This document shows, piece after piece, positions 1 through 64,000 of a stretch of 64,000 nucleotides of DNA (positions are counted from its first letter, which is position 1; every line of letters begins with the position of its first letter). Location: positions 558,001 to 622,000 of the forward strand of contig JABTUU010000002.1 in NCBI GenBank assembly GCA_015075275.1, written 5' to 3'. The notes beneath the pieces are model-generated. The model was given only the letters and a program-made list of their open reading frames with translations. It was not told where the DNA came from and made no database searches. This DNA is from Anaerolineales bacterium (GTDB lineage Bacteria > Chloroflexota > Anaerolineae > Anaerolineales > Villigracilaceae). A program made the position numbers and the translations under genes.

Positions 1-630
1 TGGAACGCATTTCTACGCGGACAAATTTTTATCTTCGCCCTCGCGTTCGTTGTGTTTACGATTCTTTTTTCATTGTTGGGCGTTAAATATGCCATCGGTT
101 TGGCGTTTATGGCGGGGTTAGCGAAATTTCTGCCATACATCGGTCCTTTCATTACGTCTACGACTCTTGCTTTAGTTGTTTACTTTCAACCATATAAACC
201 TTTCGATCTTCAACCCCTGATCTACACGATAGGCGTGCTTGTTGCCACATCCGCCGTTGACAATGTAATAGATAACTTCATCACGCCGCGCATTATGGCG
301 CGCACGCTAAAAGTTCACCCCGCCGCCATTTTGGTGACCGCCCTGATCTTTGCCAACTTGCTTGGGATTGTTGGCGTAGTCATCGCTGCGCCGCTGCTTG
401 CCACGGTGATGTTGCTTGGGCGTTATATTGCGCGTAAGATGTTTGACCTCGACCCTTGGGCTCCTGATCGAGACGAACGCTACGACAATACCGGTCCCGC
501 TTGGCTGACCCGTATCCGAGATCTGATCCAGCCTCAACCGAAGGCAAAACCTATTCTCGACTCGAAACCACAAAAGGAGAAGAACAATGAACGACAATCA
601 CAACGAACCAAAAACCGACATGCTCGCTGA
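1..630 (+). CDS. AI-2E family transporter, C-terminal part (5' end outside window)
   Basis: The reading frame is open from base 1 and lacks its start. The visible residues begin WNAFLRGQ and continue through several hydrophobic helices with the motif FLPYIGPF, then a conserved region ending in LGIVGVVIAAPLLA. This pattern is typical of the last helices of the AI-2E/PerM permease family (PF01594). A charged cytoplasmic tail of about 50 residues follows. Family members are exporters of small molecules or ions and the substrate cannot be told from sequence. The end overlaps the next small gene by 44 bases. Confidence 0.85.
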   Translation, partial: WNAFLRGQIFIFALAFVVFTILFSLLGVKYAIGLAFMAGLAKFLPYIGPFITSTTLALVVYFQPYKPFDLQPLIYTIGVLVATSAVDNVIDNFITPRIMARTLKVHPAAILVTALIFANLLGIVGVVIAAPLLATVMLLGRYIARKMFDLDPWAPDRDERYDNTGPAWLTRIRDLIQPQPKAKPILDSKPQKEKNNERQSQRTKNRHAR

Positions 631-769
631 AACCGATAATTTTATGGCATGGCGCGCCGAAGAACCCGACGGAGAGACTACGTACCATATCGAGTTAAAC
701 AACGTCACCGTACATTTCTTCGAAGAAGAATGGCGCGAATTTATGGAGCTTGTTCGCGAATTAAAATAA
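587..769 (+). CDS. Small acidic hypothetical protein (60 aa)
   Basis: I do not recognise a family. The ATG at 587 is preceded by AAAGGAG with good spacing, so translation is likely real although the first 44 bases overlap the transporter gene in another frame. The product is short, acidic and without membrane segments. It is rich in Glu and aromatic residues (FFEEEWREF) and reads like a small beta-rich soluble protein. Co-transcription with the upstream permease is likely, and a role linked to it is only a guess. Confidence 0.6.
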   Translation: MNDNHNEPKTDMLAETDNFMAWRAEEPDGETTYHIELNNVTVHFFEEEWREFMELVRELK

Positions 770-831
770 AGCCGTGAAAGGTAAGAAAGAATTCAACAAA
801 TTTTGCGTCTGACCTTTATTCAATCGCAACA

Positions 832-1827
832 ATGAAACTCAACAACACACTTACCGATGTGCGCGGCGTTGAGGTGGGGCACGCGCAAAATGAGGACGCT
901 CTCACAGGCTGTACCGTCATTCTCTGCCGGAAAGGCGCAGTCGCAGGCGTAGATGTGCGCGGCGGCGCGCCCGGCACGCGCGAGACCGACTTGCTGAATC
1001 CGATCAACCATGTTCAAAAAGCGCACGCTATCGTCTTGGCTGGCGGCTCCGCCTTTGGGTTAGATGCGGCGAGCGGCGTGATGCGTTACCTCGAAGAACA
1101 TAAGATTGGATTCAACGCCGGCGCGGCAAAAGTGCCTATCGTCCCTTCGGCGATCCTTTATGACCTGGGTCTTGGTCGCGCCGACATTCGGCCTGACGCA
1201 GCAATGGGATATGAAGCCGCCGCTGCCGCTTCTTCCGCGCCGGTGACTGAAGGAAATATTGGCGCTGGAACCGGCGCGTCGGTGGGGAAAATGTTTGGAA
1301 ATGCGCTGGCGATGAAAGCCGGGCTTGGCACAGCGAGCATGGATGCGGGCGGAGGCGTGGTTGTCGGCGCGCTGGTCGCAGTCAACGCTTTTGGCGACGT
1401 ATTTGATCCCTATATCGGCGTGATCGTCGCCGGACTGCGTTCCGGGAAGATCGGCCCGTTGCGCGTGGGGCGCGCCAACCATTTCGCTGATACGTTAACT
1501 ATGATGAAGAAGCCGATCGGGCGCGGCATCCTTGGCTTTGCGTCACGCGCCAATACAGTCATCGGCGTTGTAGCGACTAATGCGAAACTAGATAAAGCGC
1601 AGGCGACGAAGATGGCGCAAATGGCGCAAGACGGGCTTGCGCGCGCTATCCGTCCGGCGCATACCATGTTCGACGGCGACACGATCTTCGCGCTTTCAAC
1701 GGGAACGCGTCGGGCTGATGTGTCTTTATTAGGCGCGGTAGCGGCGGAAGCTATGACAGAAGCGATCCTTCGCGCCGCTCGAGCAGCAAAACCCGCGGGC
1801 GGCTTGCCCGGTCTCAACACAGAATAA
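832..1827 (+). CDS. P1 family (S58, DmpA-like) autoprocessing peptidase
   Basis: 331 residues matching the DmpA/NylC type of N-terminal-nucleophile hydrolase, which cuts itself to expose a Ser or Thr nucleophile and then acts on N-terminal residues, amides or oligomers. Visible motifs are GGSAFGLDAA (71-80), GNIGAGTGAS (141-150) and NTVIGVVATNA starting at Asn241-Thr242. That Asn-Thr pair aligns with the self-cleavage site of NylC-type members, so Thr242 is the probable nucleophile. The start has only a weak ribosome-binding site. A strong hairpin terminator follows directly. Substrate is unknown. Confidence 0.9.
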   Translation: MKLNNTLTDVRGVEVGHAQNEDALTGCTVILCRKGAVAGVDVRGGAPGTRETDLLNPINHVQKAHAIVLAGGSAFGLDAASGVMRYLEEHKIGFNAGAAKVPIVPSAILYDLGLGRADIRPDAAMGYEAAAAASSAPVTEGNIGAGTGASVGKMFGNALAMKAGLGTASMDAGGGVVVGALVAVNAFGDVFDPYIGVIVAGLRSGKIGPLRVGRANHFADTLTMMKKPIGRGILGFASRANTVIGVVATNAKLDKAQATKMAQMAQDGLARAIRPAHTMFDGDTIFALSTGTRRADVSLLGAVAAEAMTEAILRAARAAKPAGGLPGLNTE

Positions 1828-1862
1828 AAAGACGACTTGCTGGAAACAAGTCGTCTTTTTAA
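1826..1862. terminator. Bidirectional hairpin terminator
   Basis: GACGACTTG (1831-1839) pairs with CAAGTCGTC (1847-1855), flanked by an A run on the left and a T run on the right. It lies between the convergent peptidase gene and the phage-holin-family gene and can serve both strands. Confidence 0.9.
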
Positions 1863-1880
1863 AATTTGCGCAGAGGGGAT

Positions 1881-2264
1881 TTATTTCCTCTTCCCTTTCA
1901 ATTCGTCTTTCAGAATCAACGTCAATACCACGCTCACAGCGCTGACAATTAACCCGCCGAGGAAAGCGTTCCACCAAACTGGGTCGGCAATGAGCAGTTG
2001 AATGCCGAATGATTGACCGATAACGCTGGTTAGCCAAAACATAAAGGTGTTGATGACCAGCGTGAACAGTCCAAGCGTTAGCGCGATAAGCGGGCAGGTC
2101 AGCACGCTGATGAGCGGGCGCACCAACGCATTGATCAGACCAAAGATGAGCGCCAGCCAAATCACGGAAGTCGGCGCGCTTGCCAGTTCAAGCCCCGGCA
2201 ATAGAAAGATCGCCAAATATAGGGCAACCGCGTTGATCGCCCAGCGAAGAATAAATTTTGTCAT
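1881..2264 (-). CDS. Phage holin family 4 superfamily membrane protein (PF04020-like)
   Basis: 127 residues with four hydrophobic helices and the pattern LIFGLINALVRPL and LTLGLFTLVINTFMFWL, which is typical of the YvlD/holin-4 family of small bacterial membrane proteins. Despite the family name these are chromosomal proteins not tied to lysis. I chose the ATG at 2264 because AAGGAGG lies seven bases upstream. A longer frame starting at 2327 lacks this. It lies 38 bases downstream of the GNAT gene on the same strand and may be co-transcribed. Function unknown. Confidence 0.85.
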   Translation of the reverse strand: MTKFILRWAINAVALYLAIFLLPGLELASAPTSVIWLALIFGLINALVRPLISVLTCPLIALTLGLFTLVINTFMFWLTSVIGQSFGIQLLIADPVWWNAFLGGLIVSAVSVVLTLILKDELKGKRK

Positions 2265-2302
2265 AGAAGCCTCCTTTTGGTTCCTTATAAAATATCTACG
2301 CG

Positions 2303-3286
2303 TTACGAGAGGGAATGTTGCATCCAAATCAGCGTGCGTCGCGGAATAAAGCCTGCCGCCATGATGGCGTCGGTCATTTCATTGGCGGGAAAATCCAGCG
2401 TTAACGCGGGATGATTGATGAAGCATCGCCGCGCATGGACGAGGAGTTGCGTCAGCGCTTCCGCCGCGCCGGCGATTGTTGCGTCAGCGGCGGGATAAAG
2501 CGCTGGGGCGCGTCCCCCGTTTGAAACGGCGGAAAGCGCGGCGCGCAGCGTTCCGTTGCGCGTTGCCGCCCATTGTTGAACGTCGAGATCGGCGAAGAGG
2601 TTAGAGAGCCAAGCCCAAGGTCCGGGGCGCAGCGCGTTGACATTCCACTGGCTGTACCAAACAAGCGAATCGGGGTAAAGACGGCGAAGCCAGTGCTGTT
2701 GTTGACTCCAGAAATGTGGATGGCGCGGCGTAACTTGAAGCGCGTGCGCGGATAGCGTTTGAGGCGTCGAGGAACTTGCCGTCCACGAGGTGCGACGTGT
2801 GAATTCCTTAAATCCAAGATCGGTATAAAGGTCAATCGCGTCAGGATTATCGTTGCGCACATGCAACCATAGCGCCGACACGCTTTTGTCGTACGCGGCT
2901 TGAATCGAACGTTCGGTCAGCGCGCGCGCGATCCCGCGGTGGCGATAGTCGGGGTGAGTTGCAATGTTAGCGATCAGATAGACGCGTTTACCCTGATCGC
3001 GGAATTGAACAAGACTGGCGTTGCCCACGATGCGATTGTCTTCTTCCCAGACGAAGCCCATCAAAGGCAGCGACGCGGTTTCAGCGACATACTTTGCCCA
3101 ACGCAGAAAACCGTCGTCTTGACCGGCGCGTCGCATTTCATTGACATACCGTTGACCGTCGTTGTCCATCGTTGGTGCGAAGCATAACTCGATTAAATCC
3201 GCTACGGCGGGAAGATCGCGCAGCGCGTTCAATGCGCGGAGGCGCGAATCTTCTTTTACGGCAGAGAGAAGTCTGACGGCGCTCAT
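2303..3286 (-). CDS. GNAT family N-acetyltransferase
   Basis: 327 residues. The acetyl-CoA loop motif is visible as HPDYRHRGIARAL near residue 115, followed by the typical NPDAIDLYTDLGF stretch of the GNAT fold, so the first 170 residues form one GNAT domain. The C-terminal half (about 180-327) is a second, weaker domain that may be a degenerate GNAT repeat. The acceptor substrate is not evident. A TATAAT box (minus strand, 3295-3300) lies nine bases ahead of the ATG and no clear ribosome-binding site is present. Confidence 0.85.
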   Translation of the reverse strand: MSAVRLLSAVKEDSRLRALNALRDLPAVADLIELCFAPTMDNDGQRYVNEMRRAGQDDGFLRWAKYVAETASLPLMGFVWEEDNRIVGNASLVQFRDQGKRVYLIANIATHPDYRHRGIARALTERSIQAAYDKSVSALWLHVRNDNPDAIDLYTDLGFKEFTRRTSWTASSSTPQTLSAHALQVTPRHPHFWSQQQHWLRRLYPDSLVWYSQWNVNALRPGPWAWLSNLFADLDVQQWAATRNGTLRAALSAVSNGGRAPALYPAADATIAGAAEALTQLLVHARRCFINHPALTLDFPANEMTDAIMAAGFIPRRTLIWMQHSLS

Positions 3287-3678
3287 TAGGTTAGATTATA
3301 GCCCCCTCCGCATTGAGTTTGGAAGGATGCGCTTGTTGATAATGTTAGTTCTCGAAACTGTTTGAACGTTCTTGGTCTATTTAAAGCGCGGGCGGTTTCG
3401 CGCCGTTTGCACAATGTAATGACGAAAGTACGATTATGCTCCCGCGTATCGTCGTCTTTGTTATAATAACTTTATCGGAAGCGGCGCTTTGAATTGTCGT
3501 TTGAGCATCGGCAAGGTTTGGTTCGCCGGGTAGAAATCGTATAATATGTGAACTTAGTTTTTACCCGTGCCCCTTTGCGCGTATTCGGGGCAAGGCTCGC
3601 TAAAATGACAAATTCAACGCTGCAAGATAATCTCTAATTGCGCCTGCTCATTAATACTTCTGCAAGGAGAAATACTTC
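3287..3678. other. 392-base intergenic region with a possible promoter for the E1-E2 genes
   Basis: No convincing gene is seen here. On the plus strand a TATAAT at 3540-3545 is preceded, 16 bases away, by the poor -35 candidate TTGGTT (3518-3523). Another TATAAT lies at 3462-3467 without a good -35. Either could drive the E1-E2 pair with a leader of over 100 bases. On the minus strand 3295-3300 is the probable -10 box of the GNAT gene. No riboswitch-like structure was recognised. Confidence 0.45.
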
Positions 3679-6078
3679 ATGCCAAAAACTAAAGATACGG
3701 TTAAACTTCCCTTCTCAAAAAACGAGATCGTTAAAGACTATCGCATCGCCTATCGAAGCCGTCAGGCATCGGTCATTGGGCGACGCGAGGTATTAAGCGG
3801 CAAAGCGAAATTTGGCATTTTCGGCGCCGGCAAAGAGTTGGTCAACATTGCGATGGCGCGACATTTCCGTAAAGGAGATTGGCGTTCGGGATATTATCGC
3901 GATCAGACCTGGATCTTTATGCTGGATGTAATGAGCGTTCAAGAATTTTTCTCCCAGTTATACGCTCATGCAGATGTAAATTACGATTCCAATACAGGCG
4001 GGCGCTCGATGAACGGGCATTTCGGCAATCGCTTCATTAATTCCGACGGATCGTGGAAAAAACAAGTTGAACTGTACAACGCTGCCGCCGACATTTCCCC
4101 AACAAGCGGGCAAATGCCGCGCACGGTCGGGCTGGCGTACGCGTCTGTGCTGTATCGCGGATTAGAAACACTTAAACCTTTCACGCAATTTTCACGCAAC
4201 GGCGACGAGGTGACATGGGCGAGCATTGGCAACGCGTCTACCGCCGAGGGTCTGTTTTGGGAAGCGGTCAATGCGATCGGCGTTTTAAAGGCGCCCGCTA
4301 TCATCGCGATTTATGACGACGGCTACGGCATTTCAGTGCCGAACGAATATCAGATGGTCAAAGGGAATGTAGGCGAGCTGCTTGAGGGATTTCGGCGCAA
4401 GCCCAAATCAAACGACGGCTACGATATTTATCGCGTCAAAGCGTGGGATTACCCGGCGCTGATCGAGACGTTCCGAAGCGCTTCCGACGTTGCGCGCGCA
4501 GATCACGTCCCCGCTTTAGTGCATGTCACCGAGATGACGCAACCTTTGGGGCATTCCACCTCGGGCAGCCATGAGCGCTATAAGTCCGCTGAGAGGATGC
4601 GTTTTGAAGAAGAGTTCGACGGCATTCATAAGATGAAAGAATGGATGCTCGAACAGAAAATTGCAACCGAAAAAGAATTCGAACAGTGGGAAAACGAAGA
4701 ACACCAAGCCGTCGAAACCGTTCGCAAGACAGCCTGGGAGGACTATCAAAAGCCAATCCTCGAAGAGCGCGAAGAAGTGATGGACATGCTCGACGAGATC
4801 GCCGGTAATTCGCGCCATGCATCAGAGTTGAGCCGCATCAAAGAACAATTAGCCGCCATTCCCGCGCCGTTGCGGCGCGACATCCACAGCGCAGCGCATG
4901 AAGCGTTGCGGACCTTACGCACTGAGTCAAATCCGACCAAGCAGACTCTCGTTCAATGGAAGAACGCGCGCGAGGCGGAAAATCAGGAGCGTTACGGTTC
5001 CCTGCTGTACGACGGGTCGGTTGCCGCAGCGCCCGAGGTGAAGCCGGTCTACTCGGATGCGTCGCCTACGCTGATGGGATTCGAAATCGTCAACGCCGGC
5101 TTTGACGCTATTTTGGCGCGTAACCCGCGCGTGATCGCGTTCGGCGAAGACGTCGGTCATTTGGGAGACGTGAACCAGGGATTCAAAGGAATGCAGGAAA
5201 AATATGGAACGTTGCGCGTGACTGATACCGGCATCCGTGAAGCGACGATCCTTGGGCAGGCGATCGGTATGGCAATGCGCGGATTGCGCCCGATCTGTGA
5301 AATTCAATATCTCGATTATATTTTATTCGCGTTGCAAACCATGTCCGACGATCTGTCCACATTGCATTGGCGCACAGCGGGCGGGCAATCGGCGCCGGTG
5401 ATCGTGCGCACGCGCGGACATCGGCTGGAAGGCATTTGGCATTCCGGTTCGCCTATGGCAGGCATCATCCATCTTGTGCGCGGCATGAACGTACTGGTTC
5501 CGCGCGATATGACGCGCGCAGTCGGTTTTTATAACACGTTGCTGCAAGCCGACGAACCCGCTCTTGTTGTAGAAGTACTGAACAGTTACCGCTATAAGGA
5601 AACGCTGCCCGACAACCTCAGCGAATTCACCGTTCCGCTGGGCGTGCCGGAAGTGATTCGCGAAGGAAGCGACATCACGCTGGTCACCTACGGCGCGTGC
5701 TGCCGCTTCACAATGGAAGCGGCTCAGAAGCTATCGGAAGCGGGCATTGAGGCGGAGGTCATTGATGTACAGTCGCTTCTGCCGTTCGATGTGCATGGGC
5801 GAATTGTCGAATCGCTGAAGAAAACGAATCGCATTGTGTTTATAGACGAAGATGTGCCCGGCGGAACATCCGCGTATATGATGCAGGAAGTGATCGAAAA
5901 ACAAGGCGGTTATTTTCATTTAGATTCTCCTGCGCGGACGTTATCGGGACAGGCGCACCGACCCGCGGCAGGCAGCGACGGCGACTATTGGAGCAAACCG
6001 AACGTCGAAACGATCTTCGACGCGGCGTATGAGGTTATGAACGAAGTGGATCCAAACCGATACCCGGCGATCCTTTAA
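3679..6078 (+). CDS. 2-oxoacid dehydrogenase E1, fused alpha and beta subunits
   Basis: 799 residues. The thiamine-diphosphate-binding E1 alpha domain (about 30-340) is joined by a charged coiled-coil-like linker (about 340-480) to an E1 beta domain (about 485-799, with FGEDVGHLGD and DTGIREATILG). Such fusions decarboxylate pyruvate or branched-chain 2-oxoacids and pass the acyl group to E2. The alpha cofactor motif is unusual: the expected GDA...NNGY reads GNAS (Asn185) and DDGY (Asp214), a reciprocal Asp/Asn exchange at the normal 29-residue spacing. The ribosome-binding site AAGGAG is clear. E2 follows 21 bases later and no E3 gene lies in the window. Substrate is undetermined. Confidence 0.93.
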   Translation: MPKTKDTVKLPFSKNEIVKDYRIAYRSRQASVIGRREVLSGKAKFGIFGAGKELVNIAMARHFRKGDWRSGYYRDQTWIFMLDVMSVQEFFSQLYAHADVNYDSNTGGRSMNGHFGNRFINSDGSWKKQVELYNAAADISPTSGQMPRTVGLAYASVLYRGLETLKPFTQFSRNGDEVTWASIGNASTAEGLFWEAVNAIGVLKAPAIIAIYDDGYGISVPNEYQMVKGNVGELLEGFRRKPKSNDGYDIYRVKAWDYPALIETFRSASDVARADHVPALVHVTEMTQPLGHSTSGSHERYKSAERMRFEEEFDGIHKMKEWMLEQKIATEKEFEQWENEEHQAVETVRKTAWEDYQKPILEEREEVMDMLDEIAGNSRHASELSRIKEQLAAIPAPLRRDIHSAAHEALRTLRTESNPTKQTLVQWKNAREAENQERYGSLLYDGSVAAAPEVKPVYSDASPTLMGFEIVNAGFDAILARNPRVIAFGEDVGHLGDVNQGFKGMQEKYGTLRVTDTGIREATILGQAIGMAMRGLRPICEIQYLDYILFALQTMSDDLSTLHWRTAGGQSAPVIVRTRGHRLEGIWHSGSPMAGIIHLVRGMNVLVPRDMTRAVGFYNTLLQADEPALVVEVLNSYRYKETLPDNLSEFTVPLGVPEVIREGSDITLVTYGACCRFTMEAAQKLSEAGIEAEVIDVQSLLPFDVHGRIVESLKKTNRIVFIDEDVPGGTSAYMMQEVIEKQGGYFHLDSPARTLSGQAHRPAAGSDGDYWSKPNVETIFDAAYEVMNEVDPNRYPAIL

Positions 6079-6099
6079 TTCAGCGATAAAGGAGAATTC

Positions 6100-7329
6100 A
6101 TGGCAACAAAAGTCTTGGTTCCATTGCTCGGCGAGGGCGTTGAAGAAGTAACGGTCATCAAGTGGCTGAAAAAAGAAGGCGATACGATCGCGGAGTTTGA
6201 ACCGCTGCTCGAAGTGAACACCGATAAGGTGGATACGGAAGTCCCTGCGCCCGCGTCTGGAACGGTGCTGAGGATCGTGGCGGAAGAAGGCGCGCCAGCA
6301 AAAGTCGGTTCCTTATTGGCGATTATTGGCGCGCCAGGCGAAGCAATTGAGGGTGGGCGCGCGCCATCAAGTGAAAAACAAGCGGAAGCGGTCAAGCCGG
6401 AAACAGTCGTTCAACCGGCGGCTTCGGTTCAATCATTGGTCGCCGTCAAAGACCTCGGATTCATTTCGCCTGTCGTCGCCAGAATTGCGGCGGAGCATGG
6501 CGTTAATTTACAGCAAATCGCCGGTACTGGCTTGAATGGACGAATTACAAAGAACGACGTGCTGGCATACGTCGAGAGCGGAGGACCAAAAACGGCAGAA
6601 CGGGCGCCTCAAGCGCCGGCGTTCCAAGCGCCGAGCCTCGCACCGGTTGGGGAAGATCAACTCATCAAGCATTCCACGATGCGTCGAGCCATCGCGGAAC
6701 ATATGGTCATGTCGAAGCGCACTTCACCGCATGTGCTGAGCGTGATGGAAGCGGACATGAAAAACATTGTGCAACATCGCTCTGCAAACAAAGAAGCCTT
6801 TGCGCGCGATGGAGTCAACCTGACGTTTACCGCCTATTTTATGATGGCGTTGGTTGCAGGCTTGAAAAGTTACCCGCTCGTCAATTCGTCTTGGACGGAC
6901 GAAGGCGTGCTGGTCCATAGAGCGGTTAACTTGGGCATGGCGACGTCGCTCGGCGAGGAAGGGTTAATCGTTCCAGTCATCAAAAACGCGGATAATTTAT
7001 CTTTGCTGGCGATGGCGCGCACGATTAACGATTTGGCGATGCGCGCGCGCGCTAAAAAACTTCAACCTGACGAGGTTAAAGGCGGCACGTTCACGCTGAC
7101 CAATCACGGCATTGGCGGATCGTTGTTTGCCTCCCCGGTGATCAATCAACCGCAATGCGGCATTCTGGGGACGGGCGCGATGCAGAAACGCGTCGTGGTT
7201 GTTGACGATGCGATCGCGATCCGCCCGATGGTGTATCTGTCGTTTGTGTTCGATCATCGGATTCTCGACGGCGCGTCGGCGGATAGCTTTTTGACGAAGG
7301 TAAAGCAAACGCTGGAGGATTGGAAATAA
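6100..7329 (+). CDS. Dihydrolipoamide acyltransferase, E2 component
   Basis: 409 residues with the full E2 order. The lipoyl domain (1-76) carries the modifiable Lys43 in NTDKVDTEVPAP. A Pro/Ala linker follows, then a peripheral-subunit-binding domain (about 120-157, SPVVARIAAEHG). The catalytic domain (about 190-409) ends in FDHRILDGA with catalytic His386 and Asp390. It transfers the acyl group from E1 to coenzyme A. A strong ribosome-binding site (AAAGGAG) precedes the ATG. It forms an operon with the fused E1 gene, and the missing E3 is presumably encoded elsewhere. Confidence 0.95.
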   Translation: MATKVLVPLLGEGVEEVTVIKWLKKEGDTIAEFEPLLEVNTDKVDTEVPAPASGTVLRIVAEEGAPAKVGSLLAIIGAPGEAIEGGRAPSSEKQAEAVKPETVVQPAASVQSLVAVKDLGFISPVVARIAAEHGVNLQQIAGTGLNGRITKNDVLAYVESGGPKTAERAPQAPAFQAPSLAPVGEDQLIKHSTMRRAIAEHMVMSKRTSPHVLSVMEADMKNIVQHRSANKEAFARDGVNLTFTAYFMMALVAGLKSYPLVNSSWTDEGVLVHRAVNLGMATSLGEEGLIVPVIKNADNLSLLAMARTINDLAMRARAKKLQPDEVKGGTFTLTNHGIGGSLFASPVINQPQCGILGTGAMQKRVVVVDDAIAIRPMVYLSFVFDHRILDGASADSFLTKVKQTLEDWK

Positions 7330-7366
7330 TAGCCGGCTCGTTCGCCTAGGTTTAAGAGGACCTGCC

Positions 7367-7420
7367 GCGTATCGTCCCGAAACAGGCGCGCTCCGTCTGT
7401 CTCGGGACGATACGCTTTTA
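7367..7420. terminator. Hairpin terminator between convergent E2 and SlyD-type genes
   Basis: A 14-base arm at 7367-7380 (GCGTATCGTCCCGA) pairs perfectly with 7402-7415, followed by TTTTA. The 21-base loop is large. It sits just beyond the E2 stop codon and touches the end of the opposing gene. Confidence 0.85.
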
Positions 7421-7909
7421 ATCGTGATGAGCTCCATCCTCGTGCGCGTGCCCATGTTCCAGTTCTTCTGCGGTAGGCTCGCGCAACGCGATAACTTTTA
7501 CATAAAAATGCAATTCGGCGCCAGCCAACGGATGATTGAAATTGAGCGTAACGAGTTCATCGTCCATACTTTCGATGCGGGCGAGCCGCGAGTTATCTTC
7601 ATTGTCGCTTACATTAAGTTCTTCGCCGATTTCAAGGGGAATATGTTCGGGAAATTCCGAACGCGGGATTTGCATGAAGGCTTCCTCATCGAATTCACCA
7701 TATCCGTCTTCGGGCTGCACGACCACATTTTTGCTGTCGCCGACCTTCATGCCGATGAGTTCCGCTTCCAAGCCGGGCACGATGTTGTCATAACCTGCAA
7801 GAAACCATAAGGGACCTTCTCCGACGGAACTATCTAATAATTTTCCATCCACTTTCAGCGCGTATTCGATGGAGACGATCGCGTTCGCTTGCACAGATTC
7901 AATGCTCAT
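7418..7909 (-). CDS. slyD: SlyD-type FKBP peptidyl-prolyl cis-trans isomerase
   Basis: 163 residues. The N-terminal part has the split FKBP domain (YALKVDGKLLDSS, then PLWFLAGYDNIVPGLEAELIGM) with the chaperone 'insert-in-flap' segment (about 70-125), and a family-typical NHPLAGAELHFYVKV stretch. The C-terminus is His-rich (HGHAHEDGAHHD), as in metal-binding SlyD proteins. The enzyme speeds proline isomerisation and acts as a chaperone in the cytoplasm. I placed the start at 7909, where AAAGGA precedes the ATG. A longer upstream frame has no such signal. Confidence 0.92.
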   Translation of the reverse strand: MSIESVQANAIVSIEYALKVDGKLLDSSVGEGPLWFLAGYDNIVPGLEAELIGMKVGDSKNVVVQPEDGYGEFDEEAFMQIPRSEFPEHIPLEIGEELNVSDNEDNSRLARIESMDDELVTLNFNHPLAGAELHFYVKVIALREPTAEELEHGHAHEDGAHHD

Positions 7910-8111
7910 GATTCTGTCCTTTCTCGTTTGAATTGGCGTGGGCGCGTATATTGAAGAGCGAGCGTAATTTATCCAACTAAGGGGGGGAATATACGCAAGC
8001 GGAAAATTTTGGAGCGCCAAAGCCATTTGAATGTGTTAATTGTATCAGCGGAAGAGAAATAGATCGCGGGAAAGTTTCTCGGCGCTCTTGCTTCTTACGC
8101 GCTTCTTCCTT

Positions 8112-8117
8112 TACAAT
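8112..8117 (+). promoter_or_regulatory. -10 box six bases before ATG (probable leaderless start)
   Basis: TACAAT ends at 8117 and the ATG begins at 8124, so transcription would begin at or near the A of the start codon. No ribosome-binding site is seen. Confidence 0.55.
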
Positions 8118-8123
8118 CTTCCT

Positions 8124-9008
8124 ATGCATTTCGATATTTGTCTTCCATGGTACTGGGAATACGATCTGGATTTTGTGCGTTGCGTTGAAGACGCCTGCCG
8201 CGCGCAAGGTTTAACCTTTTGGCAAATTACGCCCGACACTTTACTGGAATCCGTCACCGCGTTGTATCAAGGCGAGCGCTCGTTTAGCGTTTTGTTAGAT
8301 CGTTCGCAAGGCGACGATCGTTTTCTCCCTATCAATAATTGGGCGTGGAAATATAACAAACGCCGCATTAATCCGCCTGAGCTTTCCGCATGGTCTGAAG
8401 ATAAAGCCACCATGCACCTTGAACTTATCAGCGCGGGCTTGCATACGCCGCATACTATCATCTTACCGCCCTTTCTTGAGCAACCCGCTATTCCCCAACT
8501 TGACCTTTCGGCGCTGGGAAGTCACTTCGTGATTAAGCCTTCTCACGGCGGGGGCAGCGAAGGCGTTGTGCTTGGCGCATCTTCGCTTGATCAGGTTTTG
8601 CGCGCGCGTTTGGAATTTCCCGAACAAAAGTATCTTATACAGTCAACGATTACGCCGCGCACCATTCATGGGCGCCCTGCCTGGTTCCGAGTGTTCTACG
8701 CGGCTGGAAAAACATACCCGTGCTGGTGGCATCCGTTGACGCATGTCTTCGCAACGGTTGCGCCATCGGAGGAGTACAAATATGAACTTGCCCCGCTGCA
8801 TAAAATGACTCAACGCATCGCTTCAATCTGTCGTTTAGATTGGTTTACTACGGAAATCGCGCTTACCTTGGAGGCGTTTATCGCCGTGGATTACGTCAAC
8901 GATCAGATTGATACGCGCATCCAATCGAAAGCGGTGGACGGCGCGCCGGATGAAGTGATAAAAAACGTTGCAGGACAGCTGGTCGGGTTGGCGAAAGACA
9001 GCCTGTAG
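8124..9008 (+). CDS. ATP-grasp-like protein of unknown substrate
   Basis: 294 residues. VIKPSHGGGSEGV (near residue 162) looks like the phosphate-binding loop of ATP-grasp ligases. A later acidic residue in WFTTEIAL and the stretch AVDYVNDQ match the metal-binding end of the fold. Such enzymes join carboxylates to amines or thiols using ATP, but no partner gene suggests a pathway. The ATG at 8124 was chosen because the homologous-looking sequence begins at MHFDICLPWYW and a TACAAT box lies six bases upstream. A longer frame from 8040 is less likely. Confidence 0.7.
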   Translation: MHFDICLPWYWEYDLDFVRCVEDACRAQGLTFWQITPDTLLESVTALYQGERSFSVLLDRSQGDDRFLPINNWAWKYNKRRINPPELSAWSEDKATMHLELISAGLHTPHTIILPPFLEQPAIPQLDLSALGSHFVIKPSHGGGSEGVVLGASSLDQVLRARLEFPEQKYLIQSTITPRTIHGRPAWFRVFYAAGKTYPCWWHPLTHVFATVAPSEEYKYELAPLHKMTQRIASICRLDWFTTEIALTLEAFIAVDYVNDQIDTRIQSKAVDGAPDEVIKNVAGQLVGLAKDSL

Positions 9009-9019
9009 CGGAAAATTTT

Positions 9020-11011
9020 CTATGGCGCGGGCCGTAATGCCGGCTGCAGACTGCTGCGCGGCAATAAAAAGCCGTCGGGGAGCTCGATGGGCGTAAGCGA
9101 GGCGCCAGCTTCAAGGTCCGTGAGAGGCGCGTAGTATAGAGCCGAGTTGCCGCTGTCAAATTTTTGAAAGGCAAATAAGACGTATTTGCCATCAGGGCTA
9201 AAGCGCGCGTCGCGGTAACAACATGCGCCTTCAATGGGGTTAAGGAGCGTTTTTCGGTGAGTTGCGCTGTCGTATAAATAGAGATCGCCATAACCATTAT
9301 TGCGAACGTCATCGTTTAACAGAAATAACGCCTCGCCATTCCAGTCGAAACTTGTGATTCGTTTTGCGCTTTCTTTGTTGGCGAAGGCGAAGTTCAAGCC
9401 GGGAATTTTATCGAGGCGGGTGAGTCCGATATTTGCACAATTAGAAAGGACAATGTTGAGCAATACTACTTGATCGGAAGTGATTAATTCGGTGTCAATA
9501 ATACGCGCGGCAAGACGCTTCATATCGTTGGACCAAAGCGCTTCGCGGAATGGGAAGGTGGAGTAGAAGCAGTTATCTTTTCTCGCCGTCAGGTTGAAGC
9601 GCGTGTCCATTTTCTTCAGCGCATCTATATCAAATGGGAGAATATTAAGCGTGCGTTGAACGCTGATCGCGACGTAGGCTCCGTCTGGCGAGACGCGAAA
9701 CCCTTCCAGCGTTTCGCCAAGGTTGAAGCAGACGATTTGTTCAACGCGTTTCGTGTCGCCATACACCATGAAAGCGCAATTGCGCGATAGGTAGACCAGC
9801 CGATTGTCAGAAATCCATTGCAGATTTGTTTTGGCTGAATTTTCCGTTCGCACTTGTATCAATTCGCTTCCATCTACATTCATAAAGTACAGCTCATTTC
9901 CTGAGAGGAAGGCAATCTGATCCGCTCCGCCGGGCGCGAGCGGTATGTTTGGAATAATGTTTGTCGCGGTAGGCATGATTGTCGGCGTTGGAACTGGTAT
10001 GTCAGTGGGGGGAATAGTTGTAGGACTAACAATGGGGATTTCGGTCGGCGTTGAAGCGGAAGCAGCAAAAGGCAATCGTTCGCGCATAGCGAGAGTCCCG
10101 AATATCAACATCGAAAGCGCGATGCCGACGCCGATCCACAGCGCTTTTGGAATCGCAGTTCGTGCGCGCGACAAGGTTGAAGGCGGAACTGATTGTTCAT
10201 CGCCAAACGCTGCGCGGCTTAATGCGCGCGCAAGGTCGAGCGCGTCGCGATAACGTTGTTCCTTGTCTTTCGCCATCGCAGTTTTGACGATAGTGTCTAC
10301 TTCGGAGGGCAGGTCTGGTCTTAATTTTAAAATATCAGGAACGGGTTCGTTGAGATGACGGAGCGTAACGCCGATTACCGTCGTGCCGTCATAGGGACGT
10401 TCGCCGGTTAACATTTCGTATAAAATCGCGCCAAGCCCGTAGATATCGGTGCGGCGATCTACTCGCTCGCCGCGCGCCTGTTCGGGACTGATGTAAGCGG
10501 GCGTGCCTATGATCTCGTTGCCCGTGATGGAAACCGCCGACTCGGTCAATTTAGCGATTCCGAAATCGGACAGATAAGGATTGTTGTCGCTGTCGAAAAG
10601 GACATTATCTGGTTTGATGTCGCGATGAACGATGTTGCGCGCATGGGCGTAATCGAGCGCGGAGGCGAGCTTTCCGATGATTGACGCGGCTTCCTGAAGC
10701 GAGAGTTTCCCCTTTTTAATCTTGTCCGAAAGCGTGCCTCCGGGCATGTAGCGCATCACAAAAAAGGGCTGATTCTCTTCTTCGCCTACGTCGTAGACTG
10801 GCACAATCGCCGGATGTTCGAGCGACGCGATTAACTTTAATTCGCGTTTAAAGCGAGAGCGGTTGAGCAGGTTGTTCTGCAACTCGCGCGGCAACATCTT
10901 GATCGCCACTTCGCGATTCGAACTTGGGTCTTGAGCGCGATACGTTGCCGCCATTCCGCCCTGCCCAAACGCCGATTTAATCTTATACCTGCCGATTTTG
11001 TCAGGAAACAT
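9020..11011 (-). CDS. Ser/Thr protein kinase with extracellular TolB-like propeller
   Basis: 663 residues. The Hanks-type kinase domain (about 9-265) has GQGGMAATY, VAIK with Lys38, HRDIKPDN with Asp131 and DFG with Asp149, so it should be active. One membrane helix (about 290-310) and a Pro/Thr/Ile-rich linker (about 318-355) lead to an outer C-terminal domain with repeated propeller-like blades (SPDGAYVAIS, SPDGKYVLFAF), as in WD40-like PD40 repeats. The arrangement suggests a membrane sensor kinase. Many Chloroflexota kinases share this layout. A TATACT lies ten bases before the ATG. Confidence 0.9.
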   Translation of the reverse strand: MFPDKIGRYKIKSAFGQGGMAATYRAQDPSSNREVAIKMLPRELQNNLLNRSRFKRELKLIASLEHPAIVPVYDVGEEENQPFFVMRYMPGGTLSDKIKKGKLSLQEAASIIGKLASALDYAHARNIVHRDIKPDNVLFDSDNNPYLSDFGIAKLTESAVSITGNEIIGTPAYISPEQARGERVDRRTDIYGLGAILYEMLTGERPYDGTTVIGVTLRHLNEPVPDILKLRPDLPSEVDTIVKTAMAKDKEQRYRDALDLARALSRAAFGDEQSVPPSTLSRARTAIPKALWIGVGIALSMLIFGTLAMRERLPFAASASTPTEIPIVSPTTIPPTDIPVPTPTIMPTATNIIPNIPLAPGGADQIAFLSGNELYFMNVDGSELIQVRTENSAKTNLQWISDNRLVYLSRNCAFMVYGDTKRVEQIVCFNLGETLEGFRVSPDGAYVAISVQRTLNILPFDIDALKKMDTRFNLTARKDNCFYSTFPFREALWSNDMKRLAARIIDTELITSDQVVLLNIVLSNCANIGLTRLDKIPGLNFAFANKESAKRITSFDWNGEALFLLNDDVRNNGYGDLYLYDSATHRKTLLNPIEGACCYRDARFSPDGKYVLFAFQKFDSGNSALYYAPLTDLEAGASLTPIELPDGFLLPRSSLQPALRPAP

Positions 11012-11049
11012 ACCCTCTCAAGTATATCAAAAGTAGAAGCGTACGCAAA

Positions 11050-11075
11050 CGCCGGGAGAGGGCATTCTCCCGGCG
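11050..11075 (-). terminator. Hairpin after folD
   Basis: CGCCGGGAGA (11050-11059) pairs with TCTCCCGGCG (11066-11075), with only a short T run on the minus strand. It lies between folD and the kinase gene and is a plausible but weak folD terminator. Confidence 0.6.
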
Positions 11076-11102
11076 AATTTCTCCGCTATTTTATTTGAGG
11101 GG

Positions 11103-11981
11103 TTACGGATCTTGCATTTCTGCTGCGCGGAGGGTGTTGCGCATGAGCATGGCGATCGTCATCGGTCCTACCCCGCCCGGCACCGGCGTGATGAATCCTG
11201 CGGCTTCCTTTGCTTCCTCAAAATTGACGTCGCCCACAAGACGGTAGCCGCTTTTCCTCGTCGCGTCCGGCTTGGAATTAATGCCTACGTCAATGATCGC
11301 TGCGCCGGGTTTTATCCAATCGCCGCGCACGAATTCCGCTTTGCCGATGGCGGCGATGAGAATATCCGCGCCGCGCACAACGTCCGGTAAATCTTTTGTG
11401 CGTGAATGGCACACGGTGACGGTGGCATTTTTGCCGATGAGCAAGAGCGCCGCCGGCATGCCTACAATATTTGAACGACCCAGCACGACCGCGTTAGCGC
11501 CCTCAATTTGCACGCCTGCTTGTTCGAGAAGGTAGATGCACCCTGCCGGCGTACAAGGGACGAATAACGGTTCGCGTCCTTTTTGCGCCAGCCGGCCAAT
11601 ATTAAGCGGCGAGAATCCATCCACGTCTTTATTCGCGCCGATCAGTTGTAGAACGCGCTCTTCGTTTATGTGAGACGGCAGCGGCAGCTGCGTCAAAATC
11701 CCATGAACGGCTGGGTCGTCGTTCAATGCTGTGACGACCTTTTCCAACTCTTCCTGCGAAATATCGCCGGGCAAGTTCCGGCTTATCGAGCCCATGCCTA
11801 ATTCGGCGCAGGCTTTTTGTTTGGATAAAACATACGTCGCTGAATCCATACGATCGCCTACCAATACAGTGGCGAGCGTCGGCTTCGTTTTCCCGGCGGC
11901 AAGACGTTCTGCCGCCGCCGCGGCGACTTGGACGCGCAATTGTTGCGCGATCGCTTTTCCATCAATCAGTTGGGCTGTCAT
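11103..11981 (-). CDS. folD: Bifunctional methylenetetrahydrofolate dehydrogenase / methenyl-THF cyclohydrolase
   Basis: 292 residues, the usual length. Conserved residues include Tyr50 and catalytic Lys54 in the run YVLSKQKA, DVDGFSPLNIGRL in the substrate site, and the C-terminal PGGVGPMTIAML. FolD interconverts one-carbon units on tetrahydrofolate in the cytoplasm, which links it to the glycine cleavage genes and folP elsewhere in the window. The start at 11981 has an excellent TAGGAGG ribosome-binding site, and a TACAAT candidate -10 box lies 30 bases further upstream on the minus strand. Confidence 0.97.
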   Translation of the reverse strand: MTAQLIDGKAIAQQLRVQVAAAAAERLAAGKTKPTLATVLVGDRMDSATYVLSKQKACAELGMGSISRNLPGDISQEELEKVVTALNDDPAVHGILTQLPLPSHINEERVLQLIGANKDVDGFSPLNIGRLAQKGREPLFVPCTPAGCIYLLEQAGVQIEGANAVVLGRSNIVGMPAALLLIGKNATVTVCHSRTKDLPDVVRGADILIAAIGKAEFVRGDWIKPGAAIIDVGINSKPDATRKSGYRLVGDVNFEEAKEAAGFITPVPGGVGPMTIAMLMRNTLRAAEMQDP

Positions 11982-12056
11982 GGCGTTCCTCCTAAAGTTG
12001 ACGTCGCTCTTATTGTACAGCCTGTTCCTCGATCCCCCTAGTGACGCTTATCATCT

Positions 12057-13322
12057 CTATAAGATGACGCTTTGCAGCGCATCGCCAGATTCGGTAATGC
12101 GAATTTCATCTACCTCGTTCCAGCGCGGCGACTCGGCAAACGCTTGCACGCGCAGGTAATTTCCGGTAAACCCCTCCATGCGCCAGCCGCGCTCGCTCAT
12201 CGCCGAGGTCGATTCCCATAACGCGGACGCTTTCCGCCCGATAAATTTCTGACGATACGATTTTGCCGACTCGTCCAGAACGGCATGCAAGATGTGATTC
12301 CGTTCCTTTCGGGCTTCAAGCGGAATCTGATTCTTCATCTTTGCCGCCCCGGTGCCCGGGCGCGACGAGTAGGTGAAAACGTGTCCGCCGGCGAAGTCCA
12401 TCTCTTTGACGAAGTCAAGCGTTTGCGCGAACTCTTCTTCAGTTTCGCCGGGAAAGCCGGCAATAATGTCGGTTGTGATCGCAACGCCGGGAATCGCCGC
12501 GCGCGCAGCGGCGATCAACTCACGGAATGGCGCGGCGCGAGTATGACGGCGCATCCGTCTGAGAGTCGCGTCATTCCCTGCTTGGAGCGGCAGGTGGAGG
12601 TGCGGCATAAGGCGGGCGTCTTCCCAGAGCGCGAAGAATTCAACGCTTAAGTCCCAGGGTTCAAGCGAAGAAAGCCGCAGGCGCGGCGCATCCGTTTCGC
12701 GCAAAATCGCTTCGATGAGTTGAGTCAAGTGTAGATTGAACTCGTATCCCCACGAGCCGAGATGCACGCCCGTTAGGACGATCTCTTTCGCGCCGCCGTC
12801 GAGCGCAAACTGAATATCGTGAACGACATCGGCAATCTTGCGGCTGCGCGCTTCGCCGCGCGCGACGGTGGTGATGCAAAATGTGCATTGGTTGTTGCAG
12901 CCGTCTTGCGCTTTAATGAAGGCGCGCGTGCGACGATGTAGTCCGGGCAACGGCTGACGCGCAAGCGGCTCCAGATCAAACGTTTCTTGCGGAAGTTCGA
13001 GGATGTCGGCGACAAGATGGTCTTTGCGGTCGTTCGCGACGACGCGTTTCACGCTGGGCAGTTGCAACGCGCGTTCGGGTTGAAGCGTCGTCCAACAGCC
13101 GGTGGCAACGATGTCTTCTACGCCGGCGCGAGAGATGCGACGGATGCGATTACGCGAAACAGAGACGGCATCGCTGGTTACTGCGCATGTGTTGACAACC
13201 GCCATGTCGGCGAGTTCGGCGGAAGCGACGATCTCATGTCCGGCGGCGCGAAATCCACGCGCCATATGTTCAATCTCGCTTTGATTGAGGCGGCAACCGA
13301 TGGTGTCGAGGAAAATTTTCAT
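12057..13322 (-). CDS. mtaB: tRNA t6A37 methylthiotransferase
   Basis: 421 residues. The N-terminal UPF0004 domain carries cluster cysteines Cys10, Cys46 and Cys76. The radical SAM domain has Cys142, Cys146 and Cys149 (CNNQCTFC), and a TRAM-like end follows. Length and motifs fit MtaB, which converts t6A to ms2t6A at tRNA position 37, rather than MiaB or RimO. The start codon overlaps the stop of the upstream lipoprotein gene as ATGA, suggesting translational coupling within the operon. Confidence 0.93.
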   Translation of the reverse strand: MKIFLDTIGCRLNQSEIEHMARGFRAAGHEIVASAELADMAVVNTCAVTSDAVSVSRNRIRRISRAGVEDIVATGCWTTLQPERALQLPSVKRVVANDRKDHLVADILELPQETFDLEPLARQPLPGLHRRTRAFIKAQDGCNNQCTFCITTVARGEARSRKIADVVHDIQFALDGGAKEIVLTGVHLGSWGYEFNLHLTQLIEAILRETDAPRLRLSSLEPWDLSVEFFALWEDARLMPHLHLPLQAGNDATLRRMRRHTRAAPFRELIAAARAAIPGVAITTDIIAGFPGETEEEFAQTLDFVKEMDFAGGHVFTYSSRPGTGAAKMKNQIPLEARKERNHILHAVLDESAKSYRQKFIGRKASALWESTSAMSERGWRMEGFTGNYLRVQAFAESPRWNEVDEIRITESGDALQSVIL

Positions 13323-13954
13323 GGTTGCAACGCTATAAAATTATCGAACAATAAATCGGCGCCGGGTTGGGCGAACGAACCCGCCAGTACGCCTACATCG
13401 CCGCCGGCAAGGTCAGCGTCTTTGGCGCCGGCGATGAGATTGTAGTTAATATAGAACGTGAGCGAATCGCCGATACAATCGGCGCGCAGATGATTGACGG
13501 AATCAGCCTGAATTAGTTCGGAGGCTTGCATTTCATTCTGCCCTAACAGCGTCATTTGTCCGGCGATAAACTTCCCGATGGCGTAGTATCCATCGTTTGA
13601 GATCATGAAGAAGTAGTAATCGCCTTTTTGATAGCGGCAGATGATGGCGGCGCGATTTTCCGTTGGACCTCCCAGACGTGCGACGTCTACTTCGATGCGC
13701 GCGTCGCGAAAATCTTTTTGCGGCGTAGACCAGAAATTCATCTGCGGCTGGCGAACCAGCATACGGTATCCGCCTTGATCGTAATCCATAACGCCGATCT
13801 CGTTGGCGAGTCGACGCCAGCCGCTTTCGTTGTTTTCAAATTCATCCTGAAAGAGAACCGTCCCCGAAGGCGGCAGAGGCGTTGAAGCGGCGGAAGCAGG
13901 AACGCATGCGGCAAGCAGGAAAACGATCATACCGAGGATATACGAAGACTTCAT
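13319..13954 (-). CDS. Lipoprotein with LamG/DUF1080-like domain
   Basis: 211 residues from the ATG at 13954. A short signal peptide ends in the lipobox LLAAC. The rest is a beta-rich domain (LFQDEFENNESGW, AAIICRYQKGDYYFFMIS, LRADCIGDSLTFYIN) like the concanavalin-type domains that bind sugars. It resembles the lipoprotein at 43390-44193. An alternative TTG start at 13981, with AAAGG upstream, would couple directly to the TPR gene, but the ATG gives a better signal peptide. The gene sits between the TPR gene and mtaB in one operon. Role unknown. Confidence 0.8.
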   Translation of the reverse strand: MKSSYILGMIVFLLAACVPASAASTPLPPSGTVLFQDEFENNESGWRRLANEIGVMDYDQGGYRMLVRQPQMNFWSTPQKDFRDARIEVDVARLGGPTENRAAIICRYQKGDYYFFMISNDGYYAIGKFIAGQMTLLGQNEMQASELIQADSVNHLRADCIGDSLTFYINYNLIAGAKDADLAGGDVGVLAGSFAQPGADLLFDNFIALQP

Positions 13955-13977
13955 GCGGTGAATTTTATCACGCTGGG

Positions 13978-15357
13978 TCAAGGAAGCCTTTGACGTAGAA
14001 CTGCGTCGGCGTCGGGGTTTCCGAGATCGCGCGCGTGAATTAAGCTTTCGAACGCGCGTGGGCGGTCGCCGATTTGAAGATAAGTCAGGCCGAGATGAAA
14101 GCGAACGGAGGCATTCAACGGGTCAATTTTCAGCGCGTCTAAGAGCGCCCGTTCCGATTCAGGATAACGCCCGGCGAGATACAGCAGCCATCCTAACGTA
14201 TCGAGGGTATCCGCATCGCGTACAATGACCACGGCGCGCTGCGCGGCGGGGACGCCCATATCGTCCAATCGAATGCCTTGCCGCCCGCAAAATTCCGCAA
14301 GCGCGCGCCAATAGTCAGCGCTTTCTGGCGCAAGCGCAACTGCGTATTCGAACGCGTCTAATGCACGGATTAGGTCGCCGCTTAGCGCGTAGGCGTTGCC
14401 CAACGAAACGAAACGCACGGGATCATCCGGCGCAAGTTGCGCGGAAGATTCAAATTCGCTCGTTGCGCGGCGCTGATCGCCGATCCGTTGGAAGTACATG
14501 CCGCGTAGGCTGCGCACAATGGACGAATTCGGATTCAATCCTAATGCGCGATTTAATTCCGCGTCTCCGGCGCGCCCTGTGCGCTGATTTGCCTCTCCCA
14601 GCCAAGCCCACGCCTCAGCGTTTGTCTCGTCTGCGCGGATAGCGGATTGGAACGCAGCGCGCGCCAAACTCCATTCGTTTACTGAGCCGAGTCCTGCTCC
14701 AATGACGACGAATTTCTGCGAAGGCGAATCCGCTGAAGAAGCTTTACTCAAGGCGGAATGAAGCGTTTGGGCCGGCGCGACAAATTGAGGGTCGAGGTTG
14801 GAAGCGGCGAGCAGTTCGGACGTTGCGTGTTCGGGATCAGTGAGCGCCAATAATAGTCCAAGGCGATAATGCGCCGGAGCATCTTGCGGGCGCTGGACGG
14901 CTTGCATTTGTAGATAGCGCGCGGCGCTCTCGAACTCTTCTTGCAATAACGCTGCGCCCGCCAGCCGCGAATACAATTCGTTTGAGATCTTCCCTGCAAC
15001 AAAAGCCTGATTCCAAATTTCGCTCGCGCGCGCCGTATCGCCGTTTAGGTAGTTCACGTCGCCCCATGCCGTCCAGCCTTCGGCGGAAAGCGCGCCTTTG
15101 TTGAATGCGGCGAAATACATTGCGTCGGCGGAGGCGTACTCTTCCGCATGATAGTAGGCGCGTCCAGCCAGTTCGTACAGATCGGCACGCCACGGCAAAA
15201 GCCGCGCCGACTTGGCGTAGCGACTTGCCTTATCGGCGTACGTCGCCGCCGCTTCGGCTTGACGGATTTGCAAGTATCCGCTCCAGACGATTGGCATGGA
15301 AACCGCCAGAAAAAGCAGTAGAAAGATAAGCGCCGATCTTGCGGCAGTGCGTCGCAT
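13978..15357 (-). CDS. Membrane-anchored TPR-repeat protein
   Basis: 459 residues. An N-terminal helix (about 9-27) anchors the protein, and the remainder is made of tetratricopeptide repeats, for example AEAWAWLGEANQRTGRAGDA and RFVSLGNAYALSGDLIRAL. TPR arrays mediate protein contacts, probably outside the membrane here. It is the first gene of an operon with the lipoprotein and mtaB. A TATAAT ends exactly seven bases before the A of the ATG, and no ribosome-binding site is visible. Confidence 0.85.
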   Translation of the reverse strand: MRRTAARSALIFLLLFLAVSMPIVWSGYLQIRQAEAAATYADKASRYAKSARLLPWRADLYELAGRAYYHAEEYASADAMYFAAFNKGALSAEGWTAWGDVNYLNGDTARASEIWNQAFVAGKISNELYSRLAGAALLQEEFESAARYLQMQAVQRPQDAPAHYRLGLLLALTDPEHATSELLAASNLDPQFVAPAQTLHSALSKASSADSPSQKFVVIGAGLGSVNEWSLARAAFQSAIRADETNAEAWAWLGEANQRTGRAGDAELNRALGLNPNSSIVRSLRGMYFQRIGDQRRATSEFESSAQLAPDDPVRFVSLGNAYALSGDLIRALDAFEYAVALAPESADYWRALAEFCGRQGIRLDDMGVPAAQRAVVIVRDADTLDTLGWLLYLAGRYPESERALLDALKIDPLNASVRFHLGLTYLQIGDRPRAFESLIHARDLGNPDADAVLRQRLP

Positions 15358-15363
15358 AGAATG

Positions 15364-15369
15364 ATTATA
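15364..15369 (-). promoter_or_regulatory. -10 box six bases before ATG of the TPR gene
   Basis: TATAAT on the minus strand is separated from the ATG at 15357 by exactly six bases, which is the layout of a leaderless transcript. Confidence 0.6.
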
Positions 15370-15446
15370 GCCGTAAGGCGGGCGCGCGTTGAGAAAATCA
15401 TCTGGATTTACGATCTATATCATTTTTCGTTTCGGCGCTCTCCGTT

Positions 15447-15452
15447 TATAAT
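15447..15452 (+). promoter_or_regulatory. -10 box just upstream of mutS2
   Basis: TATAAT lies nine bases before the mutS2 ATG. Any leader would be about three bases long. No ribosome-binding site is visible. Confidence 0.5.
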
Positions 15453-15461
15453 TTCACCGCA

Positions 15462-17888
15462 ATGGATTCTAAAACCCTGCAAGTCCTTGAATACAACAAG
15501 ATCCGCGAACGGCTGAAAGCCTTTTGCGATTTTTCCGCTTCGATGGAACTCGCGCTCACCCTCGAGCCGACCGATTCGTTCGACCTCGCACTTGCCCGCC
15601 TCGTCGAGACAACTGAGGCGCGCTCGTTGTTTTCCACGAACGATAACATCGGCATCGGCGGCGCGCACGACATCCGCCAAGCCGTGGACCTTGCCGCGCG
15701 TGGTGGCGTTCTCGACCCTGAGCAACTGCTGGATATCAAATCCACGCTTATCTCGTGTCGTGAGTTGAAGAAATCGCTTGAGAGAAAAACAGACGAGTGC
15801 CCGCGTCTCTCCCAAATTGCGGTTGGGTTGCCCGACCCCCACGGAATCGTGGACGCGATCACCCGCATCCTCTCCGACCGCGGCGAAGTGTTGGACTCCG
15901 CCTCTCCTAAACTCGCTGACCTGCGCCGCGAGATCAAGATCGCGCATGGACGGTTGATGTCGCGCCTGCAAAAATATCTCACCGAGTCTGCGAACAAGTT
16001 GCAAGAGCCGATCATCACCCAACGCGACGGGCGTTACGTCATCCCATTGCGCGCCGAGTTCAAAGGGAGCATCAAAGCCGTCGTCCACGATCAATCCTCC
16101 AGCGGCGCGACGTTGTTCGTTGAGCCGTTGCCCGTTGTGGAACTCAACAACGAACTGCGCGAACTGGAATTGAAAGCCCGCGACGAAGAACGAAGGATCC
16201 TTGCCGAAGTTTCCGCGCAAGTCGGCGAACATGCGGAGGAATTCAAATACGGCGTTGAAAATCTCGCCATGCTTGATTTGATTTTTGCGAAAGCAAAATA
16301 TGCTGAGGAGTTGAAGGCAAGCGAGCCAGTTCTCAAAGAGTTGAAAGTTGCAGGTTCAAAGTTGAAGGAGGAAAAACCTTCAACCTTCAACATGCAAACC
16401 TTGAACCTGATCCACGCCCGCCATCCTCTGCTCGATCCTCAATCTGCCGTGCCAATTGACATCAACCCGAAAGATGGCACGCGCGCGATCATCATCACGG
16501 GTCCGAACACGGGCGGCAAAACGGTTTCACTCAAAACGGTCGGGTTGCTTGCTCTCATGGCACAAAGTGGACTGCACATCCCCGCGCAGAGCGGCTCGGA
16601 GATTCCATTTTTTCACAGCGTGTTTGCCGACATCGGCGACGAGCAATCCATCGAGCAATCGCTCAGCACGTTCAGCGGTCATATCACCAACATCATCCGC
16701 ATCCTCAAACACATTGACCATCGCTCGCTTGTCATCTTCGACGAACTCGGCGCGGGGACCGATCCGCAAGAAGGAGCGGCTCTCGCGCGCGCGATCCTGA
16801 GTCACCTGCTCGAAACGGGATGCGCGACTCTCGTCGCCACGCATTATCCCGAACTCAAAACGTTCGCGCACTCCACCGAAGGCGTGGTCAACGCGTCGCT
16901 GGAATTCGACATCAAGACTCTCCGTCCGACGTACCACCTCACGCTGGGACTCCCTGGACGCTCCAACGCGCTCCTCATCGCCCAGCGACTCGGTCTCTCC
17001 CAACCGATCATTGACTCGGCTAAGGGAGAGATTCACCCCGACGACTTGCGCGCCGACAAACTGCTCGACGACATCCGCAAGGAACGCAATCGCACCTCAC
17101 GCGAACGTCAGAAGTTGGAGAAAGCGCGCGACAAACTCGAAGCGCAAAACGCCGATCTGCAAAAACGACTCGATAAAATCGAAGACGAGCGCCGCGACGT
17201 GTTAGCCAAAGCCCGCGCCGAAGGCGAACTCGAAGTGGCGGTGTTGAGAAGCAACATTGACTCACTGAAGTCGCAACTCAAAAAAGCAAAACAGCCATTG
17301 GATGCGATCAAGACAATCGAAGAGAAGATCGAAAAAGTCGAAGAGAAAATTACAGCTCCCGCCGAACGTCAAATATCGAAGGTCGCGGAGCAATCGTCAA
17401 TCGTAAATCGTAAATCGTCAATCCAATTGGGCGAGCGAGTCACTGTCAGCGCTTTGAATGCCGAAGGTGTGGTGACAGCCCTCGGTGAGTCCGATGCGGA
17501 GGTGCAGATCGGGAGTCTGCGCGTGAGGGCGAGGATGGCGGAGTTGCATAGAAAAGGTCGGGAAGAGGAAATCCAAGAAGGAAAGAGGAAAGAGGAAAGA
17601 GCAGAAGGCAGTAAGCAGTTATCAGTCTCCAGTCCCAAGTCTCCAGGCTTGGAATTGAATCTGCGCGGCAAGTTGGTGGATGAGGGGCTCGATGAGTTGG
17701 AAAAATATTTGGAGCGCGCGTATTCGGCGGGGTTGCTGTTCGTGCGGATCGTCCACGGCAAAGGGACGGGCAAGATGCGCGACGCAGTTCGTAACGCGTT
17801 GAAGTCGAATGCGTATGTTTCTTCTTTTGAAGAGCCGAAAGATAATGAAGGCGGCGCGGGCGTGACGGTTGCGAAGATGGCAAAATGA
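15462..17888 (+). CDS. mutS2: MutS2 family ATPase/endonuclease
   Basis: 808 residues. Coiled-coil core domains are followed by the ABC-type ATPase with Walker A GPNTGGKT (347-354) and Walker B LVIFDELGAG, a long charged coiled coil (about 515-640), and a C-terminal Smr nuclease domain with LRGKLVDEGLDEL and HGKGTGKM. MutS2 acts on recombination intermediates and collided ribosomes. The gene contains three in-frame patches of short repeat DNA (16341-16409, 17391-17423, 17581-17648) that encode residues not expected in the family, the last two in the linker before the Smr domain. A TATAAT lies just upstream. Confidence 0.96.
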   Translation: MDSKTLQVLEYNKIRERLKAFCDFSASMELALTLEPTDSFDLALARLVETTEARSLFSTNDNIGIGGAHDIRQAVDLAARGGVLDPEQLLDIKSTLISCRELKKSLERKTDECPRLSQIAVGLPDPHGIVDAITRILSDRGEVLDSASPKLADLRREIKIAHGRLMSRLQKYLTESANKLQEPIITQRDGRYVIPLRAEFKGSIKAVVHDQSSSGATLFVEPLPVVELNNELRELELKARDEERRILAEVSAQVGEHAEEFKYGVENLAMLDLIFAKAKYAEELKASEPVLKELKVAGSKLKEEKPSTFNMQTLNLIHARHPLLDPQSAVPIDINPKDGTRAIIITGPNTGGKTVSLKTVGLLALMAQSGLHIPAQSGSEIPFFHSVFADIGDEQSIEQSLSTFSGHITNIIRILKHIDHRSLVIFDELGAGTDPQEGAALARAILSHLLETGCATLVATHYPELKTFAHSTEGVVNASLEFDIKTLRPTYHLTLGLPGRSNALLIAQRLGLSQPIIDSAKGEIHPDDLRADKLLDDIRKERNRTSRERQKLEKARDKLEAQNADLQKRLDKIEDERRDVLAKARAEGELEVAVLRSNIDSLKSQLKKAKQPLDAIKTIEEKIEKVEEKITAPAERQISKVAEQSSIVNRKSSIQLGERVTVSALNAEGVVTALGESDAEVQIGSLRVRARMAELHRKGREEEIQEGKRKEERAEGSKQLSVSSPKSPGLELNLRGKLVDEGLDELEKYLERAYSAGLLFVRIVHGKGTGKMRDAVRNALKSNAYVSSFEEPKDNEGGAGVTVAKMAK
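16341..16409. repeat. In-frame short-repeat patch in mutS2
   Basis: Units of the type 'gttcaaagttgaagg' are followed by their inverted form 'ccttcaaccttcaac', making a potential hairpin. It encodes about residues 294-315, just before the conserved HARHPLLD motif of the ATPase. Confidence 0.8.
17391..17423. repeat. In-frame 'cgtaaatcgtcaat' repeat in mutS2
   Basis: Tandem copies of 'tcgtcaatcgtaaatcg' encode SSIVNRKSSI in the linker between the coiled coil and the Smr part. A close relative lies at the end of the biotin carboxylase gene (25257-25285). Confidence 0.8.
17581..17648. repeat. In-frame repeat patch before the Smr domain of mutS2
   Basis: Runs of 'gaaagagg' are followed by 'cagtaagcagttatcagtct' and 'ccagtcccaagtctcc', all in frame. 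The same word families occur in intergenic DNA elsewhere in the window. Confidence 0.75.
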
Positions 17889-17959
17889 GGGAAGAGAATT
17901 AGAGGATTAGAGAATTGTCCTGAGCGAAGACGAAGGATTGGAATTGAAAGGAGTTGTTT

Positions 17960-18202
17960 ATGTCACTCGATGATGCGATCAAACAAATGACCGATGCGAT
18001 TAAAGCGGCTTGCTCAAATGCCGAGGTGAAAACGGCGAAGATGTCGGATGAGGAGGCGCGGCTTTCGGTGTACGCGCCAGCAGGGGATATGCAAAAGATC
18101 AAAGACGCGACGTTCAAGCCTGCGATAGACTTGTTGAACAACGACGGGATGGATATTCAGGTGTTCGTGTACGATAAGGACGCGCCGCCGTTAAAAGGAT
18201 GA
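17960..18202 (+). CDS. Small hypothetical protein (80 aa)
   Basis: The ATG at 17960 has a clear AAAGGAG ribosome-binding site six bases upstream. The product begins MSLDDAIKQM and is predicted soluble, with an amphipathic helix and then a beta-rich end (DIQVFVYDKD). I do not recognise a family. It follows mutS2 after 71 bases that contain repeat words ('gaattagaggattagagaat' and the 'gtcctgagcgaag' unit) and ends ahead of a clear terminator, so it is probably the last gene of the mutS2 unit. Confidence 0.7.
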   Translation: MSLDDAIKQMTDAIKAACSNAEVKTAKMSDEEARLSVYAPAGDMQKIKDATFKPAIDLLNNDGMDIQVFVYDKDAPPLKG

Positions 18203-18239
18203 GGGATGAAGAAAAGTAAACAGTGGTCAGTTGTCAGTT

Positions 18240-18266
18240 GACTCTCGAAGGTGGAGAGTCTTTTTA
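18240..18266 (+). terminator. Rho-independent terminator
   Basis: GACTCTC (18240-18246) pairs with GAGAGTC (18254-18260) and is followed by TTTTTA. It ends the mutS2 transcription unit. Repeat words ('gtcagttgtcagttg') sit just upstream. Confidence 0.8.
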
Positions 18267-18310
18267 TTGAATCAATCAGTGAAAATCCGTGAAATCAGTG
18301 GAAAAGATTT

Positions 18311-18442
18311 TCATTTTCCTACAACCGCCCTCCACACAACTTTCAACGCTTCCAGCCCTGTCATGCGATGGAGTTGCGCGGCTTCGTCGGCGAGGTAGAT
18401 GTCGCCTTGCAAGGGGCGATCATCGCAGGCGCTCGTATCCAA
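18311..18442 (-). pseudogene. Possible C-terminal gene remnant (43 residues)
   Basis: The minus strand shows an uninterrupted stretch ending in TGA at 18311 that reads like genuine protein (DDRPLQGDIYLADEAAQLHR, then MTGLEALKVVWRAVVGK). It has no start codon context and a stop (TAG) just upstream. It sits in the otherwise gene-free gap between the mutS2 unit and thrC. I cannot assign the family. It may be the tail of a deleted gene or chance. Confidence 0.35.
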
Positions 18443-18461
18443 CTATGTTAAACTCACTATA

Positions 18462-19517
18462 ATGACTTACCAGGGACTCATCCACACATACGGACATTTG
18501 CTCGACCTCCCGCCTCATTCGCGGACTGTCAGCCTGCTCGAGGGGCGCACGCCTTTGATTCAAGCCGACAATTTGTCGCGCCATCTCGGCGGAGGATTTG
18601 AGCTATTCATCAAGTACGAGGGACTCAACCCGACGGGCTCGTTCAAAGATCGCGGCATGACGGCGGCGGTGAGCGAGGCGCTGGGGCGCGGCGCGACGAC
18701 AGTGATCTGCGCTTCGACGGGCAACACTGCCGCATCTGCCGCGGCGTACGCGGCGCGGGCTGGGATGAAATCCATCGTGCTGATTCCGCAGGGCAAAGTG
18801 GCGGCGGGGAAACTTGCGGGTGCGATCGCGTACGGCGCGCAAGTGATTCAAATTGACGGCTCGTTCGACGACGCGTTGACGATGGTCGTTGAGATCACGA
18901 ATAAACATCCGATCTGTTTGGTGAATTCGATCAATCCGTTTCGCATCGAGGGACAAAAAACGGCGGCGTTTGAAATTATTGATGAGTTGGAGTCCGCGCC
19001 TGATTGGTTGTGTTTGCCAGTTGGCAACGCGGGAAACATTACGTCGTATTGGGCGGGGTTCAAGCAGTATAGCGGACTGAAGTCCGCGCTCCTGCCACGA
19101 ATATTAGGTGTTCAAGCGGCGGGCGCGGCTCCGCTCGTGTTAGGACATGCGGTTGAGAATCCCGAAACGATCGCGACGGCGATTCGAATCGGCAAGCCCG
19201 CGCGCGGCGAACAGGCATTGCAAGCGGCGGAAGAGTCGCAGGGACGAATCATCGCGGTGAGCGACGATCAAATTTTGGAGATGCAAAAGTTGCTGGCGAA
19301 ACTTGAAGGGATTTGGGTCGAACCTGCGTCGGCGACGGGACTCGCGGGGTTGGCGCAAGAGGTTGCAAGTCGCAGGTTGAAGGTCGAAGGTAAACGCGTG
19401 GTTGCGGTTTGCACGGGGCATGGGTTGAAAGATGCGGAGATCATCACGAGGGATATGCGGAAGCCGTCCATTGTGCCGCCGAGGTTGGAGGCGTTGGAAG
19501 AAATTATATTGGGATAA
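18462..19517 (+). CDS. thrC: Threonine synthase
   Basis: 351 residues, the size of the short bacterial type. The PLP lysine is Lys62 in NPTGSFKDRGMT, and the phosphate-binding GNAGN motif appears as PVGNAGNITSYW. The enzyme converts O-phosphohomoserine, the product of the downstream thrB, to threonine. I set the start at the ATG of MTYQGLIHTYGHLL; a longer frame from 18399 is unsupported. A repeat word ('gttgaaggtcgaagg', 19361-19394) is in frame near the C-terminus and encodes VASRRLKVEGKR. Confidence 0.94.
   Translation: MTYQGLIHTYGHLLDLPPHSRTVSLLEGRTPLIQADNLSRHLGGGFELFIKYEGLNPTGSFKDRGMTAAVSEALGRGATTVICASTGNTAASAAAYAARAGMKSIVLIPQGKVAAGKLAGAIAYGAQVIQIDGSFDDALTMVVEITNKHPICLVNSINPFRIEGQKTAAFEIIDELESAPDWLCLPVGNAGNITSYWAGFKQYSGLKSALLPRILGVQAAGAAPLVLGHAVENPETIATAIRIGKPARGEQALQAAEESQGRIIAVSDDQILEMQKLLAKLEGIWVEPASATGLAGLAQEVASRRLKVEGKRVVAVCTGHGLKDAEIITRDMRKPSIVPPRLEALEEIILG
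19361..19394. repeat. In-frame 'gttgaaggtcgaagg' repeat in thrC
   Basis: The words 'gttgcaagtcgcaggttgaa' and 'ggtcgaagg' match the family found in mutS2 and the biotin carboxylase gene and are read as part of threonine synthase. Confidence 0.6.
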
Positions 19518-19656
19518 CATGTCGTTGCGAGGAGGAGCACATTCGCTTCGCTCGGTGTAAACTCCGCGACGACGAAGCAATCTCCTCGAAGCAATCGTAT
19601 GTTTGTTATCACGAGATTGCTTCGTCAGCCCTTCGGGCTTCCTCACAACGACATAA
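19518..19656. repeat. REP-like inverted repeat element, copy A
   Basis: The element begins TGTCGTTGCGAGGAGGAGC and ends with the inverted form CACAACGACATA. Inside, GAAGCAATCTCCTCG faces GAGATTGCTTCG, so it can fold into a long hairpin. It fills the thrC-thrB gap and is related to copies at 23213-23320 and 29062-29145. Confidence 0.85.
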
Positions 19657-19662
19657 TTTGCT

Positions 19663-20601
19663 ATGAAATTCATCATCAAAGTTCCCGCTACATCTGCCAA
19701 CCTTGGACCTGGGTTCGACACCCTCGGTCTGGCGTTGGATTTGTGGAATGTGACGACGCTCGCGCCTGCAAAAGAATTTTCAGTACAAGTGACGGGTGAG
19801 GGAGCGGGGAGACTCGCTACGGGCAAAAATAACCTCATCGTCCGCGCGGCGCAGAGGTTGGCGGAACGCGCGGGGAAGCCGCTCCCGCCGTTTCATGCGA
19901 AGTGTGCGAATCAGATCCCGTTGTCGTCGGGGATGGGGTCATCGTCTGCGGCGATTCTGACGGGGTTGTTGGCAGGGAACACGTTGCTGAAGAATCCGTT
20001 TTCGCGCGAGGAGGTTTTGAATCTGGCATGTGAAATGGAGGGACACCCTGATAACGTCGCGCCTGCGATGATGGGCGGGTTGGTCGTGTCAACGGTGGAG
20101 GGAGGGAAAGTGATTGCGCGGAAAATTTCCGTTGGGGTGAATGTGCATGTCACGATCGTGTTGCCAAATTTCTACCTCCCCACTAAACAAGCACGCGCGG
20201 CAATACCAAAGAAGGTGTCAGTTAAAAACGCTGTTCACAACATAAGTCGCAGTGTATTGGTGGTTGAGGCTTTGAGAATGGGAGAATTGGATCTACTCTC
20301 GAAGGTGATGACCGATAAATTGCATCAGCCATATCGGTTGAGATTAATTCCAGGCGCGGTGTCCGCGATGGAGGCGGCGAAAGAGGCTGGGGCGAGCGCG
20401 GTCGCGCTTTCGGGAGCAGGTCCCAGCTTGATCGCGTTTTCCACGGGCGAGGCAGGCATCCCACAAGGGGACGATGTAGGCGAGTCTATGAAGCGCGCGT
20501 ACAAGGCGGCGGGAGTTGAGGCGCGGATATTTCGTCTAGGGGTGGTGAGTCGAGGAGTTGAAATTCAATCCGCAGATTACGCAGATGGCGCAGATTTTTA
20601 A
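19663..20601 (+). CDS. thrB: Homoserine kinase
   Basis: 312 residues of the GHMP kinase superfamily: PATSANLGPGFDTLG at the N-terminus, the ATP loop PLSSGMGSSSA (86-96) and the C-terminal ALSGAGPSLIAF. It phosphorylates homoserine for the threonine synthase encoded just upstream. The two genes are separated only by a REP-like element. The last residues (EIQSADYADGADF) come from an intergenic inverted repeat, so the original stop was probably lost or moved when that repeat arrived. Confidence 0.95.
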   Translation: MKFIIKVPATSANLGPGFDTLGLALDLWNVTTLAPAKEFSVQVTGEGAGRLATGKNNLIVRAAQRLAERAGKPLPPFHAKCANQIPLSSGMGSSSAAILTGLLAGNTLLKNPFSREEVLNLACEMEGHPDNVAPAMMGGLVVSTVEGGKVIARKISVGVNVHVTIVLPNFYLPTKQARAAIPKKVSVKNAVHNISRSVLVVEALRMGELDLLSKVMTDKLHQPYRLRLIPGAVSAMEAAKEAGASAVALSGAGPSLIAFSTGEAGIPQGDDVGESMKRAYKAAGVEARIFRLGVVSRGVEIQSADYADGADF

Positions 20602-20641
20602 AATTCATCTGCGTAATCTGAAAAATCTGCGGATTATTTTT
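20567..20641. terminator. Large repeat hairpin shared by convergent thrB and phosphatase genes
   Basis: Outer arms AATCCGCAGATT (20567-20578) and AATCTGCGGATT (20624-20635), with inner arms ATTACGCAGATG (20576-20587) and CATCTGCGTAAT (20606-20617), form a long hairpin followed by a T run. The thrB stop codon lies within it and the opposing stop lies at its edge. It probably terminates thrB transcription. Confidence 0.7.
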
Positions 20642-21083
20642 TCCCGTTCCACTCTTTTGCGAATTTCAAAATGCGCGGGCGGATGTAGAACGCGAACGGG
20701 TCGGCAAACGGACGGCGCTCTTTGATGAGACGCATCGCGTTGCTTGGATCGTATCCCTGCGCGATGAGGATGCACGCGCCCATCGCCACACCGCGGTGAC
20801 GCCCATAGGCGCAATGAGCGTAGACTTTGCCACCGTCGCGGATCGTTTCGAGCGCAGCTTGCGCGCCTTGAATCAATTTCGGGATCGAGATCAGGAAGAA
20901 AGGACTGTCTATGTTTTTCAGCCAGAGCATTTTGATCGGCGGCTGATGAGGGTCGGGCTTGGGCGCGCGCGAAAAACGCATGTTGATGATGAGCCGCACG
21001 CCGAGGTCACGCAGTGAATCGTAGTCGCGGACGGAGGGCATGGCGCCGATGAAGAGATCGTCGGTGATCTGCGAGAAGTTCAT
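20634..21083 (-). CDS. Dual-specificity (tyrosine-type) protein phosphatase
   Basis: 149 residues. The active-site loop HCAYGRHRG supplies the nucleophile Cys91 and Arg97 of the CX5R signature. The LFIGAMPSVRDYDSLRDLGV start and IKERRP near the end fit small cysteine phosphatases of the DSP class. The substrate could be phosphoprotein, phospholipid or RNA 5' ends. A TACCAT box lies seven bases before the ATG with no ribosome-binding site. Its stop codon sits in the repeat hairpin shared with thrB. Confidence 0.85.
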   Translation of the reverse strand: MNFSQITDDLFIGAMPSVRDYDSLRDLGVRLIINMRFSRAPKPDPHQPPIKMLWLKNIDSPFFLISIPKLIQGAQAALETIRDGGKVYAHCAYGRHRGVAMGACILIAQGYDPSNAMRLIKERRPFADPFAFYIRPRILKFAKEWNGKK

Positions 21084-21180
21084 GCGGGAAATGGTATCAC
21101 AGGATGGAAAGCGATCTGCCGCAATATGACGAAGTGTTTCCCTGCAAGTGAGTGGACAGAGATGATTCTTGAAAGATGTT

Positions 21181-21216
21181 GGAAAAGAAAAGGACTCGGC
21201 ACATTGCCGAGTCCTT
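21181..21216 (-). terminator. Terminator of the antitoxin-like gene
   Basis: AAGGACTCGGCA (21190-21201) pairs with TGCCGAGTCCTT (21205-21216) around a three-base loop. On the minus strand it is followed by TTTTCTTTTCC. Confidence 0.88.
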
Positions 21217-21227
21217 CCGTTTGTATC

Positions 21228-21461
21228 TTATTCGTATTTTTCTCTGCTCTCCCGTACCGCTTGAAGAATATCATTTGTGGTCACGGGAAGTTTGATACCC
21301 CTCACATCCAATGGAGATGTTTTTCGATTCTTTTCCGACACCAACGGACGGATTACAAAGACCTGCCCGTCCCCGGATTTAAACTGAATCTGATCTTCAA
21401 GTAGGGCTTTTTGCAGAAGGTCAACGAGTTGTTTTTGAACTTGAGAGACCGTGTACATCAT
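21228..21461 (-). CDS. Antitoxin-like small protein (77 aa), no partner toxin seen
   Basis: The start (MYTVSQVQKQLVDLLQKAL) and the following short beta segments (IQFKSGDGQVFVIRPLV) resemble Phd/YefM-type antitoxins, which have the pattern 'sv..ar..l..ll..v..g..i.I...g..v.vl'. A TATAAT lies upstream on the minus strand near 21482-21487. The gene has its own terminator and stands alone. No toxin frame is found on either side, so it may be a solitary antitoxin or a regulator of unrelated function. Confidence 0.6.
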   Translation of the reverse strand: MMYTVSQVQKQLVDLLQKALLEDQIQFKSGDGQVFVIRPLVSEKNRKTSPLDVRGIKLPVTTNDILQAVRESREKYE

Positions 21462-21580
21462 CTGAAAAATATCCCTCGGTCATTATACTTTATCCTCTAA
21501 CCCGTTTTGTGCTAAACTCTCAACAACAATCCCCAATTCTCTAATTCTCCACTCCTCCAATTACCATTTACTAATTACTC

Positions 21581-23206
21581 ATGGAAACCCTTCCCACCAA
21601 CCTCAACCCAGACAGCGAAGATTTCAAGACAAACAGTCTCCACCATCGCGCTCTCGCTAACGAACTAAAGCAACGCCTCGCCAAAGTCCGCGAGGGTGGC
21701 GGGGAGAAATATCGCAAGCGACACGAGTCGCAGGGCAAACTCTTCGTCCGCGAGCGGATCGAACGCCTGCTCGACCCCAATTCTCCATTTCTCGAATTCT
21801 CCGCGTTAGCCGCGACTGATCTTTATGACAACGAAGGTCCAGGCGCGGGCATTGTCACGGGCATCGGGCGCGTCAGGGAGCGCGAAGTCCTCATCGTCGC
21901 CAACGACGCGACCGTCAAAGGCGGCTCGTACTTCCCGATGACGGTCAAGAAACATTTGCGCGCACAACAGATCGCCGAAGAGAATCATCTGCCCTGCTTG
22001 TATCTCGTCGATTCGGGCGGAGCGTTTTTGCCGTTGCAAGATGAAGTCTTCCCCGATGTGAATCATTTCGGTCGCATCTTCTACAATCAGGCGCGCATGT
22101 CCGCGAAAAAGATTCCGCAGATCGCGGCGGTGATGGGCAGTTGCACGGCGGGCGGCGCGTACGTCCCTGCGATGAGCGACGAAGCCATCATCGTCAAAGG
22201 CACTGGCACGATCTTCCTCGGCGGACCTCCGCTCGTGAAAGCCGCGACGGGCGAGGATGTCAGCGCGGAAGATTTGGGCGGAGCAGACGTCCACACGCGG
22301 CGAAGCGGGGTTGCGGATCATTTTGCGGAGGATGACGATCATGCGATTGAGATATTGCGGAACATTGTTGAGACGCTTCCATCGAAAGTAGAAAGTGGAA
22401 AGTCACCTTTCTACTTTCCACTTTCCAAACCAGAAGAACCGCTCTATCCCGCCGAAGACATCTATGGGATTTTGCCCTCCACTTTCCGCGAAACCTACGA
22501 CGTTCACGAGATCATCGCCCGCCTCGTGGACGGGAGCAAGTTCCGCGAGTTCAAAGCGCGCTACGGCACGACTCTCGTCTGCGGGTTCGCGCGGATTCAC
22601 GGATACCCCGTCGGCATCATCGCCAACAACGGAGTCTTGTTCAGCGAGTCCGCGCTCAAAGCGACTCACTTCATCGAGTTGTGCGACCAACGCGGGATTC
22701 CGCTCGTGTTCCTGCAAAATATCACGGGCTTCATGGTGGGACGTGAAGCCGAAGTCGGCGGCATCGCCAAAGACGGCGCGAAGATGGTGCACGCAGTTGC
22801 GACAACTCGTGTTCCAAAATTAACCGTCGTCATCGGCGGCTCCTTCGGCGCGGGAAATTATGCAATGTCTGGTCGCGCCTACGGCTCAAGATTTTTATGG
22901 ATGTGGCCCAACGCAAGAATATCCGTCATGGGCGGAGAGCAAGCCGCGAATGTATTGCTCACAATCAAACAGGAGCAGCTTCAGCGTGAAGGCAAACCAC
23001 TTCTGAATGACAAAGAAATCGAAGCCTTCAAGAAGCCAATTCTTGATAAATACGAAGACGAGGGCAATCCCTATTATTCAACAGCAAGACTTTGGGATGA
23101 TGGTGTAATTGATCCAGCGGATACAAGACAAGTTTTGGGCCTTGCACTATCAGTTGTGTTGAATTCACCAGTGGAAGAAAATAATTTTGGCGTGTTTAGA
23201 ATGTAA
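21581..23206 (+). CDS. Acyl-CoA carboxylase carboxyltransferase, methylcrotonyl-CoA carboxylase beta type
   Basis: 541 residues with two crotonase-like carboxyltransferase halves. The stretches [34 protein letters not shown] and [15 protein letters not shown] are close to the methylcrotonyl-CoA carboxylase beta pattern, so a role in leucine/isovalerate breakdown is likely. At 22384-22427 an inverted pair of repeat words is read in frame and adds about 15 residues ([17 protein letters not shown]) where the family is normally shorter. It is followed by a REP-like element, a DUF1579 gene and the biotin carboxylase gene. Confidence 0.92.
22384..22427. repeat. In-frame inverted repeat in the carboxyltransferase gene
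   Basis: GAAAGTAGAAAGTGG faces inverted copies CTTTCTACTTTCCAC after a few bases. It can form a hairpin in the mRNA and is translated without a frame change. Confidence 0.85.
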
Positions 23207-23212
23207 CTTACC

Positions 23213-23320
23213 CATGTCGTTGCGAGGAGGAGCGAAGCGACGACGAAGCAATCTCCTCGAAACAAAATTTAGTTTGAAATCAGGAGATTGCTTCGCCACT
23301 TCGTGGCTCGCAACGACATA
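23213..23320. repeat. REP-like inverted repeat element, copy B
   Basis: Starts TGTCGTTGCGAGGAGGAGC and ends GCTCGCAACGACATA, with the internal pair GAAGCAATCTCCTCG and CAGGAGATTGCTTCG. It is the cleanest copy and nearly a complete hairpin. It lies between the carboxyltransferase and DUF1579 genes. Confidence 0.9.
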
Positions 23321-23339
23321 ATGATATAGGAGATTCACC

Positions 23340-23825
23340 ATGTCCTTCAACCAACAATCATCCTCCCCACATCACTTTCTCTCCCAACTCGCTGGTAGTT
23401 GGTCAGGTCCTTCCAAGTTATGGTTTGAACCCGACAAACTGGCAGGTGAATCGCCGCTTGTCGGCAACATTCAACTTCTCCTTGATGGACGCTTTGCATT
23501 ATTCCTCTATCAATCCTCCATTCAAGGCGAACCACAGCATGGAATGTTCACCTTCGGCTACAACACCACCCTCGACCGTTACGAATGTTCATGGCTCGAC
23601 TCGTTCCACAACAACACCGCCATCATGTTCTGCACAGGCAACGCCATCGAAAACGGATTCTCCGTCCTCGGCAGTTACCCCGATCCATCTGGCGGACCCG
23701 ATTGGGGTTGGCGCACCGAACTTCAATTGCTCGATAAAGATCATCTCATCATCACCGCCTATGACATCCACCCCGAATACGGCGAAGCCAAAGCCACCGA
23801 AGCGACATTGACGCGCGCAAAATGA
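23340..23825 (+). CDS. DUF1579-like protein
   Basis: 161 residues. The opening HHFLSQLAGSWSGPSKLWFEP, followed by YECSWLDSFHN and GSYPDPSGGPDWGWRTELQL, matches the lipocalin-like DUF1579 family, beta-barrel proteins of unknown function. The stop overlaps the ATG of the biotin carboxylase gene as ATGA, so the two should be translationally coupled. Its position between the two carboxylase subunit genes suggests a role linked to acyl-CoA metabolism, but this is inference only. Confidence 0.8.
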   Translation: MSFNQQSSSPHHFLSQLAGSWSGPSKLWFEPDKLAGESPLVGNIQLLLDGRFALFLYQSSIQGEPQHGMFTFGYNTTLDRYECSWLDSFHNNTAIMFCTGNAIENGFSVLGSYPDPSGGPDWGWRTELQLLDKDHLIITAYDIHPEYGEAKATEATLTRAK

Positions 23826-25336
23826 TGTTCAAAAAAATTCTCATTGCCAATCGCGGCGAGATCGCCATCCGCATCATGCGCGCCTGCAAAGAGCTAGGCG
23901 TCAAAACTGTCGCCGTCTATTCCGACGCGGACAAAAATTCACAGCACGCGCAATTCGCCGACGAAGCGATTCACATCGGCGCGGCTTCGGCAAAAGAATC
24001 CTATTTAAATGCGGATGTCTTAATTCAAGCCGCCCTCGCCTCTCAAGCGGATGCCATCCACCCGGGCTACGGCTTCCTCTCGGAAAACGCCTCCTTCGCA
24101 GGGACAGTTGCCTCAGCCCATCTGACCTTTATCGGGCCCTCAGCCGATTCGATCCGCGCGATGGGCGACAAAGCCGAGTCGAAGATTCGCATGAAGCGAG
24201 CGGGCGTGCCGACCGTCCCCGGCGCGGAGGGACTCGAATCCGAATCCGATTTCAAAAAAGCCGCAGAGGAGATCGGTTATCCCGTCCTCGTCAAAGCCGC
24301 GGCGGGCGGAGGGGGCAAAGGCATGAGGGTGGTGAACCAAGTTGAAGAGTTGAAAGAAGCGATCGAGTCCGCGCGGCGCGAGGCGTTGAACGCGTTCGGT
24401 GATGCACGTCTGCTCGTCGAAAAATATATCCCGAACGCGCATCACATCGAGTTTCAAGTCTTCGGCGACCAGCACGGACATCTTGTTCATCTATTCGAGC
24501 GCGAATGTTCGACGCAGAGGCGGTATCAAAAAATTATCGAAGAGACGCCCTCGCCACTGCTCACGCCAGAATTGCGAAAACAAATGGGCGAAGCCGCTGT
24601 TGCCGCAGCAAAAGCAGTGAATTACTTTAATGCTGGGACAATTGAATTTATCTTCGATCCCCAACCTTCAACTTTAAACCTTCAACCTTTTTACTTTCTC
24701 GAAATGAACACCCGCCTGCAAGTGGAGCATCCCGTCACCGAACTCACAACGGGACTCGACCTCGTCCAATGGCAAATTCGCGTCGCGGCGGGCGAGCGAT
24801 TTCCATATTCGCAGGAGCAAATCACTCAACGCGGACACGCCATCGAATGCCGCGTCTACGCCGAAGACCCCGCCAACGGATTTTTACCCAGCACAGGCAA
24901 ACTCCTGCAATACATCGAGCCGCGCGGACCAGGCATCCGCGTTGATTCAGGCTTCCGTGCGGGCGATGAGGTGACACATTTTTACGATCCGTTGCTCGCA
25001 AAATTAATTGTGTTTGGAGAATCGCGAGAAACCGCGGTTCAAAAGATGCAAGCCGCGTTGCGCGAATTCGTCGTGCATGGCGTGACAACCAACATTGATT
25101 TTCTGCAAGACGTTCTAACGCACGAAGACTTTGCCGCTGGCAACGTGTCAACGAAGTGGGTGGAAAATAATTTCAAGTGGACTCCGCCCGCCCCGTCGTT
25201 CGAATCGCTCGTCGCCGTATCACTCACAGATTCTTCAACATCTATTGGAAACAATGTCGTCAATCGTCAATCTGAAATCGTAAATGAACACGATCCGTAT
25301 AGCCCCTGGAAGAATCCGAACGGATTCAGAAACTAA
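23822..25336 (+). CDS. Biotin carboxylase subunit of an acyl-CoA carboxylase, short form
   Basis: 504 residues: the biotin carboxylase N-domain (KKILIANRGEIAIRIMRAC), the ATP-grasp domain with VKAAAGGGGKGMRV, and the C-domain with EMNTRLQVEHPVTE. It uses ATP and bicarbonate to carboxylate biotin. No biotin-carrier (AMKM) domain is present, although methylcrotonyl-CoA carboxylase alpha chains normally carry one after about 150 more residues. The sequence stops soon after SPWKNPNGFRN, and repeat words are read in frame at 24661-24692 and 25257-25285. The carrier must come from another locus, or the protein is truncated. Confidence 0.93.
   Translation: MMFKKILIANRGEIAIRIMRACKELGVKTVAVYSDADKNSQHAQFADEAIHIGAASAKESYLNADVLIQAALASQADAIHPGYGFLSENASFAGTVASAHLTFIGPSADSIRAMGDKAESKIRMKRAGVPTVPGAEGLESESDFKKAAEEIGYPVLVKAAAGGGGKGMRVVNQVEELKEAIESARREALNAFGDARLLVEKYIPNAHHIEFQVFGDQHGHLVHLFERECSTQRRYQKIIEETPSPLLTPELRKQMGEAAVAAAKAVNYFNAGTIEFIFDPQPSTLNLQPFYFLEMNTRLQVEHPVTELTTGLDLVQWQIRVAAGERFPYSQEQITQRGHAIECRVYAEDPANGFLPSTGKLLQYIEPRGPGIRVDSGFRAGDEVTHFYDPLLAKLIVFGESRETAVQKMQAALREFVVHGVTTNIDFLQDVLTHEDFAAGNVSTKWVENNFKWTPPAPSFESLVAVSLTDSSTSIGNNVVNRQSEIVNEHDPYSPWKNPNGFRN
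24661..24692. repeat. In-frame repeat in the biotin carboxylase gene
   Basis: 'ccaaccttcaactttaaacc' and a following 'ttcaacc' encode QPSTLNLQP between IFDP and FYFLEMNTR. Family members normally have only a few residues there. Confidence 0.85.
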
Positions 25337-25340
25337 TGTC

Positions 25341-26144
25341 ATGACGGGAACGTTATTAACTATGAACGCTGTTTCCCTTACTGACGGCGCAAAGCGTTGG
25401 CTAAAAAATCCCAGCAAGCGTAAAATCTTACATATATTCGACGATGTATGCAATTTGATCAACGCAGATCGAGACGTCCTTTCTATCGTCAGCCCAGAGA
25501 TCGGAAACGGACCGTTCAATCTGGTTCTTGAGGAATCCTTTCGGTTCTCGAACTATCTTAATCTTGACGACAATATTTCAGTGAACGGCAGTCGTCTTAC
25601 AATTGGAAATCTGACGATCTCGTTGAGCAACGCGCAGAGATGGAATTCTGTCTTCTATTGGGAAGCGCTTCGCAGCCGTAAAGAAGAGATATCCAGCCGT
25701 TTAAAACTATTGCCGTTTGACAGCGAAAATGAGACGCTGCTTCGACTCTCTCTTTCCTTATCTCGCGCGATCATTCATGCAGACCTTCCTTCCGCGCGAA
25801 ACAGCGCTTTAAAACTAGCCGGATTGGGAATTGGTCTCACCCCCGCCGGCGACGATATTCTGATGGGCGCGATGCATGCGACATGGATCGTCCATCCGCA
25901 AATCACGGCGGAAAGCGTAACGCAAGAAATGGCGCGTGCTGCCGCGTCGTTAACAACATCGCTCTCGGGCGCGTGGTTGCAATCGGCGGCGCGGGGCGAA
26001 GCAGGCGCAGTATGGCATGAGTTGTTCAACGCTTTCATTCACGACGAGAACATCTATGCGCCGCTAAGTAAAATATTGTCTGTCGGCGAAACCTCTGGAT
26101 CAGACGCGCTAACGGGATTTCTCAGCGTATTTTCAGCGCTTTAA
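25341..26144 (+). CDS. DUF2877 (AllH family) protein
   Basis: 267 residues from the ATG at 25341, which is a tentative start because no ribosome-binding site is visible and ATG 25362 is also possible. The motif LAGLGIGLTPAGDDILMGAM is the hallmark of the DUF2877/AllH family (PF11392). In enterobacteria AllH belongs to oxamate carbamoyltransferase of allantoin breakdown, but isolated family members such as this one have no known role. It starts five bases after the biotin carboxylase stop and is probably co-transcribed. A terminator hairpin follows. Confidence 0.8.
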   Translation: MTGTLLTMNAVSLTDGAKRWLKNPSKRKILHIFDDVCNLINADRDVLSIVSPEIGNGPFNLVLEESFRFSNYLNLDDNISVNGSRLTIGNLTISLSNAQRWNSVFYWEALRSRKEEISSRLKLLPFDSENETLLRLSLSLSRAIIHADLPSARNSALKLAGLGIGLTPAGDDILMGAMHATWIVHPQITAESVTQEMARAAASLTTSLSGAWLQSAARGEAGAVWHELFNAFIHDENIYAPLSKILSVGETSGSDALTGFLSVFSAL

Positions 26145-26150
26145 GAAAGA

Positions 26151-26178
26151 ACCTCGGGGTTCTTGAGAACTCCGAGGT
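26151..26178. terminator. Hairpin terminator between convergent DUF2877 and gcvPB genes
   Basis: ACCTCGG and CCGAGGT close a stem extended by GTTCT/AGAAC with a two-base loop. The minus-strand side is followed by TTCTTTCTT, so it best serves the gcv operon. Confidence 0.75.
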
Positions 26179-26192
26179 CGTTTGCTATCTTA

Positions 26193-27701
26193 TTAACTCA
26201 AATCATATCCTTCCGGCAGCCAACAACACAATACCAGTTCTCTCGCGGCCTTGACCTCGTCCATTCTGCCGAAGCGGGTCGTGTGCGGCGCAGATTTGAC
26301 GACCTCGGGCGCGGTCTTCGCTTCCTCCGCAATTTTAATCATCGCGTCGGCAAAAGCATCGAGCGTATCTTTGTTCTCCGTCTCGGTCGGTTCGATCATC
26401 AGCGCCTCAGGGACGATGAGTGGAAAATAATTCGTAGGCGGATGAAAATTGTAGTCCATCAGGCGTTTAGAAATATCCAGGGCACGCACGTCTGAGCCTT
26501 CAAAGCGTCCTTCTGCGACGAATTCATGCATACAAATGCGATCATAGGGAATCTTATAGGTATCGCGCAATTTTGCCTGCAAATAATTCGCATTCAGCAC
26601 CGCATATTGCGCGATGTCTTTTAACCCGTCGGGACCTTGCATGGCGATGTAAGCAAACGCGCGCACCAGCCCGCCTCCGAAATGACCGTGAAAAGTTTTC
26701 ATGCGTCCGATCGTTTTTGCAGGTGTGATAAATCCGTACAGCGGAGGCGTCTCATCGTCGCCCTCTTCAACAATGCCGACGAGCGGGTCGGGCAAGAAAT
26801 CTAGAAGATGTTCCGCCGCCCCAACGGGACCGGAGCCGGGACCGCCGCCGCCGTGCGGGACAGCAAATGTCTTATGTAAATTGAAATGCATCACATCAAA
26901 ACCCACGTCGCCCGGACGGACGATGCCGAGCAGCGCGTTCAAGTTCGCGCCGTCGCCATACATCAGACCGCCGCATCCATGCACCAGCGAGATTACTTTC
27001 TCGACATTCTCATCGAACATGCCGAGCGTATTTGGGTTAGTGAGCATCATGCCGACAACCGTGTCGTCGCATGCCGCTTCGAGCGCGTTCAAGTCTACAT
27101 TGCCGCGCGAGTCGGATGGAATTGTGACAACGGTCATGCCCATCATCCCGACCGAGGCGGGATTCGTGCCATGCGCGGCGTCGGGGATGAGCATCTTCAC
27201 GCGCTTATCGTCGCTGCGCGATTTATGGTAGGCGCGCATCATCAAGATACCGGTAAATTCGCCTTGCGCGCCCGCCGCAGGCTGCAAGGTTACGCCGGCA
27301 AAGCCTGCGATCTCTTTCAGCCATTCTTGCAGTTGATACATCAACGCCAGATTGCCCTGCGCGGTTTCAATCGGCTGCAGCGGGTGCGTGAACAGAAAGC
27401 CGGGCAATCGACATACATCTTCATTTATCTTCGGGTTATATTTCATCGTACACGAACCGAGAGGATAGAAACCGCCATCCACCGAATAATTGAACGAAGA
27501 GAGGCGCGTATAATGGCGAACCACATCCGCTTCGGCGAGTTCGGGAAGCGGCAGTTCGGAGCGCAGTAAATGCGGCGGAGGCGCTTCCATGGCAGGGACG
27601 TCGGACGCGGGCATCCGTACGCCGACTCGCCCCGGCGAGGATAGATCGAAGACCGTCGGCTCGACTACTTTCGGCGACGTCGCTTCTAATGCGTTAACCA
27701 T
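26193..27701 (-). CDS. gcvPB: Glycine dehydrogenase (decarboxylating) subunit 2
   Basis: 502 residues. The PLP-binding lysine is Lys277 in the motif HFNLHKTFAVPHGGGGPGSG. With subunit 1 it forms the P-protein, which decarboxylates glycine and passes the aminomethyl group to lipoylated GcvH. The start overlaps the end of gcvPA by eight bases. It is the last gene of the riboswitch-controlled gcvH-gcvPA-gcvPB operon. Confidence 0.97.
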   Translation of the reverse strand: MVNALEATSPKVVEPTVFDLSSPGRVGVRMPASDVPAMEAPPPHLLRSELPLPELAEADVVRHYTRLSSFNYSVDGGFYPLGSCTMKYNPKINEDVCRLPGFLFTHPLQPIETAQGNLALMYQLQEWLKEIAGFAGVTLQPAAGAQGEFTGILMMRAYHKSRSDDKRVKMLIPDAAHGTNPASVGMMGMTVVTIPSDSRGNVDLNALEAACDDTVVGMMLTNPNTLGMFDENVEKVISLVHGCGGLMYGDGANLNALLGIVRPGDVGFDVMHFNLHKTFAVPHGGGGPGSGPVGAAEHLLDFLPDPLVGIVEEGDDETPPLYGFITPAKTIGRMKTFHGHFGGGLVRAFAYIAMQGPDGLKDIAQYAVLNANYLQAKLRDTYKIPYDRICMHEFVAEGRFEGSDVRALDISKRLMDYNFHPPTNYFPLIVPEALMIEPTETENKDTLDAFADAMIKIAEEAKTAPEVVKSAPHTTRFGRMDEVKAARELVLCCWLPEGYDLS

Positions 27702-29049
27702 ATTTCACCTCCGACAATACGCTCACAAGCGCGTCAATCTCTTCTTTTGAATTCATCTCAGTAACAGCGATCAACAGATGGTTCTTAAGCGCGGGATAAT
27801 CTTGACCCAGATCATATCCGCCGAGAATGCCGTGTTCCAGCAAATGTGCGTTGATCTCGCTGGCGGATTGCGGACACTCTAACACAAATTCATGGAAGAA
27901 AACATCCCGCGAAACTCCGTAGCCTTTGACCTTGTTCAGTTCATTTGCAGCGTAGTGCGCTTTTTGATAGCACAGATTGGCGACCTGCTTCAAACCGGCT
28001 TTACCGAGCACGCTCAAATAAACAGCGGAAGCGAGCGCAAGCAGACTTTGATTAGTGCAGATATTCGATGTGGCGCGTTCGCGCTTGATGTGCTGCTCGC
28101 GCGCGGTCAACGTGAGGACGTATCCGCGTTGACCTTTGTTGTCCACCGTTTCGCCGACCAACCGTCCCGCCATTTTATGAATGTATTGTTTGCGCGTCGT
28201 GAAAAAGCCAATGCTGGGTCCGCCGAACCACATCGGGATTCCAAGCGGCTGTCCATCGCCTACGACGATGTCGGCGCCCATTTCGCCGGGCGTCTTGAAA
28301 AGCGCCAGTGCGGTCGGGTTGGCAATTACGCAGACCAGCGCGCCTTTAGCGTGAGCGTCGTCAATGAATTTCTTATAATCGTATACACGTCCAAAAAAAT
28401 CGGGGTATTGCACAATGACGAGGCAAGTCTCTTCGGAGACGAGGGCTTGCAGGTCTTCAGCGGAGAAACGAACATCGGACAGCCCGTCATTTTCGCCGAC
28501 GATCTCAACGCCCATCGCTTGCGTATATGTGCGAATGACCTGACGATATTGCGGATGAATCGCTGGCGATAGAACGACCCTATTCCGCTTGCCTCGAAAT
28601 TGAACATGCGCAAGCGTGACGGCTTCAGCGGCGGCGGTCGCACCGTCGTAATGCGACGCATTCGACACGTCCATACCCGTCAACGCCGCCATTAACGATT
28701 GATATTCGAAAATGGCTTGCAATGTGCCTTGTGAAATTTCAGGTTGATACGGCGTATACGCGGTGTAAAATTCGCCGCGCCTCAACATGTGATCAACCAC
28801 CGACGGGATGTAATGATGATACATGCCGGCGCCGAGAAAAGAGATCAGATCGCCGCGCGCGTTTTCGTTCGCGTTAGCGATGTTGGAGAGTTCTTCCAAC
28901 GCTTCCATTTCCGTCCACGCAGGAGGTAAATTTAATTTTGGGAAGCGCTGCTTGGCGGGGATGGCGTCGAACAACTCGTCAAGCGATTGAACGCCGACGG
29001 TCGCGAGCATTTCATCGCGCTCGTGAGGGGAGATAGGGATATAGGTCAT
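27694..29049 (-). CDS. gcvPA: Glycine dehydrogenase (decarboxylating) subunit 1
   Basis: 451 residues, typical for the split P-protein. It begins MTYIPISPHERDEMLATVG and contains the family runs SFLGAGMYHHYIPSVVDH and YTPYQPEISQGTLQ. It shows no PLP lysine motif of its own, as expected for subunit 1. It is separated from gcvH by about 100 bases that hold a REP-like element and is overlapped by gcvPB. Confidence 0.97.
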   Translation of the reverse strand: MTYIPISPHERDEMLATVGVQSLDELFDAIPAKQRFPKLNLPPAWTEMEALEELSNIANANENARGDLISFLGAGMYHHYIPSVVDHMLRRGEFYTAYTPYQPEISQGTLQAIFEYQSLMAALTGMDVSNASHYDGATAAAEAVTLAHVQFRGKRNRVVLSPAIHPQYRQVIRTYTQAMGVEIVGENDGLSDVRFSAEDLQALVSEETCLVIVQYPDFFGRVYDYKKFIDDAHAKGALVCVIANPTALALFKTPGEMGADIVVGDGQPLGIPMWFGGPSIGFFTTRKQYIHKMAGRLVGETVDNKGQRGYVLTLTAREQHIKRERATSNICTNQSLLALASAVYLSVLGKAGLKQVANLCYQKAHYAANELNKVKGYGVSRDVFFHEFVLECPQSASEINAHLLEHGILGGYDLGQDYPALKNHLLIAVTEMNSKEEIDALVSVLSEVKYG

Positions 29050-29061
29050 AATAGTTTCCTC

Positions 29062-29145
29062 ACGTCATTGCGAGCGAAGCGAAACAATCTCCTTATTGCA
29101 AGATGCACAATTAACAGGAGCGTCCTTTAGACTCCTCGCAACAAC
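29062..29145. repeat. REP-like element, copy C (shorter)
   Basis: GTCATTGCGAGCGAAGCGAAACAATCTCC and a following GGAGCG...CTCCTCGCAACAAC resemble the arms of copies A and B in inverted order, although they are more diverged. It lies between gcvH and gcvPA inside the operon. Confidence 0.7.
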
Positions 29146-29152
29146 AGATTGA

Positions 29153-29530
29153 TTAATGCGATCTTTCTTCGCAATGCTTCTCGTATGCCGCCGCGTCCAT
29201 CACGTCGCCCTCAGCCGCGCCCTCAAGTTGGATCATCCACGCCGCGCCGAACGGATCGGCATTGATGGTTTCGGGCTTATCCATAAGATCTTGATTAACT
29301 GCAATGATCTTTCCGCCTGCCGGAGCATAGATCTCGGACGAAGCCTTCACCGATTCTACTGAAGCGATAGGCGTTCCCGCCGCGATCTCCTGTCCCGCCT
29401 CGACGAGAATCTCAACAAAGACAACGTCGGAAAGTTGATTTTGAGCGTAATCGGTGATCCCTATTTTGCCCGTCGTGGGATCGAACCATTCATCTGATTT
29501 TGCATATTTAAAAGTGGAAGGGGCGTTCAT
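29153..29530 (-). CDS. gcvH: Glycine cleavage system H protein
   Basis: 125 residues. Lys62 in SVESVKASSEIYAP is the lipoylation site, and the DEWFDPTTGKIGITDYAQNQ start is typical. The protein carries the aminomethyl group between P- and T-proteins. I placed the start at the ATG at 29530, preceded by GGAG. The longer frame reads back into the riboswitch and is not real. It is the first gene of the operon. No gcvT is attached. Confidence 0.95.
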   Translation of the reverse strand: MNAPSTFKYAKSDEWFDPTTGKIGITDYAQNQLSDVVFVEILVEAGQEIAAGTPIASVESVKASSEIYAPAGGKIIAVNQDLMDKPETINADPFGAAWMIQLEGAAEGDVMDAAAYEKHCEERSH

Positions 29531-29569
29531 TGTCGCAGGTCTCCTTGGTGAAAAAATATTTGATAACCT

Positions 29570-29596
29570 AAAAAGCGCGCGAAGATCGTCGCGCGC
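29570..29596 (-). terminator. Riboswitch expression-platform terminator before gcvH
   Basis: On the minus strand GCGCGCGA and TCGCGCGC pair around a six-base loop and are followed by TTTTT. It begins directly after the closing stem of the second glycine aptamer, as expected for a transcriptional on-switch. Confidence 0.85.
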
Positions 29597-29852
29597 CTCT
29601 GTGTCGTGACCTGAGAGATTAGCGTCGTCTCCTAGTTTTTCAGTTCGCTTGCGTTCCAACGCCCTGAGCTTCTGGCTGAGAATCAGCCTACTAGCAGACC
29701 AAAACTTTACACCGTCGGTATTCCTCGCGGAATTTTCCAGAGTTTAACCGGGACAGGGTCCTTTTGCCTGAGAGATTCATCTGGTTTCGCCTTCCCAGAT
29801 TTGCACCTTCGGCGCTCTTGTCGTCGTGACGACAACAACGAGACTCTTCCCT
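29597..29852 (-). promoter_or_regulatory. Tandem glycine riboswitch
   Basis: Read on the minus strand. The first aptamer (29749-29852) has GGGAAGAGTCTCG, GCGCCGAAGGTGC and CTCTCAGGCAAAAGGAC, all canonical. After a six-base linker the second aptamer (29597-29742) opens with CTCTGG, has CCGACGGTG and CTCTCAGGTCACGAC, and closes with CAGAG. Its middle stem is much longer than usual, including a GGCTGATTCTCAGCC hairpin. A terminator follows at once. Glycine binding should allow transcription into gcvH-gcvPA-gcvPB. Confidence 0.95.
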
Positions 29853-29875
29853 GACTGCCGTTAAATTGTGACTTG

Positions 29876-29904
29876 ATTGTACGGTTGAAAGAGGGGGAAG
29901 TCAA
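29876..29904 (-). promoter_or_regulatory. Promoter of the gcv operon
   Basis: TTGACT (29899-29904) and TACAAT (29876-29881) on the minus strand are separated by exactly 17 bases, just upstream of the riboswitch. Confidence 0.88.
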
Positions 29905-29918
29905 GCGGAAACTTCCTT

Positions 29919-29947
29919 TTGACAACGCGAAACACACGCTCTACAAT
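29919..29947 (+). promoter_or_regulatory. Promoter of the DMT transporter gene
   Basis: TTGACA (29919-29924) and TACAAT (29942-29947) with a 17-base spacer. It diverges from the gcv promoter, with 14 bases between the two -35 boxes. Confidence 0.88.
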
Positions 29948-29991
29948 AGGCAGGACATCACATACGTTCAAGCGCGCTAAAGGAAATTCAT

Positions 29992-30831
29992 TTGTTGTCT
30001 ATTTTATATGGTATTGCATCGTCGCTTTCATGGGGCGCAGGAGATTTCGCGGGCGGGTTAGCCAGCCGCAAGGTCGGCGCGTATCGCGCCGTGTTATATG
30101 CGGACTTCTTCGGGTTGCTGCTTCTTGCCGCGGCAGGATTCTTCTACCGCGAAACATTTCCCGCCTTAACTATAACTATCAATTCATTAATCGGCGGCAC
30201 GCTCGGTACGTTTGGCTTGTTAATTCTATATTACAGCCTAAGCGTAGGACAGATGAGCGTTGCCGCGCCGGTCTCCGCTCTATTCTCAGCGCTCTTGCCC
30301 GTCCTGTATAGCGCGGCGACCGAAGGGCTTCCCACTTCGATACAATTCGTCGGTTTCGCGCTCGCGCTCGCCGCAGTCTGGCTGATCTCGCAAGGCGACG
30401 GCGGATTCCACATCCGCAAACTCTCCGACCTGAAGCTTCCGACGCTCGCTGGACTGGGCTTCGGCGGCTACTTTATCTTTATTCACAACGCCGTTAATAA
30501 TAGCGGCGCCGTCTTATGGCCCATGATCCTCTCGCGCTTCGCCGGGACGCTGTTAGTCTTCCTTATTGTCGTAGCGCGGCGCGACCGGCTCTCAGTCCCG
30601 CGCGATGCGCGCGCGATCACGTTCGCCAATGCCACGCTCGACGTGGGCGGCAATTTCTTCTTCATTCTAGCCAGCCAACTCGGCAGGCTAGATATTGCCT
30701 CGATCTTAAGCTCGCTCTACCCCGGCGCGACGGTTATCCTCGCGCGGTTTATCTTAAAAGAACGCATCTCGCGCAAACAGGCGATCGGCATTGCGCTTGC
30801 TTTCTCGGCGATCTATTTTTTCACAGTATGA
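29992..30831 (+). CDS. EamA/DMT family transporter
   Basis: 279 residues with about ten membrane helices in two EamA halves (ASSLSWGAGDFAGGLASRK, then ASILSSLYPGATVILARF and FLKER-like ILKERISRKQ). Such proteins export or import small metabolites. The start is a TTG at 29992 (the next codon is also TTG), supported by AAAGGA seven bases upstream. A near-perfect promoter lies ahead. It diverges from the glycine operon, so an amino-acid or amine substrate is conceivable but unproven. Confidence 0.88.
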   Translation: MLSILYGIASSLSWGAGDFAGGLASRKVGAYRAVLYADFFGLLLLAAAGFFYRETFPALTITINSLIGGTLGTFGLLILYYSLSVGQMSVAAPVSALFSALLPVLYSAATEGLPTSIQFVGFALALAAVWLISQGDGGFHIRKLSDLKLPTLAGLGFGGYFIFIHNAVNNSGAVLWPMILSRFAGTLLVFLIVVARRDRLSVPRDARAITFANATLDVGGNFFFILASQLGRLDIASILSSLYPGATVILARFILKERISRKQAIGIALAFSAIYFFTV

Positions 30832-30859
30832 GCGCGTTACCATACGCGCTCTAATTTTT
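30830..30859 (+). terminator. Terminator overlapping the stop codons of two convergent genes
   Basis: GAGCGCGT (30830-30837) pairs with ACGCGCTC (30844-30851) and is followed by TAATTTTTTA. The transporter stop and the nicotinate phosphoribosyltransferase stop both fall in the stem-loop. Confidence 0.88.
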
Positions 30860-32180
30860 TATTCGCCAACGGTTTACGCCCTACTTTGGCCATTTCCACC
30901 CATTCGCTGCGAATCTTCACGCGCACTACATCGGCAGTGAAGTCGGTCACGGTGTCGCCATTATTATTGAACAGCCACGAACCCACCGCGTAGATATCTA
31001 CCGGCACTTCCAAGCGCTCAAACTTACGAATCTTATCGGGACCAAACCCGCCAGAGACGACGATCTTCACATTGCGGCAATATTCGCGCGCCGCTTCTTT
31101 CCAGACGGGTGGAAGGCTCCAGTTTTCCCATGCTGCATCTAACGCCCGCCGCACGATAAATGCCAGCCGCGGGTTAACTCCTAGATCTAACGCCGGGTCG
31201 CCCAGCGGTTCGACCGACACGTCGCGCACGCTTCCGCTTGTATCGAGACGCACGCCGTATAAAACATATTTTTCCGCTTCCGTTTCATTCCCCGCATCGC
31301 GCAATTCACGATATTTCGTAAACATCGCTTCGAGCGTGTGCAGCGAATCGCCAGCCGAGTCGTTATTGAAATCCACCAATGCAATGCGCGGAATCCGCGC
31401 CGGCAAGATGCGCGCAAACTGCATCATCGCCTCGGCTGTATCGCCGAGGAACGAAGCAATCGCCGCATGCGCGACCGTTCCACCGCCTGCGCCGCCCCAC
31501 CAATCGCCCTGCGCATCGGTCGAAACGAACGGACCAACCTCGCGCGAGAAATCCATGTTAAAGCGTTTGACCGCGATATTGTAAGCGTAGCCGTCGGCGG
31601 CTTGCACTTCGTGCAGGTCGAAGCGCGCTGGGAAAAACAATACTGGCTTGCCGCGCGCCGCCATGAGCGTTTCGTACACATTTGTCGCTACGCGACTGGA
31701 GCGCGTCAACACACCGAGAGTCGGCGTTTCGAGCAGGGCGAAATCGCGGTATCGTCCGCGCGCCTTGATCACCGGCTCGGCGTTTAACGGATTGCCATCC
31801 GATTTCACCATCGTCCCATCCTGTACCGCCCAGACCTCAAGATTATCCGAGGTGTCAATGAATGTATCGCCTTCCCAATATCCTGTACAGTGGCGGAGCA
31901 TTGCCAGCGCCTTATCCACGCCGACGACAACCGTATTGCCGATACGCCGCGTAAACCACTGCATCTCAACTTCAATATCGCCGACCGCGATATCTTCGGC
32001 GGAAATCGCCGGCGGGAGGTTGTTTCGTTCGCCGGCGTACGAGTAACGTTCCGCGGCGAGGACCGTAAGCATGCGCCCAATGTTCTCGAAGTATTTATCC
32101 GAGTACCAGCCGCGACGCATGCGCTCGACGTCGAGTTTAAAGGCTTCGTTAGTGAGACGAACATTATCAAAGACGCTCAT
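30837..32180 (-). CDS. Nicotinate phosphoribosyltransferase-like protein
   Basis: 447 residues resembling type II phosphoribosyltransferases of NAD salvage: TPTLGVLTRSSRVATNV, the run FGARRFD-like FPARFDLHEVQAADGYAY, and KIVVSGGFGPDKIRKFE before VDIYAVGSWLF. It would convert nicotinate and PRPP to nicotinate mononucleotide. It starts six bases after the isochorismatase-family gene, making a nicotinamide-to-NaMN pair very plausible. The usual active-site His pattern is altered (FPARFDLHEV), so the precise substrate deserves care. Confidence 0.85.
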   Translation of the reverse strand: MSVFDNVRLTNEAFKLDVERMRRGWYSDKYFENIGRMLTVLAAERYSYAGERNNLPPAISAEDIAVGDIEVEMQWFTRRIGNTVVVGVDKALAMLRHCTGYWEGDTFIDTSDNLEVWAVQDGTMVKSDGNPLNAEPVIKARGRYRDFALLETPTLGVLTRSSRVATNVYETLMAARGKPVLFFPARFDLHEVQAADGYAYNIAVKRFNMDFSREVGPFVSTDAQGDWWGGAGGGTVAHAAIASFLGDTAEAMMQFARILPARIPRIALVDFNNDSAGDSLHTLEAMFTKYRELRDAGNETEAEKYVLYGVRLDTSGSVRDVSVEPLGDPALDLGVNPRLAFIVRRALDAAWENWSLPPVWKEAAREYCRNVKIVVSGGFGPDKIRKFERLEVPVDIYAVGSWLFNNNGDTVTDFTADVVRVKIRSEWVEMAKVGRKPLANKKLERVW

Positions 32181-32186
32181 AATTGT

Positions 32187-33194
32187 TTACAAGAAATTAT
32201 CGGTGGATTTCACTATGTTCATTCCCGCTTCGGCAAACTTGGCAAACGCCGCATTTGCCGCGTCGGTATGATCCACAACGCCAGACACGACGACCGGCGA
32301 AGAGCAGTCTTCAAGCAGATAAACTCTTTTCGCCAGCGCGGGATCAACCGCATTGATGTCGTCGAGAAGGTCTTGTACCGTCCATGCGACGCAATGCGAC
32401 TTGGCTTGCCCGGCGATAACGAGCTTATCCGCTTGCTGTAATTGCTCGATAAATTTTGAGTTGCGTTTGCCGAGCGTCTCGCCCATCGGACCCGTTAACA
32501 CTTCGGGACCGATCGCCGAGTAATTTTCGGTAAACGTTTTATCTCCTTTAATTTCTATTTCATATTGCGTATTCCGCGCCACAGAATGAAAAAACAACGC
32601 TTCTTCAATTGACGAAACCAGCGCATGCCCAATTCCTCCAAGCATCGCATGGTAGGGCCAGATCGTGAGCGCGTATTTTCCCTTCTTCGCTAATTCCTCG
32701 GCATAATGAAGCGCCATTTGCTGCCCATACTCTGGAGCGACGCCCAACTCATCGGCAATGGCGGGGTTGAACTTCCATACGCCGCTCAGCAGTTCGGCGG
32801 CGCGGATGTCGGTATATGGCGCGGGATGTTCGCCCGCTTCGTTCACAAAGAAGACAGCGTGAAAGATCTGCATCGCCCTATGCGTATCCATTGTGGCGGT
32901 AATGTGCGTGATCTTCGCAAGATTACGATAGATGAATTCGCACAAGCGAACGGTATCTTCCACGGCGGCGCGTCCGCTGCGCCCGCCGACAAACAATTCA
33001 AAGCCGGGGATGGAAAACGTATTTTGCTCGTCCACCAGCAGCAACCGGGTAACGGTCGCATCAGCCGAAGCGGGTTGCAATCCGCATTGATGCGCCCACT
33101 TGCGCGCCTGTCCGGCGCGTTCTTCATAAGGCGTTCGCCAAACCGTCTCGGCTTTCTTCGCGTCAAAAAACTCTGGGATAGGAAGTTCGCTCAT
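32187..33194 (-). CDS. Isochorismatase/nicotinamidase-like hydrolase, extended
   Basis: 335 residues, longer than standard nicotinamidases (about 200). LLLVDEQNTF has the catalytic Asp55, and AGQAKSHCVAW has the nucleophile Cys268 of the cysteine hydrolase superfamily. HITATMDTHRAMQIFH matches the metal-binding area. The N-terminal 50 residues and an insertion before the Cys are extra. It is encoded directly ahead of the nicotinate phosphoribosyltransferase gene, so deamidation of nicotinamide is the likely activity. Start at 33194, supported by GGAGA. Confidence 0.85.
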   Translation of the reverse strand: MSELPIPEFFDAKKAETVWRTPYEERAGQARKWAHQCGLQPASADATVTRLLLVDEQNTFSIPGFELFVGGRSGRAAVEDTVRLCEFIYRNLAKITHITATMDTHRAMQIFHAVFFVNEAGEHPAPYTDIRAAELLSGVWKFNPAIADELGVAPEYGQQMALHYAEELAKKGKYALTIWPYHAMLGGIGHALVSSIEEALFFHSVARNTQYEIEIKGDKTFTENYSAIGPEVLTGPMGETLGKRNSKFIEQLQQADKLVIAGQAKSHCVAWTVQDLLDDINAVDPALAKRVYLLEDCSSPVVVSGVVDHTDAANAAFAKFAEAGMNIVKSTDNFL

Positions 33195-33288
33195 CGCGCG
33201 TCTTCTCCTTTTCAAACTATGCGCTGACAACGACATCGTTACGCAAGTATACCGTTGCGTCGTACAGATGACCTCGCCGCCTATATTT

Positions 33289-35835
33289 TTACTTTATCGT
33301 TACTTGAATCACAGCGGTTTCCACGCGTTGATCGGTTCTCACCGTCTGTAATTGCACAGCGTACAACCCGCTTAATCCCGCTGTATTCCACTCAGCCAGC
33401 AGATCATCTTCCACAGGCATATCGCCTCTGCCGACCTCGATCCATTCCTGCGGATTGAGTCCCCGCCCGACCAGCACGCGATACGACGCAAAATCCGCGC
33501 CTGCCGCGGTTCCGCTAATTTGCACCATACCGCCTACTTCTGCAAATAGTTCGGGAAAGGCGATATTCACATCGGGATTCGGCGGCGGTAACTGAATCAC
33601 GTCATAGGCGGTCGGCGGGATCGCCACACCCGCGCTTTCAGCCCATGCTCGCGCCTCCGGCGGGACGACGAGATATGTACGTTCCTCGATCAATTGCGGC
33701 AGAGTAAACACAGTTGCGAGCAAGCCAGTCTCATGATTGATCGCATATGTACGATACATCGTATCCGCTTGCACAGGTTCGTTCCCCTGTAAGAAAACTT
33801 CCTGCGCCACGTTCGGGCAATCGGAAGTCGGCAACATACCCGATGGATCGCACACGGCTGCCGCCGAAACGCCCGCAGGCAGGGGCCAATCTTCCAGCGG
33901 TAGGTTCTGCGACGCAATCTGCATCAACGCATTCCACAACTCGACAGAGATATGCGCTTCTCCATTTCTCGATCTTTCTTGAAAGAGGGGCGAAGATTCG
34001 CGCGAGCCGACCCACGCCGCTACAACGCGCAAGGGCGAGTAGCCGATCGTCCACGCTTCAAGCGCATCGGCAGTCTGCCCCAACTTCACAGCGGCAGGTC
34101 TGCCGACATTGAGCGCGCTGGAACGCTCTGCGCGCGCGCTAAGATCGCTCAGCGAACGGTTCACCAAATATGCCAGCGCCGGGGAGACGATCGGCTTCGC
34201 TTGCGGCGTCGTCCAATCGAGCCACAAACCGCCATCGTTGCCCTCCACTTTTAAGATCGTCGTTGATGCGATCTTGCCATTTATATCCTGCCCAAAAAGC
34301 GCGCCTTGCTCCGCAAACACGCCGTAAGCGCTCGCCGCATCCAGCAAAGAAAGTTCTGCGCCGCGCGTTACGCCAAACGACAACATAACGTTATCTATGC
34401 TCTCGGCTCCCATTTGCGCCGCCACCTGCGCGGCGGGCGCGGGATAATCATTTGCCAACGCAGTCCGCAAACGCATCGGTCCGTGATACGCGCCATCGAA
34501 ATTTTGGACGTCCGTTTTGCCCGGAATATCCCAAATTAACGAAGCGGGACTCAAACCTCGCGTGAACCCTGTGAGATAGATCAACGCATCTAACGCGGAG
34601 CCAGGCTTGTGCGCGCCGATCAGCGGCGTCTCTCGTCCTCCAAACGTCTCGCCGACCGCCGCGAGGACTTGTCCCCTTTGGGGGTCGGTGACGATCGCGC
34701 TGGCAGACGAATCGGGAATCGTTATCGAAGACGGCAACGCGGATAAGAATCGCAGCGCGTCACATTGGATGGATGGATCGGGCAGACCCGCAAGCCGTGT
34801 TGCGTAAAACGCCGTAACGCATGACGATTGTTTCTGCACGTTGAAGTCAAGCGTTGAAATGATCGTCAAGCCGCCGCGTTCGATGCGCGTGCGCGGGAAT
34901 TGCGAATCGAGTTGAGTAAGGAGAAGGTTAACGAAAGCCGCGGCAGGCTCGCCCGGAGCAGAGCCGAAGGGCTGAACGTCGGAAGGAAGCGGCGGCTGAA
35001 AGAGGAGAGATTCTCCCAGCGCGTTGGCGGTTGCTTCGTCCGATAAAAGCCCAAGAGCCGACATCTTCCGAATCGTTTCACGTCCGCGTTCGAGGGCGAT
35101 TTGCGGCGCATCGTATGGATTGAGGCTGGGGGAGTCGCTCACTGCCGCGAGGATAGCAGACTCGGCGGTTGAAAGTTGCGCGGCAGGTTTCCCGAAATAG
35201 AGTTGCGCTGCACTTTCAGCGCCGAAGGCATAGCGACCGAAGTTTGCCGAGTTGAGATACCACTCGAGGATTTGCGCACGTCCGAACTGCGAAGTGATCT
35301 GCGCGGCGAGGATGCGTTCACGCAGCGCGCGGCGGAGGGACGGAGACTCGTTGAAGAGGAGGAGATCGTATACGAGTTTTTGAGCAAGGGTATCGTGCAA
35401 TTCGTAATTGGTAATTGAGTTGAGCGAGTAACCTGAATGATTCCAAAAATTTGGATCGGAGGTTGTGATGATTGCATCGGCAAGCGATTGCGGAAGGCGT
35501 TGCGAGTCTGCATCGCTGAGGAAGATGTAGCGGCGCGGCGAATCGTCGGGCGCAAAGGTGAACAAAACATGTTCGCGCGCGCGGTCATAGATTTTTGTCG
35601 GTTGAAGGAGCAGTCCGTTGGGAGGGTTGAGGAGGATCGGAAGGTTTTGCGCTGACGGCACATCGCGCGTGAGGTTCATATACGCGAACGCGGTTGCGAT
35701 GATGAGCGCCGCGATCGTTAATGAAAGTATCATCCCCGCATTGATGAAGAGGCTGCGCTTGCGCGAGCCGCTAGCGCGTTGTTTGGCGAGTCGCCGCTTG
35801 CGCCGCGCGCGCAGGATGGGGAGAGTGGAGGGCAT
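33289..35835 (-). CDS. Class A penicillin-binding protein homologue with degraded active sites
   Basis: 848 residues in the order cytoplasmic basic tail, one helix (about 31-52), glycosyltransferase-51 domain (about 80-275), transpeptidase domain (about 375-610) and a C-terminal Ig-like domain. The fold motifs are clear (EWYLNSANFGRYAFGAESAA, GYSPLRVVAAWVG), but catalytic residues are gone. The GT51 Glu of the usual EDxxF is Ser126 (SDPNF). The second Glu position reads Gln188. SxxK reads Ser413-Ala-Leu-Asp416, SxN reads Asp463-Tyr-Pro465, and KTG reads Lys584-Leu-Gly. It is probably a pseudoenzyme with a structural or binding role. A repeat word is in frame at 35397-35424. Confidence 0.9.
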   Translation of the reverse strand: MPSTLPILRARRKRRLAKQRASGSRKRSLFINAGMILSLTIAALIIATAFAYMNLTRDVPSAQNLPILLNPPNGLLLQPTKIYDRAREHVLFTFAPDDSPRRYIFLSDADSQRLPQSLADAIITTSDPNFWNHSGYSLNSITNYELHDTLAQKLVYDLLLFNESPSLRRALRERILAAQITSQFGRAQILEWYLNSANFGRYAFGAESAAQLYFGKPAAQLSTAESAILAAVSDSPSLNPYDAPQIALERGRETIRKMSALGLLSDEATANALGESLLFQPPLPSDVQPFGSAPGEPAAAFVNLLLTQLDSQFPRTRIERGGLTIISTLDFNVQKQSSCVTAFYATRLAGLPDPSIQCDALRFLSALPSSITIPDSSASAIVTDPQRGQVLAAVGETFGGRETPLIGAHKPGSALDALIYLTGFTRGLSPASLIWDIPGKTDVQNFDGAYHGPMRLRTALANDYPAPAAQVAAQMGAESIDNVMLSFGVTRGAELSLLDAASAYGVFAEQGALFGQDINGKIASTTILKVEGNDGGLWLDWTTPQAKPIVSPALAYLVNRSLSDLSARAERSSALNVGRPAAVKLGQTADALEAWTIGYSPLRVVAAWVGSRESSPLFQERSRNGEAHISVELWNALMQIASQNLPLEDWPLPAGVSAAAVCDPSGMLPTSDCPNVAQEVFLQGNEPVQADTMYRTYAINHETGLLATVFTLPQLIEERTYLVVPPEARAWAESAGVAIPPTAYDVIQLPPPNPDVNIAFPELFAEVGGMVQISGTAAGADFASYRVLVGRGLNPQEWIEVGRGDMPVEDDLLAEWNTAGLSGLYAVQLQTVRTDQRVETAVIQVTIK
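35397..35424. repeat. In-frame 'gtaattggtaattgag' repeat in the PBP homologue
   Basis: Encodes SITNYELHD on the minus strand, inserted where the GT51 family has GGSTITQQL. The same words are frequent in intergenic DNA at 58492-58712. Confidence 0.8.
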
Positions 35836-35841
35836 GGGGGA

Positions 35842-35847
35842 ATTGTA
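35842..35847 (-). promoter_or_regulatory. -10 box six bases before ATG of the PBP homologue
   Basis: TACAAT on the minus strand, then TCCCCC, then the ATG at 35835. No purine-rich ribosome-binding site. Confidence 0.55.
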
Positions 35848-35930
35848 CAGGCTTGTCCTGAGTTTGTCGAAGGGAGGAGGGAGGAAAGATGAAAGAGGAA
35901 AGAAGGTGAAAAGTAGAAAGTGGATTATGG
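35848..35930. repeat. Intergenic repeat words
   Basis: 'cttgtcctgagtttgtcgaa' is followed by 'gaggaaag' and 'aaagtagaaagtgg' words. The first unit recurs in altered form at 17919-17938 and the last matches the in-frame repeat at 22384. Confidence 0.75.
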
Positions 35931-35944
35931 CGTTGTTGTGAACC

Positions 35945-37255
35945 TCATCCCTCGATCAAATCTCCTAGCCATTCCATCAATCCGCTCGATTCTTTTTCGG
36001 GCAGATTGCTTTTCACGGTTCCATTCATCCCATTGATTAACACTAGATGCTCGCGCCCGTCGAAGGGAAGTTCGGTCATCCATACGGGGAGCAGGGTGAG
36101 GCGGAACGATTCGACAGCCATATTTGCAGAAGAAATTGAGAGTAATTTTACAGGATCAATTAATAAGGGCAGGTCGCGTTTATATTTTGCCAGCGTTTGC
36201 ACGCGGGCATCGAGCGAGGCTTCCGCCATGGGAATGTCGTACACTTCGGCGGGCCAGTTTGCAAGATAGCCTGCCTCGTATGGTTTGATCGCTCGAAATT
36301 CAAACGTGGAGATCAAGCGTTGAAACACCCCTGAAAGTTTTCGTGCGGCGGGAATCGGAAGGTCGTTGACGTGAACGGGATAAGTCTCATTTACGCGCAC
36401 AGTCTTTTGATACTTATATCCAAATTGAATTTCACTATCGTCCACTTTCTCGCCGACATAATCGACAACGCCGCCGACGTCAAACGTCCACAATGGGAGA
36501 TATACGCCGCGCGGCAGATCAACTTTCTTTTCAGGTCGAATCGCATGTTTCTCCACCCATTCGATTAAGAATTTGGTTGCGCGTTGTTGATCGAACGCAT
36601 GCGGGATGATCCCATCGGGTGCGAGCAATCGCTCTTCCGATTCCCAATGGACGACATACGAGGAACCGCAATACACGCATGTTGTCGAAATTTGATTAGG
36701 CGACAGGATGAATTCGCTGCCGCAGCCTTCGCAGTGAAAGACTTGTTGATTCAACGGCTTGCCATGTCCGCGCGCGGTTGCCATGGCGATGATGAAATCT
36801 TTCTCGTCGGCAGCGCCAGGCTGGACGGCAAACTTCTGATTGCGCGAGCAGTACTCGCACGTCAGCGATTGGCCGTCGGGAGAGAATGTCATTCGTCCGC
36901 CGCATTTCGGGCAGACGAATCGCTGAGCGTCCACTGTTTGCAATCCCTGCGGCGGAAGCGGCAGATGATCGGGATCAACGATCTCATCCGCTTTGAGTTT
37001 GCCGTCGAGAATCGCCAGCGCGCGCCGCGCGCGCGTGTGCTGTAGATCGTGCGCGAGGCAATTCTCTAACGCTTTACGCTTTTCGATTTTATCGTCTATT
37101 AACTGGCTTATCCAAAACCACGCTTCCGCCAGCGCGCCGCGATCGTGACTCATATATGCGGCGCGGTCCAAATAGCGGAGCGCGACGTCTTTGCGCCCTG
37201 TCTTCGCCTCAAGAATTCCGCGTTTGAGGAGCTCCCACCCGTAATCGTCCGTCAT
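35945..37255 (-). CDS. TPR and double zinc-ribbon protein of unknown function
   Basis: 436 residues. The N-terminal 80 residues look like TPR helices. Two zinc ribbons follow: Cys115/Cys118 with Cys133/Cys136, and Cys175/Cys178 with Cys193/Cys196. The remaining 230 residues form a domain with alternating beta segments (VYLPLWTFDVGGVVDYVGEK) as seen in large 'zinc ribbon plus beta' proteins that may associate with membranes. The ATG has AAAGGAGA upstream. It lies 12 bases after the DUF2142 gene and closes that operon. Confidence 0.75.
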   Translation of the reverse strand: MTDDYGWELLKRGILEAKTGRKDVALRYLDRAAYMSHDRGALAEAWFWISQLIDDKIEKRKALENCLAHDLQHTRARRALAILDGKLKADEIVDPDHLPLPPQGLQTVDAQRFVCPKCGGRMTFSPDGQSLTCEYCSRNQKFAVQPGAADEKDFIIAMATARGHGKPLNQQVFHCEGCGSEFILSPNQISTTCVYCGSSYVVHWESEERLLAPDGIIPHAFDQQRATKFLIEWVEKHAIRPEKKVDLPRGVYLPLWTFDVGGVVDYVGEKVDDSEIQFGYKYQKTVRVNETYPVHVNDLPIPAARKLSGVFQRLISTFEFRAIKPYEAGYLANWPAEVYDIPMAEASLDARVQTLAKYKRDLPLLIDPVKLLSISSANMAVESFRLTLLPVWMTELPFDGREHLVLINGMNGTVKSNLPEKESSGLMEWLGDLIEG

Positions 37256-37267
37256 GGCTGTTCTCCT

Positions 37268-39088
37268 TTAAGGGCTTGCGCACGAATAATGGATCAACAG
37301 GTCGCTCCGCTCTTTTGCTATTCCGTTAAGGGTCAGCGCACCGGGATAATAATCACCGCGCGCGAGCAACGCTGTAACTCCATTGCGCGGGGCGCGGGCG
37401 TTCGCTGTCAGTTGGATCGTAAATTCTCCGCCGCGCGCATCAGAGGGCAAGTTTACGCCGATCGTTAAGTAATCGTTTTGCACAATCTCACGGAAAGGGA
37501 TTTCTTTCTCTACAACGGCAATATGCTTCTGATCCCATACGACAAACCGCAATTTGTCTTTAGACTCTCCGGGCACGGATTTAATATACACGGAGATTGT
37601 CTGTAATCTTCCACACTGATTGATAAACGACTGACGGACCTCTTCACCCTGATAGACTTTTACAAGTTGAGCGTCTTCCTTTTCCAAGTTCTTGTAGAGG
37701 GGCAGTACGCATGCGCTCCCCATGTAAGCGTCATAACCGCAATAAGTATAGTAGGTCGTATATATACCCAATGAATAAAAAGCGGAGGCTAGCAGGATTG
37801 AGCCAACGCTGACATATTCCGCCAACCGCCGCTTCCTGTTGTTGACAGCGACCAGCCCCGAGAGACCCAAAAAGAACATGGGCGCATATGGGATGTAATA
37901 GCGCCCATGTTTTATGAGGGCGAGAACGCCCCCGGTTGCATAAGTTGCAACGAAAGCAACCGTATACATAACAGCGCAACAAAACAAACAGAACGCAATC
38001 AGAAAGAAACGAACCCGCCGCGACATCGTTGCGCGTTGAGGTTCGGTAAAAAACGTCGCGCAGAGACCGATCAACCAAATCAGATACAAAGGAGTGGGGA
38101 CTTTGCCCGCCCCATATCCATACGAAGCGATCCATCCTTGAACTTGATAGGGAAACGTCAGAACCATTCCTTGCGCAAGGGGAGCGATAAAGCCCATCGG
38201 GTCGGATAGCAACGAACCCATCTGGCGCGGAACGCTTTGTCTGCCGCCCGCCCCAAACTCGGAAACGTTCGTCGCGAAGGCTGACCAGCCGACATTAAAT
38301 ATAACAGCCGCCAACAATGCAATGCTTAGGAAGGCAATCCATTTTTTAGAGGGAAATGGATGCCGAACGATAAGCAACGTCAAGGGAAACAAAATGACCG
38401 CACCGGGCTTTGCGCTTCCCAATAATAGCGAGATAGCAATCAACGCCCATAAAGAAGCAGGTTTAATCCCCTGCTTTTCGTTCATATAAATCCCAAGAAC
38501 CAAACCGATAAATGCGAAACTGAGTCCGTTCGTGAAGCCGTCTGCGCTCAACGTGGAAGCTTGAAACATGGCAATCGGCGAAAGCGCGAGCAGAGCGATC
38601 GTCCACTTTCCGATGGGAATGAGACGAATCGCAAAACATGCGCCCGTCAAGTAGATAAGCAACCCGACAACGCGCAACAAGACGATCGTCGGCAAAATCG
38701 GGAAGTCAAATCGCCACCATAGCATCCTCCCAAGCAGCGCTTGAGGCAGAAAAATAACCGGCGAATAAAAAGACTGAGTTGTTTGCCCGTAACGAAGGTC
38801 AGCCGAGTCGCTAAATCTCCGCGAGAACTGTTCGCGACTGAACATATCAAAAGCGGGAGTTTGCGTCAGCCTGCGTTGATACGATAATTGAAACGCTTCT
38901 TGGTGAACGTCCAAGCCGGAGAATGTTAGATATTGGTTCTTCGACATGGCATAGATGCGAACCAGATGCCGTTCTTCATCAAAGCCTGCGCCGTAAGGAA
39001 CGACGATGCAATAGAAAATTCCGATCAGCAACCCCGCTATTAAGAAAAAGTTCGCCGCGTCAGCCCATTTACTTTCCCTTGCGCTCAC
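37268..39088 (-). CDS. DUF2142 family multi-spanning membrane protein
   Basis: About 606 residues with some ten to twelve membrane helices. The stretches YGAGFDEERHLVR and ASTLSADGFTNGLSF are typical of DUF2142, a family related to GT-C glycosyltransferases that use lipid-linked sugars. The C-terminal 130 residues form an outer beta-rich domain. I prefer the GTG at 39088, which follows the folP stop at once with GGAAGGG upstream. An ATG at 39124 inside folP would add 12 residues. Substrate unknown. Confidence 0.85.
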   Translation of the reverse strand: MSARESKWADAANFFLIAGLLIGIFYCIVVPYGAGFDEERHLVRIYAMSKNQYLTFSGLDVHQEAFQLSYQRRLTQTPAFDMFSREQFSRRFSDSADLRYGQTTQSFYSPVIFLPQALLGRMLWWRFDFPILPTIVLLRVVGLLIYLTGACFAIRLIPIGKWTIALLALSPIAMFQASTLSADGFTNGLSFAFIGLVLGIYMNEKQGIKPASLWALIAISLLLGSAKPGAVILFPLTLLIVRHPFPSKKWIAFLSIALLAAVIFNVGWSAFATNVSEFGAGGRQSVPRQMGSLLSDPMGFIAPLAQGMVLTFPYQVQGWIASYGYGAGKVPTPLYLIWLIGLCATFFTEPQRATMSRRVRFFLIAFCLFCCAVMYTVAFVATYATGGVLALIKHGRYYIPYAPMFFLGLSGLVAVNNRKRRLAEYVSVGSILLASAFYSLGIYTTYYTYCGYDAYMGSACVLPLYKNLEKEDAQLVKVYQGEEVRQSFINQCGRLQTISVYIKSVPGESKDKLRFVVWDQKHIAVVEKEIPFREIVQNDYLTIGVNLPSDARGGEFTIQLTANARAPRNGVTALLARGDYYPGALTLNGIAKERSDLLIHYSCASP

Positions 39089-39089
39089 G

Positions 39090-39989
39090 TTACACAGCCC
39101 TTCCCGCTTTACGCACAATCGCATCCGTCATCTTTGCCACGCGCGCCATCTCTTTCACATCATGCGCGCGGATAATATCGGCGCCGCGCGCGATGCCCAC
39201 CGCGGTCGTCGCTGCCGTTCCCTCTATCCGCTGATCCATAGGCAAATCAAGCGTAAAGCCGATAAACGACTTCCGCGACGCGCCTAACAATACGGGATAC
39301 CCCAATGCGCGAATCTCGTCCAATCGGTTGATCAGTTCCAGATTATGGTCGCGCGTCTTTCCGAAACCGATACCAGGATCTAAAATCAGATGTGTCTCCT
39401 TCACCCCAGCCTTCACTGCGATCTCCACGCTAGCGAGCAGTTCGCGCTTCACATCTTCGAGCAGATCGTCATACTCGGAGCCGATATACGCGTTTCCAAG
39501 TCGTGCGCGGACCTCGACGCTCGCGGGATTGCTGCGATTGTGCATCAGGATCACAGGCGCGCCAAAAGCCGCCGCAACCGAAGCGAGTTGAGGGTCGGCG
39601 CGAAGCGCCCACACATCGTTGAGAATTTGCGCGCCCGCATTAAAGCCTGCTTCGGCAACTTCCGCTCTAGAAGTATCCATCGAAATAAGCGCGCCGGGGA
39701 AGCGTTCGCGAAGCGTTCGAATGACTGGGACGATGCGCGAGATCTCTTCTTGCGCAGTAATAGGTTGAGAACCGGGGCGCGTCGACTCGCCGCCGACGTC
39801 GAAAATGTCCGCGCCGCTATCCAGAAAGTATTGCGCCTGCTCGCGCGCAAGACGCGTTCCTTTTTCAGGGGATTGCAACAACCCGTCGCCTGAAAACGAA
39901 TCGGGCGTGATGTTGAGAATGCCCATCACATAGGTGCGACTCCCCCACTTAAATACAAAGTCTCCAACTTGCAATACGTCGGATTTCAC
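39090..39989 (-). CDS. folP: Dihydropteroate synthase
   Basis: 299 residues from the GTG at 39989. Hallmarks are MGILNITPDSFSGDG, DVGGESTRPGS, LILDPGIGFGK and LLGASRKSFIG. It joins pterin pyrophosphate to p-aminobenzoate in folate synthesis. The start is uncertain: the family usually begins about 16 residues before MGILN, which fits the GTG at 39989 or the TTG at 39974, neither with a good ribosome-binding site. The frame extends upstream but overlaps the preceding gene. No other folate-synthesis gene is adjacent. Confidence 0.95.
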   Translation of the reverse strand: MKSDVLQVGDFVFKWGSRTYVMGILNITPDSFSGDGLLQSPEKGTRLAREQAQYFLDSGADIFDVGGESTRPGSQPITAQEEISRIVPVIRTLRERFPGALISMDTSRAEVAEAGFNAGAQILNDVWALRADPQLASVAAAFGAPVILMHNRSNPASVEVRARLGNAYIGSEYDDLLEDVKRELLASVEIAVKAGVKETHLILDPGIGFGKTRDHNLELINRLDEIRALGYPVLLGASRKSFIGFTLDLPMDQRIEGTAATTAVGIARGADIIRAHDVKEMARVAKMTDAIVRKAGRAV

Positions 39990-40012
39990 TGACTGTATCT
40001 TGTGCGCTTGCT

Positions 40013-40435
40013 TTACGGAATTTGATCTAACGGACGTGCAAGCCACGCTTCGGCTGGGTCTATATCGGAAAAGATTTTCATCGCAGAAGCGGAGCCAGCC
40101 AATGCAAGCGCGGCAACGTCGCGAACCGAGTCTTTCACTTGTTCGTTCACCACAACGACCGCCACGCGAATATTGCGCGCAGAGGGATCGCTGTTCGCTT
40201 CCACCGCAGCGCGGATGGCTTTTTCGGGAATTTCTTTCACGGCGCGCAAGTCGTACAAGTTGCGCGTGCGTCCCGTTACGCCGAGCAGATGTTCCATAGC
40301 AAACGTATGCCAAGCGTTGAGCGTCGCATCAGATAGATCAGAAAAGACAACGTTCATACCGCCGTCGGCGCGACGCGCGACGGTCATACCAACGCCGGGT
40401 TGAGGTTTCCAGTTGAGGGATTTTATTTCGGTCAT
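40013..40435 (-). CDS. STAS/SpoIIAA-like hypothetical protein
   Basis: 140 residues with alternating beta strands and helices (MNVVFSDLSDATLNAWHTFA, RTRNLYDLRAVKEIP, IRVAVVVVNEQVKDSVRDVA), resembling the STAS/SpoIIAA-like fold seen in small regulatory proteins. This is a pattern judgement, not a firm match. GGAGGAA precedes the ATG at the right distance. It is first in the unit with folP, the DUF2142 gene and the zinc-ribbon gene. Confidence 0.65.
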   Translation of the reverse strand: MTEIKSLNWKPQPGVGMTVARRADGGMNVVFSDLSDATLNAWHTFAMEHLLGVTGRTRNLYDLRAVKEIPEKAIRAAVEANSDPSARNIRVAVVVVNEQVKDSVRDVAALALAGSASAMKIFSDIDPAEAWLARPLDQIP

Positions 40436-40486
40436 AGTTCCTCCAAGGCGATTATATCGTACATCATTATCCGCTATCGGTTTCGT

Positions 40487-41923
40487 CTAGCGCGATAATA
40501 GACTTAATATGAATTCCGCCGTGCGCTTTCCAGAACTCGCGTCGGTGAAGGCGATCTCTTCCTCGACGAATTTCCGTCTCTCTTGCGCATCGGCAGCTGG
40601 ATTCGCCAAGTAGAGATTTAACGCTTCCCGAAGTTGACTCTCGTTCTCGGCAACGCGTCCTGCTTTCGCATCTCTGAATCGTTTATGCGTGGGCCAGTCG
40701 CCGATCTCTTTGAGCGGCAGTGAAAACTTATTCTTCTTATTCCACCCACCGGGGATGTCAATCGTCGCGGCGATCATCGGCGTATCGTGGACGGCGGTCT
40801 CGACCAGCATGGTCGAATAGACCGTCACCACCACATCCGAATACGCCATCATGGAGGATTTCTCGTCCATGTCTTCGCCGCCGTAGTAGCCAAGCGATCC
40901 GCCCAACGCCACAGGCTGGACAACATGCACATGCGGATATTTCTTCTCGAGTTCAAACACGCGCGCACGTTCTTCGGCGAATATCTTCGGCTTATCTTGA
41001 AAATGACTCGGGTGCAAGCGAATCAATAACTGCGAAGGTTCTGCCAGCGAATCGGAGGATGCCAATTTCGCCAGCGCTTCGATGTTTGGAAAATTCGGCG
41101 CGAAGTGGACAAAGCTACTGGCGTATGAAATTAATTTGCGGCTGGGATCGAGTTTATGCAGTTTGAAATATTCATCGCGCGGCATGAGCCACTGCTTGCG
41201 GAAATATCCGTCATACGAGGGGATGCCGCCGATGTTGACGTTTTCAGGATTCCAGTCCGAGCCGTAGACCAGTTCATCCTTTTGCAGTTGCGACCAACAC
41301 GTTGCATATTGCACGTCCGCGCCTGAGACGTTGTACGACGACGAATTGTCCCAGCCGACGATGACGGTCATGTTTGGAATTCCGCGCTTGGCAGACTCGC
41401 GCAGGAGATAACGATCCATGCGCCAACCTGGAGTCGAAGCGATGACTAGATCAGGTTTGTATTTATCGAACAGATCGGAATAAATATTTGTCGCGAAGCG
41501 ATTCTGAAGTTTGATGAGAAGTTTGCGCGCCCACGAAAAATTCCGCAAGAGCAAAATCATCAGCGCGGACGGAATCCAAATCGCTAAGCGAAATTTCCAT
41601 GAATTCTCCGCCCACACTTCCCAGATGTGACTGTCCATGGCTTCGGTGTTGATGCGGCGCGAGCCGCCGACGCGGCGCAGGTAGGCGAGGAGCCATTGCA
41701 TTCGCGGGCTGACTTCTCTGGCGTAATCGTTGGCTTGCTTTAATCGCAGACCTTCAAAGATTAAACCGTCGCGGGCGAAGCGTTGCGCGATCTTTTCGCG
41801 AGTGTCATCGTCGGTGAGGAGGACGACTTCAACGCCCGCATTGAGCAAAGTTGAAACAACGTCGCTTTGCAGGAAATAAATAATTGCCATGCCGTGATCG
41901 GCGGAGATAAAAATTCGTTTCAT
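40487..41923 (-). CDS. Glycosyltransferase-like protein (CDP-glycerol transferase/epimerase fold)
   Basis: 478 residues. It begins MKRIFISADHGMAIIYFLQS and includes KPDLVIASTPGWRMDRYLLR, the nucleotide-site-like LLIRLHPSHFQDKP, and the late SDVVVTVYSTMLVETAVHDTP. These are features of the GT-B fold enzymes that act on surface polymers (CDP-glycerol glycerophosphotransferase or UDP-GlcNAc 2-epimerase relatives). Substrate is unknown. It is 51 bases upstream of the STAS-like gene on the same strand. Confidence 0.75.
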   Translation of the reverse strand: MKRIFISADHGMAIIYFLQSDVVSTLLNAGVEVVLLTDDDTREKIAQRFARDGLIFEGLRLKQANDYAREVSPRMQWLLAYLRRVGGSRRINTEAMDSHIWEVWAENSWKFRLAIWIPSALMILLLRNFSWARKLLIKLQNRFATNIYSDLFDKYKPDLVIASTPGWRMDRYLLRESAKRGIPNMTVIVGWDNSSSYNVSGADVQYATCWSQLQKDELVYGSDWNPENVNIGGIPSYDGYFRKQWLMPRDEYFKLHKLDPSRKLISYASSFVHFAPNFPNIEALAKLASSDSLAEPSQLLIRLHPSHFQDKPKIFAEERARVFELEKKYPHVHVVQPVALGGSLGYYGGEDMDEKSSMMAYSDVVVTVYSTMLVETAVHDTPMIAATIDIPGGWNKKNKFSLPLKEIGDWPTHKRFRDAKAGRVAENESQLREALNLYLANPAADAQERRKFVEEEIAFTDASSGKRTAEFILSLLSR

Positions 41924-41959
41924 AGCGGCGCGGCGATAGTATACGACAAAACTGACGCG

Positions 41960-42502
41960 TCACTTCTTCCATTCGGCGCAACGGAGTTGCAGCAAGTCGT
42001 CGGACCGAATCATTGTTAATAGATCGGGGCGAGACGCGCGCGAATAAATTTTATACAGCGCGTTGTGAGAGACGGAGACTCTCGCCTCGAAGTTCACAAG
42101 CCTTTCAACGAGCGCAATCAATTCGAGCCGGTCTACTATACGGAAACTTTCAGCCAATTCAAATGCGATCAAATCGGCGCGACCGGCGTACAGCCAACCT
42201 TGATCGTCTTTACGAACGCCGTGCAGCTCGATCCAAAGCAATTCGCTTTGAGTCTCATTATCGCTGCGCGAGATGCGCTTAAGGCTTTTCACGTCCACAC
42301 GAAAGGTTCTGCCGTCGCGCTCAATCTCATAGTCGAAATGTTCGTCTATGTTGCCTCGTTTAGAAGACGGACTCGCTTTGAACCCATGCTGAAGCGCCAG
42401 TCGCGCAAAACGATCCTCCGCCTGACGCCCAAGTTCAAGCGAATCTTTTTTGTCGTATCGGTTGCGCGAATTTTTTGTAAACATAACCATAGAATGCGCC
42501 AA
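41960..42502 (-). CDS. Hypothetical protein with PD-(D/E)XK nuclease-like core
   Basis: 180 residues. ELGRQAEDRFARLALQHGF, followed by HFDYEIERDGRTFRVDVKS, matches the Glu helix and the D...DVK core of PD-(D/E)XK nucleases: Glu of the first helix, an Asp, and Asp-Val-Lys. This is a motif judgement only. I use the TTG at 42502 as start because GGAGA lies seven bases upstream; ATGs four and six codons later lack such a signal. No restriction or defence partner is adjacent. Confidence 0.6.
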   Translation of the reverse strand: MAHSMVMFTKNSRNRYDKKDSLELGRQAEDRFARLALQHGFKASPSSKRGNIDEHFDYEIERDGRTFRVDVKSLKRISRSDNETQSELLWIELHGVRKDDQGWLYAGRADLIAFELAESFRIVDRLELIALVERLVNFEARVSVSHNALYKIYSRASRPDLLTMIRSDDLLQLRCAEWKK

Positions 42503-42596
42503 ACGCGATTCTCCTTATTTTCTCACACAATGAAGATTAGTAGAATTTTCATAAGCGTTTCCGTTCGGCGCCGTCGCGCTTGCATGCAAGGTCTAC

Positions 42597-42602
42597 TATA
42601 AT
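42597..42602 (+). promoter_or_regulatory. -10 box six bases before ATG of the RibD-type reductase
   Basis: TATAAT, then AAGCGC, then ATG at 42609. No ribosome-binding site. Confidence 0.6.
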
Positions 42603-42608
42603 AAGCGC

Positions 42609-43304
42609 ATGAAACGTCCTTTTGTTTTTATCAATGTCGCAATGACGCTGGACGGCAAAATAGACACTTTTGCGCGCAAAGGCTCGACGATCTCTTCTCC
42701 GCGCGACAAGGCGCGCGTGAACCAATTACGCGCCGAAGCGGATGCGGTGATGGTAGGCGGTCGCACACTGCTCGACGAAGACCCAAAACTGACGGTGAAA
42801 TCGGAAGTGTTGCGCGCCGAGCGTGTCGCTCGTGGACTTCCGGAAAATCCGCTCAAAGTTGGCGTAGTTTCAGAGGCAAACATCGAATCGCACTCCGAAT
42901 TTTTACACGAAGGCGGCTCGCGCGTCGTACTATTCACGACGAACCGAACCGCTAAAGATCAACTTGACCTGCTCCGCTCGCAGGGAGCGGATGTTTTCGT
43001 CCACGCCGGCGAACGCGTGGACTTACCGCAAGCGATGAACACGCTCGCCGAACTCGGCGTGAAGCGTTTGATGGTCGAAGGCGGCGCGATTATAAACTTT
43101 GAACTTTTGCGACTCGGGTTAGTGGACGAAGTGCATGCGTTCGTTGCGCCGATGATCTTCGGAGGGCAATCCGCTCCAACGCTTGCGTCGGGCGCAGGTC
43201 TGGAAAGAAGCGCAGACGCTATTTCATTAAATCTGCTGAACGCGGAGACGTGGGAAGACGGCGGAGTTTTATTGACCTATTCGGTAAAACAACAACGCGA
43301 ATAA
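42609..43304 (+). CDS. RibD C-terminal-type pyrimidine reductase
   Basis: 231 residues, equal to the reductase half of RibD. FVFINVAMTLDGKIDTFARKG, ADAVMVGGRTLLDEDPKLTV and KRLMVEGGAIINFELLRLGLVDE are the signature parts. Stand-alone members reduce the ribosylamino-pyrimidine intermediate of riboflavin synthesis with NADPH, and others are promiscuous reductases. No other rib gene is nearby. A TATAAT is exactly six bases upstream of the ATG. Confidence 0.88.
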   Translation: MKRPFVFINVAMTLDGKIDTFARKGSTISSPRDKARVNQLRAEADAVMVGGRTLLDEDPKLTVKSEVLRAERVARGLPENPLKVGVVSEANIESHSEFLHEGGSRVVLFTTNRTAKDQLDLLRSQGADVFVHAGERVDLPQAMNTLAELGVKRLMVEGGAIINFELLRLGLVDEVHAFVAPMIFGGQSAPTLASGAGLERSADAISLNLLNAETWEDGGVLLTYSVKQQRE

Positions 43305-43343
43305 TGCAGCCTCAAGTACACGCGGATACTATTGCGTTAAGCG

Positions 43344-43378
43344 AAAACTCCGAGTTCTTGCAGAACTCGGAGTTTTTT
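43344..43378. terminator. Bidirectional terminator
   Basis: AAAACTCCGAGTTCT (43344-43358) pairs with AGAACTCGGAGTTTT (43362-43376) around TGC. It lies between the convergent reductase and lipoprotein genes. Confidence 0.93.
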
Positions 43379-43389
43379 GTTGTATTTGT

Positions 43390-44193
43390 TTACGGTTCGA
43401 GAATTTTGATCCAGTCCATTTCGACTTCGATCGGCAACACGTTGAACGCGGAAACCGATACGCCTATGCCGCCGCTGCGCAAGGCATATTTCTTCTCTGT
43501 AATGCTGTTCGTCTCCTTGCCATTGATGTGCAGAGATAGTTTAGCGCCTTTACAGGTAATAGAGTATTCATTGATTTCTTTACCGGCCTTAATGGCGTTA
43601 GAGCCGCCGTTGGTAATGCTGCTGTAGTTAATATCGCCGTCCTTTTGGACTTCAGCGTATAAAATGTCGTACAATCCATTGTTGGCAATATTGAATTCAT
43701 ACCAACCTGTATCGGGATCATAGCGGCAGATTAAGCTCACGTTATTGTTGTTCTTACCGCGGTTATCCACGCGTACTTCAACGGTCACATCGTCATATTC
43801 GTGAGCGGTATAAAACAGATATTCGTACAACTGTTTATCGTCAAATTTCCAAATCAACTTTCCGTTTTTGACGTCCATGGTGAATTTTTCGGGATCCGTC
43901 GAATCAGATCCGGTGACTGTGAAGAGCGTCCAGTCGCTGGAAAGCGGGGAATCGAATTCTTCCGTAAAGAATTTTTGACCGGCTGGCTGTTGCGGCGCTT
44001 CAGTTGGTTGTTGCGGCTCAACGGGCTGTTGCGGCGCTTCAGTTGCCGGCTGTTGCGGCGCGTCGGTCGGCTGTTGAACGGGCGGCGGGCTGGTCGGCTG
44101 AACCGGCTCAGGCGTTGTGCCAGAACCGATACAAGCCAACCCTACGATCAAAATGAACGCAACTAGGACGAACAGGGGTTTAAACGACTTCAT
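43390..44193 (-). CDS. Lipoprotein with Pro/Gln/Ala-rich linker and LamG/DUF1080-like domain
   Basis: 267 residues. The signal peptide ends in the lipobox VGLAC, followed by about 50 residues of imperfect repeats (APQQPTEAPQQPA), a likely wall-spanning linker. The C-terminal 190-residue beta domain (FTEEFDSPLSSDW, VSLICRYDPDTGWYEFNIAN) is related to the lipoprotein at 13319. Such domains often bind carbohydrate. The ATG has GGAGG upstream and a terminator follows. It is monocistronic. Confidence 0.85.
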   Translation of the reverse strand: MKSFKPLFVLVAFILIVGLACIGSGTTPEPVQPTSPPPVQQPTDAPQQPATEAPQQPVEPQQPTEAPQQPAGQKFFTEEFDSPLSSDWTLFTVTGSDSTDPEKFTMDVKNGKLIWKFDDKQLYEYLFYTAHEYDDVTVEVRVDNRGKNNNNVSLICRYDPDTGWYEFNIANNGLYDILYAEVQKDGDINYSSITNGGSNAIKAGKEINEYSITCKGAKLSLHINGKETNSITEKKYALRSGGIGVSVSAFNVLPIEVEMDWIKILEP

Positions 44194-44290
44194 CTCATCC
44201 TCCGAAGATTAGATATGCGTCAAGTATAAGTATAAAATAGACAGAATGCAATAAAAATCAACCCGGCTTTTATGGTACATTCGTCCTATT

Positions 44291-45145
44291 ATGTCGCTTT
44301 TTGCTATTTCCATCTTGTTGGTCAGCGCGATCTTTCATACCGCTTGGAATTTCCTTATTAAACGAGCCGAAGATAGATATATCGTCACTTTCTGGATGGT
44401 CGTGTTTGGAGGCGCGTGCGCGCTCATTGCGCTTTTCTTCACAGGCTTGCCGCCGCGTGAGATGTGGGGATATGCGATTGCCAGCGTATGCGTAGAAGCA
44501 GCGTACTTTAGCGCTCTGTCCTACGCTTATCGCGATAACGACTTTTCGCTTGTCTATCCCATCGCGCGCGGCGCCGCGCCGGCGTTCATCGCGCTCTGGT
44601 CGTTTCTATTCCTGCGCGAACGTTTGACCAGCGGCGGCGGGCTCGGGTTAGCGTTGATCATCGGAGGATTAATCATCATCGGCGCCAACGCGTTGATGCA
44701 GGCGCAAACATCTCGCATTCACATGCGCGGGGTCGCCATAGCGTTCTTCATTGCCTTTCTGATCTCTATCTACTCGACAATTGACGGTTCCGCTGTAAAA
44801 CATGGGCATGCCGTCTCATATGTCATGACTATGTTCGCGCTAGTTCCTTTCGCGCTTCTCCCGTTTGTTTTTCAACGATATGAGTGGACTCGCATTCGAC
44901 GCGTGCTGCTCGAACAGCGCGTTCAAATTCCGTTGGCGGGTTTGTTGGGCGTACTTGCCTACTTAATGGCGGTCCTCGCCTATTCGATCTCGCCGCTGAG
45001 TTACGCCGGCGCCGTAAGAGAGATCAGCGTGGTCTTCGGCGCGCTGGTTGGCTGGCGACTGTTGAACGAACGATTAGGAAAAATGCGCGTCTTCGGCGCG
45101 TTCGTTATTTTTGCGGGGGTTTTAACGATCGCGCTCTACGGATAG
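44291..45145 (+). CDS. EamA/DMT family transporter
   Basis: 284 residues with ten predicted helices in two EamA halves (SAIFHTAWNFLIKRAEDRY, YPIARGAAPAFIALWSFLFL, then ISPLSYAGAVREISVVFGAL). It probably exports small metabolites. An extended -10 (TGGTACATT) ends nine bases before the ATG and there is no ribosome-binding site. Its stop is two bases from the stop of the opposing DUF554 gene, with no visible terminator. Confidence 0.88.
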   Translation: MSLFAISILLVSAIFHTAWNFLIKRAEDRYIVTFWMVVFGGACALIALFFTGLPPREMWGYAIASVCVEAAYFSALSYAYRDNDFSLVYPIARGAAPAFIALWSFLFLRERLTSGGGLGLALIIGGLIIIGANALMQAQTSRIHMRGVAIAFFIAFLISIYSTIDGSAVKHGHAVSYVMTMFALVPFALLPFVFQRYEWTRIRRVLLEQRVQIPLAGLLGVLAYLMAVLAYSISPLSYAGAVREISVVFGALVGWRLLNERLGKMRVFGAFVIFAGVLTIALYG

Positions 45146-45147
45146 CG

Positions 45148-45846
45148 TCAGAACAGCGACACGATCCATACGATCAACGGAGCGAAAAATAAAGCCGGCA
45201 ACATATTTCCGACGCGGATCTTCTTGATCTCTAACAAACTGCTGATCGCCAGCCCAAGCAGGATCACGCCGCCCGTAGCGACAAGTTCGTTCATCATCAA
45301 AGGAGTCGCAATCGCGTCCAACTGAGCCGCGAACAAACTAATTCCACCCTGAAAGACAAGCACAACGATCGCCGAAAATAACACGCCCACTCCCAATGTA
45401 GACGCAAACGCCATCGCTGCGAATCCATCCAGCACAGATTTAACCGCCAATAAATTGTAGTCGCCGGTCAGCCCATCCTGAATCGAACCGAGAATCGTCA
45501 TGGGACCCACACAAAACAACAGCGATGCGGTCAGAAATCCGCGCACAAATTTATTTGAATCGCCGTCTTTCCCTCTGGAAAATTGTCGTTCAAGAAACTT
45601 CCCCAAATTTTGCAGACCGTCTTCAATGCGAACCCATTCGCCAAATAGCGTTCCCACCAGCAACGCGCCCAGCACGATCAACGAATTCTCCGTTTCTAAA
45701 AACATTTGCAACCCCATTGCGGCGGTGAAAAGACCCATGCCGGCGATGACTGTCTCTTTCAGTTTTTCAGGTATCCGCGCTCCGAACGCCAGCCCTATCG
45801 CGCCGCCGATAAGAACAGTTGCAATGTTGAGAAAAGTGCCGGTCAT
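45148..45846 (-). CDS. DUF554 family membrane protein
   Basis: 232 residues with about six to seven helices. GTFLNIATVLIGGAIGLAFG at the start, LFCVGPMTILGSIQDGLTGD in the middle and GGVILLGLAISSLL near the end are the family's conserved segments. The family is probably a transporter of unknown substrate. No clear ribosome-binding site is seen. It lies 53 bases downstream of, and is divergent in function from, the cobalamin adenosyltransferase gene's end region on the same strand. Confidence 0.9.
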   Translation of the reverse strand: MTGTFLNIATVLIGGAIGLAFGARIPEKLKETVIAGMGLFTAAMGLQMFLETENSLIVLGALLVGTLFGEWVRIEDGLQNLGKFLERQFSRGKDGDSNKFVRGFLTASLLFCVGPMTILGSIQDGLTGDYNLLAVKSVLDGFAAMAFASTLGVGVLFSAIVVLVFQGGISLFAAQLDAIATPLMMNELVATGGVILLGLAISSLLEIKKIRVGNMLPALFFAPLIVWIVSLF

Positions 45847-45899
45847 GGGAGTTAATATTGCGCAAAACGCCGCGCGACTATACGCTTATTCGTAAAAAC

Positions 45900-46442
45900 T
45901 TAGCGCTTCGCTAGAGTAGTTTGGCGTCCCGCCGCTTCGTTTTCCAACAGTTCCAATACAAAGCAGAGCGACGACAGCCGGTTTAAATACCGTTGCAGTT
46001 CAAGGTTCGCCACTTCTCCCGCATCGTGCAACTCCACTACGCGGCGTTCGGCGCGGCGGACAATCGTGCGCGCCAATGAGAGCGCCGCGCTCGCTGGTGA
46101 ATCGCCCGGCAGAATAAACTCCTTCGGCATCTGAACGATCTCGCTCAGCGCGTCGGTCTGTTCTTCGAGCCACGTCACGCGCGCCGCGTCTATCGAGCGG
46201 AATTTCTCTTCGTTTTCGGGCGTTGCCGCCACTTCCGCCATCAATTTATATAGATCGCGCTGCGCCTCGAGAATGATCGGCGCAGAGCGGGCATCTAAAC
46301 ATTGCGCGCGCGCCAATCCCATCGCGGCGGTCGACTCGTCGAGCGCACCGATCGCTTCAATGCGCGCATGATACTTCGATACGCGCCCCTTGCCGAGCAA
46401 GCCGGTTGTGCCGTCGTCGCCTTTCGTTGTGTAAAATTTCAT
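45900..46442 (-). CDS. PduO-type ATP:cob(I)alamin adenosyltransferase
   Basis: 180 residues. KFYTTKGDDGTTGLLGKGRVSK is the ATP-binding signature, and LPGDSPASAALSLARTIVRR and NRLSSLCFVLELLEN complete the PduO pattern. It attaches the adenosyl group to reduced cobalamin. The start is the ATG at 46442. A TATAAT (46449-46454) ends exactly seven bases before it, and the frame running further upstream reads into the divergent gene and is not real. Confidence 0.93.
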   Translation of the reverse strand: MKFYTTKGDDGTTGLLGKGRVSKYHARIEAIGALDESTAAMGLARAQCLDARSAPIILEAQRDLYKLMAEVAATPENEEKFRSIDAARVTWLEEQTDALSEIVQMPKEFILPGDSPASAALSLARTIVRRAERRVVELHDAGEVANLELQRYLNRLSSLCFVLELLENEAAGRQTTLAKR

Positions 46443-46448
46443 GACGGC

Positions 46449-46466
46449 ATTATAACCGCTTATAAT
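46449..46466. promoter_or_regulatory. Back-to-back -10 boxes of two divergent leaderless genes
   Basis: TATAAT on the minus strand (46449-46454) and on the plus strand (46461-46466) are six bases apart. Each lies six bases from its own ATG (46442 and 46473). The -35 zone of each promoter would overlap the start of the other gene. Confidence 0.65.
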
Positions 46467-46472
46467 CAGACC

Positions 46473-47099
46473 ATGCTCACCGAATACCACATCGAGATCA
46501 TGTTTGAGGCGCTCAGCGACTCGCTCAGCCCGCGCGCGCTGGGAACAATGACCAAAGCCAATATCAACCAAGACCGCCTGGCTGGACAATTTGGTCACGA
46601 CGAATTTCACTTCGACAACAACGCCTTCGCCAAAACGTACGCTTACATCGAAGAACAACGCGCTCTAACGATTGCTGCGCTTCAGACGCAAAACGTCGTT
46701 TCCGCCTGGCAGGCGTTCGGACGGATGACTCACACCGAACAAGATTTCTACGCCCATTCAAACTACGTTACCCTCTGGCTGGAACGCTTCAACGGCGCCG
46801 TGCTTCCACCGCCCGATGACATTGACCCGCTTGACCCCGATTTGATTCACAGCCCCGACCTGCGTTCCGGCAAGACATACAATCCGTTCGAACTGCTATA
46901 TTTTGTGCGCAGAATTCGCCCTCGCGTTCTTCGCTTCCTGCCGCGCGATTCGCACGCGTGGATGAATCTCGACGCGCCAGAGCAGGGATACAAATTCGAT
47001 TACGCCATGCGCGCCGCAATTAAACGCACGCGCATCGAATATCAGAAAACGCTGGCGGGATTGTCGCGAGAATTGATCGCGCTATTCGCGGGGACATAA
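46473..47099 (+). CDS. HET-C-like hypothetical protein
   Basis: 208 residues from the ATG at 46473. HTEQDFYAHSNYVTLWLE matches the conserved 'H..QDFYSHSNW.E' core of HET-C and related zinc-dependent phospholipase-like proteins. An earlier His/Asp-containing segment (GHDEFHFDNNAF) could give further metal ligands. Family members are helical and membrane-acting in some cases. The real activity here is unknown. It diverges from the adenosyltransferase gene and shares its tiny promoter region. Confidence 0.7.
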   Translation: MLTEYHIEIMFEALSDSLSPRALGTMTKANINQDRLAGQFGHDEFHFDNNAFAKTYAYIEEQRALTIAALQTQNVVSAWQAFGRMTHTEQDFYAHSNYVTLWLERFNGAVLPPPDDIDPLDPDLIHSPDLRSGKTYNPFELLYFVRRIRPRVLRFLPRDSHAWMNLDAPEQGYKFDYAMRAAIKRTRIEYQKTLAGLSRELIALFAGT

Positions 47100-47118
47100 G
47101 ATAAGCTTCATTTCACGT

Positions 47119-47124
47119 TATAAT
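47119..47124 (+). promoter_or_regulatory. -10 box seven bases before the yqeY-like ATG
   Basis: TATAAT, then seven bases, then ATG 47132. Leaderless or nearly so. Confidence 0.5.
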
Positions 47125-47131
47125 CTCTCCC

Positions 47132-47581
47132 ATGACGCTTAAAACACAACTAAACGAATCTGCCAAAGAAGCGCTAAAAAGCGGAGATGAAACGCGCAAG
47201 CGCACCGTGCGCATGGTTCTCGCCGCCGTGAAGCAAGCCGAAGTGGATAAACGCATCGAACTCGACGATGCGGCGGTGATGAATTTGATTCAAAAGGAGG
47301 TTAAGAATCGCCGCGAAGCCATTGAAGAAGCGAAAACCGCGCAACGTTCAGACCTCGTGGAAGCCAACGAAGCCGAGATCAGAATTCTTGAAGCCTTCCT
47401 GCCGCAAGCCATGCCTGCCGAAGAACTGCTTGCGCTCGCGCAATCCGCCGTTATAGAAAGCGGCGCGACGGGCTTTAGCGACATGGGCAAAGTGATGAAG
47501 ATCGTTATGGCGAAAGCGGCGGGACGCGCCGCCAACGATAAGATCAGCGCGGCTGTGAGAGAAGCGCTTCAACCGAAGTAA
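47132..47581 (+). CDS. yqeY: GatB/YqeY domain protein
   Basis: 149 residues. It is helical, with MTLKTQLNESAKEALKSGD, the central KEVKNRREAIEEA and the C-terminal GFSDMGKVMKIVMAKAAGRA, which match the YqeY/GatB tail domain that binds tRNA in amidotransferases. It is a widespread stand-alone form of unknown role. It heads a cluster with the HD phosphodiesterase, ybeY, dgkA and endonuclease IV genes. Confidence 0.92.
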   Translation: MTLKTQLNESAKEALKSGDETRKRTVRMVLAAVKQAEVDKRIELDDAAVMNLIQKEVKNRREAIEEAKTAQRSDLVEANEAEIRILEAFLPQAMPAEELLALAQSAVIESGATGFSDMGKVMKIVMAKAAGRAANDKISAAVREALQPK

Positions 47582-47650
47582 TGATTCCCATCATGCGCGT
47601 TATGCCGATGTGGAATCACACAACTCCGCATCAACGGTCATCAAGTAGAT

Positions 47651-49765
47651 ATGGGAACTAACTTTACGCCGTACCGACCGATCCCTTCTCGTATTCGGGT
47701 ATTGCAAGCCATTCTACTCTTTATCGTCAGCGCAATCTCGTACGCGGCGTTGATCCTTCCGGACTTATTAAACCCAACAACGACAACCTTACAAGCCGGC
47801 GACGTGTCGCCTGAAGATTTTCAAGCTCCGCGTGCGCTACAATATGAGAGCAAAATCCGCACGGAAGACGCCCGCGCCGCCGCAGAGAAGGCTGTCGCGC
47901 CGGTCTACGCCGCGCCTAACCCTGCGACCGCGCGTCAACAGATCGAATTATTGCGCGGCGCGCTACAGGCTATCGCGGCAGTGCGTGACGATGAAACCGC
48001 GACCCGCTCCAAAAAGGAAACCGCTCTCGCCGCGCTGACCGAGATCGCTTTGAAGCCGGAGATTGCCGCGCAAATCCTGCTGTTGGGCGCCTCGCGCTGG
48101 GACGCCGTTCAGCAGGAATCGTTAAGCGTGCTAGAGCAGGTCATGCGGCGAAGCATTCGCGAGGAAGATACGGAAACGGTTCGGCGTAGTTTACCGCCGC
48201 TGGTCAGCCTAGCGATGAACGAACGCGAAGCCGCCATTGTGACGGAGTTAGTCGCCGCGTTCATCGCGCCCAACAGTATGTATAACGCCGAATTGACCGA
48301 AGCCGCCCGTCAGTCGGCGCGCGACACGGTAGCGCCCATCATCGTGGAATATAAAGCGGGGCAAATCATCGTCTTACGCGGACAGATCGTCACGGCAGCG
48401 CAATTCGAAGCGCTTGAACAATTCCGCTTGATTCGCGCAAAGAACGCCTGGCAAGGATACGCCGGCGCGGGCGCGCTGACGCTGGGCGTCGCCGTGTTTA
48501 TTTACCTGTACTTTTCGCGGCGGCGCATGCCATTCTTGCGCGACGCGCGCAGCCTCATCGTTATCGCGTTCATCTTTTCCGCCTTTATCATTGCTGCGCG
48601 TTTAAGCGTTCCGGGGCGAACCGTAGTGCCTTACGCCTTCCCATTGCCCGCCCTGGGGCTGCTGATCGCGACGCTCTTTCACATGGAAGCCGGCATCGTC
48701 TTTTCGGTGGCAATTGCAATTCTTGCGCCCTACGGGCTGCCCAATATGCTCGACCTCTTGCCCTATTACTTAATTTCCTCCTTGATCGGTGTGCTGGCGT
48801 TGGGCGCGGCGCGGCGCGTGTGGACGTTCTTCCGCGCAGGGTTGGCGATCGCAATTACCGGCATTGTCGCATTAATTGCTTTCCGCTTTCCCTTCACATT
48901 GACCGACGTGACCGGTCTGCTCGAACTGGCTGGCGCGGCAATCTTCAGCGGACTTGCTTCTTCGAGCATTGCGCTTCTTTCGCAATACTTCCTCGCCCAA
49001 ATGCTCGGTTTAACCACCGCCCTGCAACTGATCGAAATCTCGCGCCCCGATTCGCCGTTATTGCAGTTCTTTCTGCGTCACGCGCCCGGTTCCTATCAGC
49101 ATAGTTTGCAAGTGGCAAATCTCGCCGAACAAGCCGCCGAATTGATCGGCGCCGACGCATTGCTGACGCGCGTCGGCGCAATGTTTCATGACGTAGGCAA
49201 AGCCATGAATCCCATGTTTTTTATCGAGAACCAGCCGCAAGGACAGATCAATACGCATGAAGATAAAGACCCGGCGGAGACGGCGAAAACTATCATCGCG
49301 CACGTTCTCGACGGTATAACGTTGGCGCGTCAGCACCGTCTGCCGCGCCGCATTGACGATTTTATCCTCGAACATCATGGCACGATGATCACGCGCTATC
49401 AATACAACCAAGCCGTCGAAGCCGCCGGCGGCGACGCGTCCAAAGTGGACCTTGAGCGCTTTCGCTACCCCGGACCGCGCCCGCGCTCGCGCGAAACGGC
49501 GCTGCTCATGCTCGCCGACGGAACCGAAGCGCGAGCGCGCGCCGAACACCCGCAAGACGAAGCGTCGCTTACCAAATTGGTGCTTTCCACGATCGAATTC
49601 GCGCAAAAACACGGGCAACTCGACAACACTCAACTTACTCTGCACGACCTCAGCATCGTCACCGACGCGTTCGTAAACATTTTGCGCGGCACGCATCATC
49701 CGCGCATATCGTACCCCGACGAGAAGGCGGCGATCATCAGCGTACTCACGACGCCGAGAAAATAA
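47651..49765 (+). CDS. pgpH: 7TM-HD family cyclic-di-AMP phosphodiesterase
   Basis: 704 residues in the PgpH order: one helix, an extracytoplasmic 7TMR-HDED domain (about 45-270), seven helices (about 275-480), and a cytoplasmic HD domain. The catalytic pair is His513-Asp514 in AMFHDVGK, with an upstream His in YQHSLQVANLAEQ and DDFILEHHGT downstream. It hydrolyses c-di-AMP. Its place ahead of ybeY and dgkA is conserved in many bacteria, although phoH, usually upstream, is missing. Confidence 0.94.
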   Translation: MGTNFTPYRPIPSRIRVLQAILLFIVSAISYAALILPDLLNPTTTTLQAGDVSPEDFQAPRALQYESKIRTEDARAAAEKAVAPVYAAPNPATARQQIELLRGALQAIAAVRDDETATRSKKETALAALTEIALKPEIAAQILLLGASRWDAVQQESLSVLEQVMRRSIREEDTETVRRSLPPLVSLAMNEREAAIVTELVAAFIAPNSMYNAELTEAARQSARDTVAPIIVEYKAGQIIVLRGQIVTAAQFEALEQFRLIRAKNAWQGYAGAGALTLGVAVFIYLYFSRRRMPFLRDARSLIVIAFIFSAFIIAARLSVPGRTVVPYAFPLPALGLLIATLFHMEAGIVFSVAIAILAPYGLPNMLDLLPYYLISSLIGVLALGAARRVWTFFRAGLAIAITGIVALIAFRFPFTLTDVTGLLELAGAAIFSGLASSSIALLSQYFLAQMLGLTTALQLIEISRPDSPLLQFFLRHAPGSYQHSLQVANLAEQAAELIGADALLTRVGAMFHDVGKAMNPMFFIENQPQGQINTHEDKDPAETAKTIIAHVLDGITLARQHRLPRRIDDFILEHHGTMITRYQYNQAVEAAGGDASKVDLERFRYPGPRPRSRETALLMLADGTEARARAEHPQDEASLTKLVLSTIEFAQKHGQLDNTQLTLHDLSIVTDAFVNILRGTHHPRISYPDEKAAIISVLTTPRK

Positions 49766-49777
49766 ACCGCGCGCACA

Positions 49778-50224
49778 ATGATCAATATCAAATCTAAATT
49801 TGACTTTTCCAAAAAGGTCGTCGAACGCGCTGCGCGCGCCGCGCTGACCCACCAAAATCAAACGCCCGAGGCGGAGCTATCCGTTGTGCTGACAAGCGAT
49901 GAGCGGCTACGACAATTCAATCGAGATTATCTTGGAATCGACTCGCCCACCGACGTGCTGTCTTTTCCCGCCTCCGAATCGGACCCTGACACCGGCTCGC
50001 CCTATCTCGGCGATATCCTGATTTCGATTCCCCGCGCAAAAGCGCAAGCGAAAATCGCCGGTCACGCGTTAGAATTGGAAATACAATTGCTAATCGTGCA
50101 TGGTGTGTTGCACTTGCTTGGCCACGACCATGCTCAACCGAGAGAAAAAGCCAAGATGTGGAAAGCGCAAAAAGAGATTTTAGAATCGCTAGGGTTGGGT
50201 GCAATTCAAATTCGAGAGGAATAA
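49778..50224 (+). CDS. ybeY: Endoribonuclease YbeY
   Basis: 148 residues. The zinc motif HGVLHLLGHDH gives His108, His112 and His118, and LRQFNRDYLGIDSPTDVLSFP is typical. YbeY matures 16S rRNA and works in ribosome quality control. It follows the phosphodiesterase gene after 12 bases and precedes dgkA. Confidence 0.96.
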   Translation: MINIKSKFDFSKKVVERAARAALTHQNQTPEAELSVVLTSDERLRQFNRDYLGIDSPTDVLSFPASESDPDTGSPYLGDILISIPRAKAQAKIAGHALELEIQLLIVHGVLHLLGHDHAQPREKAKMWKAQKEILESLGLGAIQIREE

Positions 50225-50245
50225 TTAACCGGCGTTTCGCGGTAT

Positions 50246-50263
50246 GACAAGATTTATCTTGTC
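50246..50263. repeat. 18-base palindrome between ybeY and dgkA
   Basis: GACAAGAT, TT, ATCTTGTC. No T run follows, so an operator or a small repeat is more likely than a terminator. It resembles the palindrome at 63902. Confidence 0.4.
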
Positions 50264-50312
50264 GTTGAGGGCAACATGAACGCTGCCATACGAAGCGAAC
50301 GCGGTACGCAAT

Positions 50313-50702
50313 ATGAAATCCTTTATCCTTTCCCGCATCGCCGCCATTGGGTACGCCTTGCGCGGCTGGCAATATGTATTGAAGACCCAGCGCAACGCAT
50401 GGATTCATTCTCTTATCGCCGCGTTGGTGGTTATTTTGGGCTTGTGGCTTAAGATAGGTTTACACGATTGGGCGATCCTCGTGTTGACGATTGCCGTCGT
50501 GTTCACCGCCGAGTTCATCAACACATCTATTGAAGCGGTCGTGGATTTGGCAAGCCCGAAGAAGCATCCGCTGGCAAAGGTCGGCAAAGACGTGGGCGCA
50601 GGCGCGGTGTTGATCGCGGCGCTGGCGGGCGTGTTGATTGGGCTGTTAATCCTCGGTCCGCCATTGTGGGCGAAGATCACAATGCTGACTACCGTCCCCT
50701 GA
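50313..50702 (+). CDS. dgkA: Diacylglycerol/undecaprenol kinase
   Basis: 129 residues with three helices. ALRGWQYVLKTQRNAWIHS and the signature FTAEFINTSIEAVVDL match the DgkA family, small membrane kinases that phosphorylate diacylglycerol or undecaprenol. Placement after ybeY is common, which supports an undecaprenol role in cell-wall lipid recycling. Confidence 0.93.
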   Translation: MKSFILSRIAAIGYALRGWQYVLKTQRNAWIHSLIAALVVILGLWLKIGLHDWAILVLTIAVVFTAEFINTSIEAVVDLASPKKHPLAKVGKDVGAGAVLIAALAGVLIGLLILGPPLWAKITMLTTVP

Positions 50703-50736
50703 TCGCTTAGACTAGAGATTTAAGACTGGAGATTTT

Positions 50737-51591
50737 ATGACACTCTCTTTCAAATTCGGCACGGTTGGTTCGCCTATCGGGACGCCCAAGAAGCCGGGCG
50801 GATCAGTCGGCGCGATTCAGTTCAGCAAGTCCATCGGCTTAACCGCGTTCGAGTTAGGTTGGGTGCAGTCGGTGCGCGTGTCGGAGGAAACTTGCGCGGC
50901 GATTAAGCAGACGGCGAACGAGCATGGCGTTTCGTTGAGCGTCCACGCGCCGTATTTTTTCAACTTGAACGCGACCGAGGAAGAGTGGCACAAGTCGCGC
51001 AAACGTCTTATGGACGCGGCGCACTACGGCAACCTCGCTGGCGCAACAGATATCATCTTCCACCCCGGTTCGTATTTCGGGCGCCCGCCCGTCGAGGTGT
51101 TGAAGGTCGCCATCCCACGCCTGAAAGGTTGCGCGGATGAATTGAAAAAGAAAGGCAACCCAGTCATCCTGCGCCCGGAGACGATGGGCAAATCTGCAAT
51201 GTTGGGTTCGCTCGAAGATACGTTAGAGATGAGCAAGGCGGTTAAGAACGTTCAGCCGTGTTTGGATTTCGCTCATCTGCACGCGCGTCCCGGCGATGGG
51301 ACGATGAACACGGTCCAAGAGTGGACGAGGCTGCTGGAGTCGTATCAAGCCGCCCTGGGGAAAGAAGCGTTGAAGAATCTGCACATCCACTTGTCGGGAA
51401 TCGAATACGGTCCGAAAGGCGAGAAGCATCATCTCGCGTTGAAAGAGTCCGATCTGAAGATCAATTTTCTGTTCGAGGCGTTGAAGGAGTTCGGCTGCGC
51501 GGGGCGCATTTTATGCGAAAGCCCGATCATGGAAGAGGACGCGCTGAATATGATGAAGGCGTGGATGAAAGCGAGCGGAGAAAAAGCGTAA
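50737..51591 (+). CDS. Endonuclease IV-like TIM-barrel protein
   Basis: 284 residues of the AP endonuclease 2 family. The metal-site segments are recognisable as SVHAPYFFNL (His), DIIFHPGSYF (His), ILRPETMG (Glu), CLDFAHLHAR (Asp, His), HIHLSGIEYG and RILCESP (Glu). It would cut DNA at abasic sites. The alternative is a sugar-isomerase-type relative, though the spacing fits endonuclease IV. Repeat words ('gactagagatttaagactgg') sit just before the ATG. Confidence 0.85.
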   Translation: MTLSFKFGTVGSPIGTPKKPGGSVGAIQFSKSIGLTAFELGWVQSVRVSEETCAAIKQTANEHGVSLSVHAPYFFNLNATEEEWHKSRKRLMDAAHYGNLAGATDIIFHPGSYFGRPPVEVLKVAIPRLKGCADELKKKGNPVILRPETMGKSAMLGSLEDTLEMSKAVKNVQPCLDFAHLHARPGDGTMNTVQEWTRLLESYQAALGKEALKNLHIHLSGIEYGPKGEKHHLALKESDLKINFLFEALKEFGCAGRILCESPIMEEDALNMMKAWMKASGEKA

Positions 51592-51626
51592 ATACAAGTT
51601 TTACTGCGAAGCGCGCAAAGTAATAA

Positions 51627-53141
51627 TTACCGCGTAATCTGGCAGGTATTCTTCACAATATTCTTTCGCCTAAAATCAGCCGGGGTTCCCGTGTGATAGG
51701 CAACGTCTTTTAGCAAGGGATAATCCGCGCCAAAATAATTATTGAACACCACGCGAAACGAATTGACCGGCGTGATGGTGGGATATAAATCCGCCTTCGC
51801 CGCATCGTTGACGTAGTACGCGTTCAAAATAGACATACGCAGTTGCGGATTATCCTTGCTCGGCACGCCAGAGGGACCATGGTCGCCCATGAGGATGATC
51901 ACCGGGGGGACCTTTGATTTGGCGATGATCTCGGCAATTGAATCGGTGATCTGCGAATCAATGAACTCCACGTTCGATAAATATCCATCCACTTCATTTT
52001 CGTTCCAATAAAATTTTCCATCCGGCGTAAAGATGAACGGCGGATGCGGCACAAGGAAGTGCGCGAAAACTAATTTCGGTTCTTTGATCTCTTCCGGCAA
52101 GCGCTTCAATTCCTTGAGAATAAAATAAGTCTGCTGATAATGTTCGTAATATTCTGTTTCTTTTTGTTGCGCTGCATCGAAGCCGGGGATCAGAGCGGGG
52201 AAATCAAGCGCAAGTCGCGCCAGCGACGTTTCCAATAGTTTAAATTCAAATTCGCTCAAACCGCCGGTCAAATCCACTTTGCCGGCGAGCAATTGATTAC
52301 GCGAAAGCCGCACATCCTCCGCAAAAGAAAAATGACCGTTCGAACGATTCTCAAATGTGACGACTCGGTAGCCCTGCGAACGAAGCGTCTCGACGACCAG
52401 GCTGGAATACAGAGGGAAGAGCGTTTCTTCGCGATGGTAGTCCGCGTAAAAAGTGGAAGTCACTGAAAGCTTGGTGACCGGATAATTGCTCTGCGCGCAC
52501 TGCGCCACATAAAACCCCAACCCTTCCAATTTTTTTGTGAACGCGGATTCGTCGTAGTTGAAATATTTTTCCAACGCGTAAGCGCTGGTGTGCGCGTCGA
52601 GCAGGATAATGTAAATATCCGGTCGCTCGCCGATGATCGAACTATCCGCCTTCTCCTGAGCCGCCTCCATCGCCGTCCGCGCCTCTCGCGCCAACAGATA
52701 CGTCATAACGTCATGCTGAACGGAACGCGCCGCTGAAAAGAGCGCCAGAAACGCACCCGTCACAGTGAGAAAGTTGACCAACGTTTGAGGGTTTTTCATC
52801 CGCCAAAAAACGAACCACACCGCAAACGCAAACAACGTCCCGAAGATCAGCAAGAGATAACGATGGCGGATCGTCTCGCCGAGCGCGACTTGAATTTGCA
52901 AATAGACATGACCGTACGAAAAGAAGACGATGACGATCAGCGTTGTGAGGATGCCAGACTTCTGCCATTCGCGCGTGAACAAACGCAGAACGATCCAGAT
53001 CAACGCCGTGCAAAGAAGCGACAGCAGCATAGGTCTGACGAGCGCTGCCGAATCCACGTACGCGATGTTGAAATTACGCAGTTCGAAGATAGGGTAGAGC
53101 GCAAAAAGGAAGGGATGCAGGTAGGGAAGTATTTTTTTCAT
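51627..53141 (-). CDS. Membrane alkaline-phosphatase-fold (sulfatase-like) protein
   Basis: 504 residues. Four or five N-terminal helices (about 1-150) are followed by an outer domain with DIYIILLDAHTSAYALEKYF, the NYPVTKLSVTSTFYADY segment (a Thr nucleophile candidate) and IILMGDHGPSG near the end, giving the metal-binding Asp-His. This layout resembles LTA-synthase and phosphoethanolamine-transferase-like enzymes that modify envelope polymers. It lies 37 bases downstream of the MprF-like gene on the same strand, so a joint envelope role is likely. Confidence 0.8.
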   Translation of the reverse strand: MKKILPYLHPFLFALYPIFELRNFNIAYVDSAALVRPMLLSLLCTALIWIVLRLFTREWQKSGILTTLIVIVFFSYGHVYLQIQVALGETIRHRYLLLIFGTLFAFAVWFVFWRMKNPQTLVNFLTVTGAFLALFSAARSVQHDVMTYLLAREARTAMEAAQEKADSSIIGERPDIYIILLDAHTSAYALEKYFNYDESAFTKKLEGLGFYVAQCAQSNYPVTKLSVTSTFYADYHREETLFPLYSSLVVETLRSQGYRVVTFENRSNGHFSFAEDVRLSRNQLLAGKVDLTGGLSEFEFKLLETSLARLALDFPALIPGFDAAQQKETEYYEHYQQTYFILKELKRLPEEIKEPKLVFAHFLVPHPPFIFTPDGKFYWNENEVDGYLSNVEFIDSQITDSIAEIIAKSKVPPVIILMGDHGPSGVPSKDNPQLRMSILNAYYVNDAAKADLYPTITPVNSFRVVFNNYFGADYPLLKDVAYHTGTPADFRRKNIVKNTCQITR

Positions 53142-53178
53142 GGAACAGCGACGTATTATAGCCGAGAGAATCTCGCGC

Positions 53179-54876
53179 CTACTTCTTCAAATACCCCCAC
53201 AAGAAGTTATCTCCGCTATGGGCGCGGACGAGCGCGGCGGTGACGGCGGGCAGGTTCGCCGATTCTGAATACGCCAGATAGCGCGGCTCCCAACGCGGAT
53301 GGAATTTTTCCTTGAAGGCGTGGAGTCCCTTGAAGTTGTAGAAGCGGCTCAAATGGTCCGAGAGGAGCCGCAGAATTTTTTCCACAGCGGGGTCGTCCGA
53401 CTTTTCCCCGATCCCCGAAAGTCCGCTCAATCCAAGACTGAACGTGTCGAATCCTTTTTGCTTCGCCCAATCGAACAGCGAAACGAACAGCAAATCCATC
53501 GTGCCGTTTTCGATCCGATGCGCGCGGCGCATGAGGTCGAGAGAAACTTCATTACGTTGATACTCCGTCACGATATTTGCAAACGCGCTAACGCGACCCT
53601 CCGCCGCGCGAACCACAGCGACGCGGCCGTTTCGCACATACTCGTCATCGAACCAGCCCAGCGAAAAACGCATCTCGCTCCCATGCGTCATAGACAACCA
53701 TTCGTCGCTCACCGCTTTTAACTCATCGAGCAGTTCGCGGCTCAGCGGCGGCTCGATAACTTCCACGCGATGACCGAGTTTGCCGAGGCGGTTTGTCACA
53801 TTGCGAAACTCCTTGCCCGCCTTGCCCTCCAGCGTGAACGCGGAAAGATCCACGATGGCTTCCTCGCCGATGCTGAAAAATTTAAATCCCGTTTCTTTAT
53901 ATAAGGGTAGATCATCTGGATGGGTCTGATAAAAACACGGGTCCCAATCGTTGACCGCGCAAAACTTTTTGAATTCCAAGATGGACGCTTTCGCGTCTTC
54001 CCCCGGTCCAATTGGGTCGCCCAGCGCGAGCGCCACTCGCCCTTTGACCACGTACGCGAACATCGTCTCACCAGCGCTGAAGAAATACGATTTATCGTCG
54101 AAGAGAGTCATCCGCGCAAGCGAAGTTTGCCCATGCGCCTCGACGATTTCCCGCGCGCGTTTGCGCTCCTCCGCTGTGGCAGGCTGGCGGATCAGCACCG
54201 GACGGACCAGCATATAAAAACCGTAACTTAACGTTGCGCCCGCGATGATGTAGATCGAGTCGACAAAATAACGCCCGAAGCGCGTAACAGGCTGTAAGCC
54301 GGGGGTTGCGAATTCAGTGAACATCGCCAGCGTTTGCGTCAACGCGGGAATCAGTTCAAAATGCGTCTTGAAATGCCGGTCGAGCAAATAGAAACCGAGC
54401 GTTCCATACGCGAGCGTGAACAACGCCGCCGCGAGTAACACGCGGATGCCCTGTCGAACAGAAGGGACATCGGACCGCGCGTGAAAATGCGGACGCAGAG
54501 AAAAAATGAAGAGCGCCAACAGAACCGCGATGCTCGCCTCTTCATAATCCAACCCTTTGAGCAAGTGACTGAACGCCGACGCGACCAGCACAGCGATCGT
54601 CAACAACCAAGCCGCTTGTTTCCTCCGCCACAAGTTGGTGGAAAGCAAGAGGAGGGCGAACCCAGCCAGCACCGTCGCGAGGCGGCTTCCGCGCGTCACC
54701 TCCAACGGGGAGAATTGCTCCAACAGCCTCAACCGTTCTCTCGCAGCGGGCATCGTGGCAGAGATCACGTTGACAACGCCCATAGCGACGGTAAGAAGCG
54801 CCGTCAAATGGACGGAAACCTTACCCCGCCAAAAATGGAATAAATTTAGTTTATTGAGAGAAGAATCGTTGTGCAT
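53179..54876 (-). CDS. MprF-like protein with C-terminal aminoacyl-phosphatidylglycerol synthase domain
   Basis: 565 residues. About six helices (20-235) precede the C-terminal GNAT-like LPG-synthase domain (DUF2156), with FYQTHPDDLPLYKETGFKFF, VRAAEGRVSAFANIVTEYQR and IENGTMDLLFVSLFDWAKQKG. Full MprF has about 14 helices including a flippase, so this is a shorter version. It would transfer an amino acid from tRNA to phosphatidylglycerol. I used the ATG at 54876. A TTG four codons upstream is possible. Confidence 0.88.
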   Translation of the reverse strand: MHNDSSLNKLNLFHFWRGKVSVHLTALLTVAMGVVNVISATMPAARERLRLLEQFSPLEVTRGSRLATVLAGFALLLLSTNLWRRKQAAWLLTIAVLVASAFSHLLKGLDYEEASIAVLLALFIFSLRPHFHARSDVPSVRQGIRVLLAAALFTLAYGTLGFYLLDRHFKTHFELIPALTQTLAMFTEFATPGLQPVTRFGRYFVDSIYIIAGATLSYGFYMLVRPVLIRQPATAEERKRAREIVEAHGQTSLARMTLFDDKSYFFSAGETMFAYVVKGRVALALGDPIGPGEDAKASILEFKKFCAVNDWDPCFYQTHPDDLPLYKETGFKFFSIGEEAIVDLSAFTLEGKAGKEFRNVTNRLGKLGHRVEVIEPPLSRELLDELKAVSDEWLSMTHGSEMRFSLGWFDDEYVRNGRVAVVRAAEGRVSAFANIVTEYQRNEVSLDLMRRAHRIENGTMDLLFVSLFDWAKQKGFDTFSLGLSGLSGIGEKSDDPAVEKILRLLSDHLSRFYNFKGLHAFKEKFHPRWEPRYLAYSESANLPAVTAALVRAHSGDNFLWGYLKK

Positions 54877-54996
54877 GGGCAACCCCAAAATTTATTCCTA
54901 AAAACTCCCGTTTGCCGCTAAATTATATATAATGTACAATGCTAAGCATCAAGGTTGTATCGGCATTATACCAATGCGCCAAAGAAGGCATTGACT

Positions 54997-55557
54997 ATGA
55001 ATAATCTCTCGCAAGAACAATTCAAGAAATTTCTATTGGAAAAAACAGAGATTCTCACTAGACAGGAGCGCGAGTTTATCCGTCGCATTATAGAGCGCCG
55101 CCATTCCGCCCGCAACACCAACAAGGAGTTCGACGAACAACTAACATTCGGGCAAAGATTAGCGGATAACGTGGCAAAGTTCGGCGGTTCATGGACGTTC
55201 ATTACTATCTTTGTTTTGATTCTAGCGACATGGGTAGGATTGAACTCCATGTTCCTTGTTAAATCTAACGACGTCTTCGACCCATATCCTTATATTTTGC
55301 TCAATCTATTTCTTTCTATGTTGGCGGCTATTCAGGCGCCGATCATTATGATGTCGCAAAATCGGCAAGCGGTCAAAGATCGCATGGATGCGGCTCACGA
55401 TTACGAGGTCAACCTCAAAGCCGAAATGGAGATCGAAGCCTTGCATCAAAAACTAGACGAGCTACGCGATCAGAAATGGGCGGAGTTGGTGGAAATGCAG
55501 CAGGAGCAAATTCAGCTGCTCACAAAATTGTTGGAGGAAAAAAGCTCGCGAGGTTAA
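54997..55557 (+). CDS. DUF1003 family membrane protein
   Basis: 186 residues. TFGQRLADNVAKFGGSWTFI, two helices and PYPYILLNLFLSMLAAIQAP followed by MMSQNRQAVKDRMDAAHDYEVN are the DUF1003 signature, and a coiled-coil tail follows. Function is unknown. I chose the ATG at 54997 (AGAAGG upstream). A TTG at 54955 would add 14 unlike residues. A TATAAT lies near 54927. The stop is only eight bases before the GcvT-like gene. Confidence 0.88.
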   Translation: MNNLSQEQFKKFLLEKTEILTRQEREFIRRIIERRHSARNTNKEFDEQLTFGQRLADNVAKFGGSWTFITIFVLILATWVGLNSMFLVKSNDVFDPYPYILLNLFLSMLAAIQAPIIMMSQNRQAVKDRMDAAHDYEVNLKAEMEIEALHQKLDELRDQKWAELVEMQQEQIQLLTKLLEEKSSRG

Positions 55558-55565
55558 AGGAAATC

Positions 55566-56762
55566 ATGTTCAATCTCAAAACCACCCCCTTCCATGAAAG
55601 AACCTCCGCGTTGTGCCAGCCGCAGAACTGGCGCAAGTGGGCGGGATATTTTTCCGCTGGCTCCTACGAGCATGTGCTTGACCGCGAGTATTGGGCGATC
55701 CGCAATTCGGCGGCGTTGATTGACGTGTCACCGCTGATCAAGTACGTTATCAAAGGCAAGGATGCGGCGGCGTTATTGCATCGCGTCACCACGAGAGACA
55801 TTCACAAAATGAAAGTGGGACAAGTCGCGTACACGGGTTGGTGCGACGAAGAAGGCAAGATGATTGACGATGGCACTGTTTCTCGATTAGATGAAATGAT
55901 GTTTCGTTTAACTGCGGCTGAGCCAAACTTACGTTGGTTATCCATGAACGCCGTCGGCATGGACGTATCCATCACCGAAGTGACTGATGAAGTCGCCGCG
56001 CTGAGTTTTCAAGGTCCGAACACAAGAAAAGTTTTGAACAAAGTTGTTGAAATGTCTGTTGACGAGTTGAAATATTTCCGCTTGATGAAAAATAGGATCA
56101 ACGGAATTGAAGTGACCATTTCACGCACAGGCTACACAGGCGATCTCGGCTACGAAATCTGGATGACTGCAAAAGACGCCATCAAAATTTGGGATACGCT
56201 CATGGTAGCAGGCGCGGACTATGGCATTACGCCCGTCGGCATTTTGGCGATGGACATGGCGCGTGTGGAAGCGGGTCTGTTCATGCTGGATGTAGATTAC
56301 ACATCCACAACTCACGCATGGATCGAGCCGCAAAAATCATCTCCATTCGAGTTGGGTCTCGATTGGACAGTGGCGCTTGATAAAAAAGGATACTTCGTCG
56401 GTCGCCGCGCGTTGGAAAAAGAAAAGCGCGAAGGCTCGTTGTGGAAAATGGTCGGCTTGGAAGTAGATTGGGTGGGCATGGAAAATATCTTCAAGCGAGT
56501 CGGCTTGCCGCCGCAAATCCCTGGGATGGCGGTGCGCGGAAGTCTGCCGATTTTGGTTGGCAATGTGCAAGTTGGATATGCTTCCACGTCAACGTGGTCG
56601 CCGTTGTTGAAAAAATACATCGCTTTGGCGCATTTGCAGAAGCCCTATTTTGAAGTTGGCACAGATGTACGAATGGAAATTACAGTGGAGCATCACCGTC
56701 AACACGCGCCTGCGAAGGTGGTGAAACTTCCGTTTTATGAGCCTGAGTGGAAGAGGAAGTAA
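55566..56762 (+). CDS. GcvT-family folate-dependent methyltransferase-like protein
   Basis: 398 residues. The fold segments REYWAIRNSAALIDVSPLIKY, LHRVTTRDIHKMKVGQVAYTG, SFQGPNTRKVL and TISRTGYTGDLGYEIWM belong to the GcvT/aminomethyltransferase family. Differences from true GcvT, such as ALIDVSP for the usual FDVSHM, suggest a relative like a dimethylglycine, sarcosine or DMSP-type demethylase. AAAGGA precedes the ATG. No riboswitch is present and the gene is far from the gcv operon. Two FAD oxidoreductase genes follow, fitting an oxidative demethylation route. Confidence 0.85.
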   Translation: MFNLKTTPFHERTSALCQPQNWRKWAGYFSAGSYEHVLDREYWAIRNSAALIDVSPLIKYVIKGKDAAALLHRVTTRDIHKMKVGQVAYTGWCDEEGKMIDDGTVSRLDEMMFRLTAAEPNLRWLSMNAVGMDVSITEVTDEVAALSFQGPNTRKVLNKVVEMSVDELKYFRLMKNRINGIEVTISRTGYTGDLGYEIWMTAKDAIKIWDTLMVAGADYGITPVGILAMDMARVEAGLFMLDVDYTSTTHAWIEPQKSSPFELGLDWTVALDKKGYFVGRRALEKEKREGSLWKMVGLEVDWVGMENIFKRVGLPPQIPGMAVRGSLPILVGNVQVGYASTSTWSPLLKKYIALAHLQKPYFEVGTDVRMEITVEHHRQHAPAKVVKLPFYEPEWKRK

Positions 56763-56895
56763 GAGAGTAGAGAATAGTTATTAGTGATCAGTAAAATCCG
56801 AAAGGATTAACCGCTAAGAGCGCAAAGTGCGCAAAGGTTTTTAAAAGATTTTCTTGGCGATCTTAGTGGGCTTCGCGGTTCAAAAAGGAATCATC
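56763..56895. repeat. Intergenic repeat cluster before the first FAD oxidoreductase
   Basis: 'ttaaccgctaagagcgcaaa' opens a region that closes with the inverted 'gggcttcgcggttc', with 'gtgcgcaaaggtttttaaaa' and 'gagagtagagaatag' words inside. The final bases provide the AAGGA ribosome-binding site of the next gene. Confidence 0.75.
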
Positions 56896-58491
56896 ATGGC
56901 AGTAAATCAATACGACGCAATCATCATCGGGGGCGGACATAACGGCTTAGTTGCCGCCGCTTACCTAGCCAAAGCAGGGAAAAAAGTTGTCGTGCTGGAG
57001 CGCAGACATATCGTCGGCGGGGCGGCAGTGACGGAGGAGATTTTCCCTGGGTTCAAGTTCACCGAGTTTTCGTATGTGGTCAGTTTGTTGCGCCCAGAAA
57101 TTATCCGTGATTTGGAATTGCCCAAGCATGGACTCAAAATCCTGCCGTTGCCTAGCACGTTCACCCCCATGGAAAATGGCGATTATCTCGCCACGTGGGA
57201 TGAACATGACTTGACTCGTCGTGAGATTTATCGTCATTCGCCGAAGGATGCAGAAGCGTACGATGAATATGCGCGTGTGATGGCGCGTGCGGCGAAGGCG
57301 ATTAAACCGATTATCAATTTGATTCCACCAGACCCATCTTCGTTGAGCATCCGTGACATGCTGGGATTATTGAAAGTCGGTCAATATGCGGCGAGTTTAA
57401 AAGAAAAAGAGCTTTATACAATTGCCAAACTTGCCACACAATCATCCGCAGATTTGTTGGAAGAGTGGTTCGAGACCGACGCGCTCAAAGGGACAAAAGC
57501 CGCCAGCGGAATCATCGGCACGTTTCTTGGTCCGCGCTCGCCTGGGACGGCGTATGTTCTGCTCCATCATTACATGGGCGAAATTGACGGCGCATTCCGC
57601 GCGTGGGGCTTTGCCAAGAACGGCTCTGGCGGAGTCAGCGGCTCCATCCTTAACGCGGCGCAAGCGCTTGGGGTGGAGATCAGAGTCGAATGTTCGGTGA
57701 GTCAGGTCAAGGTCAAGAATGGAAGCGCAGTGGGCGTCATCCTTGAAAATGGGGATGAGATTCAATCCAAAGTCGTCATGTCGGCGGCGGATCCCAAAAG
57801 AACGTTCCTGCAATTCGTTGAACAAAAATATTTGCCCGATGATTTTGTCACGTCAATTCAAAATTTTCGCACGCGCGGTTCGTCGGGAAAAGTCAATATC
57901 GCGTTGAGCGAACTGCCAAACTTTACGGCAATGCCGTTTGAAAAAGGACACGAGTCAATTTTGCATCGCGGCGCGGTTTCGATCAGCCCGAGCATTGATT
58001 ACATCGAGCGCGCGTATGACGACGCGAAGTATAGGCAGATTTCGAAGCGACCGTATCTCGATATGATTTTCCCTTCGATGATTGACCCCGATATGGCGCC
58101 GCCTGGTCAGCATGTGATGTCGTGTTTTGTGCAATATGCGCCGTATGATTTGGAGGGCGGATGGAACGATGAAAAACGAAATGAACTTGGAGAAGCGGTC
58201 ATCTCGACCATCGAGCAATATGCGCCGAACATCCGCAAGTGTATTGTGGGCATGCAAGTGATTTCGCCGAAAGATATCGAACGCATCGCGGGCATCACGG
58301 GCGGAAATATTTTTCACGGCGAGTTGTTACTGCATCAAATCTTTTTCCTGCGCCCCACGCCGCAATGGGCTGATTTCCGCACGCCGCTCAAAGGATATTA
58401 TTTCGGCGCAAGCGGCGCGCATCCTGGCGGCGGAGTGATGGGCGCGGCGGGGATGTTAGCGGCGAAGGAGATTCTTAAGGATGGGAATTAG
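56896..58491 (+). CDS. PYROXD2-like FAD-dependent oxidoreductase
   Basis: 531 residues. IIIGGGHNGLVAAAYLAK is the dinucleotide-binding fold, followed by VLERRHIVGG and, near the end, the second FAD segment YYFGASGAHPGGGVMGAAG. The family includes pyridine-nucleotide-disulphide oxidoreductase-domain-2 proteins and is related to carotenoid and amine oxidases. The ATG at 56896 has AAGGA upstream. It is paralogous to the protein encoded at 59773, with the S66 peptidase gene between them. Confidence 0.9.
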   Translation: MAVNQYDAIIIGGGHNGLVAAAYLAKAGKKVVVLERRHIVGGAAVTEEIFPGFKFTEFSYVVSLLRPEIIRDLELPKHGLKILPLPSTFTPMENGDYLATWDEHDLTRREIYRHSPKDAEAYDEYARVMARAAKAIKPIINLIPPDPSSLSIRDMLGLLKVGQYAASLKEKELYTIAKLATQSSADLLEEWFETDALKGTKAASGIIGTFLGPRSPGTAYVLLHHYMGEIDGAFRAWGFAKNGSGGVSGSILNAAQALGVEIRVECSVSQVKVKNGSAVGVILENGDEIQSKVVMSAADPKRTFLQFVEQKYLPDDFVTSIQNFRTRGSSGKVNIALSELPNFTAMPFEKGHESILHRGAVSISPSIDYIERAYDDAKYRQISKRPYLDMIFPSMIDPDMAPPGQHVMSCFVQYAPYDLEGGWNDEKRNELGEAVISTIEQYAPNIRKCIVGMQVISPKDIERIAGITGGNIFHGELLLHQIFFLRPTPQWADFRTPLKGYYFGASGAHPGGGVMGAAGMLAAKEILKDGN

Positions 58492-58712
58492 GAAGTGGTA
58501 ATTGGAGACTGGAGATTGGTAAATAGTAATTGGTAATTGATGGTGGTCGAGTAGCCTGAACGATAGTGAGGGCGTATCGAGACCAGAGGATTGGAGAATT
58601 GGTTTGTGGACGAACCTTCGGCGCTTCGTTCTTGACTGGAAGTTGATTCTGCGAAATGGAGTTTGGTCTACGCTTTGAGTAAACTTTATGATGATTTTAT
58701 TGGAAACTAAAA
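58492..58712. repeat. Intergenic region made of short repeat words
   Basis: Words such as 'gtaattggagactggagatt', 'ggtaattgatggtgg' and 'gatagtgagggcgtatcgag' fill much of this 221-base gap. No gene is seen. GGAAACT near 58703 may serve as the ribosome-binding site of the next gene. Confidence 0.8.
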
Positions 58713-59759
58713 ATGAAACGAATGAATAAACCAACAAAACTCAGTCGAGGCGATAAGATTGCGACCGTCTCTCTTTCGTGGGGCGGACCGTCGGTTTTTC
58801 CACATCGCTATCAAGCAGGTGTCCAACAATTGAAAGATGAATTTGATCTTCAAGTTGTTGAAATGCCCAATACATTGAAAGATGCAATTTGGCTGGCACA
58901 CAACCCCAAAGCGCGCGCCGACGATCTCATGCAGGCGTTCGCCGATCCATCCATCAAAGGCGTATTCGCAACCATCGGCGGAGAAGATTCGATTCGCCTT
59001 CTGCCGTTCATTGATCTGGATATCATCAAAAACAACCCGAAGATTTTTCTCGGCTATTCTGACACAACGATCAGCCACCTTGTTTGTTATAAGGCGGGTT
59101 TGGTTTCATTCTACGGACCCAGCATCATGGCAGAATTTGCGGAAAACGGCGGAATGTTTCCTTACATGGTCAATTCCTTGCGCCAGACATTATTTTCAAG
59201 CGGAGCCATTGGCGAAATTAAACCATCAGCAGACGGCTGGACGGTCGAACGCCTTGATTGGGCAAAACCATCCAATCAGCAAATCAAACGAAAGTTAAAT
59301 CCATCCACTGGCTGGAAGTTCCTTCAAGGAACAGGAGTTCATCGCGGACATCTGGTTGGTGGCTGTATCGAAGTTTTCGATTGGGCGCGAGGCACAGAAA
59401 TATTCCCCGAAGATTGGCAGGATGCCATCCTCTTTTTAGAGACATCGGAAGAGGCTCCGCCGCCCGACATGGTGACACGCACATTACGCATCTTCGCCTC
59501 AATGGGTATCCTGCGTCAACTTTCAGGAATCCTGTTTGGGAGACCTGGAGGCGATGTTCCTTTGGAGAAATTCGAGGAATACGATAAAGCTATCCAGCAA
59601 GTTGTAAAACACGAGGAGGGCTTGACTAATCTGCCCATTATCACCAACATGGATTTCGGTCATACCAGTCCGATGTTCGTCATCCCTTACGGCGTGCAGG
59701 CAGAAATAGATTGTGATAATAAACGGTTCTCGATTCTGGAAAATGCAGTTACAAATTGA
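58713..59759 (+). CDS. S66 family (LD-carboxypeptidase/MccF-like) peptidase
   Basis: 348 residues. GYSDTTISH provides the nucleophile Ser116, GGEDSIRLLPF precedes it, ILFLETSEE and ITNMDFGHTSP supply the Glu and His of the triad. Members cleave LD-peptides of cell wall or acylated nucleotides as in microcin C resistance. Sequence style (LETSEEAPPPDMV, HLVGG) leans toward the MccF side. Its place between two FAD oxidoreductase genes is unusual. The second of them starts 13 bases after this stop. Confidence 0.9.
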   Translation: MKRMNKPTKLSRGDKIATVSLSWGGPSVFPHRYQAGVQQLKDEFDLQVVEMPNTLKDAIWLAHNPKARADDLMQAFADPSIKGVFATIGGEDSIRLLPFIDLDIIKNNPKIFLGYSDTTISHLVCYKAGLVSFYGPSIMAEFAENGGMFPYMVNSLRQTLFSSGAIGEIKPSADGWTVERLDWAKPSNQQIKRKLNPSTGWKFLQGTGVHRGHLVGGCIEVFDWARGTEIFPEDWQDAILFLETSEEAPPPDMVTRTLRIFASMGILRQLSGILFGRPGGDVPLEKFEEYDKAIQQVVKHEEGLTNLPIITNMDFGHTSPMFVIPYGVQAEIDCDNKRFSILENAVTN

Positions 59760-59772
59760 AAAGGAATCCTTT

Positions 59773-61272
59773 GTGACAAATCAATACCACACCATCATCA
59801 TCGGCGCGGGACACAACGGATTAGTCGCCGCCGCGTATCTTGCCAAGCAAGGAAAAAAAGTTCTAGTCCTTGAACGTCGTTCAATCGTCGGCGGCTCGAT
59901 GGTGACTGAATCCTTTGGTGAGAATTTTCAAGCGGATTCAATCCACGCAGGCGGAACTCTGCGCCCCGACATTATCAAAGACTTGAAACTCGTCTCACAC
60001 GGGCTTCATGTTGACTCATCTCGCCAACCGTTCATCTCCCTTTTACCCGACTCCAATTCTCTAATTCTCGACCCCAATCCTGTCAAAGCCGCCGAATCAA
60101 TTAAGAAATTCTCTGAAAGAGACGCCTCTCGCTGGGATGAATTCGTCCGCTTCATGGATAAAGCCGCAGAAATTTTAGATGTCGCATATGCCACCATCAT
60201 GCCGCGCTTGCCAAAGAATATGAATCTCCGAGAGGGATACGGACTCTTAGAATTAGGTCTCGAACTTCGGCTGGCTGGCAGAAAAGATATGCTCAACTTT
60301 ATCCGCGCCTTGCCCATGTCTGCTCAGGAGTTGGTGGAGGAATATTTTGAATCGGAAATTATCCGCGCCGCGATTGCTTCGGTGGCGATTCACAACTCCA
60401 CACTTGGACCGATGTCCGCAGGGACGGGATACACGTTAATTCATAATTGGTTGAATCGAGGCGGATTGTCTCATTCAAATGTTGGGAAAGCAGGCGAGAT
60501 TACATCCGCTTTGGCGAACGCGGTCAAATCTTTTGGCGGCGAAATTCGCACAGATGTCGAAGTTGCGAAAATCAAAATTGAAAATCAAATTGCCAAAGGC
60601 GTTGTCCTGGCAAATGGCGAAGAAATTTCTGCAAATAGGATTATTTCATCGGCAGACCCGAAACATACCTTGTTAAAACTCGTCGGCGCGCAGGATTTGC
60701 CGCCCGAATTCGTTTGGCACACACAATCCATCAAAATGCGCGGATCAGTGGCAAAAGTGCATTTGCAAGTCAATGGAAATCACGGAATTCCCGCAGGGAC
60801 TTTGTGCATCGCTCCTTCCATCAAATATTTGGAGAAGGCTTACGACGCGGCGAAGTATGGAGAAATTTCAGAAAAACCATATCTTGAAGTGACAACTTCG
60901 GGGAATGTGGTTTCGATACATTTCCAATTCGCTCCATATCACCTAAAAACTGGAGACTGGAGACTAGAGACTAAGAAGGTTGAGAAAATAGCGATAGAAA
61001 CTCTAACCGAATATTTCCCCAATCTCCAATCTCTAGTCTCTAATCTCAAAGTAATCACGCCTCTTGATTTAGAAACCACCTACGGTCTCACCGAAGGCGA
61101 CATCAACCACGGACAACTGCAACTCGATCAATTCCTGTTCATGCGTCCGATTCCTGGCTGGTCGAATCACAAGACGCCGATTGACAATTTATACCTGTGC
61201 GGAAGCGGGGTCCACGGCGGGGGCGGAGTCAGCGGGGCGAGCGGAAGAAATGTAGTGAAAGTCTTGAAATAG
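59773..61272 (+). CDS. PYROXD2-like FAD-dependent oxidoreductase, second copy
   Basis: 499 residues from the GTG at 59773, preceded by AAAAGGA. The FAD motif IIIGAGHNGLVAAAYLAK and the end LCGSGVHGGGGVSGASGRN match the first copy, but overall divergence is large, so this is an old duplication. In-frame repeat words at 60049-60072 and an inverted pair at 60949-60984 and 61018-61049 add LKTGDWRLETKKVEK and LQSLVSNLK. A terminator and a palindromic repeat follow. Confidence 0.88.
   Translation: MTNQYHTIIIGAGHNGLVAAAYLAKQGKKVLVLERRSIVGGSMVTESFGENFQADSIHAGGTLRPDIIKDLKLVSHGLHVDSSRQPFISLLPDSNSLILDPNPVKAAESIKKFSERDASRWDEFVRFMDKAAEILDVAYATIMPRLPKNMNLREGYGLLELGLELRLAGRKDMLNFIRALPMSAQELVEEYFESEIIRAAIASVAIHNSTLGPMSAGTGYTLIHNWLNRGGLSHSNVGKAGEITSALANAVKSFGGEIRTDVEVAKIKIENQIAKGVVLANGEEISANRIISSADPKHTLLKLVGAQDLPPEFVWHTQSIKMRGSVAKVHLQVNGNHGIPAGTLCIAPSIKYLEKAYDAAKYGEISEKPYLEVTTSGNVVSIHFQFAPYHLKTGDWRLETKKVEKIAIETLTEYFPNLQSLVSNLKVITPLDLETTYGLTEGDINHGQLQLDQFLFMRPIPGWSNHKTPIDNLYLCGSGVHGGGGVSGASGRNVVKVLK
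60949..61049. repeat. In-frame inverted pair of repeat words in the second oxidoreductase
   Basis: 'ctggagactggagactagag' near 60950 faces 'ctccaatctctagtctctaa' near 61023. The two arms are about 35 bases apart and both are translated. An isolated word is also at 60049-60072. Confidence 0.85.
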
Positions 61273-61276
61273 AATC

Positions 61277-61312
61277 AAAACATCCGAAGTCAACGCGGCT
61301 TCGGATGTTTTT
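61277..61312. terminator. Terminator between convergent oxidoreductase and VOC genes
   Basis: AAAACATCCGAAG (61277-61289) pairs with CTTCGGATGTTTT (61299-61311). A T run follows and an A run precedes. Confidence 0.9.
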
Positions 61313-61320
61313 ACTTCATG

Positions 61321-61341
61321 GGGCGGGATGTTATCCCGCCC
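61321..61341. repeat. Short GC-rich palindrome
   Basis: GGGCGGGAT, GTT, ATCCCGCCC. It is next to the terminator and resembles a small REP unit. No second copy of it is seen in the window. Confidence 0.6.
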
Positions 61342-61343
61342 TA

Positions 61344-62255
61344 CTATGCAACAGTCAACACAACCCCATTCTGCGAGGGATCGTAGAGCAACAGCCCTTC
61401 ATCAATTTGATTCAACGAGATGCCCGCTTTATCCACCCGCACGACGACATCATCGTACGCTTGTTGATTCGGCAACTCGATGGTGAAGAAACGCAGACCT
61501 ACCGCGTCGGGCGGAGGAGGCGGAGCGCCGCGTCCCTGCCAGGTGTTGAGTCCGAGGTGGTGATGATATCCGCCCGCGGAAACGAATCCCATTTGAAAAG
61601 GTTTTGAAACGCCCATGATGTCGAAGCCGAGGACGCCGTGATAAAACTCCACCGCTTCATCCACATCGCGGACGTGGAGATGCACATGCCCGATCTTCAA
61701 CTCAGGCGGAACAGAGACATCGAGCTTATCATCCTCGGTCAGATGGCTGAATAGTTCATCGAGATCGAGCGCCTCGCGCCCGTCGCTCCACGAGCCGTCC
61801 TTGCGATAGGTTTCATATTTGCCGTCTTTGAATGTCCATGTGCCGTCTTCGGGCGATTCGCAATACAGTTCGATGCCGTTGTGTTCAAGGTCATCGAGAT
61901 ACGTGGTCTTGGTCATAATGTGATCGGTGGGCGAGTTGGGATATTTCAACGCGAACAGACGCCCGATGGCGATTGCCAGCTCGCGGCGATTCGGGAAGAG
62001 ATACGCCACGTGATACAACCCCGTCACGCCGCGATATTTTTTCACATTGGGTTCTTCGGTGAGCAGGAGTAAATCCTTGCCGCCCGCGCCGAGACCCGCC
62101 TTGCCGTTTTCCTTCCAGTGCAGTTTGAATCCCATCGCCTTTTGGTAGAACTCGATCTGGTTGTCGAGATTCGCAACGGTGAGCGAAACGGATCCCATTT
62201 GCGTTCTAGGATGGATTAAGAAATCCGATTTTGTTTTTGCTAGTGTTTGGTTCAT
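61344..62255 (-). CDS. VOC-superfamily dioxygenase-like protein (catechol 2,3-dioxygenase type)
   Basis: 303 residues with two VOC modules (about 18-120 and 185-300). MGSVSLTVANLDNQIEFYQK opens the first, and GHVHLHVRDVDEAVEFYH the second. Possible metal residues are His in GHVHLHV, His in GGYHHHLGLN and Glu in FFTIELP. The fold is that of CatE-type extradiol dioxygenases, though members include hydrolases and resistance proteins. The ATG at 62255 has GGAG upstream. It ends at the palindrome and terminator shared with the opposite strand. Confidence 0.88.
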   Translation of the reverse strand: MNQTLAKTKSDFLIHPRTQMGSVSLTVANLDNQIEFYQKAMGFKLHWKENGKAGLGAGGKDLLLLTEEPNVKKYRGVTGLYHVAYLFPNRRELAIAIGRLFALKYPNSPTDHIMTKTTYLDDLEHNGIELYCESPEDGTWTFKDGKYETYRKDGSWSDGREALDLDELFSHLTEDDKLDVSVPPELKIGHVHLHVRDVDEAVEFYHGVLGFDIMGVSKPFQMGFVSAGGYHHHLGLNTWQGRGAPPPPPDAVGLRFFTIELPNQQAYDDVVVRVDKAGISLNQIDEGLLLYDPSQNGVVLTVA

Positions 62256-62329
62256 TTTTTTCTCCAGCGCCATTAAGACGATCTCAGAACTCATAAACTT
62301 TCATCCCACAGTGATGGTTCAGCCACAAG

Positions 62330-62938
62330 TCACAACGTCATGGCGCGGATCGTCATCAAGATGGTGAAATCCGCCGCCATGTGACCCAGCGCTGGCGCAA
62401 GCAAGCCGCCATCCTCCTTGCGAGCGATCTGCCTCCACAGCCAACCCGCCCCCACAAGCGCAACGACCGCAAAAAGAATCGAAGAGCTGGGAACTTTGCG
62501 AATCAGGATCAACGCGTGGAAGCCCGCATAAAGAAAATCGGAAATATGCAAACGCTTCGACGCGCTCCCCAAATATCCGCGCCAGAAATATTCCTCGACG
62601 AACGGGTTGATCAATGCGAAATAAGCAATGAAAGGAATCCACGTTCGAGAGTTCAACCCCAACAATGCCAACTGCGCGGGCAAGTCGCTTGCAACGTCAA
62701 AAACATCCCACAGCAAAAACAACGCGATGCCGCTGCTTCCGCACAGCGACACGCTCAACAAAATCCATTTAAAGTTTTTGCTTTTGAAAAGAATTGCAAC
62801 AGGAATGTTCGGTCTTACGATCAACAGCGAGCCGATGATCGCCGCGTGAAATCCAAGCAACGCGCCCCACGCGCTATGAAAAACGAATAGCCCCAATCCT
62901 ACCGCGAGATACGCCAGCGACGGCGCGATCCATTTCAT
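62330..62938 (-). CDS. CPBP (CAAX/ABI) family intramembrane protease
   Basis: 202 residues with about six helices. NPFVEEYFWRGYL gives Glu115, Glu116 and Arg120. GFHALI gives His141, and PALGHMAAD supplies His186. This is the full set of the family. Its start overlaps the mevalonate kinase stop as ATGA, so it is translationally coupled to that gene. The substrate is unknown. A link to isoprenoid-modified proteins is tempting but not supported by more than the neighbour. Confidence 0.9.
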   Translation of the reverse strand: MKWIAPSLAYLAVGLGLFVFHSAWGALLGFHAAIIGSLLIVRPNIPVAILFKSKNFKWILLSVSLCGSSGIALFLLWDVFDVASDLPAQLALLGLNSRTWIPFIAYFALINPFVEEYFWRGYLGSASKRLHISDFLYAGFHALILIRKVPSSSILFAVVALVGAGWLWRQIARKEDGGLLAPALGHMAADFTILMTIRAMTL

Positions 62939-63897
62939 GAAACCTGCGTGACGATCGTGTTCTTCGCGCCGGCAGAAATTAATGCGGATGAAATATCGTC
63001 AGCCTTCTCCGGTTGCGCGAGCGCGATCATGCTCCCGCCGCGTCCTCCGCCGCTGAGTTTTGCCCCAGCCGCCCCAGCCTTTCGCGCCGCCTCGACCAAC
63101 GCATCCAGTTCGGGCGAGGAGACCGTCATCTCTTGCAACAGCGCGTGATTCTGGTCCATCAACCCGCCCAGCAGTTTCCAGTCTCCAGTCTCGATTCTCT
63201 CTTTCGCTTGTTTCGCAATCTCTCCTACTTCATCGAACACGCTTTCCCATTTTTCTTGATCCGCCTCCCACAGTTTCCTCACATCCGCAACGGACTCTTT
63301 CGTCGGCGCGGAGATGCCCGTGTCGCCGATGACGATAGTGAAGGGTTTGTGAACGTTGAAAACTTCAATCGGTTGAGTTTTGATAAAGCACACAGGCTTG
63401 GCATACGTGACTACTGTATTGTCAATACCCGAAGGTGTGCCATGATGCAATTTTTCGATGTCATAGGCAAAAGCGTTGACTTCTTCATCTTTCATTGGAT
63501 GATTCAAGTGAGCAGACAACGCGCGGACAAGGGCAACCGTCACTGCCGCGCCGGAGCCGAGTCCCGACGCGACGGGGATGGTGGATGAAATGGTGATGTT
63601 GAGGTTGGGGAATTTGCCCTCACTCTTGGGAAGAGGGGTTAGGGGTGAGGGAGAAACGCGCGAGAGGAAGAGAAAGTTGTGGACGACTGCGGCAACTGGA
63701 TGGTCGGAGGGGAGCGAGTTAAGGTCGGCGTGGAGGCGAATGCCGGGGGCGTGGATCAAGATGCCCGTCGAGTCTGAATCGCGTATCTCCACATCCGCAT
63801 GAACTTGCGTAACGGGAATCGCCAGCGCGGGGCGTCCGTACACAACGGCGTGTTCGCCAAATAAAATGATCTTGCCGGGGGCGGAGGCTGTGGTCAT
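62935..63897 (-). CDS. mvk: Mevalonate kinase
   Basis: 320 residues of the GHMP family: MTTASAPGKIILFGEHAVVYG at the start, the ATP loop PVASGLGSGAAVTVAL, GTPSGIDNTVVTYAKP and KLSGGGRGGSMIAL. It phosphorylates mevalonate. The mevalonate route is known in several Chloroflexota. Repeat words are in frame at 63617-63655 (SPSPLTPLPKSEGK) and 63173-63201 (IETGDWKLLGG). The ATG at 63897 follows a palindrome and lacks a clear ribosome-binding site. Confidence 0.95.
   Translation of the reverse strand: MTTASAPGKIILFGEHAVVYGRPALAIPVTQVHADVEIRDSDSTGILIHAPGIRLHADLNSLPSDHPVAAVVHNFLFLSRVSPSPLTPLPKSEGKFPNLNITISSTIPVASGLGSGAAVTVALVRALSAHLNHPMKDEEVNAFAYDIEKLHHGTPSGIDNTVVTYAKPVCFIKTQPIEVFNVHKPFTIVIGDTGISAPTKESVADVRKLWEADQEKWESVFDEVGEIAKQAKERIETGDWKLLGGLMDQNHALLQEMTVSSPELDALVEAARKAGAAGAKLSGGGRGGSMIALAQPEKADDISSALISAGAKNTIVTQVS
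63173..63201. repeat. In-frame 'ccagtctccagtctc' repeat in mevalonate kinase
   Basis: Read on the minus strand as ETGDWK. The same unit gives TGDWRLETK in the second FAD oxidoreductase at 60949, which shows one repeat family encoding the same peptide in two unrelated proteins. Confidence 0.8.
63617..63655. repeat. In-frame 'cctcacccctaacccctct' repeat in mevalonate kinase
   Basis: On the minus strand 'cctcacccctaacccctctt' encodes SPLTPLPKSE, about 15 residues between VHNFLFLSR and FPNLNITIS, where the family is normally shorter. Confidence 0.85.
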
Positions 63898-63901
63898 AGT
63901 G

Positions 63902-63922
63902 GACAAATTGTCAATTTGTCCT
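63902..63922. repeat. Palindrome upstream of mevalonate kinase
   Basis: GACAAATTG, T, CAATTTGTC. It lies between the partial upstream gene and the kinase and may be a repeat unit or an operator. Confidence 0.55.
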
Positions 63923-64000
63923 ACGAGAAATAAAAAATTACAAGCACGGTGAGCATCCACAATGTCACTGTGATTTGCAATGGGCGGTCTTTGAGCGCCA
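63921..64000 (-). CDS. C-terminal end of an unidentified membrane protein (5' end outside window)
   Basis: The minus-strand frame from the window edge to TAG at 63921 reads ALKDRPLQITVTLWMLTVLV and then IFYFS. A charged segment leads into one hydrophobic helix at the extreme C-terminus. It precedes mevalonate kinase on the same strand and may share its transcript. Family cannot be told. Confidence 0.5.
   Translation of the reverse strand, partial: ALKDRPLQITVTLWMLTVLVIFYFS

Follow-up and report, generated by a model that had tools for sequence, protein, structure and literature searches.

A conserved class A PBP homologue of Anaerolineales that lacks canonical residues of both catalytic centres

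Results

The locus encodes an intact class A PBP homologue

The window, that is the whole 64,000-nucleotide stretch that was analysed, comes from an Anaerolineales bacterium of the Villigracilaceae (assembly GCA_015075275.1, contig JABTUU010000002.1, positions 558,001 to 622,000). ORF analysis gave an intact minus-strand frame of 848 aa for a class A penicillin-binding protein (PBP) homologue (Table 1), in agreement with the first-pass annotation, which had called the gene unbroken. Proteins of this class are enzymes familiar from textbooks and are targeted by drugs. The only Pfam matches of the window protein were Transgly (96.9 bits) and Transpeptidase (20.9 bits, under the cut-off of 22.1); a LytM (M23 peptidase) domain was absent, and the C-terminal domain had no significant Pfam match. 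Against the NCBIfam PBP1A family (TIGR02074) the protein scored 233.5 bits, with a cut-off of 508.75. A basic segment (ILRARRKRR), conserved at the N-termini of orthologues, precedes the membrane anchor, the exact span of which was set by eye.

Table 1. Coordinates of the pseudo class A PBP gene and its features in the window
Feature	Position	Strand	Evidence
Pseudo class A PBP gene, 848 aa	33289..35835	minus	ORF, Pfam and NCBIfam matches, fold, orthologues
Membrane anchor, about residues 29-56	35668..35751	minus	Model helix 5-56, orthologue N-termini
GT51 transglycosylase domain, residues 76-262, catalytic Glu lost	35050..35610	minus	Pfam PF00912 at 110-258, alignment
Ser126 at catalytic Glu position	35458..35460	minus	Alignment
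Glu173, partner Glu retained	35317..35319	minus	Alignment
Transpeptidase-fold domain, residues 376-650, active site lost	33886..34710	minus	PF00905 below cut-off, fold matches
SxxK position, S413-A-L-D416	34588..34599	minus	Alignment
SxN position, D463-Y-P465	34441..34449	minus	Alignment
KTGT position, K584-L-G-Q587	34075..34086	minus	Alignment
Post-transpeptidase segment, residues 656-740, most conserved part of pseudo clade	33616..33870	minus	Identity comparison
C-terminal fibronectin-III/Ig-like domain, residues 750-848	33292..33588	minus	Model and PDB matches

An AlphaFold2 model built on a 48-row alignment (pLDDT 89.8, pTM 0.80) places the GT51 and transpeptidase folds in one chain behind the N-terminal anchor. 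Its best Foldseek match in the PDB was 3dwk, a class A PBP that we take to be PBP2 of S. aureus. Haemophilus PBP1A (5u2g) matched with Z 34.2 over 515 aligned residues, and the rmsd of 7.4 is due either to a different angle between the domains or to a match that spans both. Modelled alone, the C-terminus forms a sandwich of the fibronectin-III/Ig-like type, with CbhA modules as its nearest match (3pdd, Z 11.5, 1.9 Å over 83 residues), a likeness of fold that shows no function. Compared with class A PBPs of the PBP1A family, the window protein has the same order of domains, a membrane anchor, the same fold across both domains and a homologous sequence, but it lacks the catalytic Glu, motif 2, the SxxK Lys, SxN and KTGT.

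Catalytic residues are replaced in both domains

Alignment with canonical class A PBPs bore out the earlier assignment of Ser126, SALD (413-416), DYP (463-465) and KLG (584-586) to the positions of the transglycosylase Glu, SxxK, SxN and KTG; Ser126 falls at the E233 position. The partner Glu, which had been placed at Gln188, was misassigned: the second catalytic Glu, that of the RKxxE motif, is Glu173 in RALRE and is kept, and Gln188 lies 15 residues further on, within AQILEWYLN. The Glu173 column, which corresponds to E290 in E. coli PBP1b, is Glu in 49/49 canonical homologues and in 123 of 154 inactive ones. One loss had gone unlisted. The lipid II donor site is lined by motif 2, and the window protein no longer has this motif: GGSTITQQLVKN has become LHDTLAQKLVYD (Q271 to K153, K274 to Y156 and N275 to D157). 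The description of the protein as having all catalytic motifs replaced was slightly too strong, in that most are lost while Glu173, Ser413 and Lys584 stay.

The losses are shared across an orthologous group

When 100 relatives were searched, almost every genome of the family proved to encode a full-length homologue. In a scan of named genomes from which the best 80 loci were kept, almost all loci were titled Chloroflexota, the catalytic set was absent in 80/80, and the closest (99% identical) was from Anaerolineae bacterium UTCFX1; these 80 also include a Villigracilaceae, a Brevefilum and a Ca. Desulfolinea bin. One contig (L167) that bears the Anaerolineales gene is filed as Arcobacter sp. 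(isolate SulCav_AS07-7), an assignment that is probably a binning error. Plasmid records held distant canonical relatives only. Some Anaerolineales genomes had no good match to the orthologue, among them a 97%-complete congener (G008), so the gene is dispensable in those lineages of the order.

We aligned 154 non-canonical rows, relatives from across Anaerolineales included, with 49 fully canonical ones; the core of the former comprised 147 distinct sequences, one of them from outside Anaerolineales. Across these 147 the SxxK Lys, the SxN Ser and the SxN Asn were each found in none, and the transglycosylase Glu was kept in six. The same losses in 147 distinct sequences are far beyond chance, and the substitutions are conserved across an orthologous group, as the first-pass annotation had proposed to check. 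Among the members of the Anaerolineales pseudo clade that were sampled, none had a transpeptidase site intermediate between the canonical and the altered state. New residues have become fixed in place of the old: the SxN Ser column is Ser at a frequency of 1.00 in active proteins and Asp463 at 0.98 in the core pseudo set, and among the 154 rows Q271 is replaced by Lys or Arg in 125, N275 by Asp or Glu in 133 and T701 by Gln in 103. Judged from sequence, this is the pattern of an altered yet maintained protein.

Ser/Thr413, Asp463 and Lys584 occur together in 126/147 distinct sequences. This co-occurrence, with the near-fixation of Asp463, would fit a rewired transpeptidase pocket in which the three residues form a new catalytic or ligand-binding centre for a different substrate. 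We regard such a centre as rather improbable, however, as position 413 is Thr in 37 of the 154 rows, only the linker and the anchor are less conserved in the pseudo clade than the transpeptidase domain, and the pocket may just be closed by the charged Asp-Lys pair.

Purifying selection continues after catalytic loss

Whole-gene dN/dS (Nei-Gojobori) was 0.12-0.17 for eight congener pairs with dS of 0.30-0.96, far from the value near 1 that the first-pass annotation had named as telling against its reading; a ninth pair, 99% identical, gave 0.33 and was too close to judge. These values indicate that the gene is not decaying, and the informative pairs place purifying selection after the catalytic loss. 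The slowest domain in most pairs was the C-terminal part (dN/dS 0.04-0.11), and the transglycosylase (GT) and transpeptidase (TP) domains likewise showed clear purifying selection (mostly 0.08-0.18). A pseudogene in decay, an artefact of sequencing or an alignment error would account for the motif losses themselves and nothing more. This explanation, to which we give practically no credence, is refuted by the dN/dS far below 1, by open frames carrying these losses in well above 100 genomes, contributed by many projects, and by columns checked against the 49 canonical homologues. The conserved losses and the dN/dS strongly support the inactivity proposed in the first-pass annotation, and on established PBP chemistry together with the sequence evidence the window protein is almost certainly a non-catalytic PBP.

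Persistent selection on the GT domain would also be consistent with a buffer, sensor or guide to which lipid II or nascent glycan binds but is left unprocessed. The GT domain retains its fold, and the cleft residues Glu173, Arg169 and Asn195 are conserved. Against this, position K274 is Lys or Arg in only 3/147 distinct sequences and Q271 is Gln in 13/147, while N275 is Asp or Glu in 126/147, a poor setting for a pyrophosphate. Binding of this kind is therefore unlikely. Of the roles first suggested for the inactive protein (scaffold, binder or regulator), the lipid II binder is accordingly weakened by the loss of Q271, K274 and N275.

Constraint has shifted towards the C-terminus

Domain identities were compared between pairs matched for overall identity (46-52%). 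Pseudo pairs showed identities of 51% (GT domain), 46% (TP domain), 60% (post-TP segment) and 50% (Ig-like domain); the corresponding values for active pairs were 59%, 55%, 43% and 34%. The identity of the C-terminus minus that of the catalytic domains was +0.056 (sd 0.044) in 1734 pseudo pairs, 90% of them positive, and -0.158 (sd 0.056) in 478 active pairs, none positive; the pairs overlap in their sequences, are not independent, and yield a relative measure that is by itself no proof that the C-terminus has tightened. In family f49, GT identity was only 34-44% between inactive pairs compared with 74-78% between active pairs, and the C-terminus was about equal in both. These differences indicate that the C-terminal module was kept as the catalytic domains relaxed.

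The high relative conservation of the post-TP and Ig-like parts, and the C-terminal dN/dS that is usually the lowest, would also be expected if the Fn3-like module alone mattered and the PBP body were a passive stalk holding it outside the membrane. We consider this quite improbable, because the clear purifying selection on the GT and TP domains and the many cleft residues retained go beyond the needs of a stalk.

The pseudo-PBP descends from canonical orthologues

Orthologues are canonical in most families sampled across the class, and canonical ones also occur in other Anaerolineales families (f3, f4, f10, f11 and f15 of the genome set). Those with an Ig-like tail (L067, L188, L305 and others) share with the window protein the gene lineage, the C-terminal region and ILEWYLN, but have all catalytic residues; an additional terminal Ig domain is present in many of them (Big_7 in L067) and absent from the window protein. 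A tree rooted on other class A PBPs needed three inactivations, and its well-supported branches force three; it was a quick search of a thinned set without bootstraps, with the most divergent members on long branches and some left out. The first inactivation lies at the base of the Anaerolineales pseudo clade (28 rows in one group, SH-aLRT 99), the second within family f49 (L308, L194 and L309) and the third in family f62 (L319). The computation shows that the pseudo-PBP descends from catalytically canonical orthologues.

The inactivated orthologues outside the order come from four genomes (L308 from G286, L309 from G332, L194 from G260 and L319 from G223). Losses in f49 are less complete: L308 keeps SYN and L309 keeps KTGTT, and both are without the transglycosylase Glu and the SxxK Lys. 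Such incomplete forms, one with SxN and one with KTG, may show the order of loss.

Other wall-synthesis genes and the gene neighbourhood

The genome (2.88 Mb, 95.7% complete) has a separate active PBP set of the kind that the first-pass annotation had suggested looking for: one other class A PBP (L001) with all motifs present, and three canonical class B PBPs with SxxK (SVLK, STFK and SVFK) and KTG. It also has three SEDS genes. Wall-synthesis catalysis is therefore possible without the pseudo-PBP. A second, canonical copy of the pseudo-PBP orthologue was not found in this genome.

A zinc-ribbon protein gene (35945-37255, minus strand) lies directly upstream of the pseudo-PBP gene on the same strand. 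Across 80 loci, surveyed up to 10 kb on each side, the recurrent neighbours were the zinc-ribbon gene (38/80), folP (33/80) and ftsK (24/80), with an RNase Z-like gene (27/80) and pfkA (25/80) on the opposite strand. None of these five was found beside active orthologues. We claim no candidate for a conserved operon partner, since the recurrent neighbours are absent there and recur only loosely among the 80 loci.

Discussion

The best explanation of the window protein is a class A PBP in which the anchor, the GT51 and transpeptidase folds and the C-terminal Fn3-like module persist and both catalytic centres have been lost. We think it probable that it is a conserved pseudoenzyme serving as a scaffold or allosteric partner in cell-wall synthesis. 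Anchored in the membrane on the side of the cell wall, it would partner the active synthases that remain, structurally or allosterically; the PBP body would provide a docking frame, and the C-terminal module would contact another component of the envelope. Three points count against this reading: the recurrent gene neighbours are loose and are absent beside active orthologues, some lineages of the order do without the gene, and the co-occurrence of Ser/Thr413, Asp463 and Lys584 could reflect a pocket that still works. The pseudo-PBP is predicted to carry out no glycan polymerisation and no cross-linking, and to bind no penicillin covalently.

We infer the scaffold or allosteric role by elimination and by analogy with two known systems. 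Degenerate LytM factors (EnvC, NlpD and DipM) are dead cell-wall enzyme homologues that regulate live ones (PMC10336132, PMC8416486). The likeness is one of working only: their fold is unrelated, they act on hydrolases, and they have known partners. In RodA-PBP2 the pedestal of a class B PBP, a non-catalytic part, passes activation to the SEDS polymerase (PMC6207328). This too is a works-like analogy, with another PBP class and with PBPs that are still catalytic.

Pseudoenzymes as a kind, and inert regulators of cell-wall enzymes, are already known. The open-access full texts searched contained no description of an order-wide class A PBP group with both centres lost. Here a PBP lineage spanning most sampled families of an abundant order of anaerobes has lost both activities and the gene is still kept, and at least two further inactivations of the same gene lineage have taken place elsewhere in the class. 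The non-catalytic importance of a PBP thereby becomes directly testable. The lineage also carries a warning for annotation, because proteins of this kind still hit transglycosylase and transpeptidase models in family searches.

A second degenerate protein was seen in the same genome. An 806-aa chain (G000:C1:1029612-1032029, plus strand; locus L327:1225-3645) fuses a SEDS polymerase (PF01098, 223 bits) with a class B PBP-like transpeptidase domain in which both SxxK (YPTGSLLDPF) and KTG have been lost. It is a second pseudo-PBP of Anaerolineales, apparently the older of the two. We also considered a wider scheme in which Anaerolineales PBPs, namely the pseudo class A PBP and this SEDS-linked class B-like domain, have been turned into inert frame subunits, dead PBPs that would coordinate polymerisation and cross-linking as activators or scaffolds; we put it forward as a tentative idea that is more doubtful than not. 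Coupled loss of the two was considered and rejected, as the SEDS-linked domain looks degenerate also in some families with active orthologues (f4, f10 and f11), where readable, and the losses appear uncoupled. Nearly all of about 50 homologues of the SEDS fusion, from many families of the order, are without both motifs, and in some families the class B-like domain is a separate gene adjoining SEDS, degenerate too where it can be read.
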